DNA of 64,000 nucleotides, taken from assembly GCA_964036665.1 (NCBI GenBank), contig OZ038528.1:1984001-2048000 (forward strand), read 5' to 3'. Position numbers and translations under genes: made by a program. The stretch is from Gordius sp. MW1 (lineage: Eukaryota; Nematomorpha; Gordioida; Gordea; Gordiidae). Positions 1-64,000 of the stretch are shown one piece after another; within the stretch, counting starts at the first letter, position 1; each line of letters begins with the position of its first letter. The notes beneath the pieces are model-generated. The model searched no databases. It was not told where the DNA came from and was given only the letters and a program-made list of their open reading frames with translations.

Positions 1-51
1 ATATAACTAGTTAAATTGCATAGCAATTAAAAGTAAACAACTTTTATTTAT

Positions 52-60
52 GTTTATTAT
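52..60. repeat. Possible 9-base target duplication flanking the palindrome (left)
   Basis: GTTTATTAT lies at 52-60 and again at 6091-6099. Nine bases is the usual MULE target duplication. On the right there are about nine extra bases between the palindrome end and the repeat, and the DNA is AT-rich, so coincidence is possible. Confidence 0.35.
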
Positions 61-142
61 GGTTCCTAGGCTAAATCCCGAAAGCGCACAATCCCGAATT
101 TTAATGCTACACTTTTACGGCAATTAACATATGGTAAAAAAT

Positions 143-2369
143 ATGCAATCATATAATCAAGCTTTTAATGAATATTTGGTTGAGAGAACAAATCAAGATA
201 ATACAGAAAGTATAAGTAAGCTTAATATCTAAATATTTATAAATTATCTTTAGAATTTAAAAAGTCGAGTAGAAAAAATTTGATTCTGACCCATAAAGAC
301 TTGGATTATACCAAAATTAAAGATGGAAAACTTGGACAGGTGTATTACAAGTGCAGGAAATGTACTATATGTCATTGCCCAGGAAAGGGTATACTGAAGA
401 ATAGTAATTTCAAAGTCACAACTGAGCATTCTGAAAATTGTATTCAAGGTAACATAATACAGCTTTACTTATAAAATTTTAGCATCAAATGAAAAACTAA
501 GTCGAGTTATTACTGATAATTGCTTACTAGAACCTAATGATAAGACCCCTACACAGGGTAATGATCAACCAATCCCTGCACCAAGTAACATAATATAGCT
601 TTATTTATAAAATTTAGCATCAAATGAAAAACTAAATGGAACAAATACCACACTTGTTAAAAACATCTCTACAATTATAAGGGATCAACAAAGTAAAAAC
701 ATTTTATAAATTATTCTTAAGAAGTTGAAATTTTATTACTGAGAATTGTTACTAGATGCTAATGAGGAGACCCCTAAACAGGGTGATGATGAACCAACCC
801 CTGCGCTAGCTGAAAATTCACAAAGTAGATTTGTTTAGTTTTAATTAGTATAACCCCCAAATATTTTAGATATACAATTTATCCCATCCCAAAAAGGAAA
901 AACAATCTTGAGGCTCAATGATTATCTATATGTCGTTGACAAAACTACAAAAATTACAACTTACTATAGATGCAGAAATTCAAAATGTCCTTGCAGATTA
1001 ATATATTGTAAAAATATAGCTAAATTAAAAAACAATCATAACCATGAACCTGAAACTGATGAGATTCAATATTTAGTGACAAAGTATAAATTAAAGGAGG
1101 CCATTAATAATAATCCTTTGGAATCAATATCAAAGGTAATTTTAACATATTTAAAATCAGGGAATCATTAATCCAATTAGGTATACAATGATGTACTTTA
1201 CCAAAGACGTGAAGAAGTGGAAGATATATGGCAATATCCACATGCTCTACCATCTTTTAAGTCAATGAAACGAACAATGAAGAGAACATTGCATAAAAAT
1301 AGACCCAAAATTCCAAGAACTATTGAAGAGATAATATTGCCCCTAGACTGCCACTATCTGAAGAATGGAACTCCCTTTTTATTAGAAAATTTGGACAATA
1401 GCTTGTTTATATTTGGAACACCTAAATTTTTGAAGATTATGTGTGATGCCAACAAAGTTTATTCAGATGGAACCTTCTATATAACCCCTGACCTTTTTTA
1501 TCAAGTACATAAACTAAACTTTATATTCACACATTTTAGGTGTACACTATTCATGTTGTTTATAAGAACCACATGATACCAACAATTTATGGTATTCTCC
1601 CCAATAAATTTTCAAAGACATACGTAAAATTTCTTACAAGCCTTAGACAAGTGTGCAGTTCTATAGGACTTACATTTAATCCTATGTTTTGGCAAGTGGA
1701 TTTTGAGATGGCTTCCATTAAAGCCCTAAAAATCATATTCCCTGACATTATAATTCAAGGTAAAATTTATACATTATGTAGTAAAATAAATTCTTACTAG
1801 GTTGCTACTTCCACTTCTCCCAGGCTGTAATTGGCAAAGCTAAGAAATTGGGCCTTGCTAAACTATACATTGAAGACAAAACAATCAGAACAGTTATCAA
1901 GGAAATATGCAATACACCATATCTCAGGAAAACAGATGTTGATATAGTTTATAACAAATGTATGACTTCCTCAAAAAATCTCAATAATGTCAATTTGAAA
2001 AGATTTTTGAGATACGTTAAAAATGTTTGGGTGGATGATAATGCAAAATTTCCATATAATTTATGGCAAAAGTATGAAGCTCCTGGTATGAGTACTAATA
2101 ACCATCTGGAAGGATTTCATAATGCCATGAAGAAATTAGTAAAGCAGCCACATCCAAATATTTATAGTTTTATCCAAACTTTAAAAGAACACCAAAGGAA
2201 TATGGAAACAAAAATTATACAAATAAACAATGGCAATATTTTATATCAAGTTCAAAGAAAGCTGGAAGCTAAAGCCCAAAGAATTAGGTGTTTACAATTA
2301 CATTATAAAAGAGATGAAATAGATTGTTTTGAATTTTTAGATTCCATTTGTAATTATATTAATATGTAA
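143..2369 (+). CDS. MULE (Mutator-like) transposase with two FLYWCH fingers, left-arm copy
   Basis: The exons I read are 143-215, 254-448, 870-1135, 1181-1504, 1540-1759 and 1801-2369. They keep frame throughout and give 548 residues. Four of the five introns are 35-45 bases with GT-AG ends; the second (449-869) is longer. Exon 2 holds a first FLYWCH-type zinc finger (Cys pairs, then His and Cys). Exon 3 holds a second, with the paired Cys and the HNH end. The MULE domain follows: DGTF (Asp about 273), VDFE (Asp about 339), CYFHF, and NNHLEGFHN (Glu about 462), the expected DDE acidic triad. An AATAAA lies at 2373-2378 just after the stop. The protein would bind the element ends and catalyse cut-and-paste transposition in the nucleus. 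Intron 2 contains further coding-like segments (around 500-590), so extra or alternative exons are possible. Confidence 0.85.
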
Positions 2370-2985
2370 ATCAATAAACTCTATTAAGACTGCATTGTTT
2401 GTAGATATAGTGTACTAAATGGTTTATTGCATAAATTTATAATTAATATTTGAAGACATTAGTGTACTAAATTGTATAAATTAAACAACTTAAATGAGAT
2501 TATTACATAAGTAAATTGTAAAGGGTGTACTAAATGGTTTATTGCATAAATTTATAATTAATATTTGAAGAGATTAGTGTACTAAATTGTATAAATTTAA
2601 CAATATAAATGTGATTATTACATAAGTAAATTGTAAAGGTTCCACCCAAATATAGCTCTTGAGTACATAATACCCAAACATTATTGTATACCTAATAGGA
2701 TTAATGATTCCCTGATTTTAAATACGTTAAAATTACCTTAGATATTGATTCCAAACGATTATTATTAATGGCATCCTTTAATTTATACCTTGTCACTAAA
2801 TATTAATACTCATCAGTGATCTGTAAATAAAGCTATATTATGTTACTTGGTGCAGAGGTTAATTAAATGTGATTCTTACATAAGTAAATTGTAAAGGGGC
2901 ACCCAAATCTTGCTCTTGATTATGGATAAAACTTTAAAATTAAAAAACATATGGAAATTTGAAAATCGTAGCAGTAGCATTATTG

Positions 2986-3017
2986 CTAAATCCCGAAAAG
3001 GCACAATCCCGAAGCTA
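2986..3017. mobile_element. Palindrome loop consisting of a MULE terminal inverted repeat
   Basis: The unpaired loop begins CTAAATCCCGAAAAGGCACA and ends CCCGAAGCTA. It differs from the outer terminal repeat at 71-98 by two bases in 28. On the minus strand it is the 3' end of the right-hand transposon. The left-hand copy stops exactly where its own 3' terminal repeat should begin. Confidence 0.85.
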
Positions 3018-3633
3018 CAATAATGCTACTGCTACGATTTTCAAATTTCCATATGTTTTTTAATTTTAAAGTTTTATCCATAATCAAGAGCAAGATTTGG
3101 GTGCCCCTTTACAATTTACTTATGTAAGAATCACATTTAATTAACCTCTGCACCAAGTAACATAATATAGCTTTATTTACAGATCACTGATGAGTATTAA
3201 TATTTAGTGACAAGGTATAAATTAAAGGATGCCATTAATAATAATCGTTTGGAATCAATATCTAAGGTAATTTTAACGTATTTAAAATCAGGGAATCATT
3301 AATCCTATTAGGTATACAATAATGTTTGGGTATTATGTACTCAAGAGCTATATTTGGGTGGAACCTTTACAATTTACTTATGTAATAATCACATTTATAT
3401 TGTTAAATTTATACAATTTAGTACACTAATCTCTTCAAATATTAATTATAAATTTATGCAATAAACCATTTAGTACACCCTTTACAATTTACTTATGTAA
3501 TAATCTCATTTAAGTTGTTTAATTTATACAATTTAGTACACTAATGTCTTCAAATATTAATTATAAATTTATGCAATAAACCATTTAGTACACTATATCT
3601 ACAAACAATGCAGTCTTAATAGAGTTTATTGAT

Positions 3634-5996
3634 TTACATATTAATATAATTACAAATGGAATCTAAAAATTCAAAACAATCTATTTCATCTCTTTTATAA
3701 TGTAATTGTAAACACCTAATTCTTTGGGCTTTAGCTTCCAGCTTTCTTTGAACTTGATATAAAATATTGCCATTGTTTATTTGTATAATTTTTGTTTCCA
3801 TATTCCTTTGGTGTTCTTTTAAAGTTTGGATAAAACTATAAATATTTGGATGTGGCTGCTTTACTAATTTCTTCATGGCATTATGAAATCCTTCCAGATG
3901 GTTATTAGTACTCATACCAGGAGCTTCATACTTTTGCCATAAATTATATGGAAATTTTGCATTATCATCCACCCAAACATTTTTAACGTATCTCAAAAAT
4001 CTTTTCAAATTGACATTATTGAGATTTTTTGAGGAAGTCATACATTTGTTATAAACTATATCAACATCTGTTTTCCTGAGATATGGTGTATTGCATATTT
4101 CCTTGATAACTGTTCTGATTGTTTTGTCTTCAATGTATAGTTTAGCAAGGCCCAATTTCTTAGCTTTGCCAATTACAGCCTGGGAGAAGTGGAAGTAGCA
4201 ACCTAGTAAGAATTTATTTTACTACATAATGTATAAATTTTACCTTGAATTATAATGTCAGGGAATATGATTTTTAGGGCTTTAATGGAAGCCATCTCAA
4301 AATCCACTTGCCAAAACATAGGATTAAATGTAAGTCCTATAGAACTGCACACTTGTCTAAGGCTTGTAAGAAATTTTACGTATGTCTTTGAAAATTTATT
4401 GGGGAGAATACCATAAATTGTTGGTATCATGTGGTTCTTATAAACAACATGAATAGTGTACACCTAAAATGTGTGAATATAAAGTTTAGTTTATGTACTT
4501 GATAAAAAAGGTCAGGGGTTATATAGAAGGTTCCATCTGAATAAACTTTGTTGGCATCACACATAATCTTCAAAAATTTAGGTGTTCCAAATATAAACAA
4601 GCTATTGTCCAAATTTTCTAATAAAAAGGGAGTTCCATTCTTCAGATAGTGGCAGTCTAGGGGCAATATTATCTCTTCAATAGTTCTTGGAATTTTGGGT
4701 CTATTTTTATGCAATGTTCTCTTCATTGTTCGTTTCATTGACTTAAAAGATGGTAGAGCATGTGGATATTGCCATATATCTTCCACTTCTTCACGTCTTT
4801 GGTAAAGTACATCATTGTATACCTAATTGGATTAATGATTCCCTGATTTTAAATATGTTAAAATTACCTTTGATATTGATTCCAAAGGATTATTATTAAT
4901 GGCCTCCTTTAATTTATACTTTGTCACTAAATATTGAATCTCATCAGTTTCAGGTTCATGGTTATGATTGTTTTTTAATTTAGCTATATTTTTACAATAT
5001 ATTAATCTGCAAGGACATTTTGAATTTCTGCATCTATAGTAAGTTGTAATTTTTGTAGTTTTGTCAACGACATATAGATAATCATTGAGCCTCAAGATTG
5101 TTTTTCCTTTTTGGGATGGGATAAATTGTATATCTAAAATATTTGGGGGTTATACTAATTAAAACTAAACAAATCTACTTTGTGAATTTTCAGCTAGCGC
5201 AGGGGTTGGTTCATCATCACCCTGTTTAGGGGTCTCCTCATTAGCATCTAGTAACAATTCTCAGTAATAAAATTTCAACTTCTTAAGAATAATTTATAAA
5301 ATGTTTTTACTTTGTTGATCCCTTATAATTGTAGAGATGTTTTTAACAAGTGTGGTATTTGTTCCATTTAGTTTTTCATTTGATGCTAAATTTTATAAAT
5401 AAAGCTATATTATGTTACTTGGTGCAGGGATTGGTTGATCATTACCCTGTGTAGGGGTCTTATCATTAGGTTCTAGTAAGCAATTATCAGTAATAACTCG
5501 ACTTAGTTTTTCATTTGATGCTAAAATTTTATAAGTAAAGCTGTATTATGTTACTTGGTGCAGGGATTGGTTGATCATTACCCTGTGTAGGGGTCTTATC
5601 ATTAGGTTCTAGTAAGCAATTATCAGTAATAACTCGACTTAGTTTTTCATTTGATGCTAAAATTTTATAAGTAAAGCTGTATTATGTTACCTTGAATACA
5701 ATTTTCAGAATGCTCAGTTGTGACTTTGAAATTACTATTCTTCAGTATACCCTTTCCTGGGCAATGACATATAGTACATTTCCTGCACTTGTAATACACC
5801 TGTCCAAGTTTTCCATCTTTAATTTTGGTATAATCCAAGTCTTTATGGGTCAGAATCAAATTTTTTCTACTCGACTTTTTAAATTCTAAAGATAATTTAT
5901 AAATATTTAGATATTAAGCTTACTTATACTTTCTGTATTATCTTGATTTGTTCTCTCAACCAAATATTCATTAAAAGCTTGATTATATGATTGCAT
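3634..5996 (-). CDS. MULE transposase with two FLYWCH fingers, right-arm copy
   Basis: This is the mirror image of the left-arm gene, converging on it. The exons are 5996-5924, 5885-5691, 5133-4868, 4822-4499, 4463-4244 and 4202-3634, read right to left. The translations of the open segments are the same as in the left arm, including the FLYWCH fingers, the DGTF and DFE acidic motifs, CYFHF and NNHLEGFHN. Intron 2 is 136 bases longer because of a tandem duplication (5415-5686). This copy, unlike the left one, has both terminal repeats: the outer end at about 6068 and the inner end in the palindrome loop at 2986-3014. It is therefore the structurally complete MULE. Confidence 0.85.
5415..5686 (-). 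repeat. 136-base tandem duplication in the right palindrome arm
   Basis: Two adjacent copies (5415-5550 and 5551-5686) of a segment that is single in the left arm (about 453-590). Each copy includes coding-like sequence reading TDNCLLEPNDKTP and a GTAACATAATA segment. It falls inside intron 2 of the transposase, or possibly duplicates an alternative exon. It is the only large asymmetry between the arms. Confidence 0.9.
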
Positions 5997-6081
5997 ATTT
6001 TTTACCATATGTTAATTGCCGTAAAAGTGTAGCATTAAAATTCGGGATTGTGCGCTTTCGGGATTTAGCCTAGGAACCATA

Positions 6082-7106
6082 CGGGATATAGTTTATTATA
6101 TAATAGATAATTTAACAAATCTTATATTATAACACACCGAGGGAGATAGAGATGAGGGGTGGGGCACCTCTTATGCATTAATTCAAAAAATAACACAGCG
6201 AGGGAGATAGAGATGAGGGGTGGGGCAACTCTTTCTCATGCATTAATTTAAAAAAGCGATAACCTAATATAACCAATGCAAATAGATAGGGAGGGTAACG
6301 GACGACGGACGACGGACACCAAAAAACGAGCCCATAAATTGCATAGCAATTAATTAAAGGTCGCTGTCAAAGCAAATCTAATTATTATTATAACTAACAA
6401 ACCAGAAAATCACCCTAATGCACTCTTACCTTTTATAGCAATCTGTTGTATATTGGTGATTCATTCTTTAAGAGGAAAGATGTTGTATATGTGAATACGT
6501 ATTTTTGTATATCATTTTCTACAGATTATTATATTGCTATAATTATGTATTTTAATATTGTAAGCAAAATCCGAGTTGATAATTACCATATGTTTTTATC
6601 TACTTAATTAATCTATCTTTCTTTTGTTCATATATACATTCCCCACCCCGGCCCTAGTTATTATTTCTCCTAATCTATAATATATCATTAAACTATCTTT
6701 ATCATTACTTAATAAATGATTATCCTTAGATTAAATATGATTGAGATCTAATACAATCTTAAATCCAATCTCTCAAATTAACGAATTCATTTAACAAATG
6801 TATTTAATTAATACCGAAACTAATTTTGAAAGTAAGACCTTATAATTTTTCTTCGTTTGAAGATTGAACTCAACACTCAGTGAAGATATGGTTAAAGAGA
6901 ACCTGTATCCATTCTAACGTTATAATACAAATCTACCTATAAAATTCCATTTAATTGTATTATTTTATTTATAAAAACAATTTTGTTTTAATCTGAAGAT
7001 GTAATTATTATAATAATTATAATTATTTTTTAACTCCCTCTAATGCTCCCGTTAATAAATTTCTTTAAATGTATAACATCGTTTTTACAATTCCAATTAG
7101 GTTTAC
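6082..7106. other. MCM4 intron sequence, no exon seen
   Basis: The stretch holds two copies of a 57-base unit containing GAGGGAGATAGAGATGAGGG (about 6137-6250). It also has a copy of a dispersed repeat end (6296-6352: GACGACGGACGACGG, then GAGCCCATAAATTGCATAGC). A third segment at about 6443-6505 matches an element end at 34826-34890. I searched the minus strand for the next MCM4 exon and found none. Confidence 0.6.
6091..6099. repeat. Possible 9-base target duplication flanking the palindrome (right)
   Basis: Right-hand partner of the GTTTATTAT at 52-60; the same caveat applies. Confidence 0.35.
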
Positions 7107-10100
7107 CCATTGCATTTTGGGTCAGCTAGGGCTTCGGAGGGTGTTTGCTTAATTTGATATTTCTTAACGTGCAGTACATCAACGTGACTTCGGTACACGG
7201 ACCTAATGTTACGCGTTCTGGGATTCGATCTCAGCGGGACAGCCCTGTATATGCCCGTTACTATAACACGGTCCCCTGGCTCCACGTAATCCACTAGGTC
7301 TGCATACACGTATGCCATCACGTGTTGCGGAGTTTGACCGGCTGGCATGTCCTCTAGTTTTATTAAGGCCACAATTATGTTTTCCACATGATTTACCAAG
7401 TAGAATTACTTAAGTAGATAGCCCAGACTACTTATACCATAATTTTTATTAAGCAAAAGGGTCTAGTATATAGGCTAAGTTAAGCTTGACCTAATGTTGT
7501 AAACGGCTGGGTTTTGTTTGGTCGACCTTTGATTTTGGTCGGTTTTTTGCTCTGATTTTCTTATTGGCATGTATACGGACCCAAAAATTTTTGGCCTGTT
7601 TATTTTTAGTCGACTAAACAAAACCCAGCCGTTTTTACAACACTAGCTCGACCATATGACGAATGACTTTCTCGTGACAAATGAGTATTCAGCCTATGGC
7701 GAACATGATTAACGAAAATCGGCTAAGGTGGTATGGGCATGTACTAATAAGGGAGACGAATGATGTAAGTCTCGAAAGGTACTGGACATAGAGGTACCGG
7801 GGAAGAGAGGAAGAGGACGACCTCGTGTCACGTGGAAAGGGCAAGTCGATAAAGTTATGAAACGAAAGAGATTAATAAAGCCACATGGCACTCTACCCGG
7901 TCAAGATGGAAGAAAGTTATCAAAACAAACCTCACGACGACTGTGGGACCAAATAATTGATAAAGAAGAAAAAGATTGACTAAGTGAACGCTCCTGATTT
8001 GGCTGAAAAATTAGATATAAAACTTATGAAGGGATAGATGATCCTTGAAATATTCTCATTAATCTTTTTTCCATACATTTTGATATTTTCCACCGCACAA
8101 GTGTGCATATTTAAAATAGTAATTAAAGCCACACCAATGGCGATGGTTATTAAATAAATTTTAAGGCGAAAATCAGCTGTTAGCCATTTTTTTGTATTAT
8201 AAGTCTTGGTGTAAATATCGATATAAATTGAAGGAAAAGGGATCAGAGCAAAGTTATTATGTTTTTTTTAGCTTTTGCAATAAAACTGGAATCAAACTAA
8301 GCTTCACCACTTATTGGGTAAGCTGGCTTCTGGGTTAGCTTCTAGTTTAATTGCCCCAAAAAGTAATGTCTATACACTTGAGCGTAGCAGGAGGATGGCA
8401 GGGAGGGCCGACTGCCCCCCTCTAAATCCAAAAAAAAATTCATATAATTATGGTTGAAATTTCAAAAAATATCATTTGGCCCTTTCCTAATCCAATCCTG
8501 ACTACGCCCATGAATATACACATAAATTATGGATATTAAAGGCAAAAGGGGTTAGATTTAATAGATGTAGTTAAATAAAAGTTAACTATTTGAGGTAAGG
8601 GGGGGGGGGGGGGGGTTGGATTGGCCACATGTCCTCTACTTATATCCAATTTTAGTGTGTATTATATAAATGATTTATTTAAAATAAATTACAAGGTGAA
8701 TATTGATATAAACTAGAGATCTGCACGGGCAGGCCCGGCCCGCGGACGGGCCTAAAAGCCCGTCCCGCGGGCGGGTACGGACGGGCTTTGTATCATAAAA
8801 ATTTCACCGGCCGGGCCCGGACGGGCTTCATAATTCATGGAACGGGCTCGGGCGGGCCTGAGATTTTTTTAACGGACTTGAACGGGCCTGGCGTTTTATG
8901 AACGGGCCAGAGATTATATTAACGGTCATGGATTACAAAGGTTCTTAAAAGTCAGACAATTATATAAATATATGATTTTTATAAAATATTATTAATTGCT
9001 CTATTCTTTAAACCTCTAATTTTTGTATATCCTGTAGCATTCATTCCTTTTTCAAGGCTAAATTTGACTTTAAAATATTTTTATTCTATTTGCTATAGAT
9101 TTTTGTTTACATAATTTAAGAGTATAGCTTCGTATATTCTTTAATAATTAAGTTCAATTACTTAGTTACAATGCACCAAAATTAAAACTTTTGTTTTTAA
9201 TTTTATCACAAATTTTACTAATATAATTATTAGGGCCATCTAATTTAATAAATATTTTTGTTCTAATCTAAAACTTAGGTGTATTAACTGATATAAATTG
9301 ATCAAATCAATGTAAACTACTTATTGAAAGTTTAATATTCTCATGTAATTTCATTAGAGTATTTTAATTTAATGGTAATATTCTAACTTCTTAGGTGTAT
9401 TAACTTAAATTAATCAAATAAAAAAAAATTGTTGAAAGTGGAATATTCTCATGTAATTTTTTAAAGTAATTTAATGGTAGTACTACATTGAAATATTTTA
9501 GGTGCATTAATTCCAGAAATAATTGAAAATTTATTATTTTTATATCCTTATTATTGATGTTTTTTTATGTATATGTCAAAAAATAGAATAAAATATTGTG
9601 AAATTTTTGATAGGGCCGGGGGCGGAGTTTTTAAAAAAAATGTGAACGGGTTTTGGCGGGCCTGACGTTTTTCTAAACGGGTACGAACGGGCCTGAACAA
9701 TTTACGGACGGGCTTGGACGGGCCTATAAAATTTACGGACGGGCTCGGACGGGCCTGAAGTGTTGAAAAAAAATTACGGGCGGGCTCGGACGGGCCTTGA
9801 AGTTTTTAAAACGGGTACGGACGGGCCGACCTTATAAAAACGGCCCGTTGCAGATCTCTAATATAAACCAAAGGGAAGAATACGAAAGCACCTATATATT
9901 AATATCTAATATAAAAGAGATGTTTAATTGAACAGTCTAAAACACTTATATATAGTTTTTATGAATTTAATATTGAAAAAAATAGTATACCTAAAAAATT
10001 GTGCCAACAACTTAAAAATATGCATGCTATTTATTGCAGAACTTTGAAAAAAAGTTACAGCAGGGATTAAAACTCATAATCGTATGTTTACCTTTATATC

Positions 10101-11092
10101 TTTTAGCAAATAGCAGATAAAAATAATTAAAGCAAAGTTATAAATAAACAACTAATAACTGTGAACACTATAAATTTTAGGAAATATTACAAAAAAATTT
10201 AGCACAAAAGTTTAAATTATTGTTAATAACATCACAATATTTTAGATAAAATTAAATTATTTTTAAAATGATTAAGAATCTTTCTCACCAGGTGACTCTT
10301 GAATTTTGATGAATTGTTTATCAGAGAATTGAGAACGATTATGAATTAAATTAAATGAATGATTGGTCTTGCATTTAGCACACAAAGTTGGCTCTGATAT
10401 TTTGCCATGATCTAATTCAACAGTCAAAGTGTACATGCACACATAGCATTGAAAAAATGCACGATACATTTCTGGTATTATGTTGGATATTCTAATGACC
10501 AAACCATTGATGGATATCAATTTATCAATATCTACATTGAGTTATACAAAAATGTTTACAAATTAACCTTCTGGATTTAAAATTCTCATATTCTTTGTTT
10601 GTCTTGCATTATAAAATCTAACTTGAATTTGGTGTTTCAATACAATGTCCATATATTTATCAAAAAAGATCTCATTTGCAGCCATATCAAAAGCGGATAT
10701 TATTTCAGTTGGATAATTTATTAGTTGTCTATAGAGATTTTCATCAAAAGATTGTATATGTTCACAATCAATGTCAAGATAAGGTTCCTCTAAAACACTG
10801 ATCTGTTTGATAAAATATTGGTTCATTATAAATTACATTTAATTTATATACGTACTTCATCAATTCGTTGAATATAATGTGGATGAGATGGATTTAAGGT
10901 ATCACTGCAAATTGTATCATCATGAGATGCGAGATCAGGTAAAGAAAAATTGAGAAGAAATTGTTTAAATTTGGCTTGTGCTTCATTAATACATATATCA
11001 GTTCCCCATATAACCATTTTTCCAGCTCCATCAATCACGCTTATGTCAGAAGTAGCTGATGGAGACATCGCGGTTGCAAGTCTGTTGTCATC
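7107..11092 (-). CDS. MCM4: DNA replication licensing factor MCM4, N-terminal half (partial)
   Basis: MCM4 is one subunit of the MCM2-7 hexamer, the replicative helicase loaded at origins in the nucleus. The exons read on the minus strand are 11092-10856, 10802-10568, 10531-10289 and 7353-7107, joined in phase. Recognisable MCM4 blocks are [44 protein letters not shown] and [10 protein letters not shown]. Next come [10 protein letters not shown] and the C4 zinc finger (CYVC, then CAKC), then [11 protein letters not shown] and QESP joined to EDMPAGQTP. The last block is the OB-fold end, [15 protein letters not shown]. The AAA+ ATPase half is absent and should lie left of position 1. The Ser/Thr-rich N-terminus upstream of 11092 was not found. 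The intron between the last two exons (about 2.9 kb) holds a LINE fragment, a MITE and a hAT-like element, against 36-53 bases for the others. Confidence 0.93.
7480..7980 (+). pseudogene. RTE-like LINE fragment, C-terminal end
   Basis: Plus-strand translation gives ENRLRW-like text followed by [20 protein letters not shown] and a terminal charged tail ending in KEEKD and a stop near 7979. This is the usual C-terminal end of RTE-type LINE reverse transcriptase proteins. The fragment is truncated and interrupted by the MITE at 7492-7645. It lies in an MCM4 intron on the opposite strand. Confidence 0.75.
7492..7645. mobile_element. hAT-type MITE (TAGTGTTGTAAAAACGG family), copy 1
   Basis: The inverted ends are TAATGTTGTAAACGGCTGGG on the left and a matching CCAGCCGTTTTTACAACACTA on the right. 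The interior carries GTCGACC and GTCGACT motifs. The 8-base flanks GCTTGACC (7484-7491) and GCTCGACC (7646-7653) match at seven of eight positions, the target-duplication length expected for hAT elements. It is inserted in the LINE fragment. No coding capacity. Confidence 0.85.
8381..8510. mobile_element. GCGTAGCCAGGA-type MITE (about 150 bases)
   Basis: The element starts GCGTAGCAGGAGGATGGCAG, runs through CTGCCCCCCTCTAAATCC, AATATCATTTGGCC and TCCAATCCTG, and ends ACTACGCCC. Ends are inverted (GGCGTAGCCAGGA and TCCTGGCTACGCC). It belongs to a family found many times in this window; see 23998, 46158, 47001, 49902, 51656, 51945, 53162 and 54796. Confidence 0.75.
8714..9860. mobile_element. 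Non-autonomous hAT-like element with CG-rich subterminal repeats
   Basis: The terminal inverted repeats are TAGAGATCTGCACGGGC and its counterpart GCCCGTTGCAGATCTCTA. A perfect 8-base target duplication ATATAAAC lies at 8706-8713 and 9861-9868. Both ends contain many short units of the type ACGGGCCTG / GGACGGGCT, like transposase-binding arrays. The centre is AT-rich with no coding sequence. It is inserted in an MCM4 intron. Confidence 0.85.
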
Positions 11093-11443
11093 CTAAATGA
11101 TAATAAAAAAAATTGCTATATCTACAACTTGAAATGATGTATTTGATAATTCGTCACCGAGTCTCAATACACGAGGACGATGGTTCGAACCAATATCTGG
11201 CCTTTGTCTGTAAGGTGTGCCAGGCCTGTAAAATAACATTTAATAACTAATAACATTATATACGTTCGATCGCCCCCTGATATTATGGATCGTGGAGTGC
11301 CATAAGGCATGGGAGAGCTCGCCTCTGTTATATATTATTATTAAATGACTTATAAATACAATTAATACCTGTTCCATAACGATGCCTTGAATTTGGTGTT
11401 GACGGCAAAGACATTCAATATTTTTGAAATCAAAAAAATGAAT
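11093..11443. other. Upstream flank of the MCM4 exons, no gene recognised
   Basis: Minus-strand upstream sequence of MCM4. A conventional N-terminal exon with a start codon could not be identified. The 108-residue minus frame at 11240-11566 crosses into a transposon end and has no recognisable domain. Confidence 0.5.
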
Positions 11444-11680
11444 CGGGGTCAAAATAGCAGAATTATGAAAAAATAGCAGAAAAAGTCGGGGGGATGGAAA
11501 ATGCGAAGCGCATAGACATTTTAGAATTATACGACAAAACAGCATATATTTAATTGTTATTTTCATGTCTTATTTTAAAGAATTTGTCTCATTTTTGAGC
11601 AAGAAGAGAATAAGTATACAAAATATAGATTTTAATGCATATTTGGTTAGAATTTAAAAAATCTTCAAACAAATCTCCCA

Positions 11681-11995
11681 AGAACTAATAATCACATAGA
11701 AGGATTCCACAATAAGCTAAAGAAACTTGTAAAGGCTTCCCATCCCATTATTTATCAATTTATTGATTATCTCAAAAAGATACAGAAAGAAACTAACTCA
11801 AATATCTATAAAATAAACCAAGGAAAAACAATAAACCCAAAATCTAAGAAAGAAATCAACAAAGAATCTTGTATCAATAATTTAAAAGAACATTATACTA
11901 ACAGTGAAATAGACCCATCTCAATTTCTAAAAACAATATCATGTTATCTAAAATATAAAGAAAGAGATGCAATGTTAAATATTATAACCACTTGA
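11681..11995 (+). pseudogene. MULE transposase C-terminal remnant
   Basis: The frame reads RTNNHIEGFHNKLKKLVKAS and continues to a stop at 11993-11995. It is clearly related to the STNNHLEGFHNAMKKLVKQ part of the palindrome transposase but diverged. The N-terminal fingers and first acidic residues are missing. Confidence 0.8.
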
Positions 11996-12159
11996 TTATT
12001 TGCCTGTTATAATTTAGTAAATATTAATAAAATTGGTCTTTTATAATCTAGTAAATATTTATAAAAAAAACTTAAATGAGTGTAAAGGCAAAACAATTTA
12101 AAGGGTCAAAGTAGCAGGATTAAAAAGTAGCAGAATAATATGACTTTTAGATAATCAAT

Positions 12160-12246
12160 ATAACCCTGACCTAAAACACTAACCCTAACCTAAAACACTA
12201 ACCCCTACCTAAAACACTAACCCCGACCTAAAACACTAACCCTCCT
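12160..12246. repeat. Degenerate telomere-like tandem repeat (CCTAAAACACTAACCCTAA units)
   Basis: Four to five units of about 20 bases of the form ACCTAAAACACTAACCC. The same motif in opposite orientation occurs at 37785-37835, where it grades into TTAGGG repeats. Confidence 0.7.
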
Positions 12247-12260
12247 CACCAATCTAAGAT

Positions 12261-12660
12261 GGAAGTATTAGTATTCAACATCTATAATATAAACTATGAA
12301 TAAAAGATAGGTTAAAACTTAAATTCTATTTCCTTTATTTCCAAAATTGTAAAAATAATATCATATCCATGGAAGTATTAGTATTCAACATCTATAATAT
12401 AAATTATGAATAAAAGATAGGTTAAAAAACTTAAATTCTATTTCCTTTATTTCCAAAATTATAAATATAATATCATATCCATGGAAGTATTAGTATTCAA
12501 CATCTTTAATATAAATTATGAATAGAATTTTAGGTTAAAACTTTTAATTCTATTTCCTTTATTTCCATAATTGTAAATATAATATGATATCCATGGAAGT
12601 ATTAGTATACAACATCTATAATATAAATTATGAATAAAAGATAGGTTAAAACTTACATTT
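12261..12660. repeat. Tandem array, about 112-base period, 3.5 copies
   Basis: GGAAGTATTAGTATTCAACA recurs at 12261, 12371, 12483 and 12595 with small changes. Each unit also includes TTCTATTTCCTTTATTTCC. Non-coding. Confidence 0.9.
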
Positions 12661-12874
12661 TAATTCATCATATCAATAAACAGATGTTCAATCTTGACCA
12701 GTTCTGACCAGTCTTGATCAGTTCTGACCAATTCTGCTGTTTTTTTTCTGCGGTTTTGACCCGGTCCCAAAAAAATGCGCTAGGTTTATGAATGAATAAC
12801 CATCACATGTATTTTAATAATTCTGCGAGACAAGAAATACTCGCATAATTATTATGAAACAAGGTGATTTCTAT

Positions 12875-13100
12875 TATGGCTCGCTGCTGGGCCCACTCGG
12901 CTAAGGGATCGGCCAGGCTACCGTTCTAACGATTTTGAATTAGGCCTAGTCGGGCAGCATAATGAGATTTTGATATAGTTTACTATTTTTTTGTCACTTT
13001 CTATTTATAGAAATTCTAGAATTATATCAAAAAATTTTGAAAAAAATTAATTCTTGAAAGTTAAAATCGTCATTTTGGGCCCGGCTGTTCGGACAGCATT
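12875..13100. mobile_element. CCCG-ended non-autonomous element, copy of a dispersed family
   Basis: A segment bounded by GGGCCCACTCGGC and GGGCCCGGCTGTTCGG. It encloses an AT-rich core with AGTTTACTATTTTTTTGTCAC. The core recurs in reverse at about 16640-16720 and again at about 50400-50470 and 51090-51170. Confidence 0.5.
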
Positions 13101-13107
13101 AGTAAAT

Positions 13108-13275
13108 CAAACCGTGATGGGTTCATTTTAGTGGCTTTGGCAGGCAATTTAATTATCAAACCGTGATGGGTTCATTTTAGTGGCTTTGGCAGGCAATTTA
13201 ATTATCAAACCGTGATTGGTTCATTTTAGTGGCTTTGGCAGGCAATTTAATTATCCAACCGTGATGGGTTCATTT
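13108..13275. repeat. Tandem array, 49-base period, 3.4 copies
   Basis: AACCGTGATGGGTTCATTTT followed by AGTGGCTTTGGCAGGCAATT repeats at 13108, about 13158, 13207 and 13256. Nearly identical copies. Confidence 0.9.
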
Positions 13276-13819
13276 TAGACAAATATGATAAATAATAAAA
13301 GTATTAATCTTATTTTCAAAATTTCTACCTAGTACAATAATCCGGCAGCCAATTATCAATATATATATATATCTCTTTATTTCTATATTCTTCAGTACAA
13401 TTTCGATATAATATACAATCTGTATTTTTTAATAATGATCCCTCTTTTTCCAAAAATCAATAGTCATTATGATATTCACAAGAACGCGCATTTATTTTGA
13501 CATAAGCGTATTTATATATATAACATATCTTTCTGGATCATGATTGAAAACGTAACATATCTTCTCAGATCGTGATTGATGGTACGCGCGTGTTATCGAC
13601 ATAAGTAGGAGATGAAGGAATTAAAACAAAAATAGAATTTAATAATAACTTGAAGAGGGAGGAGGATGATTGACAAAGATTAATGAGGAGAAGGATGATT
13701 TAACAAAGATAAAAACAAAATAAGAATCAATTAATCTCTTTACGCTTAAAGTAAATTTGATCGTATGTGTGGGGGGTGAATGAATATAGTTTGTGGATAA
13801 CAACCGGGAGGATTACAAG

Positions 13820-14640
13820 GCGTAATAATTAAAAAAACGTTAAATAAAATTATGAATAAGAGAAAGGGTGGAACACCACACCTCCCCCTTTATCGAGATA
13901 ACCAAGGCTTCATAATGATTTAGCTAGAGGTCGAGGCAGCGATTTACCTTATCTTTTTAAATCAAAGTTTAAACAAACCATAGGTATAACAAACAATATA
14001 GTTTTCAAACAATTTCTAAAATTTAGCCCAAAAATTAATATAATTTATCGTTCTGCTTTTGCTCTCGGAACTGATTCATGGACGACTGATTTACTCTATG
14101 AAATCCCGCACTGTGAATCAATTGGGTACCTCATGGCTAGTGGACCTGACGTCCCAGCTCTGTAAAGCACCAATGGGGTACTTCATGGCTAGTGGACGTT
14201 GTCCCAGCTTTATAAAGCACCACTGAGCAACAGCCTCAACCAAAATTATAATAAATCCGTACTAAATTATCCCAAAGGCCTTTATTTTATAGTTTATACC
14301 TATACTTTAACTTGCCATTTACCAATCATTATTTCTCTCTCGCCACCCCTTCCTAATTCTATCAAAATCATGCGCAAACAGCCAATAATAATAAAAAAAA
14401 CGTTAAATAAAATTATGAATAAGAGAAAGGGTGAAACACCACACCTCCCCCTTTATCGAGAAAACCAAGGCTTAATAATTATTTAGCTATAGGTCGAGGC
14501 GGATTTAGCTAAAGGTCGTGGCGGCGATTTACCTTATCATTTTAAACCAGAGTTTAAACAAACCATAGGTATAACAAACAATATAATTTTCAAACATTTT
14601 CTAAAATTTAGCCCATAAATTAATATAATTTATCGTTCTG
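13820..14640. repeat. Direct segmental duplication (13820-14090 and 14390-14660)
   Basis: About 270 bases beginning TAATAATTAAAAAAACGTTA, then AGAGAAAGGGTG and CACACCTCCCCCTTTATCGA, occur twice about 575 bases apart. Between them a 62-base unit with CATGGCTAGTGGAC is itself doubled (about 14130-14230). No gene recognised. Confidence 0.8.
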
Positions 14641-14689
14641 CTTTTGCCCTCGGAACTGATTCATGGACGACTAATTTACTTTCTCAAAT

Positions 14690-16240
14690 GAATGAAAAAA
14701 TCAAACAACTCTCGACAAAACAGTGTGTATAAAAATCAATGATGCGTGTTCATGTTGATCAATAGGGGAAGAAATAACAAATACGTATAAGCGCGTAGGG
14801 GGGGGGGGGAAATAACACACGTACTGAAATTAAATAGAAAGGAAGAAACGTGTATATCCAGAGTCCGTGTTGGTATATATTAAAATCAGTAAATACAGCA
14901 GATGTTTTAACGCGTGTAAGATCAAAAGAATCTCACAATCAACGAACTTTCAGTATAAAAAAGGGAGGGAGGGGAATCGAATAAGTATGTCTGAGATAAG
15001 CAGTTTTACAAGGGGTTAACTGAAAATCCTTAACTTTTGTATAAGAGGACATGGAGATGGGGAAATTATAATATACGTATCTCCGGATACGACACCTTCC
15101 CTTTTTCGAAAAAAAAAGGGCCAGGGGTAGGCATATATGTAGACAAATATCTATCTGATAAACTCGCCTGGTTTGCAATATTGAAACATATAATTATAGC
15201 ACTAATATAATATATCGAAAATATTATACTAATTATACAGAATTAACCTCGCGTATTATTATATACGACATATGAAAAATTGTGAAGTCTCTTTCTCTTT
15301 AAATCATGTAGTCTTCTCATTTGGAGAATTAGGTTGTTCATGGCAAACGGGATGTATTTATAAATACCTCATTTATGGCTTGTGGGAATAATCCTGGAAT
15401 AATCCTATCTTCCCTGCACTTTAAATGGGCAAGAGAATCCCTGTTCTGTGACAGAACCCCACCTGAAATTTCCTCGGAGGAGGGGGGGGGGAGGAATTTG
15501 CTTCAAATTATTTTCAAATGACTTTTTGTTGAATAATTTCTGTTTTCTTCCTTCGGGCGTGTGTAAAATATCTGTCACCAAATATCGTGTTCCAGAGCGG
15601 CGGTGGAACATGATTTAAACTAAAAAAATGGTTTGAAGGGAGAATTAAGGAATATTGGGAGAATTGAGGAAAGATAGGGGGATATGTTGGGGCGATCATA
15701 AGGCATTTATATTAAGATGAAATTAGAGCTTTACAGGATGCGATTCCTTGCTTCCCCAAAGGGAGTAGATATCGGTATTATTTTAACTACATAATTTATT
15801 TCATCAACACTACGTATAAAAGTTATAATTATAATGAATGAATAAAATCACACAACTCTCGAATCGTTGTGTATAAAAATTAATGATGCGTATTCAGGTT
15901 GATCAATAGGGGAAGAAATAACAAATACGTATAAGCGCGTGGGGGGGGGGATAACACACGAACTCAAATTAAATAGAAAGGAAGAGACGTGTATATCCAG
16001 AGTCCTTGTTGGTATACATTAAAATCAGTAAATACAGCAGATGTTTTAACGCGTGTAAGATCAAAAGAATCTCACAATCAACGAACTTGCAGTATAAAGG
16101 AAGGAAGGGAGGGGAATCGAATAAGTATGTCTGAGATAAGCAGTTTTACAAGGTTTTAGGTGAAAATCCTTAACTTTTGTATAAGAGGACATGGGGGGTG
16201 GGAGAATTAAAATATTAGAGTATCTCCGGATACGACAATT
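14690..16240. repeat. Direct segmental duplication (14690-15100 and 15833-16240)
   Basis: About 410 bases including GATGCGTGTTCATGTTGATC, a G-run, GTATATCCAGAGTCC and GTATAAGAGGACATGG recur with few differences about 1.14 kb apart. The spacer (about 15540-15710) resembles, in reverse, 19670-19780 (shared motif TTCCACCGCCGCTC). No coding region supported. Confidence 0.8.
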
Positions 16241-17247
16241 TTTAAATTAAATTTTCGGCAAAAATTTAAACACACGTCTTCCCAACACCACATGCATCAA
16301 TGATCGGAATTTTTACATACTCAAGAAATTAAAAGTGAATAAAAAAAAGATGTTAAGACAACGATGGAATGAATTGACAATATTACTAAATAAACGGTTA
16401 TGCTTCTACTTCAGGTGAAATCTCAAAATAAAATGACTATTTGTTATAACGTCCCACATTATATACACAGAATTAACATTGTCTAAACTTTTCTGCCAGA
16501 ACCCCTCACGGTTTGAAAACTAAATTGCCCGCCAGGCCCACCCCAAACCTTTCTAAGAGTCCTCCCGTTAATGCCCAATTCACTAAAGCTGCCCGAACTG
16601 CCGGGGCAAAAATGATGATATTAAATTTCAAGCATTAAGTTTGTCATATATTTAAAAATTTCGAATTTTTTTAAATAAAATAGTGACAAAAAAGTAAACT
16701 AGATCTCATTGTTATGGTGCCCGCCGGGCGCGGGTTACCTGAAAATCTAAATTGACGATTGTTGCCTGCATGACCTCTATGACCCGGCAGCGGCCCGACT
16801 TTCTAGTTGTTAGATATTTATTTTTAATCACAATTAAAAATGTTTTTGAAAAATTTGGGGCAGTCCCCCCCACTTGAGAAAATCCTGGCTAAGCGCCTGA
16901 TACCCACTATAGAGGTTGGCAATTCAAATTAAAATATAATCTTTTTCCAAAGATTTACTTATATGGCCCCATCTATTCCGCTTGTTTTTTAAAATTAATT
17001 CTGCTTAATTATGATAATTTTATATGATCCCTATAATAAAATATTATATTAATTTTTGACTAATACAATCCATATCAACCAAAAATTAGATAGGTTTATA
17101 AGAAGGCGGTTTTTTTTTCATATTAAATGCGTGCATAAAGAGACTGGGCAGTCTATAAGTCTATGGTATTTGTTAATTTGCCAGCGCTCATAGATAATTT
17201 TAAAAAACATTGATGTAGCAAGAAGCAGGTGGTTACTTTCATATCAC
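16241..17247. other. Upstream flank of WDR5, no gene recognised
   Basis: The stretch contains a copy of the CCCG-ended element (about 16494-16810) and otherwise AT-rich sequence. I could not define a promoter for WDR5. Confidence 0.5.
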
Positions 17248-18828
<1,581 letters not shown>

Positions 18829-21800
18829 CAAACACTGAATTATAAAACTATTTATTTATATATGCTACATCCATTGTAAATAATGCTTTGTATTATATGA
18901 AGAGATTATTATATATCTTCACTTTAAATATAACATAAATATTCTTGCAAATAACTGTACATTCAAGTTATGAGCTCCTTTCTTAACAATGTAAATAACT
19001 TAACGTAGTTTCTAGAAAATACACAAGATACAAGCTGTTTATTCAAAATGGTCTTCATGTATTTACAAGTCATCTGAAGTTATTACTATGATTTGGCATT
19101 TCAATCTAGGCAAATTTACAATATGCTTAAGTTGTTTAGGAATTAGTTCATTTTTTGAAATGATAACTATCAGTGTTGTAAAAACGCTTGTTTGTTTGGT
19201 CTACCTTTGGTTTTAGACGACAACATAAACATATAAAAGGTGACCAAAAAATTTAAATATCTCCCACTTTTATTATCAACCCGATTATTAGAATATTAGG
19301 ATAACCAACTTACTTAAAACCATTATATTTGAAAAAAATGTTTACATCTGGGGGGAACCCCCACCCCTGCCCATATGAAAACACTTGATGATATTAAAAG
19401 GACTCTTGTTAGTGTTGCACTTATTGAAATAATTTATACCTTAATTAGTATAGGGTTTAATTTTAAAGAAAATCTACTAATTTTAAGACTACTTAAAAAT
19501 ATCCGTCCCTAATGTGTATTTTAAAATATAAATAATTTTATTAGATGTAATAGTCTCGGATATAAATAAATTAGTTAAAATACCATGTAGTAAAATAGAA
19601 CTAAAAGTATATTGTGGCTGGGGGAGTCCTTTACCTTTTTCCCCCTGCCATCCCTTCGGCCGTCTGACTATATTATCCCAACATATGCTCCTATCCTTCC
19701 TCAATTCTCCCAATAAATTCCTTAATTCTCCCTTCAAACCTTTTCTAAGTTTAAATCGTGTTCCACCGCCGCTCAGGAACACGATAAAAATAAAAGGTAA
19801 AATAGGCTTAGAAGATAATAATTAGAAGTTCATTAATTTTTTATCCGACTATAATAACTATTAATTAATTTAATATTTTGTTAAAAACAAACTTTTTTTA
19901 ATTTTTATTAAGAAGGCGGGGGAGGGGGGGGGGCTTGGCTACGCCTCTGATCTTATCATTTTTCATAACTATAGGTGAGACATTTTCATCTACATTATTG
20001 AAAATATGCAGGGTGTCATCTGGAGATTTGACTTAAATTTTTTGTTTATATAGATTGAATAGATAACCATAAATAATATTTATATAGATAATCAATGCTT
20101 TAGGTTTGGATATGCATATGTTTTGTCTATATATGCACAGGTTACAACTTAAAAAATAAACCATTATTTTTAACGATTGAAATATATATAAAATTAATTA
20201 GTTTGTTAAACAGAATCGCTTAGTTAGCTACTTACTAGCAATGGGAGGGTCTGGCGTTATCACGGGTGCACTATTCGAAATTTTTTTGATATTATAATTA
20301 AAAAAATGAATCTTTTCAGATGTTAATAAATTTCTTAAAATCTTTTATGAAACTATACTATATTGATTAAACGCATTTATATTATCTATTAATCAAAAAA
20401 AAAATCAAATTTTGACCACGGGAGGGAGAATTTAGGATGACGATAAGATCGCCCTACTACCCATTTGCTTCTATATAAACCGTAGGTGATATAGAGTGGT
20501 AGCCGATTTGACTTGAGTTGATTGGAATTAGGAGTCCTGTATACTGTTAAGGGATGAGGTCCATCTGCACGGAGTCTAAACGGTTAGCTAAAGCTTATTG
20601 ATGAAGAATTTATCTTGATATTAAATCGTTTCTGCATGCCGAATTTGTATCGTAAGGTGTCAATACTTAAACTGTGCTGGTTATGTCTCAATGCCATACT
20701 CTAATATTTGTGCCAGGTAAGGTTGAAGTTTATATGAGGGATATTGTGAGTTTCGAAAGTTTTGTAGGCCGTTTTAGAAAATCATTTGGTCAGATGCCAT
20801 AAATACCAATATGTTGTTGTGCTTGCTTCTCCATAGTATTTAAAATGGTGTCGTTCATAAATTTGTAAGAGAGATTTTATGTGCTAGTCGGGAATAGTAA
20901 AGGTCTCAGTTAGAAACCAGGTACTAAAATCTTGTTGAAAATTTATTTGTTATAAAATCAAAGATGGATAACCGGATTATGATGTAAGGAATTTCAACCA
21001 TTAAAACGTCAAGAAACTTGTATTTAAGGGTTCATCTTCTGGGAAAGAAATAAAATTCGCTTAAATCCAATTTATATTAAAAAAAGTGTCTCTATTCGAA
21101 TGAACAAGAGGAGATGTTTAAACGCTTAAATAAAATAAGTTAACAAAAAGGGTATTCTCGTGTTTAATATTGACATCATCAATTGATATGATACCCACAG
21201 CGAAGCCACTAGTGTTATGAACGCATATTTATTACCCAAAACATATTAAAAATGAATAGTTATGCACCAAATACGGAGCTTTATATAGTGCTAAGAAAGC
21301 GGAATTATTTAAAGTAAAATAAATTTTACTCGGTGTAGCAAAAATTAAATATAAAAAACCAGTGCAAATCTGTTGGTCAAAATTATAGACAACATTAAAA
21401 ACAGTTTTGCAAAATCAATTGAGTAAGGTTAAAGAATTTATTCAAATCACAACTCAAAAGTATAGAGGAAGATAAATTTTATAATAGAGAGTTAGAATGT
21501 TAAAAGGTTTTGAAAATAATAAAAATAAATTTGATGACCTTTTTCTGCTGACAGCTAGCCAGTTTATAGATATTATATATTGTATAAAAATAAACCCCCT
21601 TCCCAATTTTAATATCTCCTTGTTTGTGGTAAGAACTTCATAATGGTAGGTATGCAAACAATTTTGTTTCAAGCTCATTCTTAAATAAATATTTAATTAC
21701 TTCAGATATAACTTATAGAGTCATATTATCCTGCATAAATAAAGAATTCAACCCAATACAGTATACTTAACAAAAAACATTGATCTATTTATATTAACAT

Positions 21801-21890
21801 AAGGCAGGAAAATATTTATATAATGTACTATTATATGACATGTCACTTATTGTGAATCACCCCCCTGGTTACATACATTCATTACCAAGA
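18829..21890. other. Intergenic region between WDR5 and thioredoxin
   Basis: No gene recognised. It holds a truncated copy of the TAGTGTTGTAAAAACG family (from 19171). A dispersed repeat at about 19340-19490 is shared with 38345-38560 (ACCCCCACCCC, then a TTAATATTATT-type AT core). Another segment at 19600-19790 is shared in reverse with about 15540-15710. Positions 20480-20960 are less AT-rich and look like a decayed coding region on the minus strand, with too many stops to identify. Confidence 0.55.
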
Positions 21891-22376
21891 ATGGCAATTC
21901 ACGTTGACTCAAAAGTAAGTCACAACTCTTAAAATACTTATTTAAATACGTTTTTGGTATTATTTTAGGAACAATTTGACGAATTTTTAAACGACAACAA
22001 AGATAAGCTCATAGTTGTTGACTTTTATGCAACATGGTGCGGACCATGTAAGATGATTGCCCCTAAGCTTGAGGTACACTTTAATCAATTATATCCCTAA
22101 TTTAATCAAGTTAATGGCAACCGAGCACAAAGAAAAGGCAGTGTTCCTTAAGGTTAACGTTGATGAAAATGAAGTAATTTATGAGTTTTATATTTATAAA
22201 TTTTTAAAGGACCTTGTAGAACTTTATGGAATCTCGGTCATGCCTACCTTCATTTTTATCAAAAACAAAGAGAAGGTGCATATATTTGTATTTTTAAATA
22301 TAAATAAATTCAGGTTGATGTTTTAAATGGAGCTAATGAAGAAAAACTTAGGGAAAAAGTGAATCAATACATCTAA
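21891..22376 (+). CDS. TXN: Thioredoxin (cytosolic, TXN type)
   Basis: A small disulfide reductase that keeps protein cysteines reduced and is recycled by thioredoxin reductase. The exons are 21891-21914, 21969-22073, 22111-22173, 22210-22275 and 22314-22376, in phase, giving 106 residues, close to the usual 105. The active site is WCGPC with Cys32 and Cys35. The buried Asp26 (VVDFYATW) and the cis-proline loop VMPTF are present, and the C-terminus is an alpha helix ending in NQYI. There is no signal peptide or targeting extension, which fits the cytosol. Introns are 36-54 bases. AATAAA lies at 22443-22448. Confidence 0.97.
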
Positions 22377-22442
22377 TTATTGTAAATCATGACTACTCCT
22401 TAATAGATTATTTGTAGTTTTAGATGTATAGTGGTGCTCATG

Positions 22443-22448
22443 AATAAA
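22443..22448 (+). promoter_or_regulatory. Probable polyadenylation signal of thioredoxin
   Basis: AATAAA, 67 bases after the stop codon. Confidence 0.6.
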
Positions 22449-23997
22449 TCAATGTTGTAATTTATATATTAAATAGGACTCTTTAGATATATAATTTGTT
22501 TTTGAATGAGAAATAAGCACTTTGGTGATACACGTATTTTAATTTGTTACTCTCAATTCATATAAATTTTGAAATTGATTATTTGATTTATGAATAATGT
22601 ATTAACCTTTTCTATCCTGATGACTATATTAAATTCAATAACCATAAATTTACCTATTATTGTTTAAGCAAATTAAGCATTTCAATAATTTGATTTGGAA
22701 CATTGTAAAATTTAATTTATTTCCATAATGTATGCCAAAAATTTTTAAAATGAATTTAAATTTCGCATTTTAAAGCTCATTGTTCAAACTTTGATTTTTT
22801 CACCTGTATATGTATAGTAGGTATGTTTTATAAATCGATAATTTTAATGGACAAAAGGGAATTTGGCGCCTATTAATCTAATGAACAAAGTCCCGTTCGT
22901 GGAATGTTATTTCACTCGCTACACCACAATAACTATTATGGATTTTTTTGGCATAACAATTCTAAACGATTAAATATTTTTTTTAGCGTCTTACGATATT
23001 CAACGCATAGCTAAAGGTATTATAATACCCCTACATTACAAATAAAAGTGTTTTTTCCCTTGCAAGTTAATTAAAAATTTAGGAAAATATCATAACGTTC
23101 CTTTGATACTAAGCACTTATTAATAATAATAAATAGCGTTTCTCTGTCTATCTTTCAAATTTCATAATGTTCTCTTTTAACCATATATCTATAAAAGGCA
23201 AACATTCAGTTAGTCATTTGTTCCTTAGTTAAAAGCTTTTCACACGAAATTAAAGCCCGAGGCTCGATTACTTCATATCGTCTTGTACATTAAAATATGT
23301 CAAAGGGTGCATGTAAACTTGTTTATTATTAACCTTACAATGGCTTGAAGGTCGCTCTCCCGCATGTTCTTACTCCACCTTATATATTATATGATCAACT
23401 TATCTCCAAGACAAGGTTAAATTTGGAAAATTTTTCAATACAAAGATAGGGATAACATTTTAATTAAAATTGGGAAATAGTTGTAATTGCGTCCCTTTTA
23501 CTCAACAAAATATATTAAAAATGTTAGTTTACTTACATATTTTACGTGGGAGGAGTCAGAAAAAATTTTTTTCAATGCAAAAACTCTTAAAAATTAAAAA
23601 AATGTATGTTTTGCCCCCCCTCCCCTAATCGAACTTTTAAAGTTTTCGCCCCCCCCCCAATCCGAAACCTGTCTACCCCCATGTGTTTTTAAATTCATGT
23701 TTTAACCCAAAAATTTATATAAAACTCTATTGATTTAATACTGCGCCTTTGTACCACATCTTCAACGCGACTCGTATTCTTAATTAATATTATTAAAATA
23801 CGATTTAAAAGCAGTTTTTAGATTTAAATTCTTATTTTGCTTAATATTATAATGGATAACCTTTTATAGAATCGGCAATTTTGTCTAAATTCTAGCTTGT
23901 TAGATTTTGGCTAGCTTACACCTATATTAAGCGTAATTTTTATTTGACATCCGTTTGACTAGTAGATTGAGTCATAAAATCTCATTATCTAGGTGCA

Positions 23998-24145
23998 TAG
24001 GCGCAGCCAGGAAGTGGCAGAGAGGGGCGGCTGCCCCCCTCTTATTCAAATACTTTAAAATTTCATAAAATTTGGCTAAAAATTTATTATTTTGCCCCTC
24101 CCTTAATCATTATGGCCCCCCCCCTTCCAACGATGGCTACGCCCA
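23998..24145. mobile_element. GCGTAGCCAGGA-type MITE
   Basis: Starts GGCGCAGCCAGGAAGTGGCA and ends GATGGCTACGCCC. The interior has GGCGGCTGCCCCCCTCTTAT and ATTATTTTGCCCCTCCC as in the other copies. Confidence 0.8.
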
Positions 24146-25243
24146 TGTCAAGGTCTCATTAATTAGTTTTTAAAGGAAATATAATGCATATTTTGAGTAA
24201 GTAGAATATTAAAAATACTTTGCAAATTTGTAGATATAAGGTAGTAGAACAAGGGAAGGGAAGCATAACCCACATATTTTTACAATTTGTTGACAATACT
24301 TATGCTTATATTAATTGCAATATATATTTATATCTAATTTTTGCATTCTAAAGAAATGTGTAATAGTTCGACAATTTTTTGGGGTAAATTTATTTTTTCC
24401 ATCAAAGATGATAAGTTGAAATTAATAACTATAAAATAATAAAGTACGCTCCGCACAAGATATTTTAATTTTTTATTGAATTTATTGCAATAATTAAATT
24501 TGTAATAAATGAGCTTTTATAATAGCGACTGTTCCCTAAATCCAAAAATACTTTTATATTCTGGAACTGAAAAATCTCATCTTTTCCTCCATCTCTAAGT
24601 CATCAACAAACTTTTCCTCAAATCCTCGCTCTCTATACCCATGTATAAAGATAATGTGAATGACAAATACATGCCAAGGTCATGTAATTCAAGGGCGTAG
24701 CCATGACATTGAGACATAGGTTTCTTTGGGTGCAAATGGGGGGGAGGGGGTACAATCATTCCCTCTCATTTATCGATTTAAATTGTACCAATAATTATAA
24801 TTAAACTTTTTAATTTATATATCTCACCTTCACAAAATATGTAATTTATTTTCATAAAAATAATAAATGATTTTAATATATGAATCTATTTAATGACATC
24901 AAGAAAAGAGATTAAAAAAAAATATTTTATTATTTCTTTGTTTTTGTTTACAAGCTTAATATGAAATAATTAATGTTATAACCTTTTTTTACGTAACCTT
25001 TTATAAGTTTGTTCAATTAATTCGAGCGTAAAAACGTCGGTGAAAACTAAAAAATTAGGCCCAAAAATTTCCTTATTTTTTCAAAATATTAAAATCAACA
25101 TGGAATTAATTTGGTTTTAGGTATCAAATAACTCAAGTTAAAAATGTCATAAAAATAAAACCTTAGGGTGCAAAGAACTGAATAATTTTGTGTATTAATA
25201 AAAATTTTATTTAAAGTATTATATATGTTAGAGTTAGAACAAA

Positions 25244-27401
25244 GGGTGTTTCGATCTCGTCTCGGTCTCGAAAGCACTCCTCTCGTTTGTGCAATTATGA
25301 GAATCTCGTCCCCGTCTAAAAAAAATTCGGATTCGTCTTGAGGAGAATTTCCCACAAATCTCGACTTTAAAAAAAAATTTAATGCATAAAAATTTCTCCT
25401 GATTTAATAATAAATTTAAAAAAAAATAGCAAACCATTTTATTTTATGAAAAATTTAATACATAGATTTAATAAAGATTTAGTGCGACATGATTGACAAT
25501 ATAAAGTCAAGAACCAACTAATAAAATAACATTTCTACTAAAAGTGCAATTTAAGAAAATTTTTTAAATAAACTGGAAATATTGAAAATTGAATTTTTAA
25601 GTTTTAGATGCCATTTCTATCAAATTTAGTGTGTCTGTCAAATATAAAGGAACTTAGAAATTTATAAATTTACCTATATTTAACTTGGTTAAAAATTTGG
25701 GCTAATTGAGATCCTTTATTAACGTCTAAAGCCTTAATAGGCCCTTTGTTTAATAAATTTAAGGCATACGTTTTATTACATTGATATTACCATCATCAAT
25801 TATAACCAATAGAGTTTATTGCAACTATACCTCAACGTTAAAATGCATACTTTTAATAATCTATTATTATTTATAAAATGAAGTTTTAGTATATTTGAAT
25901 TATAATGTAAAAGTGATGAACGTAGTAATATAGAATCTTTTTAAGGTTTGAATATTTACGAGGTATGTTATAAGTTAAGACATAAAAAAATTCTAGAAAC
26001 CTCATAAATTAATCTATTAAGGTCTCATTAAATATTGAAATTTACTTTTGAAAATTATCATTTGGCAGAGCAGAGATGTGGCCAAGATGCTCAAAAAATC
26101 TCAAGCCACCTTAACTAAATTTGGATAATTATTCAAATTACTTAAACACAAATTTAATATTACCGCTTCTGTCAGGATGACAAATTGCGAATTTAAAAAA
26201 TGCTTTATTAATAATTACTACTCCAACAGAACTCAACTCAATCTAAGCCTAAACTTCTATAAACTAACATGTGATTATAATATTGTTAAATTATTCACTT
26301 ACCCTAAGAGCCACCCATACTTAGGTCACTGAACTGAAATTACCAATTAATCTTTTCAATAATTAACTCCTGTTCAGTATCCTATGTAAAAAAGGCGTTG
26401 GCTTTATTTAAAGAAATAGGCAGGCGATCCTCTCCCTCTTAAAATTCCCTCGCATTTTTATTAAACAGTCAATAACAATCATGATTGCAAAATTTAATTT
26501 CAAATCTTTTTTGGATTCCTGACCTCTTTTAAAAGAGGAAGACAAGACATAGTACTCATATAATGTTTTTTAATACTATTATTATATAATTGTAATGTTT
26601 AATATTATGTTTAGATAAATATCAACAAAATATAAAACTAACTTTATATAAAAAATATTTGCTACACTTGGGTGTTTTTTTAATATTAAATATATTCCAC
26701 CCATATTGATTTTTATCTGTTACAGTTGTTATTTATTAAATTTGCATGCTTCCTTTTTATTATAATTTGCCTAGTACGGCGCTTAATTTGATTATTTAAG
26801 AAGTATTCACACCGAAGACAACGCTAATTAAAGCTTACGCAAATGAGCTGGAAGAGACTTCGCGTGAACTGGGGCTATGAATTGTGCGAAACTAACGAGA
26901 AACGAATAAAAATATCAACACACTTCTTAACACACATATACATACGTTACGTTACGTCTGAACACTCTTATGAATGTCCTTTACCCCCGTATTTAGCTTG
27001 TGAACGTATTGTCCCCCCCCCTGATTGATTGCACAAAATTATAACGCGAACATTCGTCTGTTGGGAATACGTTGTTTATTCTGGTGGTCAATAAACTGGG
27101 TCGTTAATTCCCAAGATACTAAATTGATAACAAGATAAAAAACAACTAATACCTTAATGTGAATCATACAAAATAAAAATACACGATTTCCCAAGATACT
27201 AAATTGATAGCAAGATAAAAAACAACTAATACCTTAATGTGAATCATACAAAATAAATATACACGATTGTAGATACTAAAATTTAATAACCGAAAAAAAT
27301 TCAAGCCAATTCTCGTCTCGATCCTGGGTCAGTTTTTCTATTTCTCGTCTCGGTTTATCGAGAGACGAGACCGAGAGTTGCTCGGTTTTTTCGCATCACT
27401 A
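25244..27401. mobile_element. hAT-like element with GTCTCG-rich ends, copy 1
   Basis: Left end GTGTTTCGATCTCGTCTCGG; right end CGGTTTTTTCGCATCACTA. Both ends are packed with GAGACGAGAC / TCTCGTCTCG repeats. The interior is AT-rich and contains a 79-base direct duplication (27111-27268). I found no transposase. Related ends occur at 28672, 33490-33620 and 36900-36975. A target duplication was not evident. Confidence 0.7.
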
Positions 27402-28305
27402 GAAACGCTAAAGGATTCGTCGACGAACGAAAAATACCATCAAAAAGCCTTCTGACTCTTGGGTCTAAGGAAGTTGGAATGTAGACGACGATTGGGAGAC
27501 GCTACCTATGGACATAAAGTAAACAGCGATTCGGGTTCCAAGACGGACTAAAGAAGGCAAAGCTATATATAGGGAGCTATTGTGGTAGGATCAATCGGTT
27601 AACAATTTCACCGAAAGAAATAAAAATCTATATAGAGGGTGGCATAAATAAAAAAAATTGGAGGATTATCAAGTGTATAGGGAAGCAGGGATAGCCATGA
27701 AAAACGACGTTGCAATAGTGAAGAATGCTGGTACACCTAGATGGCAAAGTACAAAGGGAGCGACAGCTTATGTATAAATTAATTAAGATAAGGGAGAAGA
27801 AAAGTCGCGATGTAGGACTCTTTAAAAATGTTAAAAACGAGAAGGGTCAAACTTTACTCAAGCCGAAGGAAGTGATGGAAAGGATATTTAAAGAAACTTA
27901 TAATCGCAAAAGACAAAGGTTTCCTTTCCGATATCGAGCCAAACATAAGTAAGGTCGAACTCTTTCGGGAAAAATAAGTAAGGAGACAAATGAACAAGAT
28001 GCAATACCTATGAAAGCATTGCTCAAAAGCTGTGAAGATGTCACGACCGTGACTTACCTCTTTAACAAGATATTCGTATAAGTGCAAATTTCTAATTAAT
28101 GGAGAGTAAGCACGATTATACTTTAAATTAAAGGCAAAGGAGACGCTCAGGAGTGTGGGAATTACAGAGGTATCAAGCTAACTTGCCACTCATTGAGGCT
28201 TATGAAAAGGATCGTAGTAACAAGCTAAAATCGAGGTGGAAATATCGGCTGACCAAATCGGATTTGTGGTCGTCAAAACACAATCGACCCAATCTTCGCA
28301 CTTAG

Positions 28306-28452
28306 TAGTGCTGTATAAACGGCTGGGTTTTGTTTAGTCGACCTTTCGTTTTAATGGACTAAACATTAGCAAAAGGTTTTTTTTTATTTTTTTACGTTAT
28401 CGACTAAAACCAAAGGTCGCCCAAGCTACTCCCAGGCGTCTCTACAACACTA
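28306..28452. mobile_element. hAT-type MITE (TAGTGTTGTAAAAACGG family), copy 2
   Basis: Ends TAGTGCTGTATAAACGGCTG and CTACAACACTA. Flanks GCACTTAG (28298-28305) and GCACTAAG (28453-28460) agree at seven of eight positions. It is inserted in the LINE. Confidence 0.85.
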
Positions 28453-29440
28453 GCACTAAGACAAATGATGATGGCGAAAAAAGAATAGACCTATATATGG
28501 TCTTTATAGACGTGAAAAAAGCTTATGACCCGGTCCCTTGGGGTTCAATATGGTGGTGCCTGAGAAAACAAAATATATCTGACGCATATATGCAAGTGTA
28601 AAAAATATTTATGAAGCCTGAATTTCTTGCGTTAGGACGACAGTTAGTGACTCTAAACCTTTTCGGGTTGGTAGTGTTTCGTTCTCGTCTCGGTCTCGTA
28701 AGCAGAATCTTGTCTCGGGTGCGATTATGATAATGTCTCTGTCGGAAAAAATATCATCTTGTCTCGATTCTCGAATAGTCTCGAGATTTTAAAAATTATA
28801 CAAAATACAAATTTCTCCTAATTTATTAAAATTATTAACAAAGAGATTAATTTTGAAAAATCATAAATTGCAAGCAATTGTAGTTTTAAAGAAACTTTAA
28901 TATACGAAATTAAATTTGAATGTGACATGTCATTAGAATATTAACCAATTAATGAATATAACATCTTCTATAGAAAGTGCTAATTCAAAAAAAACTTGAA
29001 TTATAGTCAATTAAATTTTTTAATTTTAGCAGATTATAACATTTGCATCAAATTCTGTGTCTTCAAATGTATAGGAAATTTATATTATTATGTATATATG
29101 ACTCGAATTTGGGCTAATTGAAAACCTTTATTAACACTAACTAAACCATAAAGTAGACCCTTTGTTAACTAATCTAAGGCAAACGTTTTAGTCTATTAAT
29201 ATTATCATCATCAACTATAGCCCATAAAGTTATTGCATTGCATGTTTCAACGTTTTAGATCACAAAGTGTTAATAACAATAATATTATTCATAAAATTAA
29301 TGAGTAGTTGCACTTAGAAGAACCTTGTAAAAGCACAATTAAAGTAGAATTATTGTCAAAATTAAAAACAATTATTATAATTAAGAAGTAACTCTCATGA
29401 TATATAAGGTCCATTTTATATTTTAAACTAACTTTGCCAT

Positions 29441-29733
29441 TGTAGTAACCACTACTATTTAATTGATTGCTCGCGGCACATTACTTAAGTCTACGTCGAA
29501 ACTTAATTGACTCATTTATATTACCTTAGATAACTCGCGGCATACTACTTCGCGACGTTAATTGACCTATCACATATAGCTCGCGGATTTACCACTAAAT
29601 GTTAATTGACTTAATGTATTATTTCAATTAGCTCGCGACTATATAAAGAAGTGTACACTTCTTTATTACTTACTTTCCCCCAAACGTTTCCTTTTTGATA
29701 GACCTTAAAAAAATATTTATTCCTTTATAATTG
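29441..29733 (+). repeat. 5' LTR
   Basis: TGTAGTAACCACTACTATTT, then GATTGCTCGCGGCACATTAC and further GCTCGCGG units. Ends near TTTATTCCTTTAT before the putative primer-binding site. Confidence 0.75.
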
Positions 29734-30548
29734 GTGACCCAACCCTTGTTATAACAACCTTGTAAATGGATACCAACCAGTGGCGTAAATGCCGGGGGGG
29801 GGGAAATAAAAATATTTTAGATCTAAAGTTCATATTTTATAGTTGTGCAACGCAAATGACCAAGTAAGACACTTATTAATTGCTATGGAAATTATTGGAA
29901 TTAGCTCCCACTCCAGATGAAGTTCTTGAGATATTATCCCTGGGAAAAAGAAAATATTAAATTATTTTATATGACTTTCTTTTTTTAATTTTAATGTTGA
30001 AATAAAGATGCTATAAAAAAGGGCCAATCCATTTTATCTATTTTTGACATAGTATTTCTTATATATAAGGTAATAGGTAAAGAAGAGTTGTGATGTTGGG
30101 CAAAGATTGCAATATTTTATAATCTGATAGGGCGTCCAAGGGATTTTTTGGACGAAATCCTTCTATAATTTATTTTCATTCGCGTTTCTGGCAAAACAAT
30201 CTAATAATTCGGAGGAAATATTATTTGGAAATTTGCCAAAACTTGTTTCTTGTCCAAAAACGGTTCATTTTCTTTGCACATCGACGTTTCTTAAGTTCAA
30301 AATCATACAATTTAGCCTTAGGTTCGACTACTATTACTAAAATTTCTGCTAACTGTCTGACTTGCTGTACTTTTTTTGCAAGTGCTTCCATAATATATTC
30401 AGATTGTCGTAGAGAAGTGAGCAAAGTTGCAGCTTCTGTTGCAACCAACAGCGTGATCATACCACGTAGATATCTTTTCCAATGCTGAATATGGCATCTT
30501 GAAGCAAAATGTGAGTGGAAACAGCTTTGTGCCGTCATGCCCAACGGG

Positions 30549-31828
30549 TAGAGCTGTTAAAAGTTCCTTTTAAAAAGGAACTTGTCAAGTTCCAGTTCCT
30601 TTGCCTAAAATGGAACTAATTCCAGTTCCTAGTTCCTTATTTTAAAAAGGAACTAGTTCCAGTTCCTTTTGAAGTTCCTTTTTTTAATTTTTTTTTTAAA
30701 TGTACAAACATCTTTTATTAATTCATAAAACCAATATATTATATATTACATTTTATAAAAATCATCAGGTAATAAATGTTTATTTGATTTTAACAAAATA
30801 TTATTTTCAAAGTCGTCATCTAAAAGACATGTTCGCTTGTCTCCAAATAAAATTTTGCCTAAGCTAAATAATCTTTCCACAGGGGCACTTGATGGTAATG
30901 GCGTATTATATTTAATAAATAGTTTTTTTAAATCGGGAAAACTGTCTAAAAGACATTTTCGGTTATTAGAAAGCAAAAAACTTTCAAATGATTCATTCTT
31001 TTCATTATTTTTTAATCAAAAAATCTCTTTCTGATATACTAGGCCCAGCCTGTTGAGATTTAGGAACAAACAAATTGATATCCTCTAAAATATTTGCTTT
31101 CATGTTCGCAGCGCATTCTTTAATGCATTTAATATAGTAGAATACAGAAAGCTGTATTTTAAAAAATTATTTAAAAATTAATTATAAAAAAATTATTATG
31201 CTTTATAAAAAATAAATTTTAAAATTAAACTTAAGTTATTGACCTTGAGGTGACGTCAAATATTTGCGGTAGAAGATATAGAAGTTGATATTTGTTTTAT
31301 TTTTGGAGAGCATATTTGCATCCAAGAGTTATGTATTTTGCATCCTTTTGAATAAGCGTAAAAATATTCTCAAATAAAGGCCAGGGTATATTTCAGGTTT
31401 AATTATGGTAATGTCACTCATATCTAAAATCAAAAGATTATATATTTAATATTTATAAACTTACTATTACTAGGAATATGATAAAAATTAAAAACCAATT
31501 AGAGGAAACGAACTCTATATAAATTACCATAAATCAAAAAATTTATTTAACACACACTACCGTAAATAAAATACTAAATAATATTTAAATTATAAATTAG
31601 TTTAGAAAATTTTAATGCAAATTGAAATTAGCAAAAAGAACTTAAAAGGAACTTGTAAGTAGTTCCTTTTGCGATAAATTGAGAAAAAAAGAAACTAATT
31701 CCAGTTCCAGTTCCTCATTTTAAAAAGGAACTTATTAGTTCCTTTTTTTTTTAAAGGAACTAGTTCCAGGAACTATGGAACTAGTTCCAGAAACTAGTTC
31801 CAAGGAACTAATTCCTTTAACAGCTCTA
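30549..31828 (-). mobile_element. hAT element, 1280 bases, with perfect 8-base target duplication
   Basis: Terminal inverted repeats TAGAGCTGTTAAAAGTTCCT and AGGAACTAATTCCTTTAACAGCTCTA (partly shown). A perfect CCAACGGG duplication lies at 30541-30548 and 31829-31836. Subterminal regions are dense in AGTTCC / GGAACT units. The interior keeps a hAT dimerisation-domain fragment. Confidence 0.9.
30746..30976 (-). pseudogene. hAT transposase dimerisation domain fragment
   Basis: The minus frame contains YNTPLPSSAPVERLFSLGKI followed by NNILLKSNKHLL and a stop. The SSAPVERLFS motif is diagnostic for the hAT C-terminal dimerisation region. The catalytic part upstream is missing, so the element depends on an outside transposase. 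Confidence 0.85.
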
Positions 31829-32266
31829 CCAACGGGTCACGCACACTTGCTTCAATTTTTCCTTATTTGGTTTCTCTTCCATTTCTGACAACATTTCAAG
31901 TAAAACTTCATGACGTTTAAATAGATTAAATGGATTGACACTTTTATTAGCGACTAGATGAACCCGGCAAACGTTGTTTTGCCATTTACCCGGGTGTATT
32001 AAATTATGTTGGAATTTTAGGGTTATTGAAGTAAAAATAAAGTTTGATGTCTATATGTTCTACTTCTATTGTTCTATTTCCCTATACAGTGCAACGCGTA
32101 CGAATACTCGAAAACTAATGGACCGATTTGGCTCGAACAAATCTTAAAACATGCTCCGGAGTATCAGGAATAAACTGTGAAATTTTGAGACAAATCGGTC
32201 TGGTAGTTTTTTAAAATTGGTGGCGGCATATATACAACACACTTGGTGTCATTAAATACTCTATTG

Positions 32267-33036
32267 CAAGGGTCGGCAACCTGTTTGTCCTTAAGGGCGC
32301 AATACTAAATTTGAATATCACCGAGGGCGCATATTTTACAGATAATCAACAGGTATAAATAGGCATCAAAAAAACAGATTTTTTATAACTTTATTTTGTT
32401 GGTGTCATACATAATGATACATATAATTCAGTGTGAAACTTGGGTGTCCATATTTTCAGCTAATTTTTTATAATCTATCTGTAAATGGGTTTTTATTCTT
32501 AACTAGCAAATGCGATATTTTATATGACGCGATCGTTGCTGCTTTATGTTGTTGCAGTGGTTTAGTAAAAAAGCTTTGCTGGTTAGTTCTTGAAGATTTT
32601 AAAGAAATAATTTTTTGTCTTCGAATTTCAGAGTTCATTGGATAGTCACTATCAAAATTTGTATGAACGGTCTTAAAATGCCGTTCAATATTACTTTTCT
32701 TGGGAATCGCAACACTATTATTACACAACAAACAAATACACTTCCCTTTGTAATCAACGAAACAATATAGATGTTCCCATTCATCGTTAGAAAAATATGT
32801 TCTTTTTCTTTTACATTTATCCATGAAGGGTTTTAAAAGAAAATTTTGGATTACTTGGTAGTTTTAAATGCACGGTCTACGCGTGGTCTATTCGAAATAC
32901 GATCACACACTAACAAAAAATACGTGCGTGTTATTAGATACGCTCATATCATACATTTACATTAGTCCAGCGAGGGCGCATTAAAAATCGATCGGGGGCG
33001 CCATGGCGCCCGCGGGCGCCGCGTTGCCTACCCCTG
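32267..33036 (-). mobile_element. hAT (SPIN/Buster-like) element, 770 bases, with perfect target duplication
   Basis: Ends CAAGGGTCGGCAACCTGTTT and CGCGTTGCCTACCCCTG. The 8-base duplication CTCTATTG is perfect at 32259-32266 and 33037-33044. The terminal sequence resembles the CAGGGGTGGGCAAC type of Buster/SPIN elements. It carries an N-terminal BED-finger reading frame but no catalytic domain. Confidence 0.9.
32468..32824 (-). CDS. BED zinc-finger N-terminal fragment of a hAT transposase
   Basis: An uninterrupted 118-residue frame beginning MDKCKRKRTYF. It contains CICLLCNNSVAIPKKSNIER followed by HFKTVH, which is a C2H2 BED-type finger, then FTDRL at the end. This is the DNA-binding N-terminus of SPIN/Buster-type transposases. 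The RNase-H-like catalytic region is absent. It may still bind element ends as a repressor-like peptide, but that is inference. Confidence 0.75.
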   Translation of the reverse strand: MDKCKRKRTYFSNDEWEHLYCFVDYKGKCICLLCNNSVAIPKKSNIERHFKTVHTNFDSDYPMNSEIRRQKIISLKSSRTNQQSFFTKPLQQHKAATIASYKISHLLVKNKNPFTDRL

Positions 33037-33044
33037 CTCTATTG

Positions 33045-33622
33045 TACTTGTAAAATCGTTAGGCGGGTGCTTAAAAATCTCGAGCCACTTTAGCTTAACT
33101 TGTTTAAATATTCAACTTGATTGACTACCAATTTATAATTACCGCGATGCAGGATGAGTAACTACGAAATTCAAACATGCTTTAGTAATATTTACTATTC
33201 CATCAGAACTCATTCTAAGCCTAAAATTTTGTAATATTTATTAATGCTATGGATACAAATATGTGATAAATATATTATAAATTTATTCACATACCCTATA
33301 CGTCAACCATACTTAGGTGAATGATTGCCAAATTTTAAATTTTTTGCAAAAATATCTAATATTTATTACACTTAAGAATTTTTTTAATATTAAATATATT
33401 CCACACATATTAATTTACACTTAATATCTTAAATATAAATCATGCAAATTAAAATACACACTAATTTACTAAAATCTAACGATCAATAAAAAGTAGAGAT
33501 CTCGCCGAAAAAATCTCGTATCGTCTAGTCTCGACATCAAAATTCTCGTCTCGATCTCGACTCCATTTTTCAAATTTTTCGAGACGAGACGAAACCGAGA
33601 TTTTTCGGTTTTTTCGCATCAC
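33045..33622. mobile_element. hAT-like element with GTCTCG-rich ends, copy 3 (right part)
   Basis: AT-rich sequence matching the right halves of copies 1 and 2 (TTCTAAGCCTAAAATTTTGT and neighbouring blocks). It ends TTTTTTCGCATCACTA beside integrase sequence. It continues left of the SPIN-like insertion (GGTGTCATTAAATACT), but its left end was not found. Confidence 0.65.
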
Positions 33623-33639
33623 TAGTAAATAGACACGTA

Positions 33640-34430
33640 ATATCAACCCCAGGCACGTTCGCTGAACCAGATGCAGGGTTTAGCCACGTACATGTAGATC
33701 TCGACCCTTACCACCTTCTAACAGCCACATTTATATTTTTATTGCTGTTGATCGTTTCACCCGATGGCCGATTGCAATTCCCATTAATGACGCAACAGCC
33801 GAAACCCTTACACGCACATTTTTGACACACTGGATAGCAAACTTTGGTGTTTCAGCTACATTAACCACGGACCGGGGACCCCAATTCCAATCAACCCTTT
33901 TTAAACATCTATTTTACTTGGTTACCATCATATCACTATGACAGCTTACCATCCACAAGCCAATGGGATGGTAGAGCGTTTTCACCGACAGCTCAAAAGT
34001 TCAATTACTTGTAATCCTAAGGATTCGCAACACCGTCAAGGAAGACCTCGCCTATTCAAGCGCTGAGCTGGGATACGGTACTCCTTTACGACTCCCAGGA
34101 GATTTTTTACAACGGTCGGATTGCGACCTAAACGCCGCCGATTACATCCAACGCCTTCGACAGCAGTTCGATGATGTCCGATTTACACCTTCCAGACCAT
34201 CGAACATCAAACAACAAATTTCCGAAAATTTATTTACATCCACCCATATTTTTATTAGGACTGACCCGCTACGAAAAGCCTTGAATCCTCCCTATGAAGG
34301 ACCTTTCAAAGTGATTGAAAAGCATCCTAAATTTTTTATCATAGACCACAATGGGAGGAAAGACACTATCTCAATTGATCGATTAAAGCCAGCTTTCCTC
34401 GAGCCTAAGGTTGATAACCCGAATTAACCA
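33640..34430 (+). pseudogene. Gypsy-type integrase and pol C-terminus, broken
   Basis: Readable blocks in different frames are IFIAVDRFTRWPIAIPINDA, NFGVSATLTTDRGPQFQS, MTAYHPQANGMVERFHRQLK and a tail with PPYEGPFKVIEKH and TISIDRLKPAFLE. These are the integrase core DDE region and the C-terminal GPF/Y-type module of Ty3/gypsy elements. At least two frameshifts and stops separate them. Confidence 0.85.
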
Positions 34431-34597
34431 GTTGACCCGAATTCACCAAAACCAAACAGGCACTCACCGAACCATAATTTAAACCAACCTACCATTGTTT
34501 CTTCTACAAAACCTATCGCACCACTTCCTAACCCAACCATCACCAAGTCTGGTCGACAAGTTCATTGGCCCACTCCGTTTATACCTAGCGGAGTATT

Positions 34598-35695
34598 TGT
34601 ACTAACCACTACTATTTAATTGATTGCTCGCGGCACATTAATTACTTAAGTCTACTTCGAAACTTAGTTGACTCATTTATATTACCTTATATAACTCGCT
34701 GCATATTACTTCGCGACGTTAAATGACCTATCACATATAGCTCGCGGATTCACCACTAATTGTTAATTGACTTAATGTATTATTTTGATTAGCTCGCGAC
34801 TATATAAAGAAGTGTTTTACACTTCTTGTTGTATATTGGTGATTCATTCTTTAAGAGGAAAGATGTTGTATATGTGAATACGTATATTTGTATAATAAAT
34901 GGTCTTTCCTCTTAAAAAATGAAGGCTCCTCCTGGTTTTGTTCTTCGATCATTCACTCCAACAACAATGTGTAACATTGCATAACTTTAAAAGTGGGCTA
35001 GCTGTAAGGGTGAGATGGGATGGAAATTATCAGTAAGGAAATCTGTAGGTTTGAGGGTGTGAACTTGGCTACGTGGATTCTGGGGATGCTATTTCCAAGA
35101 ATGGATTAGCTGGGAAGGTAAGATGGGATGGAAATTGTCAGAAGGGGAAATATGAAGGTTTGAGGGTGTGGATTTGGACAAGTGGGTTTTGGGGAAGCTA
35201 GTGGCAGGGTTAATTTCATATGTAGTTTTCTATTTTAAGTTGGGAATACTCCTATCCTCCCATATCCATAGAATAATGAATCCTGATATGATCTCCCTAG
35301 AATAATGAATTTGCATCCTGAATTCTTATTATCCTTTGAATTCTAATTGAATTAACATTAATTCTCCCCACATCCATAGAATAATGTTTCCTTATCCATC
35401 GAATTAACATCATAAGTTCTTCTTATTATCTCTTTTCCTCCTTAGAATTAAGCGTTGAATTTTGAATTTCTTCTTCACTCTTTTTGTCCAATAGAGGCTT
35501 GAGTTCTTTTACTATCACCATTTATTATACAAATATACGTATTCACATATACAACACTTCTTTAACACTTCTTTATTACTTACTTTCTCCCAAACATTTC
35601 CTTTTTGAAAGACTTTAAATAAATCTCTTAAAATTATTCTTAACGAGGGACAAAATTTAAATTCAATACCTTAAATAAAGTATTTATTCCTTTGT
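34598..35695 (+). repeat. 3' LTR, interrupted by an inserted element
   Basis: Left part 34598-34827 matches the 5' LTR. The right part (about 35560-35695) resumes with TTTATTACTTACTTTCTCCC. It carries about 55 extra bases near its end compared with the 5' LTR. Confidence 0.7.
34828..35558. mobile_element. DNA element inserted in the 3' LTR
   Basis: ATGTTGTATATGTGAATACG near 34864 is mirrored by CGTATTCACATATACAACA ending about 35556. The inverted arms continue through AAATATACG and AATAAATGGT (about 40 bases in all). The left end also carries TTGTATATTGGTGATTCATT, found again at 6443. The interior has doubled AGGTTTGAGGGTGTG segments. No coding region recognised. Confidence 0.7.
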
Positions 35696-35899
35696 ACCAT
35701 TAAATAGTTATAATGCACAATTGCCACATTTATAGAAATTAAAGTAGATTAGAATGCACCCGCCAAACCTAGTTTATGATGTGAAAACTAATGCTTTACA
35801 AAACATTGTAATAACATTATGGTTAGCTTTATTGATATTCCTTAGTACACCATTTGAATATATAAACCCGCTTTATTCTATTAAATAATAAATATTTAA

Positions 35900-36180
35900 T
35901 TAATATAAAAGAAACGTTTGCGAGAAAATAAGTAAGTAATAAAAAAGTGTAAAACACTTCCTTATATATGATCTAGAATTGTCAATCCGTTTATATGAAT
36001 ATTGTTGTATTCCTTATATAGTCGCGCGCTAATCGAAATAATACATTAATTCAATTAACGTCAATTTAATGTAGTAGGCCGCGAGTTATATAAGATAATA
36101 CAAATGAGTCAATTAAAGTTTCGAAGTGAACTTAATGTAATATGCCGCGAGCAATCAATTAAATAGTGGTGGTTACTACA
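35900..36180 (-). repeat. Solo LTR of the same retrotransposon family, inverted
   Basis: Read on the minus strand from 36180 it begins TGTAGTAACCACCACTATTT and follows the LTR (GATTGCTCGCGGCATATTAC). It ends in a TTACTTATTTTCTCGCAAAC-type segment. Confidence 0.75.
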
Positions 36181-37610
36181 ATTCACACCCCTCATTATAC
36201 AATTTGAATACACAATCGACATTGAAACTTAGATATTTGAATACCTTAAAAGTTACAAATCTTACTAATATATATTTTATCTGTCCATGTGTATATAAAG
36301 ACGCATACACGTCGAAATATATTCACTCATTCCAGTTTTAATTATAATAAACTTTTCACACTTTTAATAATAAAGTAAGACGAAAACGTCTATATCATGA
36401 TGTCTTTAATTTAGGTGGTTAACTATAAGTCGAAGCATAATAACTTCTAGTAAATTAATGAGTTAATCTATTAAGGTGTCATCGAATACTCTATAATTTT
36501 GAAAATAGTTGTTTGGCAGGCACAGCTCTAGGGGTTTAAAAAAACCTTGAGCCACCTTAGCTTACTTTGGATAATTGTTCAAATTAATTAACCATTAGTG
36601 GAGTGAACTTTCTTTGGTCAAAAAGATTTTGAAGTGAACTTTAGATTGACATTACCACATCATGCAGTAAGAAATAACAAAATTTAAAAAAGCTTTAGCT
36701 ATATTTATTAGTCCATCAGAACTCGTTTTAAGCCTAAAATTTTGTAACATATAATATTACTTATACAAATATATTAAATTATTCACATACCACTTAGGTA
36801 AATGAACTATTGATTTACATTTAATACCTTAATTGTGAATCATACAAAATAAAAATACACAATTAAATTTACTAAAGTTTTATGATTAATAAAAAATTTA
36901 AGCTGAGATCTCGCCGAAAAAATCTCCTCGTCTCGATCTCGGGTCCAGAGAATTTTCTCGGGTTTTCGCATCACTTGAAATTGGGTTACATCAAGGATCT
37001 GCCCTATGTCCCTTTTGTTTAATATAATTATTGACACATTAACGAGAGACATTTAAAAGCCATAATATATGCAATATGCCGATGATATAGTTCTATGCAA
37101 AATGACAATGGAGAAAGTGTTTCAACAAGCCGAAAAGTGGTCAAGCGCTTAGCTGGATATGGTTTAAAGGACAACTTTGAAAAACGGTATACATGGAGGT
37201 AAACATTACTAGCACCTTATCGCTAGATTACCATGTAAAGTACCCAAGACAGGTTTACAAACCTCGGCTCGATGTTACATCAAGCGGGAGGTTGAGCAAC
37301 AGTCAATGCCCGAATTCAAAAAGGATGGTTTAAATGTCAAGGTATATTCGTTGTAATGAACGACAAGAAAATGCTATGATTGAAGAGCATAGCTTACAAA
37401 TCCATCATAGGATTGGTGTTACTCTATGAAGTGAAACATGGGCAATAAACACAATGGAAGAAAAGCTTTTAAAAGCCACGGAGATGAAAACAATAGGGTG
37501 GAGCTTATAGTTACTAAGATCGACCATATGACGAGTTCTCATGACAAAAAAGGGTATTCAACCGTTGGTGGACCTGATTGTCGAAAATCGGTTAAAATGG
37601 TAGAAACATA

Positions 37611-37947
37611 GGTATTTTCCCAAAATACCAGTGGACAAAATCCTAGTGGTTTCAAGATCTTGAAACCGTTTCAAAATCTATAATGCGCATGCGTATGCAT
37701 TTAACAGACCAATCAGATAGCTGCGAATTTTAACAATGCGCATGCGCTTGAAACGGTTTCAAGATCTATAATGGGTTAAGGTTCAGGGTAGTGTTTTAGG
37801 TCAGCGTTTTAGGTTAGGGTTAGGGTTAGGATTAGATGCACATCAAATTCCCTCCCCATGAAAGTGTCGGAAAAGTTAATACCGTAAATGTACCTGCATG
37901 CATGCATATCCGTTTTATTTTGTCCACTAGTATTTTGGGCATGAATC
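37611..37947. mobile_element. MITE with 9-base target duplication carrying TTAGGG repeats
   Basis: A perfect AGAAACATA duplication flanks it (37602-37610 and 37948-37956). Near-terminal inverted repeats are CCCAAAATACCAGTGGACAA and TTGTCCACTAGTATTTTGGG. The interior has CTTGAAACCGTTTCAA palindromes, GCGCATGCG units and GGTTAGGGTTAGGGTTAGG. The 9-base duplication suggests MULE mobilisation. It sits inside the LINE. Confidence 0.8.
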
Positions 37948-38190
37948 AGAAACATATATTAAGAACGGAGACGAATAATGCTAATCGAAAAGTACTGGAC
38001 ATGGAGGTATCGGGAAAGAGAGAATGATGACGACCTAGTGGCACATGGAAAGTGCAAGTTGACAAAGTTATGAAAACTAAGAAGATTAATCAAGACATGG
38101 CACTTACCCGATCAAGATAGATAGAAGAAACATGGCAAAAAAACTCACGACTGACCAAACACTCAACAAAGAAGAAGAGGAAAATTAGGT

Positions 38191-39102
38191 AATATTTATA
38201 GTAAAGTTAGGAAAAAGCTGGCGAATGAAAAGACTGGTAAAATTGTGGCAATTAAGTCACAACCACAGCAAATCTCGATTATTATGCTAGGATCCTTAGT
38301 CTATAATCTATAGATGAAGTATAAAAAATGAATTAGTTTGTATACGTACATAAATACATATAGTTGGCGTAGGCAGGGGTACCCCCCACCCCCACCCCAT
38401 GACATAAAATTTAATTTTATTTCGAATTATATGGATAAACTCAATGATATTAAATATTAATAAGACTCTTCATAGCGTTGCGCTGATAGAAATAATTAAT
38501 AATCTTATTTTATATTAAATTAAATTTTAGATGAAAATCACTAATTCTTTAAGAAGAAAATAACTTTAATTCTTGATTATTTTTATAAAAACTATCTCAG
38601 CCAAATCTTAGTAATGATGTAAGTTAACAAGCTTATTTAAACTTACTTTGGAACCCTTGTTCCTAGAAACTGTTGTTTGTTAATTCTATTAGAGTACAGA
38701 GCATAATAATGAATATGTCATGATTACTCAAAGTAATTGTCAATTTTGCAAAGCACTACTCATTCATGCATGTTAATTTAAAACTTACTTTAAAATCTAT
38801 TTCCCTTAGAAACTAAGTGTGCTAATTCTACAGTAGAGATTGATGATAGAATTTAACTTACAATTAATAATCCTCATGGTTTAAAAAAGGATTTTTAAAG
38901 CTTAAATTTAGATGATCATGACAAAGTTATCTTTATTAAGGCAAATGTGATAGGTTTCGGCAAAGTTAAAATTACAAAACTACGGCCTGCGAATAGCCTT
39001 TGAATGGGCCGGGCATGATAGACTTTATACTAACAAAAATCAAAGGCCGAACCCTTTGAACGGGCTTGGACCGGAGCATGTAGGCAAGGCTCGGGTATTA
39101 TA
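38191..39102. other. Repeat debris, no gene
   Basis: About 38345-38560 is a dispersed repeat shared in reverse with 19340-19490. About 38985-39100 resembles the CCCG-rich element ends (GGGCCGGGCATG, ACGGGCTTGGACCGG). Confidence 0.5.
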
Positions 39103-39239
39103 GTGATGGTGAAATAGCGTTTGATAGGCGCTAAAGCTATAGCACATAGGCACGTGGAGGCGCTACAGTTATAGCACATAGTCACGTGGAGGCGCTACAC
39201 TTATAGCATAAAAAAACCTTTAGCCTCTTTATGTGACTA

Positions 39240-39332
39240 AGAAAAATTTACCAAAAAACCTTTGGCCTGTTTATGTTTAGTCGACTAAAACCAAAGGTCG
39301 ACCAAACAAAACCCAGCCGTTTTTACAACACA
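39240..39332. mobile_element. hAT-type MITE (TAGTGTTGTAAAAACGG family), truncated copy
   Basis: The right half only: AGTCGACTAAAACCAAAGGT to CAGCCGTTTTTACAACACA. The left half is missing or diverged. Confidence 0.7.
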
Positions 39333-39439
39333 GTTTACAGTAATGGGTTTTAATAATATATTTCAAAAAAATAATGTTGAAATTTTTTTTTCATTTTATG
39401 GAAGGTGGGGTCGTGGAAGACTTCGGGCATCTAAAACAC

Positions 39440-39510
39440 TCTCTATTAATTGCTATGCAATTTATGGGCTCGTTTTTGGTTTTCCGTCGTCCGTCGTCCA
39501 CCAAGTTATT
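39440..39510. repeat. Dispersed repeat end (ATTGCTATGCAATTTATGGG)
   Basis: ATTGCTATGCAATTTATGGG, then CTCGTTTTTGGTTTTCCGTC and CGTCCGTCGTCC. The same end occurs in reverse at 6296-6352 and in variants at 12-30, 41975-41992, 54170-54225 and 59661-59720. It precedes a SINE-like head here. Confidence 0.7.
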
Positions 39511-39511
39511 G

Positions 39512-39935
39512 GCGCCAGCTTTGTGACCTGGATATCCCGGGTTCAAGCCAGGGAGAGGACGAATTTTTTTTTAATTTTTTTAAATTAAATTAATATTTTG
39601 TTCTTGTTAATACCATTGATAATATGATTTTTTGACCATCCGCTGGCTACTGACCAATGAAAAAAATGATCATTGGCCAAATAAAGCGAAATTTTTAATT
39701 GCTATATGCAATTTATGGTATTTTTTCGTCTTTGAATAGGTTAACATTGATAATTACCCTGTGCCCTTTCCTACAAGGGCCTACGCCTTTACTGATATGG
39801 GTCCCTGTGCCCCTTACCAAAGCCTATGCCTTTACTGACATGGGTCCCTGTGCCCCTTACCAAACCCTATGCCTTTACTAATGTGGGTTCAAATCCCGGA
39901 GAGGGCAAAATTTTTATTTATTTTTTAAATTAAAT
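39512..39935 (+). repeat. tRNA-derived SINE copy
   Basis: TGACCTGGATATCCCGGGTTCAAGCC resembles the anticodon arm and T arm of a tRNA with a pol III B box (the GGTTCAAGCC part). It is followed by an A/T tract and the family body TTGTTCTTGTTAATACCATT, CCGTCCGCTGGCTACTGACC. CCCTGTGCCCCTTACCAAA units repeat near its end. Confidence 0.65.
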
Positions 39936-39939
39936 TAAA

Positions 39940-40920
39940 ATATTGTTCTTGTTAATACCATTAATAATGTGACCTTTTGGCCGTCCGCTGGCTACTGACC
40001 AATTAAAAAATGACCATTGGCCAAAGTATAAATCGAAATTTTTTTTTCGTTTTTGAATTGGTTAACATTGATAATTACCCTATGCCCTCCCCTACAAGGG
40101 TCTATGTTTCATTATCTATATATTGTCACGCTCTTCGGTGTCTTGCACCGAATGTCTTGTCACTCATCGAATGTCTTCTCACGCTGTTTACTTTTAATTT
40201 TAATTAATTTAACTAGTTTGTGGGTTCGAATCCCGGAGTTTTTTTTGACTCTTATGATTGTTCTTGTTACTACCATTGATAATAAGACTTTTTGGCCGTC
40301 CGCTGGCTGCTGACCAATGAAAAAAAATGACCATTGGCCAAAATGTGTATCGAAATTATTTTTTTCGTTTTTTTGACTATTATGATTGTTCCTGTTATTA
40401 CCATTGCTATTGTGACTTTTTGGCCGTCCGTTGGCTGCTGACCAATGGAAAAAAATGATCATTGGCCAAAATGTGATTCGAAAATTTTTTTTTCGTTTTT
40501 TTTGACGATTATGAATTTATATCCACTTTTACCGTGTCCTGGCTGCTGACCAATGGAAAAAAATGACCATTGGCCAAAATGTGATTTGAAAATTTTTTTT
40601 CGTTTTTTTTGACTCTTATGAATTTATATCCACTTTTACCGTGTCCTGGCTGCTGACCAATGGAAAAAAATGACCATTGGCCAAATTGTGAATCGAAATT
40701 TCTTTTCCGTTTTTTTTGACTCTTATGATTGTTCCTGTTAATACCATTGATAATATGACTTTTTGGCCGTCCGCTGGCTGCTGACCAATGGAAAAAAATG
40801 ACCATTGGCCAAAGTGAGCATCGAAAATTTTTTTTCCGTTTTTTTGGCTATCATTGACTTATAGAGTATCTGTTGGTACTGACCAATGAAAAAAAATGAC
40901 CATTGGCCAAATTTTATATA
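39940..40920. repeat. Tandem array of SINE bodies with a CCAATGG/CCATTGG hairpin
   Basis: Seven or more units of about 105-130 bases, each with TTTTTGGCCGTCCGCTGGCT, GCTGACCAATGG, an A-rich loop and ATGACCATTGGCCAAA. The CCAATGG and CCATTGG halves form a short hairpin in every unit. Units containing GGGTTCGAATCCCGGAG (about 40221-40237) still keep a tRNA-like T arm. The open frames across the array on the minus strand are repeat artefacts. Confidence 0.85.
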
Positions 40921-41639
40921 TAACCTAAAAATTTATTATAGATGGTCTAACAGACAACCAACTATGTAATATATATTTTTAACCTTATAAATGCCTATAT
41001 ATTTTTTTATTGGGTTATTATATTTCATTTAATTAGATTGTGATTTTATAGAAAACCTAAAAAGTAATAGTTAAAAAAATATAGGTATTAGATTCTAATT
41101 TACGATACAATATATTGATAGAAACTAACACAAAATTCGAAACCTCCTTCAAAGGTATAATCATAGCCCGTTCTTTATTAAATTCAATCTACTATTAAAC
41201 TATTAAAACACGAATTGTACTTTATTAGATGGCGCGCGTAAGTTTATATAATTAGTAAAATTTTCTACGTGTTATAGATATTACACCGCACGTGTGGCCG
41301 GGAATTGTCCGATATTTTTAAAACGAAAAGGTATTTTAAGAATCTGAAAAGGCTATTTTACCCCTGGCCGCCCTGGGCACCTTAAAGTTTCGACTTCGAG
41401 CGAATCGGGCGGGTAGTTTCAGAATTTAGCCCTTTTTTAAAACTAAAAGGAATTTTTATTTTAATTTTTTTTCTTTAAAATTAAATTAATATTATGTTCT
41501 TGTTAATACCATTGATAATTTGACTTTTTGACCGTCCGCTGGCTACTGACCGATGAAATATATTGATTTTCTAAACATAAAACAGAACTATTATTTCATT
41601 ATCTATATAAATAACATAATAACTTCTACTATTTTAATA

Positions 41640-41912
41640 CCAGCATGGTCTGACGGATTATAGCGCACGGCTTCTAAACAGGGTGACCTGGATATCCTGG
41701 GTTCAAGCTCGGGAGAGGGCAATTTTTTTTTTTTTTTAATTAAATTAATATTTTGTTCTTGTTAATATCATTGATAATATGACTTTTTGATCGTCCGCAG
41801 GCTACTGACCAATGGAAAAAATGACCATTGGCCAAATAAATCGAAATTTTTTGTTCGTTTTCGAATAGGTTAACATTGATAATTACCCTATGCCCTCCCC
41901 TACAAGGGTCTA
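41640..41912 (+). repeat. tRNA-derived SINE, most complete copy
   Basis: The head runs AGCATGGTCTGACGGATTAT, GCGCACGGCTTC, GTGACCTGGATATCC and TGGGTTCAAGCTCGGG. It looks like a whole tRNA with A-box-like and B-box-like segments. A T tract and the body with CGTCCGCAGGCTACTGACCA follow. The end CCCTCCCCTACAAGGGTCTA matches 40082-40102. Confidence 0.75.
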
Positions 41913-42652
41913 TAACTAATTATTTTGCATTTAATACCCCCCTATAGGCATTCTCGCCTCTTCCTACCTTTCTCGCCCATAAATTGCATAGCAAATATGC
42001 TACGTTTATACGGAGTTTAGATGAGTCGCGCCCCCCCCCCTTCCCTTCCCTTACTCCCCTTCCCCTTCCCCTTCATCTTCCCCTACTCCCCTTCCCACGA
42101 GGGCCGAAGGCCCGAGTTCTTAAAAACTATTTGATAAAAACTAGCCAAATTTTGGAGAGATATTCTGGGGTAAATTTTGTTTAGCTACTGAAAAAATGAA
42201 ATTGTAGTACTCACTAATTTATTTTGTACAGCATTTTTAAACGGCTTGGGGTCATTATTACCCCACCCAACCTACAAAGTGTTAAATTATTAAAAAAGCC
42301 TTATATCGTCAGACCAGATTCTGTTTATTTATATGCCTGAGTCTTTCATACTTAATTTAAGTCTCTTATAGATAGCCCTGAGCGTATCAATTAAATTAGC
42401 CTATAAACTTAATTCAAACCACATGTGCGCATATGCTACTTAACAATAAAAATCATAACAATGATAGCACCACGCTATAGCTCTAGCACCTTATGTGACT
42501 ATCTCCTACAGCTCTAGCGCCCTCGTGTGACTATGTGCTATAATTGTAGCGCCTCCACGTGACTATGTGCTATAACTGTAGCGCCTCCACGTGACTATGC
42601 TATGTAGATGGGAGGCGCTACACGCGCTGGTGCTAAGCGTTTCACCATCACA

Positions 42653-43645
42653 AGTTTATTATGATACTTATCAAATTTAATTTTTTAAATTCTATTATAA
42701 TGATTTAATGTCACTATGAATTCTTCCGAATCATTCATATAACATTTGAATAAGTGGTTCCCGAAAGTTTTTTATTATTAATTAAGTTAAATATTAACAA
42801 AACTGGTTAATTCTTGTTAAATAAAACTAATCTTGCATATAGTTTATATTATATTTTGCATGCATAAATGATTTTATGCAGCTACAAGTGATACTAGTGA
42901 AAGTGGAACGGAGGGTCGCTTGTTGAAAGAAATAAAAACACAGACTGGTGATTTTTTAACATAATTATTATCAAACATTTTTAACGTATAAATGTAATAT
43001 TATTTCATTATTAATTCAAAAAGCGGCATAATAAATAAATTTGGGAATGGTCCAGGCTCCGCTATGTACGAAATATGCGGGTCGTACTCGGGCCTATAAC
43101 TTAATCTAAAAGGGCCCCGGCCTAAAATCTTTCCTATTGGTAGGCCAATTAAGCCTAAAGGGCGCGTGCAAGTTCAAAATATGGTCTATGTTGGCTTATT
43201 TAAAAAAATTGAAAGAAACTCATTGCAAATTGTCCTTTAAAGAAAGACAACAGGTGGAATAGGGTCACAAAATTTAAATAATTTAACTGCTAATGCTATT
43301 AGTAGAAACACAATACATAATCTTATTAATGCATTTTTTTACCAAAACCCATCGCTTATATTGAATTTTTATAAATTTAATTAATCTTTGTTTAAACGAA
43401 ACTTTTCGACACATAATGAACTCCCCCCCCCCACCCCTCGGAGAGATCCTTCTTACGCCACTCATGTATATAATCTTAATAAATTTTTATTTAATACTAT
43501 TATATCAAAAAATTTGAGACCCCCTCCTCTTTAGGCAATCTTGCCTACGCTGTTGTACACGAGTTTATTTATTCATATTCGTACGATTCATAATCCAATG
43601 CGACAATAGATATATTTCAATCAAATACGAAAATGTATACTTATA
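42653..43645. other. Intergenic repeats, no gene
   Basis: AT-rich sequence. A CG-rich patch at about 43040-43170 (GTCGTACTCGGGCC, GGGCCCCGGCC) resembles the CCCG element family. A partial MITE-like block with ACTCCCCCCCCCCACCCC lies near 43421. Confidence 0.5.
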
Positions 43646-44359
43646 AGGGCTTGTCTTAATATCGGATTCAGATTCAAATGGCGCGAATTTATCTTTATCA
43701 AATATCCGATTCAATTTCATGTGTCAAACTCGGTTGTAATTATTACTATTTTGTTTTTTGATAGTTAAACACGTTTTTTTGTTATTTCAACTCTTGAGAT
43801 TCATTGCTGTTATGTTATGCGTCTGAAATGTTAATCTGCTGTGAATTCGAAGTTAAGACACGGCTATGTTATAACCATAAACTAGATAGACTGCTCATGC
43901 CATACGTTGCATATAGTTAATTATGTGTCAAATTTTCCTCCATTTTGAGGAGAGCAATTGGTGTATTTTAACCATGTAATTTTGCCCTATAATAGTCAAT
44001 TTACCTTCCTCACTAGTTTATAAATTAAATCAAACGTAAATAAATTAAAATAGCAATTAAAATTGATGGCGCTATATTATTAAACAAACTTTAATCGCAT
44101 TTTTCACATTTTTAATTTTTATGCATTTTGTAAATGATATTTATTTTGCTGTTTTTGATATCTACCCAATTCAATATTTTTTTATTTACCTTTTTAAGAT
44201 TAAAAACTACGAATTTCTATATAATCACCACTTTACAATGTGCCTCTCAAGATGGCGGAAAAAAGGTACACATTTTGTGAAGAAGTCTATCTAGTCTATG
44301 GTTATAACCCGTACAACGATTTTTGCTGCGCAGCAAACTCCGATATTAAGACAAGCCCT
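43646..44359. mobile_element. DNA transposon, 714 bases, with 21-base perfect inverted ends
   Basis: AGGGCTTGTCTTAATATCGG (plus one base) at 43646 is exactly mirrored by CCGATATTAAGACAAGCCCT ending 44359. The interior is AT-rich with no recognised protein. No clear target duplication. Family not recognised. Confidence 0.75.
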
Positions 44360-44604
44360 AAAGGTTCAGATAAAGTGGTAGTAATAAGCTATTATGCAAA
44401 ATTAATATATATAAGGGTCCTAATAACGTGGTATATAGAGGTTAAATAATATATATTAAGCAAATATGCTTAATGTATATATAAAAGAGTCAGGATATTG
44501 GTATATAAAGGTTCCTCTTGTCCCAAAATGTGGTGTGCTCATCTATAATACATTTTTTTAAATTGGAATAAAAATTAATTGTTTACAAAAAATAAATATT
44601 TATT

Positions 44605-44729
44605 TTACATATTGTCCACAAATTTGGGACATAACATGTCCAGTCTCCGACCCGTTGTCATCCAGCGACAAAAACTGGGCTGCCTCACAAAAATGTCAGG
44701 AGGCTTTGGGAACTTTAAACTAATTCCTT
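44605..44729 (-). CDS. Candidate last exon of an unrecognised gene
   Basis: On the minus strand an acceptor TTATTGTAG at 44738-44730 opens a frame containing SLKFPKPPDIFVRQPSFCRW and MTTGRRLDMLCPKFVDNM, then a stop at 44607-44605. AATAAA follows within a few bases. The composition looks protein-like (aromatic, Pro and charged residues, little AT-driven Lys/Asn/Ile). I do not recognise the family and could not trace upstream exons with confidence. It may also be chance. Confidence 0.3.
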
Positions 44730-46157
44730 CTACAATAAGGTATGTAAAATGTAATGGTATTTGTATCTGTTTTAAAGTAAATATCTTTAAGACAACCCTA
44801 ACCTGGTCCAAACAGAAAAATATTCTAAGGTTTGCGTGTTTTTGTAAATATTTTAAATAATAGGCTTTAAAAACAATTTTAAATATTGCAACTCATCCCA
44901 TATATATGGATTCATCCATGATCCCGACACCACACGCAAAGCAGTTCATAAAAGCAAGCTTACCGCAGCACGAAGATGTATTATTCATTTTGAATCCTAT
45001 TTTATAAATTGGTTGGCGTGGGTTTCGGGTCGAGCTCGGGATGCCTCATCAGACCCGAGCTAAGCCTGATTTTTTATTAAATTATGCCCCCAACCCGGTC
45101 CGACCCGTGCAATGCTCGAATCATATAGGAAATTAACAAAATGTGAAAGAAAATTTTTAATACCCGCCCCCCCCATCAAATTTTTTTCTAAATCCTGCTA
45201 GTTTATGTAAGAGTTTAATCAGCATTAATTTTATCTTCCCCCCCCCCACCCCCTGTTAAATATTAAATATTGCAAACTCAAAGTTAAAAAATAATACGCA
45301 TTTTAAACTCATAGAATGTTATTTTATAAAATTTGAAATTTAATGAAGATCTCTCGCAATTCTGCATTTTAATGGTATTAATTCCTTTAACAATTTTAAT
45401 TTTATTTCCTATTTATATATTTAACATCGAAAAAAACTCATTTCGTAAAAACATCGGTTGTTCCTTTTTCATTTATACACGCCCCTTCATTAAAGCTTTT
45501 ATCTAACCACAAGCTTACCTCTCAACAAGTCTGCACTCAGTGTTTCTATCCTCATCTTTATTTCCTCCGATCGCAATAGTCTTTGAGTATATTTATTGAT
45601 ATGTTTAATTCTTATCGAGAAATAATGAAAAAATAAAATATTTTTCTCGTGATATTTTTTTGCACAACAACGAGGATGACAAGTTGATACATAGAGATAT
45701 TTTTTAAAAAAATACGTGCTCGGACTTAAATTTTCTTCGTAGAGAATGCCACTTTTTGCCTTACAAAATTTATATCAGCTTTTGCTGAATACTGACAAAT
45801 TATACCCGGACATTAGGTCATTTTTAACGACCGGCCTTATTTCCACGAAAAATTATCAATTTTATTCCTCAAAATATGAAGTAAAATTCGGAAAATTCGT
45901 TACGCTAACAGCCTACTCGTTATTAAGGCAAAAAATTTCCTAGGATTCTTTCGCTTGGGAAATTTACAAATATCGCCGTTTTGAGATATGAAATATTTTC
46001 GGCACCCATATCGCCTTCTTTTCCTGGTTTTTGTTACAATTCCTCATTTTCCACAACCCCATCATATGTTCCATTCCATCAAACATAAGGTCAGTTTATT
46101 TAACATAAAAAAATCAAATACATTAATTTTAAATTGAAATTTAATGTTGTAAAGTAT

Positions 46158-46310
46158 AGGCGTAGCCAGGAGTTGACAGGGAGGGGCGGCTGCCTCCCCC
46201 CTCTAAATTTAAAAAATTAAGCTAATTATGGCTAAAATTACTTAAAATTATCATTTTGCCCCTCCTTAAATCATTATTTCCCCCCTCTGGATCTAATCCT
46301 GGCTACGACC
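46158..46310. mobile_element. GCGTAGCCAGGA-type MITE
   Basis: GGCGTAGCCAGGAGTTGACA to TAATCCTGGCTACGACC, with GGGGCGGCTGCCTCCCCCCT and AATTATCATTTTGCCCCTCC inside. Confidence 0.85.
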
Positions 46311-47000
46311 ATATTGTAAGAATATCAATATTTAAAACTACCAGGTTTTTACAGATGTATATTATCACCTTGTCAATAAATAATTTTAAATAGTTAGTTC
46401 CTTTAATAATTTGCATCATATTTAATAAAATTTAGAAATCCTTGAATTAACGATAAGTGTAATATTTTACAACGTAAGCGCCACACTGTCTACCATGCCC
46501 TTCGTTATTTACTTTATTAAAATAAAAAAAAATTGTTATGCCTCAACAATAGTGTGTGCTATCACATCATTTGTCACCTGGGTGTTGTTTGTTGTCTTAA
46601 TTGTAAAAACACTTAGCATTCCTCTTTTCACTTTAAAACAAAGTATGTGTTTCTTTTTCATCGAACTAAAAAGAAATGCTAGACCGAGTGGCTCGCCCTA
46701 TCAAGCATAAAATAGTGTAAAATCCATAGGCATTTTACGCACACACACGCTGTCACGAAGCCTATTTATTGTTTTATTGCAATATTATATCCACTCTGCA
46801 TGCCTATAATGTATGCTGCATCACATAGGCGACGACGCTCTGTCTACTCGAGGAAAATATGTTATGTTTACCTGCAGGGGAGGTAGTTTGTAATATAATT
46901 TAACAGAGTAGTAGTGTAATTAGACTCTATTAGGGGGTTTAGAGTTATGCGACAGCATGCAGGTCTTAGATGACATCGCTAGGGGTGGATGAATATATTC

Positions 47001-47160
47001 ATGGGTCTGGGGGTGGCAGGGAGGTGCTGTTGCCCCCCTCTGAATCCAAAATTTTGTCAAAATTCAATATAAATATGGCCAGAATTAGATAAAATTATCA
47101 TTTTGCTCCTTCTTAAATCATTATAGCCCCGCCCACTAAATCCAATTCTGGCTACGCCTA
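47001..47160. mobile_element. GCGTAGCCAGGA-type MITE
   Basis: ATGGGTCTGGGGGTGGCAGG to CCAATTCTGGCTACGCC, same interior. The left end is diverged. Confidence 0.75.
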
Positions 47161-48189
47161 TTGAGAGAAAAAGCTAGGATGTCGTCAAAATTAAGGAAAC
47201 ATTGGGATATAATTTTATACTTTGAAAAATTAAGAAAATACGTAAAACATCTCGAAAATAATTATAACCTATTCTCGTTTTAATAACATTAAATATGAGA
47301 ATTAAAATGGCAGAATTTGGTTAAATTTTTAGTGTAAATTAAACCCATATGCTTCAAATTGATGCTTGCATAATTAACTAATCTTAATTTTAGATAAATA
47401 AATTACTTATTTTCATTACAATTTAGACCAAAGTTGCCATAAATGATAATAATCAATAAAAGTTATTCGTTTTCATTAAAAGGATTAGATAAATTTAGTT
47501 TAAATTGAATATTGAATAAAAATTATTTAAGTATATTCTAATCGCTTTACGCCTTTGTAAAGATATTAGTATTAAATTTTATTAAAATGTCGCCCAATTA
47601 TTGAAGCAAAATAAATAATTATTATTATCAATCGTTATTTAGCGAAATATTATGAATAATATAATTTAATTCCAAACTCATTTATTAAAATTTTGCGAAA
47701 AAAACGTTGTAAAATAGCGTTTTAAGAATCATCGGTTGTATGCCAAATTTAAAACACTAAAGGTTTAATTGCGTTTTTATTGAAAATTTGGTAGTTGACC
47801 CAATCGTGTTAAATTTTTTAATGTTTTCCAATACTCCGATATTTGTTTAATAAAAACAACTAACCCTAGTTTTTTGGTAAAACCCTATTTTGCAAATGAT
47901 TTTTACATGACCCTCACTTCGTTGTAACTAATGATAGAATTAAAATCTTTCTCTTGGATAAAGATCACCAGCGGACCGAAATATTAGCCCACTTCTATCC
48001 GATTAGACCAATAAAAAACCATTTTTCTTAACTTAATTTAATAAAATAATCATGATACTAATCAATAATTATATACCTTATTATCAAGTTATTGATTAAA
48101 TTGTCAAAATAATGCAAAAATAATTGTTTGACTCTGATCATTAAAATTCAACAACAAAAAAATCTGATTAATAAATTTATATTTTGTAG

Positions 48190-51100
48190 AAAATAGAGAG
48201 ACATAAGGGCTTTAACATGAGAAAATCTTTTTTCAATCAAACATGCGAATCCAATCCTACGGAATGCTTATCATGGTACAAGTCGTCGCCTTCATTCAAA
48301 GATGCCTTGCCCAATTACGTCAAAACCATATGCAAAAGTATTAATCACATTTTATTAAAAAAATATTATTGTTTTAAAAGTTGTCAATATTTTATATTTA
48401 TAAATGTATAATAATTTTAATTTTGCCCTTATTTAAGGTTCATTCGATTTATCCTTAAATTTAAAGGGTATTTTTGCGGAATATGCTTTTAATAAATGTT
48501 AATTTATATGATTTTTAACCGTGACATGACATAACATACAAGAGATATTAGTTAATGTTTTGAATATTGTATAAAGGCGAAAAATAAATGGTTTATTAAA
48601 TTAAGTAACTTCGCGAAACCATCGAAATATTTGTTATATTAATTTATTTTTCCCCAATAGTTTTTGCAATATATAATATATAAACCAATTAAATTTTATT
48701 AGATTAATAAAATCAACAAAATACTGCTATTACACCTTAAATAATAATAAAATAATTTTTAAGCAGTTTATAAGACCTGTTTTATGGAAAAATTACTACT
48801 TATACTCACTAGTAATTTTATAATTAAACGCGTATTTAAAGTTAATGCACCCTAGAAATTCATTTTCTAGTGTTAAAGCTAACAATGTCTGGTGTTGCGG
48901 TATTTGCCTAAAAGAATTTCCCAATCTTCTCTCAACTAGAGCTACGCATTAACGGGCTTGTACGATGTTTATCAGCTGTTGTAATAATTTAATATAAGTT
49001 ATTACGACTTTGCAATGGGGATAAACGATTTTTTGGGCCAATTGTGTTGAAACCAAATACTATTAATGATGTTTTGCGTCGTTATGTTTATGTGTGTTAT
49101 AAATAAATTACTAATCAGACCAAAAATAATTTTTTGAATTATTTTTAATCATTCTCTTAAAAGGATTTTCGATTTTTCCTAATATTTTTGGCTGGCCCTG
49201 TCTAAATATTCTCTCCCAAGATTTGCCATCAAAATAGTACCTAATAATAAAAAAAAAATTATAAATTAATTTACTTAAAGACCTAAGTGTAAAAACAATA
49301 TTCCGCTTAAATTTATTTTTTGTATTTTTAACCTGTGTCTAATGAGATCAAAGCGGTTTGTATTAGATTACAATATTACCTGTAAAAATAGTGCTTGCTT
49401 AAAAAACTTCTTTAATCGACAGGACTCAACCCAACATCTGCCAAAATTAAAGATTTTACTTTATTTAATAATAATTTTTGATTATCAATGGATTTTCTGC
49501 GAATACTAATTTATTGAATATCCCTTTCTAGACTATATATGAGAAGCCGTTAAATCTAACTATATTTTGCCAATGCAAATTTGATTGGGCCCCTCCGCTA
49601 GATTAGATTTTCTAAACTTCAAGTCGATTCAATATTTTATTACATATGTTTCTTAGATAAACAACCGAAATGCGTGTGTGAACGCGATACTACGATGAAA
49701 GTGGTTGAAGATAAGCTAATAACCAACACATTCATACCCGAATGCAAATCCGACGGCACTTACAATGAAACGCAATGTCACACAGATACGGGTTATTGCT
49801 GGTGCGTAGATCCCAACGGGGAACCTATTGTGGGCAGCGCCACGACTAATCAAAAGCCATCGTGCAATAGTATATTAATTGATATATATATATATATTCG
49901 CATGGGCGAAGCCAGGAGTGGAACTAGAGGGGGGGGGCAATAACGCTTTAAGGAGGGGAAAAATGATAAGTTTTTAAATAGGAATCTGCCTTATTTATAT
50001 TACATTTTGACGAATTCCTGGATTCAGGGGGGGGGGGAGGGGCTGCCGCCTTTTCTTGCCCCCCCCCCGACTACGCCCATTTATAATGGTAAATTTTAAG
50101 TAGGCACACAATGTTGAGAGAAATGTCATCTACAAGATTTTATTATATAGAAAAGAGAGGTCAGATTTGTTAAAATTTTTGTGCCTAAACCCGGCCCGGT
50201 CCAAATTTTTAACTGAATTGCCCGCCCGGACCCACCCGAACCCTTGTAAGTGTCTGCCCCACCCTGGCCAAATCATTGTAGGTGCCTGATTTGCCCGGCT
50301 TTTTAAAAAAAGTTTTTACTAGCATTTCTGTCAAATATTTGTACAAATTTTAAATTTAATTCTGGATTCTTTTTGTTGGATAAGAACTATGGTTAGTATA
50401 TTATTCAATCAAAAAAGTGACAAAATAATACACCAAAACGAAATAATACAGTTAATAAAGCCTGAATTGCCCGATTTTTTAATAATGCCCCCCCCCCCGT
50501 GCTGCCCGAAAGTCTAATATTAATAATTCTCAAATTTTAAACACAGTCAACGCATGTTAACACAAGTGTAAAAACTGAATTATAAACTATATGAATTTTT
50601 CATGAAAGTTTTAATTACAACTAAGATAGCTATTTTATATCATCTTTAACGTCGAATAAAAGAAATTCTCAAAATATATTTAGAAAAATGGATGAACCAT
50701 TAGTATGTATTAATTTATTTTTATAGTTAGGAGCAAAATGGCTCGAAACGTGAGAGGTGGTAGACGGCGAAGGAAAAGGGGCTGTTCCCGAAAGGAAAGA
50801 GCTACCTTTAACCGCAGAATTATCAAAGCGTTCATCAGAGAATACGAGGATTCTACCAAAAGTAAGTTGATTAAAAAAAATTTATATTATTGTCTGGAAA
50901 AAAGATTTTATAACAAAGCTGCCCGCCCAAACTCTTCTACCAGACCATGTCCAAATTTTTATAGATGCTCAAACTGCCCGCCCCAAATGATCCCTTTTAA
51001 AATTTTTAAATTTAATATCGTTATATTTTGTAAAAAAAAACTTATTTTGATTTTCGATTTTTCGATAAAAAATTATTAAAAATAATACAATCAAATAAAA

Positions 51101-54100
51101 AAAGTGACAAATTAATACACGAAAACAGAATAATATATGATTTGAAAATAGCATTGAGCCCGAATCTGTGCCCGCCCGAAGGGTTCGAGAAGCGGGCCGG
51201 GTCGGTTTAAATCCCAAATTTTTTAATGAATAATAGTCCATTCGATATTTGTCGTATACTAAAGAATATTGGAATTTGATTCGAGCAAAACATAAAGATT
51301 TTAATATAATTCATATTTATTTTGAGTTGTATTAATGAATAAGAAATTGCATTTTTAAAGATAGGTTCTTACAAATATTTAATATGTATGTTTATAAAAT
51401 TTAAAATTATTGATACCTGGAAATATAACTAAATTGTGGTAAGATAGAAACAGCTACATTTTATGCGTCAAGTCCATTTAAAGTAAATTTGAACAGAATT
51501 GATTATCGTTTTTAAAAAGATCCGATTCATATTTTTGAATCTCAGCATCTAAACGTTCGCACTTTACATATCTAAGGCATAGTTTAAATAACTGTAAAAT
51601 TGGTATTACTATAGATCCTCTTAAATAGAAACAATTTCTTACAATTGAATATCAAAGTATAGCCAGGGGGTGGCAGGGAAGGGCGACTGCCCCCCCCCCA
51701 TTTCTTTAAAATTTTATAATTATGGATAAAATTAATAAAAATTATCATTTTGCCCCTAAATAATTATTGCCCCCACTCTAAATTTTAATCCTGGCTATGC
51801 CCATGGGCATGGCCCAGGCTCTTTTTAATTGACTCTACAATTACAAATATTGCCTATTCTGCGAGCCTAGCAACTAAGAAACTTTTGCTTACCTTATAAA
51901 ATAGTAAAAAAAACTATTTGTAATTGGAAAGCACTGTAGTTTCACCCATGGGGGGGGATGGGCAATAATGATTTAGGAAGGGGCGAGATAATTATCTTTT
52001 TAAATTTTGGCCTTAATTGCATTAAACTTTAAAGATTTACATGGCTTAGAGGGGAGTAGCCGCCCCTCCCTGCCTGCTCGTGGCTACGCCCATAATTTGA
52101 CCCTAAATTTCAGATTATTGGACATTTTATAAGCCAAAGTGAGAATATGTGGTAAAGTTATAATATTTTACACATATATGTGACGAGTTGACTTAAAATA
52201 CTACTATAATAATTGATATTGATTTTTACCGCTAATAACAGATCAAACCGTATACATACTGAGGCGACGGAAAAAATCTCGTCTGTCTAAAAACGAAAAA
52301 AAGACCATAATAAAGTGGAAATTCAATAAAACCGATACTGATAACAACGGGCAACTGACCAGGAGAGAATTAAAGCCACTCAAAAAATTCTTTAAACGTT
52401 CGATAAAACCGAGGGCGTGCGCCAAAAGCTTTGACTTCGATTGCGACATTGATAGGAATAGGAGGATTTCTTTAACTGAATGGACCACCTGTTTTACAGT
52501 TTACCAAAGCAGTAAATAACCTGAAAAATAATTACATAAAATGATTAGAAATAACAAGAAATCAATATTTTTAAACAAATTTCAAATGGAATAAATTCCT
52601 TAATAAATATTCTTTTAGGGTGGTAAAAATTTTCTTAAGCTAATATGAGAGATTCTGAGATTGTTAAAACACTTAGTAAAAATAATTTTTTTTGATTATT
52701 CAAGAGCGAATAAATAGTTTGATGTATTGTAACCCAGAAAAAAATACAGTAACGAGCTTAACATCTTCATAATCTATACATATAGAAATTAATTAAATAC
52801 AATAATAATTTCAATATTTATAGTTTCCTTCAAACTTTTCCTGTCTCTCAACACGGAAGACGATTCATCGCCCGACAATATAAACACCAACAATTTAGGT
52901 ACACAGACAAATATTATAAATTTATTGATTTTGAAAAAATGGCGATTGAATGCTAAAGTCAATAACTTTAATAGCTAGTCTATCGAACGGACCATCGTTG
53001 TACCATAAACAACTAAGTTTTGGCTCCCTTAATTCAAATAGTGCCATCATAATGCCAACGATTCTTAAAGCAACAAAAGGTGAATTAAACATATACATTA
53101 TTTATTTATTAGTAATAGTTCTATAGTAAGAAAATACACTAAATTTTTAGTATATTTTCGTGGGCGTAGCCGGGGGGGGGGCAGATGCCCCTTCTAAATC
53201 CAAAAATTTGTTGAAATTTATCAAATATGGCTAAAATTTCAAAATATCATCATTTGCCCCTCCCTAAAACATTATTGCCCCTCTCTAATTCCAATGCTGG
53301 CTACCCCCATGCATATGTTTTGATAATTATAAATAAATTTACAAATTATTAAAGGGAAACTGATAAGTTATAAAAAAAATAGATTTAAGATTATATATTA
53401 TAAAAAGTATTTCATTACACCATGACCAAAGTAAATTAGAAATAATATAATACACCAAAGTTACCTTTAATTGTTATTTATTTCAATATCAGTTAAAACC
53501 ATTTGTTTATTTTTTAACCAGTTTTTTAAAATAAATTAAAACCAATGGGTTGACATTAAAGTAAATAACAACAAATATTAAACCATTTATGTTAAAATAT
53601 TATATAATGAAGTAAAATTCGTCACAGCAATAATAATAATAACGCGTGCATATAAAATATAAGTTTTCAAAATTAACTTCATTAGTATAATAAATTAATT
53701 TTTATTGATCTCCAAATATTCAGCTAAGCCTGATTGCGTGAGTGAAAGAAATAACGAATTGTCCAAACAAAATAAAAATGATCAGCTATCGGATATATTT
53801 GTGCCTAACTGCACAAGAGATGGACTTTACGCTCCATTACAATGTCACAAGGGGACAGGTTACTGCTGGTGCGTTAATAAAGAAAATGGCCGCCCCATCC
53901 CAGGCACTTCACAACTTGGATTTAGGATCGATTGTGATAGTTCGAGCAAAAAGGGATCACGGATTATTAAAGGTAACTCGACTTTTTAAATTTTAGAATA
54001 TTGGTTTGTATGCGTTTTAAAATGTACCTACTAAAGTGTAACATTAAAATTAACAAAACTAGTAATTCCCTTATATTTAAAATTTAGGGGAGCAGGTTTT

Positions 54101-55643
54101 CAAACATCCGGAATGAGATTGTTCCTCCCATTTGCTTTTGATACAAATCCCCTTTTTAATTGCTAAGCCATGTATGGGCTCGCTTTTGGTTGTCCGTTCG
54201 TCCGCCTGTCCAACTTGTAATTTTTCAATAATTGCTGTGGAAACTTTTACGGGGTTTTAATGGCTGTGGACCAATGCTGCTGTAAAAGACGTTTATTTTG
54301 CCTTCGCAAATAGACTAGCTAATGACCACTGTTTATTTTTTCGACCTCGCCCGAGCCTAAATTCCATTTTTTATGCCCGACCGATTACCCTTTCATATAA
54401 ATTCCTTTTAGCAATTTGTCTAAGTTGTGGCTTTATAATGGATAATTGCAAATCTGACTAAATAATTACCTGCAAATTAATGATGACCATTTCTTTTCAT
54501 TTATATTAATCGACGAGTGGTTTATTGCTTAATTCAAACATATATTTAATTAGCTAAATTCAGGTAAGTCAGACATCAAAAAGGGTTACAAGTTTTTTAA
54601 AGTAGTAACCTTTAAACTGGAGCATTAAAGATAAGGTTATAATATATTCGCGAGCTTGAATTTAGAAAAGCTACATAACCAAAAGTTTTTGGGAAAATAT
54701 TTAGTTGGGATTTTAACCCCTTTTTCTTTAATTAAATACTCTAAAAAGATCTTAACATTTTTCAAAATAAAAGCTTTTTATTTATGATAGTAAACTATGG
54801 GGGTAGGTAAGATTGGAATAAGAGGGGTGGGGCAAAATGATCTAGGGAGTAGCAAAATGATAATTCTTTGGGGATTTTTAGTCATGATCATAATTAATTT
54901 TAAAGAATTTATGAAGATAAAGGGGGGCAGTCGCCCCTCCCTACCACCCCTGGCTACACCCGTGTCGTCAACTCATGTATATTTTATGTTATACAGGATG
55001 CGATGAAATGTTGAAACAACAATTTTTGACCAGACTTATGGATGACTTATCGAAAGAAATGGTTTCGGAATATGCCAAAAATTCCAGAAAGTAATTTAAC
55101 TTATTTAATATTATAACACTCTTGCAAGTTTCATTTCGTGGCTCAGAGCCGATCAATCGCTTGAAGAAAAGGCAGTCAGGTGGAAATATTACAAAATGGA
55201 CACAAATAAAAACGGGGTAATTTTTCTATTAACCCCTTATTATGGACACTTATTTTTCCAATAAATAAATTAATTTGTTAGGTTTTAAATTGAAATAATA
55301 TATTGTTGTATATAATGTTATATTTTTCCATATTCCAATATTAAAATTCTTTAAGTCGATTTTTGAAAATAGGATTAGGGGTGAGGCATATTAATACTAA
55401 ATTTTTTTATAAACCAATTTTGACTTTTTTCAAAATTTTTAATTCACATACTACTGGATCAAGGTGATGGACAAAAGTGAATGGCCTTTATTCAGGAAAT
55501 CGATCAGGAAAACGAAAGAATTTCGAAAGTGCGTGAGAAATTTTCAAAAATATTGCGACATCAACCAAGATAAACGTGTGACCATTTCAGAATGGCTAGA
55601 ATGCACCGGCATTAAAAACAATGCGGCTTCTGCCACGCTTTAA
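48190..55643 (+). CDS. SMOC-like secreted calcium-binding protein with TY-EC-TY-EC order (5' end missing)
   Basis: SMOC proteins are secreted matrix glycoproteins that modulate BMP and other signals. Exons: 48190-48337, 49657-49869, 50727-50861, 52242-52511, 52824-52898, 53724-53972, 54997-55090, 55147-55216 and 55464-55643. All join in phase (477 residues to the stop). Order: Cys-containing segment (TCESNPTECLSW); thyroglobulin domain 1 (FIPECKSDGTYNETQCH, GYCWCVDPNGEPI); basic RRRRKRGC; EC helix and EF-hands (DTDNNGQLTRRE, FDCDIDRNRRISLTEW); acidic linker; thyroglobulin domain 2 (GYCWCVNKENGRPIPGTS); second EC (GCDEMLKQQF, DTNKNGVMDKSE, YCDINQDKRVTISEW). Vertebrate SMOCs are FS-TY-TY-EC. 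TY1 resembles their first TY and TY2 their second. Alternatively the first unit may stop at TAA 52515-52517 if the donor at 52512 is unused. Signal peptide and follistatin-like domain were not found. Confidence 0.88.
49902..50080. mobile_element. GCGTAGCCAGGA-type MITE, inverted, in a SMOC intron
   Basis: GCATGGGCGAAGCCAGGAGT to CCGACTACGCCCAT, with long G and C tracts replacing the usual short ones. Confidence 0.75.
50185..50520. mobile_element. CCCG-ended non-autonomous element in a SMOC intron
   Basis: ACCCGGCCCGGTCC near the left and CCCGTGCTGCCCG near the right, around an AT core with AAAAAAGTGACAAAATAAT. A similar copy lies at about 50925-51205 in the next intron. Confidence 0.55.
50925..51205. 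mobile_element. CCCG-ended non-autonomous element in the next SMOC intron
   Basis: Left CTGCCCGCCCAAACTC, right GGGCCGGGTCGG, AT core with AAAAAAAGTGACAAATTAAT. It creates the spurious downstream extension of the reading frame past the donor at 50862. Confidence 0.55.
51656..51803. mobile_element. GCGTAGCCAGGA-type MITE in a SMOC intron
   Basis: TATAGCCAGGGGGTGGCAGG to AATCCTGGCTATGCCC. Confidence 0.8.
51945..52092. mobile_element. GCGTAGCCAGGA-type MITE, inverted, in the same SMOC intron
   Basis: GGGGGGGATGGGCAATAATG to GCTCGTGGCTACGCCCAT. It lies about 140 bases from the previous copy in opposite orientation. Confidence 0.8.
53162..53310. mobile_element. GCGTAGCCAGGA-type MITE in a SMOC intron
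   Basis: GGGCGTAGCCGGGGGGGGGG to CCAATGCTGGCTACCCCC. Confidence 0.8.
54170..54225. repeat. Dispersed repeat end
   Basis: CCATGTATGGGCTCGCTTTT then GGTTGTCCGTTCGTCC and CTTGTAATTTTT. It matches 59661-59720 and 39440-39505. Confidence 0.7.
54796..54960. mobile_element. GCGTAGCCAGGA-type MITE, inverted, in a SMOC intron
   Basis: ATGGGGGTAGGTAAGATTGG to CACCCCTGGCTACACC, with GGGGGGCAGTCGCCCCTCCC near the right end. Confidence 0.8.
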
Positions 55644-56527
55644 ACTGGGTAGTATCAAGCACTTAAACAAAATTATATAACCACCAGTGACTATTATGTT
55701 ACAGAAAACTTGGCCTTTTATACTCCTGTCGACTATTGCCATAAAGTTGTCCCTAAAATTTTTTTATTTAAACTGTGAAGTTTAAATGTCGAAAAGCACC
55801 GAAATTTTAACTATGAATTGCGTTTTTTTTATTAAATTGTTTCTTAACAAGCACTACAAAGTAGTTATATACCTATTGTAGCGTTTTGTATTTCATATTA
55901 CGGCAAACTTGTGTAGATAAATCGTCTGGAAACGGTGTGACATTGTTTCATATATGGTCGTGAATGTGAAAATAAAATTAAGCTCGTTTAGCTTGTTGCA
56001 AAAATAGTATTTATTTTTGAAATTAATAAAGAATAAAAAAATAATTTTATATATAAAATGTATGTCAATTTGCATATAATTAAGGTGAATGATCAGTTTA
56101 ATAATAAATAATCTTTTACCTTATAATCATTTTATCCTCGATTGACATAATAAATTAGGATAAAATTTTCAACATTCAATAATCTCAAATTTTATGAAAT
56201 TCATTGTCTGTTTACATAAATATTAGCCCATCATTTAATATACAATTACGATGCAACATTTATAGTATAGGTTTTAGGGCTAAGTTAGAATAATAAACTT
56301 AAAAAATCTACCCCAAACAAAGTTTACTATAAAATTTATTAAATGTACCGCGAAACCGATGACACACGTATTGCATAACATTTTGCGCATATATACATAA
56401 TAAATAATCGAATAGATAAGTGCATGGAATCAGAAACCTAATTTGATTTGTGATTGTGGGAAAAGATAAATGTTATCAAATTCAATGGCCGCCCGTCACA
56501 AAATAATTAATATTTCAAGGACGATTT
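55644..56527. other. Intergenic region between convergent SMOC-like and RBM25 genes
   Basis: About 880 AT-rich bases between two stop codons on opposite strands. It should hold both 3' untranslated regions. No repeat or gene recognised. Confidence 0.7.
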
Positions 56528-59500
56528 TTATTCGCATTTCACCAAACCAGCTTTTTTAGCTTCAATCTCGTAAATCAGGAGTCGCCACATTTTCACCACA
56601 AACACTTCAGCTTCTTCATCAAGCACCTATTATAAAAAAAGAACGCAATTAAATGCATAATTACAATTTTTATGGTTAGAAAGTTTATTTTCACGAAAAC
56701 AAAGTTACATATATAAGCGTAATACAAAAAAAAGCATAATGGTTAAGTACAAAGATCTATATCAATATCTTCTAAATAGGCCAAGAGACGGCAAGGATTT
56801 ATAGTTGTATCGTACAACAAGATTCCCTAGTTATTGCCTAAGTAAAAAGGACGCGGAAATTTTAGATATCAATCTTATCAAAATTTTACTTTAGATTGAA
56901 AAATGCTTTGTCAGTAAACGTCAACAAATTTCTAAATTATTGTAAAAGCTTTTAATTTGCTTCAAATAGAATAAAAAATGCAAAAATGAAAAGTTGAAGT
57001 TTCGATAATCAACAATTCATACCATTAAAATGTCATCTAAAATGGCCTGGGGAGTGCTCTTTGTAAGTAATTTAGAAGATATGAATTCGACTAGGGTGGG
57101 TTCCTCTTCCCCAATGTATTCAATTATCTTTTTGTTGATCCAAGGTCGGATCCGTTTTTCCATCAAAGGCTGATACGTAAATTGACAGACAAATATTAAG
57201 TTAAGAATGCTCTATCGCGTATAAGGCATCAAAATAAAATATACCTTTTTTAAGTTTATAATCTCAACGTTTATAATTTAAAGATTAAAATCGTTGAACT
57301 TAAAAATGGCGAAAAAAGTAGCAAGACTGCAACTTATTTGCTATGATTTCATCGCCTTTACAATATCATGTGTGTTATAAAAAGTGTATATAATAGGATT
57401 TGCAATATTTCAATAATCGCTAAATTAATACAATGTCAAATAATTTCTTATACGTAACATTAGTAAAAATTTTGTTTTTACCGCGTCTACCAGTTCCCAA
57501 TCAATTTCGTAGGCAAATAGTTGAGGTTTGGTGGTAGGGATCTTTTCGATAAGCTTTTTAATGGATTGCCGTTTTTCCTCGAGCGTGAGCGGTTTTTGTC
57601 CGTCATCTGTGCAAATTTTCAGGTTAGCAAAATAAATTTTACTTCGTTCATTTAATCACATGCTCTCGTCTACTACAAGAAATACTATATCCCAATAAAA
57701 AATATTGACACAATGAGATATGAGAATTTTAATTCCTATGGGACATTCCATGTCAAATCGATCATAAAAAGGCGTTTTTCGGCCGACCCCCTCAGAATTT
57801 TATAAAATTTGGTGGAAATGTTAAAACTAGTAAAATTATTAATTTTCGAAAATTTTAGCTCATTTGGGCCACTACTTTTCGAGTTATGGGCGCTCAAAGG
57901 TCGAAAATCGGTCATTTAAAAAATCGGGTTGTGACGCTATATTCAATAAAATTCATAAGTTATTGGCCCCCAAATCATAGAATCTTGTTGTAGTAATAGG
58001 TAAGACCTATCTCCATAGGGAAAAAATCCAAAAAATTTTTTTTGTCGATTGGTCATCTCATAATGGCCGAAATGGTCAATATGGCATAACTACTGTTGAA
58101 CCCTCTCAAACCGTTTCAAATTTGAGACAAATGTTTTATACTACCTATTAATCAAATTAAATAAAAGAGAAAGTTGGGCGGCCATCTTGAAGTGGTCATA
58201 AATTGCTAGAAACGGTATTTTATTTATTTGGCGCCAAAATGACCCTCCAAAATTGGTTTTTTTACTCATTTAGCCATCTTATAATATTATTATATCTATT
58301 ATACAAATATTTTTGCTATAAATTAACACCCCAACCCCCCCCCCCCCCCCCTTTAATCTTAAATCAAAATAGCGATTAATTTTTTCCCACAAATTATTTT
58401 ATTGTAATTTGGAAACAGGCTCGTGAAATAGATAATAAAATCGTCAGGATTATTGAATATAGGCTTTAAAATTGCCTTATCAACACAGATTGATTTCTTT
58501 TTTGGCGCGTATGAATTAATTTGTATGACCTCTAGCGCGAATTTTAAATGATGTCGAATTCTTTTAATAAAATTACTTTATCGTTTAATTTTACTATCAA
58601 CTAATTATCCCCTAGACGTTCGAAATTTTGAATCTAATTTATAATAAAAATTATGACGATGAAAAAATAATAGTTAGTTTGCTTAACCCATGCGAACCCT
58701 TTCGCTTAGATAAATTTCACAAAATATCTCTAAAGAAATGGGATATATTAAAAATTGTATCACCTTTAACCTCAACCGGAGAACTTATACCTTATTTAAA
58801 ACGAAATGCTTGATGCGACACTAAAACATATTGCCTTACCTAAAATATACTTCAGATATGTTAAATTAATTTTTTATATGCGCTTGAAGACATGCCCTCC
58901 GTCATACTTTTTTTTAATACTTTTACATATCGAATAACAAACAATGAATATATACTTTGAAATAAATTATTATTTAAGGTGATTTTTCAAAGCTGTTTCT
59001 ATTTCAAAATTCGAAGAAAAACCACTCCCTATTTTGATTGTAATTTATAGGAAATATGGGGGGGGGGGGGGGGGGTTGGGGTGTTAAATTATAGCAAAAA
59101 TATTTGTATAATAGATATAATAATATTATAAGATGGCTAAATGAGTAATAAAACTAATTTTAGAGGGTCATTTTGGCACCAAATAAATAAAATACCGTTT
59201 CTAGCAATTTATGACCACTTCAAGATGGCCGCCCAACTTTCTCTTTTATTTAATTAGGTTAATAGGTAGTATAAAACATTTGTCTCAAATTTGAAACGGT
59301 TTGAGAGAGTTCAACAGTAGTTATGCCATATTGGCCATTTCGGCCATTATGAGATGACCAATCGACAAAAAAATTTTTTTGGATTTTTTCCCTATGGAGA
59401 TAGGTCTTACCTATTACTACAACAAGATTCTATGATTTGGGGGCCAATAATTTATGAATTTTATTGAATATAGCGTCACAACCCGATTTTTTGAATGGCC

Positions 59501-62500
59501 GATTTTCGACCTTTGAGAGCACACAACTCGAAAAGTAGTGGCCCAAATGAGCTAAAATTTTCGGAAATTAATAATTTTACTAGTTTTAACATTTCCACCA
59601 AATTTTATAAAATTCTGAGGGGGTCGGCCGAAAACGTGGCGATTTGACATGGAATGTCCCCTATGCAATTTAAGGGCTCGCTTTCGGTTGTCCGTCCGTC
59701 CTGTCCAACTTGTAATTTTTTAATAATTGACGTGGAAACCTATATTTTTGTTTACATTTGCGGATTGAAAAGGTTATAATTCAACTCAGAGCTCAGAAGT
59801 ATGGTAGCACTAGTAAAGCCTTTTAATTTAAAATAATTTCTCCAAAACAAATGTTTACCTAATAGGTCTAGGGGAGGTAATTTTTTACGAACACCATCTG
59901 CGTCGTCATCATCATCAGCGTCAAAAAGCGTTTCCAGGGCCCCTTTCTTCTTGTCGCTAGAAAGTCCTACATATAAAAAGCAATTTTGAAAATACCTTAA
60001 AAAAGCCTTTCCTATTGATGACAAACTTTAAACAATTTTAAAGGGATACTTAAAATTGTAGGGTGTGTGAACCATGCAATTAGCTAAAGAGCTAGTAATA
60101 GATATTTAGTAGGAATTTAAATGGAGATCGATCATGCTAAAAATTGATGCAATGGAAGGATTGCATGTTACACAAGTCACATTGAGATATAACACACACG
60201 TTACAAAGCTTTAGTGAAAGGCCTATTTTTAATAATCAAAAAAAGTGCGCAAGATAAAATAAGAACCAAAATGTATTAAAGATTGCAAAAACGGCGTTAA
60301 CAATTAAAAAGCAAATTTATAAAAGGGCTCTTATGAATGCTAAATTGTAATGCTTCAAAGGTCTGCATAAAGGCTAAATTTGCATTTAAATTTACAAAAT
60401 TTCATTGTGAAAATAATTAATCAGACCGCATGTAGATTAAATAAGCATTCAAACTGATATATACGCCTTGAACATATTAATATAGGTACCGAGGGAGATG
60501 GACTTGAAGCCCATGGGTTTGAAACCGTCTTCAGAACTGGGTGCTTGATCGTTCTTATCAACGTGATTATTGGTGTTTGAAGTAGTATCCATCTTTGCGG
60601 CGGAGTAAGGTAGCCGGGCGGAAGAGTTGAGGTCTTGGTCGGGGTTTGTGGTATCCATAGACTCGGCTATGGGAACGAACAGATCGTTTTTGAGCAATCG
60701 CGTATCTTCTCTCAGCAGTGAAGGAGCTAAAACAGTGTATGCGTGTGTATTAGTTAAGCATGCATGCAAAGGTTATGACGGACTGAGTAAGGGAGCAAGC
60801 AAATTATTATTACCCTTAAACAGAGATTATCCACCTAAAACACACAATGGTCGTTCAGTCACATTTTTAGCGTAAAAATTGGATTAATAAGAATTGTAAA
60901 ATCAGCTAAAAATCAAGACTATGGTAAAGCCAAGAGTGGTGAGGTTTAAAAGTCTTATATCCCCACGAAGCTGTGTTGGTCCTAAAACCCCGCTGCGAGC
61001 GCACATATTGCACATTTCAAAATGAACGCTACAACGTTAAAACACTCCTAATCGACTGATAATCCATTAGCCCCATTTCTTTACAATAACAGACCTCACA
61101 AATTTCCATAGAGGCCCGTTGCAAATTAAATGCGAGGAGTGACAGAAAAAATTAGCGAAATGATTTTACAAAATTTAGCAATTACATCTCATAGAAGTGC
61201 CGAGGGGTGGTGATGAGGACGTGCCATCTTTGCCACGTGACTGTCGCTTAGCCTCACCTCCCTGCTGTGATTCGTGCGCTACGAGACTAGATTTATCTTT
61301 CCTTCCTTTATTACCCTTGTCTCGTCTAGAAGTCCTAGATTTGCTCAATTTCGTGGGTGAAGTTGTGGGCGAAATGGCGATGGGATCTCCGTTCTCGTCC
61401 AAATTTAGCTGGGGTTGCAGGTGCTGGGATCTACCCTTTTCCAGCTAACACACAAAATAATAAAGATAAATTTTTTCTTCATACAATTTAAGTGTGTATA
61501 TTAATGTGAGATTCGAAGAGGAGAATAACTAACGAAATGAATTTCCCTGGTCTCCAAAGAATACTTTTAAGTGAGTGTATTAATAGGAGGTTTGATAAGG
61601 ATAACTAAAGAAATAGAGTTCCCTGGTCTCCAAAGAATACTTTTAAGTGAGTATATTAATGTGAGATTCGAAGAGGAGAATAACTAACGAAATGAATTTC
61701 CCTGGTCTCCAAATACTTTTAAGTGTGTATATTAATGTGAGATTTGACGAGAGGATAACCATAACGAAATAAATTCCCCCAGTTTCTAAAGAAGCATTAA
61801 CGCCTTGAGATGACTAAAATAAGCATAATTAATAGAGACTGCTCAATTTAACAAATGTAATGTGTGATCTGGCTTCGTTAAATCAACTATTTTTTGGCAC
61901 AAATTGCACTTAAAGTCTTATAAAACCTTCCATCTCCCAAATTCTTAAATTAATTAACAATTTTGAAGAAGCAATCAACATTAGAATAAGCTTTTTCAAT
62001 TGGCAACTTTAACTGCGACCCTCATAAATATTTCTAGCAACGACCTTCTTTAAAAAACTAAAAGCTCCAGCACACTTGTTAAAACGCCCTAACAAAGCCA
62101 ATAAAGAGGCTTACAAATCTAAAAACGACTAGAATGAGCTAGAAATAGAGAGAAGGTATGTGCGTGGTCAGAATTTTACTTAGAGCAATAATGGTTACTC
62201 ATAATTTGTAACATAATTTCTTGAAACAAAAAGTGATGTGCAAAATCTCACTTTGGCAACTTCCTCTTCGAGGTTAGGGTGGCATTCTGTCTTGAGTTTT
62301 TGTTTGAGTTCCTCAATTTCTTCCTTCTCCTTTTGCCGATCTTTCAAATCCATTTCCATCTCCTTTTCCCTCTCCTTCAATCGCCGCGCCAAAAATGTGC
62401 CCCTGTTGATATATGGTAAGAAATGTGAAATTCTGTTAAAAAATTGTGCCTTGCTTCAAGGATTTATACAAAAATTAGTCATAAAATAGATAGTTTTATC

Positions 62501-63210
62501 ATTTTATTTCGATTCTGAACTATTAATAAGTATTTTTATTATCAAATCAGCTTAATAAAATTCTAAACGAGAAAGATCTATCTAGTAGTGTTGTAAAAAC
62601 GGCCGAGTTTTGTTTCGTCGACCCTTAGTTTAAATAAGATTAACGGTCGAGTATGGTCTGTTTTTCAAATTTCGACTAAAACCAAATGTCGACCAAATAA
62701 AACCCAGCCATTTTTACAACACTACTCTATGTTAAAAAAGAGTTCTATTAATAAGATCCCCCGGCCCCCTTGAATGTTGTTCCGGTTGGCAAAGCTTTAA
62801 GGGACACTAAAGAGTAGAAGAAAATAGTAAAAAAGGATGAGGCAACAATAAAACCGCAGATTATCGATGCTTAAGGTTATTTTGTCGCCCAAAAGTAGCG
62901 TTGTAAAAAACGGTTGAATTTTGTTTGGCCGACCTTTGATTTAACTAGGACTAAGGGTCGGCTCTGATCTATTTTTATGGTCTGTTAACGTTTAGTCAAC
63001 CCAACCAAACCTAGCCGTTCTTAAGACAGTAATAATGAAAAGTTACTTGTAGTATTTGTTGTCGTCCCGATGGTCTATGTAATCTTCCAAAAACTCGCGA
63101 AGCCTCTTAGCCTCGCGCATTTCTTCGGCCCTGATAGAATCTTCGAAATCTTTTTCCGCCATGTGCTCCCGGTGCTTCTTGCTTTCTCGCATTTCCCACA
63201 ACCTCAGTTG
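56528..63210 (-). CDS. RBM25: RNA-binding protein 25 (RBM25), C-terminal part with PWI domain
   Basis: RBM25 is a nuclear splicing regulator associated with U1 snRNP. Exons on the minus strand are 63210-63047, 62402-62252, 61444-61186, 60726-60490, 59966-59859, 57606-57482, 57169-57023 and 56626-56528. All join in phase (430 codons with stop). The first two encode the charged helix with REFLEDYIDHRDDNKYYK and KEREKEMEMDLKDRQKEKEE. A low-complexity Ser/Thr/Lys linker and an acidic run DADDDDDADG follow. The PWI domain spans the last three exons: KKLIEKIPTTKPQLFAYEID, KRIRPWINKKIIEYIGEEE, STPQAILDDILM, VKMWRLLIYEIEAKKAGLVK. The RRM and most of the RE/RD-rich region lie beyond 64000. Introns are large here and filled with repeats. 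The stop overlaps an AATAAA. Confidence 0.95.
57736..59664. mobile_element. Foldback element (57740-59660) with 600-base inverted arms in an RBM25 intron, plus flanks
   Basis: The ends are GGGACATTCCATGTCAAATC and its mirror ending 59660. Arms 57740-58351 and 59058-59660 stay alike throughout, including CGGCCGACCCCCTCAGAATT and the motif near TTTGGGCCACTACTTTTCGA. Each arm ends inwardly in a long C or G run. A 4-base duplication CTAT lies at 57736-57739 and 59661-59664. The spacer (706 bases) holds a 61-residue frame of unknown nature (58628-58813). The element interrupts another repeat (AATTCCTAT before it, GCAATTTAAGGGCTCG after it). Confidence 0.85.
58628..58813 (+). other. Short unknown reading frame inside the foldback element
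   Basis: 61 residues with segments IIVSLLNPCEPFRLDKFHKI and SLKKWDILKIV. Amphipathic and less AT-driven than the surroundings. No family recognised. Its upstream frame is open for a few more codons without a clear splice site. Confidence 0.25.
59661..59720. repeat. Dispersed repeat end interrupted by the foldback element
   Basis: CTATGCAATTTAAGGGCTCG, then CTTTCGGTTGTCCGTCCGTC. Joined to the sequence left of the foldback element it restores the repeat start seen at 39440. Confidence 0.7.
61488..61780. repeat. Tandem array, about 78-base period, nearly 4 copies, RBM25 intron
   Basis: TTAAGTGTGTATATTAATGT, GAAGAGGAGAATAACTAACG and TTTCCCTGGTCTCCAAA recur at 61488, 61569, 61645 and 61721. Confidence 0.9.
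62585..62724. mobile_element. hAT-type MITE (TAGTGTTGTAAAAACGG family), RBM25 intron
   Basis: TAGTGTTGTAAAAACGGCCG to CCATTTTTACAACACTA, with GTCGACC and GTCGACC-like internal mirrors. The target duplication is not clear. Confidence 0.85.
62896..63031. mobile_element. hAT-type MITE (TAGTGTTGTAAAAACGG family), diverged, RBM25 intron
   Basis: TAGCGTTGTAAAAAACGGTT to GCCGTTCTTAAGACAGTA. It lies 170 bases from the previous copy in the same RBM25 intron. Confidence 0.75.
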
Positions 63211-64000
63211 CTAAAAAAGCACACAATTCATATTATACGTCAAATATATTATATCAATATGCGATTGGATATTATCAGCAGCAAAATTTTTTCAAGATGC
63301 TACTTGTTCGAAATCAAAGATAGCCGAAATTTTTTTTTCGTAAAATAATTGACACGCCAACAGTAAAGGATCGTCATTTTTGGGGGTAATTATGGAAAAG
63401 ACTTTAACCCGACAGGTACCAGTGTAACTTTTAGGTGACGCAACTTTAAAACCACATTTCTCAAAAATACTGAAGATAAAAGCACTTTTTAAAGTAAATT
63501 AGAAAGAACGAAATGCGATAAATCAGCTGATATAATTTCATAACTCCTTCTTCCTTCATTCGTGAATTATTCTCATTCAAAAATCGCAAAATCTGCATTT
63601 TCTACCTCCCTTCTTAAATTCAAATTTATGGATACTCAACTGTAAGTTTTTGCGAATTAATTTGCATATTTATAATCTCTATAATTTTTCCAACATTTTG
63701 ATAGTAATTTTGAATTTATTTGAGTACTTTAAAGCCTTTAAATTTTGCCTTAAAGTTGAACATAACCTAAAGGTTACACTGGGCAGAGCCAGTTTGCCGA
63801 GCATATCTTTTTAAGTGTTTTCATTTTAAAAGTATGGATCTTTTATATATATTTTTGTCTTTTTCTGGTAAACCTTAATGGTTTATAAGGGGTGGGGCTA
63901 GAAAAGTCAAGAATATCGCAAATTTTGCACCTATAGAAAATAAAAATTAGTCTAGGTAAATTTTCATTTTCAAATTTTTGCTAATTTTTTGGTAGGAAAT
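63211..64000. other. RBM25 intron, no further exon seen
   Basis: AT-rich. I looked on the minus strand for more Arg/Glu-rich exon sequence and found none that also has splice sites. The upstream exons should be right of the window. Confidence 0.6.

What the first reader, a model, noticed from the sequence alone, without database searches (positions are those of the whole stretch)
58..6081. Six-kilobase near-perfect palindrome carrying two intact convergent MULE transposase genes
Both arms encode the same spliced 548-residue transposase with FLYWCH fingers and DDE motifs. Palindromes of this size are normally unstable. If real, it is either a compound transposon or a recent inverted duplication, with possible double-stranded RNA production from convergent transcription. 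A chimeric assembly is the main alternative.
Basis: partly seen in the sequence, partly recalled or inferred. Interest (0 to 1): 0.8.

Follow-up and report, generated by a model that had tools for sequence, protein, structure and literature searches.

The report
Tail-to-tail twin of a jumping gene
A six-kilobase DNA palindrome turns out to be two slightly different copies of a young, intact jumping gene fused tail to tail, in a genome where jumping genes close to this one repeatedly end up as mirror-image pairs, nearly always head to head.

Summary
The palindrome is real. Arm A (61-2985) and arm B (3018-6078) agree at 2925 of 2925 aligned bases around a 32-nt loop, but B has one extra 136-nt repeat. 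Each arm is a copy of a 2967-bp Mutator-like transposon with an open spliced transposase gene (FLYWCH and MULE domains). The arms differ in ancestry: B's extra repeat is shared with a copy on another contig. A keeps its 8-bp target duplication, and related repeats show the empty site. B carries a tail-GTAT-head junction with no other exact match in the assembly, as if a circular copy had been captured at A's broken tail. This speaks against a folded assembly or simple inverted duplication. Five of eight loci of this element are inverted pairs (four head-to-head; the window tail-to-tail), against 0 of 69 other paired-end elements examined. Among 147 related transposase places, neighbours within 25 kb form 17 head-to-head, 1 tail-to-tail and 1 direct pair; random placement gives 0.6 head-to-head. 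Head-to-head Mutator pairs, Mutator circles and the silencer Mu killer are known. The recurrence and orientation bias I did not find in print.

The parts
53..60 (.). left target site duplication TTTATTAT of element A
   Evidence: Same 8 bases at 6092-6099; the undivided site TTATGTTTATTATATAATAG is present in related repeats in L020 and L026
61..2985 (+). element A, head outward; last 42 nt (tail inverted repeat) missing
   Evidence: Same as single copies L013 (100%) and L014 (99.97%) elsewhere; alignment
131..2369 (+). transposase gene of A, 8 introns, 638 aa (own gene model)
   Evidence: GT-AG introns, open frame; Pfam FLYWCH and MULE
2986..3017 (-). 32-nt loop = tail inverted repeat belonging to B
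2986..6078 (-). element B, inverted, head outward; terminal 9 nt of its tail displaced to 6083-6091
3634..6008 (-). transposase gene of B, 9 introns, 672 aa (own gene model)
5388..5659 (-). two tandem copies of a 136-nt intron+exon unit, one more than in A; the same extra copy is in L016
   Evidence: D1; identical 1421-nt prefix of B and L016
6079..6091 (.). ATAC + GGGATATAG: read on the other strand, tail end CTATATCCC, 4-nt spacer GTAT, then B's head: a tail-head junction as in a circular copy
   Evidence: only exact match in the genome
6092..6099 (.). right target site duplication TTTATTAT

Best explanation
The window holds two copies of one young autonomous Mutator-like transposon joined tail to tail. 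Shown: copy A inserted with an 8-bp target duplication; B shares a structural variant with another copy and not with A; the centre lost 42 nt of A's tail; B is permuted by 9 nt and bears a tail-GTAT-head junction. Inferred: transposase cut A's tail, and a circular copy of B was captured in the break in inverse orientation. Inferred: the locus is one outcome of a wider habit in this genome, in which active MULEs insert next to the promoter end (head) of gene-bearing copies in inverted orientation, after which cutting at the facing ends erodes and fuses them into palindromes.
For: Arm difference shared with L016. One target duplication outside the pair and a matching empty site in related repeats. 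Tail-N(0-30)-head junction found once in the genome by exact pattern, at the window's right end. L011: two head-to-head copies 30 bp apart, each with its own 8-bp duplication (AATACTAG; CTATAAAA); L012: left copy with its own duplication; L015: second copy about 300 bp inside the head of a first copy that keeps TTTTAAAA on both sides; L010: head of one copy abuts the interior of the other. 5 of 8 loci with a near-identical transposase-bearing body are inverted pairs against 0 of 69 other paired-end elements, Fisher p = 2.8e-6. 17 head-to-head: 1 tail-to-tail: 1 direct among neighbours under 25 kb, random mean 0.64 head-to-head, maximum 5 in 2000 shuffles. Family F1 repeats the picture: 7 head-to-head pairs among 24 copies at 99-100%; two pairs have both heads with gaps of 85 and 244 bp, one has both heads plus a head fragment between, four are fused with a truncated or missing head.
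Against: The circle is inferred from one junction with a 4-nt spacer; prokaryotic relatives show 6-10 bp (PMC3942029, passages). The 136-nt gain could have happened twice. L010 and the right copy of L012 lack matching duplications, L015's second copy lost its head, and L016's duplication is imperfect, so few pairs are two clean insertions. Both arms of one F1 pair (C7) have one TAA stop that no other F1 copy has (positions not compared), which points to local copying or gene conversion there. The wider Pfam search for MULEs shows 12 head-to-head, 4 tail-to-tail and 1 direct pair under 15 kb, so the orientation bias is strong but not absolute. The random model spreads copies evenly; real clustering would raise the number of pairs, though not favour one orientation.
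Confidence: 0.6

Rival explanations
1. Inversion of a direct tandem: A and B once lay head-to-tail with a 4-nt spacer, and transposase-mediated alternative transposition inverted B.
For: Undoing the inversion gives A-tail-GTAT-B-head in order. Inversions of single elements are among the rearrangements seen at a head-to-head VANDAL21 pair (PMC12312487, section 12 read).
Against: No other exact tail-to-head junction within 30 bp exists in the assembly, and direct pairs are rare (1 of 19).
Confidence: 0.2
2. Fold-back inverted duplication: a broken copy primed on itself and copied its own arm.
For: Near-perfect arms and an asymmetric loop; in family F1 the C4 pair has an 82-nt loop that is itself head sequence, with arms meeting there.
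Against: In the window the arms differ by a 136-nt repeat shared with another locus and both outer flanks lie on one target site; fold-back copying would not supply the second flank. L011 has two separate target duplications.
Confidence: 0.08
3. Assembly or library chimera.
For: Perfect palindromes are typical artefacts of folded reads (general knowledge), and no reads could be examined here.
Against: Arm difference, different outer flanks, target duplication with an empty-site relative; in the places scored, pair orientation differs by superfamily (MULE mainly head-to-head; piggyBac 6 tail-to-tail, 2 head-to-head), which a blind artefact would not give.
Confidence: 0.05
4. A Mu-killer-like silencer: convergent or read-through transcription of the palindrome makes hairpin RNA that silences the family. 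This concerns function and can hold together with the origin given above.
For: Same layout as maize Mu killer: both outer ends derive from the transposase-gene end, with two inverted copies of the gene between (PMC3440606, passages). Among the five inverted pairs of its own element it is the only tail-to-tail one, so the only one with convergent genes.
Against: No RNA data; both genes are open here, whereas Mu killer holds partial copies; 39 equal-length non-autonomous copies, of which the 17 fetched loci differ little, speak for recent activity.
Confidence: 0.15

Closest known systems
Head-to-head VANDAL21 pair in Arabidopsis (PMC12312487, passages and section 12 read)
   Same: Two MULEs head to head with a short spacer (about 200 bp there), a hotspot of spacer deletion, inversion and circle formation
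   Different: One such region described there; here 17 head-to-head neighbours (16 within about seven families by my grouping, 1 across families), and the window itself is tail to tail
Mu killer of maize (PMC3440606, passages seen, abstract among them)
   Same: Inverted duplication of a Mutator transposase gene with both outer ends from the gene-side terminus
   Different: Mu killer has partial genes and a demonstrated silencing effect; here both genes are open from end to end and silencing is untested
Circular forms of the Mutator superfamily: IS256, TnGBS, maize Mu1, K. lactis alpha3 (PMC3942029, passages seen)
   Same: Circular forms; in the prokaryotic ones tail and head are joined through a few bases
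   Different: Here only an integrated trace of such a junction, with 4 bases instead of 6-10
Phantom/Muta MULEs of animals (PMC6446971, PMC5225508, PMC3169594, passages seen)
   Same: FLYWCH + MULE transposase, 8-9 bp target duplications
   Different: Membership by phylogeny not tested; gene here has 8-9 introns in my model, and copies lie in inverted pairs
Double P elements in Drosophila (recalled; one search found no paper)
   Same: Local inverted insertions of one element beside another, unstable
   Different: Other superfamily; recalled only

Membership tests
Mutator-like element (MULE) | MULE-type DDE transposase | tested here: met
   PF10551 35.1 bits against cut-off 27.6
Mutator-like element (MULE) | 8-11 bp target site duplication | tested here: met
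   8 bp in L011 (both copies), L015 (first copy), L029 and around the window pair; 9 bp in L014; imperfect or lost in L010, L013, L016 and the right copy of L012
Mutator-like element (MULE) | terminal inverted repeats | tested here: met
   29-nt arms 93% complementary at the ends of single copy L013
Phantom (animal MULEs) | N-terminal FLYWCH finger with MULE domain | tested here: met
   PF04500, two stretches
Phantom (animal MULEs) | placement in the Phantom clade | not tested
   no reference transposases were fetched
Mu killer-type silencer | inverted duplication of the transposase gene, both outer ends from the gene's 5' side | tested here: met
Mu killer-type silencer | hairpin or antisense RNA and silencing of family members | not testable with these tools
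   no RNA data
Compound transposon (palindrome moving as one unit) | target duplication at both outer ends of the pair and further identical composites | tested here: not met
   the five pairs of this element have different junctions; the window's duplication is offset by 13 nt on the right
Circular MULE intermediate | tail-spacer-head junction | tested here: met
   one integrated junction, TATATCCC-GTAT-GGTTCC
Circular MULE intermediate | free circle | not testable with these tools
   no reads or DNA

The most novel reading that the evidence does not exclude
MULEs in this genome obey an orientation rule: a moving gene-bearing copy is steered to the promoter end of a gene-bearing copy and inserts head to head, so that autonomous copies become self-paired palindromes while non-autonomous copies with the same ends do not. 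The rare tail-to-tail product, as in the window, would be a Mu-killer-like off-switch. Transposon families would then carry a built-in route to self-pairing and possibly self-silencing.
Probability: 0.28. Interest if true: 0.72.

Novelty: new variant of a known kind. Interest (0 to 1): 0.5.

Why it matters
Large palindromes are usually suspected of being artefacts or accidents. Here they recur with a strongly preferred orientation, in several transposon families, and in the first family only at copies that carry the gene. That makes two questions testable in one genome: what steers a DNA transposon next to its own kind, and whether such pairs seed RNA silencing, as Mu killer did in maize.

Tried and rejected
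Compound transposon moving as a unit: rejected for this element because no two pairs share a junction. Intramolecular replicative transposition or sister-chromatid transposition: these predict an inverted target duplication beside the facing head; L011 has direct duplications on each copy instead (the predictions are my own reasoning). Chance neighbours: rejected. A general property of all DNA transposons here: not supported, but the controls are thin. hAT (150 places) has 1 head-to-head, 2 tail-to-tail and 2 direct pairs under 15 kb, but only 150 of 3413 candidates were scored, so partners may be missed. piggyBac (116 places; 116 of 671 candidates scored) has 2, 6 and 7, the direct ones in one array. 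DDE_3 (81 places; all 108 candidates scored) has 1, 3 and 3. So piggyBac has inverted pairs too, in the other orientation. Viral contigs: no match to the short patterns. The 82-nt centre of one F1 pair, first taken for target DNA, proved to be element-head sequence, so the spacer lengths printed are not host spacers.

Literature. Searches returned no paper. One search listed 20 of 23 papers; I opened PMC12312487, PMC6446971 and PMC3169594 of these and not the others. From I opened PMC3440606, PMC5225508 and PMC3942029. Searches were seen as listings only.

Limits of counts. One search used 90 of 100 listed head places and all 100 listed tail places (whole counts 155 and 160 with up to 3 mismatches; the lists show exact places only); the ten heads left out lie beyond the end of the tail list. 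The 69 are the 74 paired ends minus the five of 2967 bp; two of the 69 are longer than the autonomous element, and most of the 69 were not opened. In one search, 147 of 152 matches were entered; second fragments of three places were dropped and the rest were not listed; itself 150 of 619 candidates were scored. In one search six second fragments of piggyBac places were dropped (116 of 122). Family grouping of the pairs is mine, by identity to the probe, open-frame length, without a tree.
Full report
Observation. The window is G000:C2:1984001-2048000 of a 211.8-Mb genome in 12 contigs. The inverted repeat is real: 449-2985 against 3018-5554 at 100% with 32 nt between, and 58-615 against 5524-6081 at 100%. 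Element ends are 61 and 6078. A and B align with 2925 identities, no mismatch and 136 gap positions.

What the unit is. Single copies elsewhere (L013, L014) show the unit: head GGTTCCTAGGCTAAATCCCG..., tail ...CGGGATTTAGCCTATATCCC, 2967 bp from end to end where both ends are intact. L014 has a 9-bp target duplication, a non-autonomous copy (L029) an 8-bp one. The gene has 8 short GT-AG introns in A and 9 in B, giving 638 and 672 residues in my models. Pfam gives FLYWCH (42.2 bits, two stretches) and MULE (35.1 bits), both above cut-off. The D, D and E of the catalytic triad are my reading of motifs (SDGTFY, QVDFEMA, LEGFHNAM), not a call. The extra 136 nt in B is one intron plus one 34-residue exon.

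The two arms are not copies of one another. B and the copy L016 on contig C8 share the extra 136-nt unit and are identical over their first 1421 bases, while B departs from the single copy L013 after 535. A has the common form. Independent gain of the same duplication is possible but less simple.

How the window was put together. Left of A lies TTTATTAT; the same 8 bases lie at 6092-6099. Related repeats in L020 and L026 carry the undivided site, so this is A's target duplication. In the centre A lacks its last 42 nt, and B's tail begins 9 nt short. Those 9 nt (GGGATATAG) lie instead beyond B's head, after four bases (ATAC). Read on the other strand this is tail end, GTAT, head. The inserted piece is thus one unit length, permuted, as if a circle had been opened 9 nt from its tail end. 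The exact pattern tail-N(0-30)-head occurs once in the genome, here. Circles are reported for IS256, for maize Mu1 and for a yeast MULE (PMC3942029, passages). The circle is an inference.

Other pairs of the same element. Eight loci hold a near-identical transposase-bearing body: the window, L010, L011, L012, L015 (inverted pairs) and L013, L014, L016 (single; L016 with an internal deletion). L011: two copies 30 bp apart, head to head, each with its own 8-bp duplication. L012: 26 bp apart; the left copy has its duplication, the right copy none. L015: the second copy lies about 300 bp inside the head of the first, whose duplication TTTTAAAA is on both sides; the second copy has lost its head and the first has an internal rearrangement. 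L010: one head abuts position 764 of the other copy. Junctions and flanks differ, so these are separate events. In contrast, of 74 elements with paired ends in the listings, 39 have exactly 2555 bp. One of these, read in full, has no open frame of 60 codons and shares 273 bp of head and 414 bp of tail with the autonomous element. Set against L029, the 16 other loci of this form fetched with 1.5 kb from the head show 0 or 1 substitution and, in three of them, gaps. None of the 69 elements other than the five of 2967 bp lies in an inverted pair: 5 of 8 against 0 of 69, one-sided Fisher p = 2.8e-6.

Genome-wide. A 189-residue probe from the last exon gave 152 matches (150 of 619 candidates scored). 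Among 147 places entered, neighbours under 25 kb are 17 head-to-head, 1 tail-to-tail (the window) and 1 direct; random placement gives a mean of 0.64 head-to-head and at most 5 in 2000 shuffles. Sixteen of the 17 join like with like, in about seven families by my grouping; one joins L013 to another family. Family F1 has 24 copies at 99-100% and seven head-to-head pairs. C7 and C3 (21.13 Mb) have both heads, with gaps of 85 and 244 bp; C1 has both heads with a further head fragment between; C4, C2, C8 and C3 (21.99 Mb) are fused with truncated or missing heads. Both arms of the C7 pair have one TAA stop, not seen in the other F1 copies; the two positions were not compared. An older pair, L018, has arms only 66% alike.

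Wider searches. Under 15 kb, Pfam MULE places (128) show 12 head-to-head, 4 tail-to-tail and 1 direct; hAT (150 of 3413 candidates scored) 1, 2 and 2; piggyBac (116) 2, 6 and 7, the direct ones in one array; DDE_3 (81) 1, 3 and 3. The head-to-head excess is thus clear for MULEs; piggyBac leans the other way; the hAT control sees only a small part.

Mechanism, with steps marked. Shown: in L011, two independent insertions close to a head in inverted orientation; elsewhere eroded and fused heads; in the first family, pairs at gene-bearing loci only, within the places examined. Inferred: the target is the active 5' end of the transposase gene, since VANDAL MULEs are said to favour 5' UTRs (PMC12312487, section 12), and the incomer is a local copy. 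This would explain why non-autonomous copies neither attract nor form pairs. Why the orientation is head to head is not explained. Fusion fits the spacer deletions seen at the VANDAL21 pair.

Possible consequence. In the window the two genes converge on a 32-nt loop. Mu killer has the same layout with partial genes. Whether RNA is made is unknown.

Species. The end of C1 is TTAGGG-type telomere, and the first 3000 bases of C12 (14,798 bases) look mitochondrial to me. That suggests an invertebrate animal, perhaps a bryozoan; this is recall, not a test.

Noticed in passing
G000:C8:22608808-22611688 and C3:956887-959767: Two piggyBac pairs, tail to tail, with the same spacing (1798) and mirrored open-frame lengths 552/559: possibly one palindromic piggyBac unit that moved.
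   Followed up: no
window 1055-1194 and 2678-2817 (and 576-607 / 2824-2855): The 3' region of the element carries an inverted 140-nt copy of one of its own exon-intron stretches, 93% complementary, and a 32-nt inverted piece of an intron region: a built-in antisense fragment.
   Followed up: partly
L029:1501-3023 with L059: A 2555-bp non-autonomous form (39 of 74 paired elements) shares only its ends with the autonomous element.
   Followed up: partly
L030/L031 (C1:16.216 Mb) and L017:2416-2769: Direct partial duplications of the head (163 and 81 bp) in front of a non-autonomous copy.
   Followed up: no
C3:10604109-10604672 and L013: The single copy L013 lies head to head, 6.5 kb between last exons, with a MULE of another family (38% identity).
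   Followed up: no
L013:7325-7440: Tail of L013 lacks its terminal CCC and part of the expected target duplication, like an imperfectly repaired cut.
   Followed up: no
G000:C1:7008645-7096915: Array of piggyBac-like genes in direct order with repeated spacings (4468, about 10257).
   Followed up: no
window 33975-34427: 150-codon open frame resembling the C-terminal part of a Gypsy-type polyprotein (recalled likeness).
   Followed up: no
window 1-60 and L009:3541-4100: Upstream of the palindrome lies a run of near-identical repeats of about 55-66 bp, also found in L020 and L026; the palindrome sits in one of them.
   Followed up: partly
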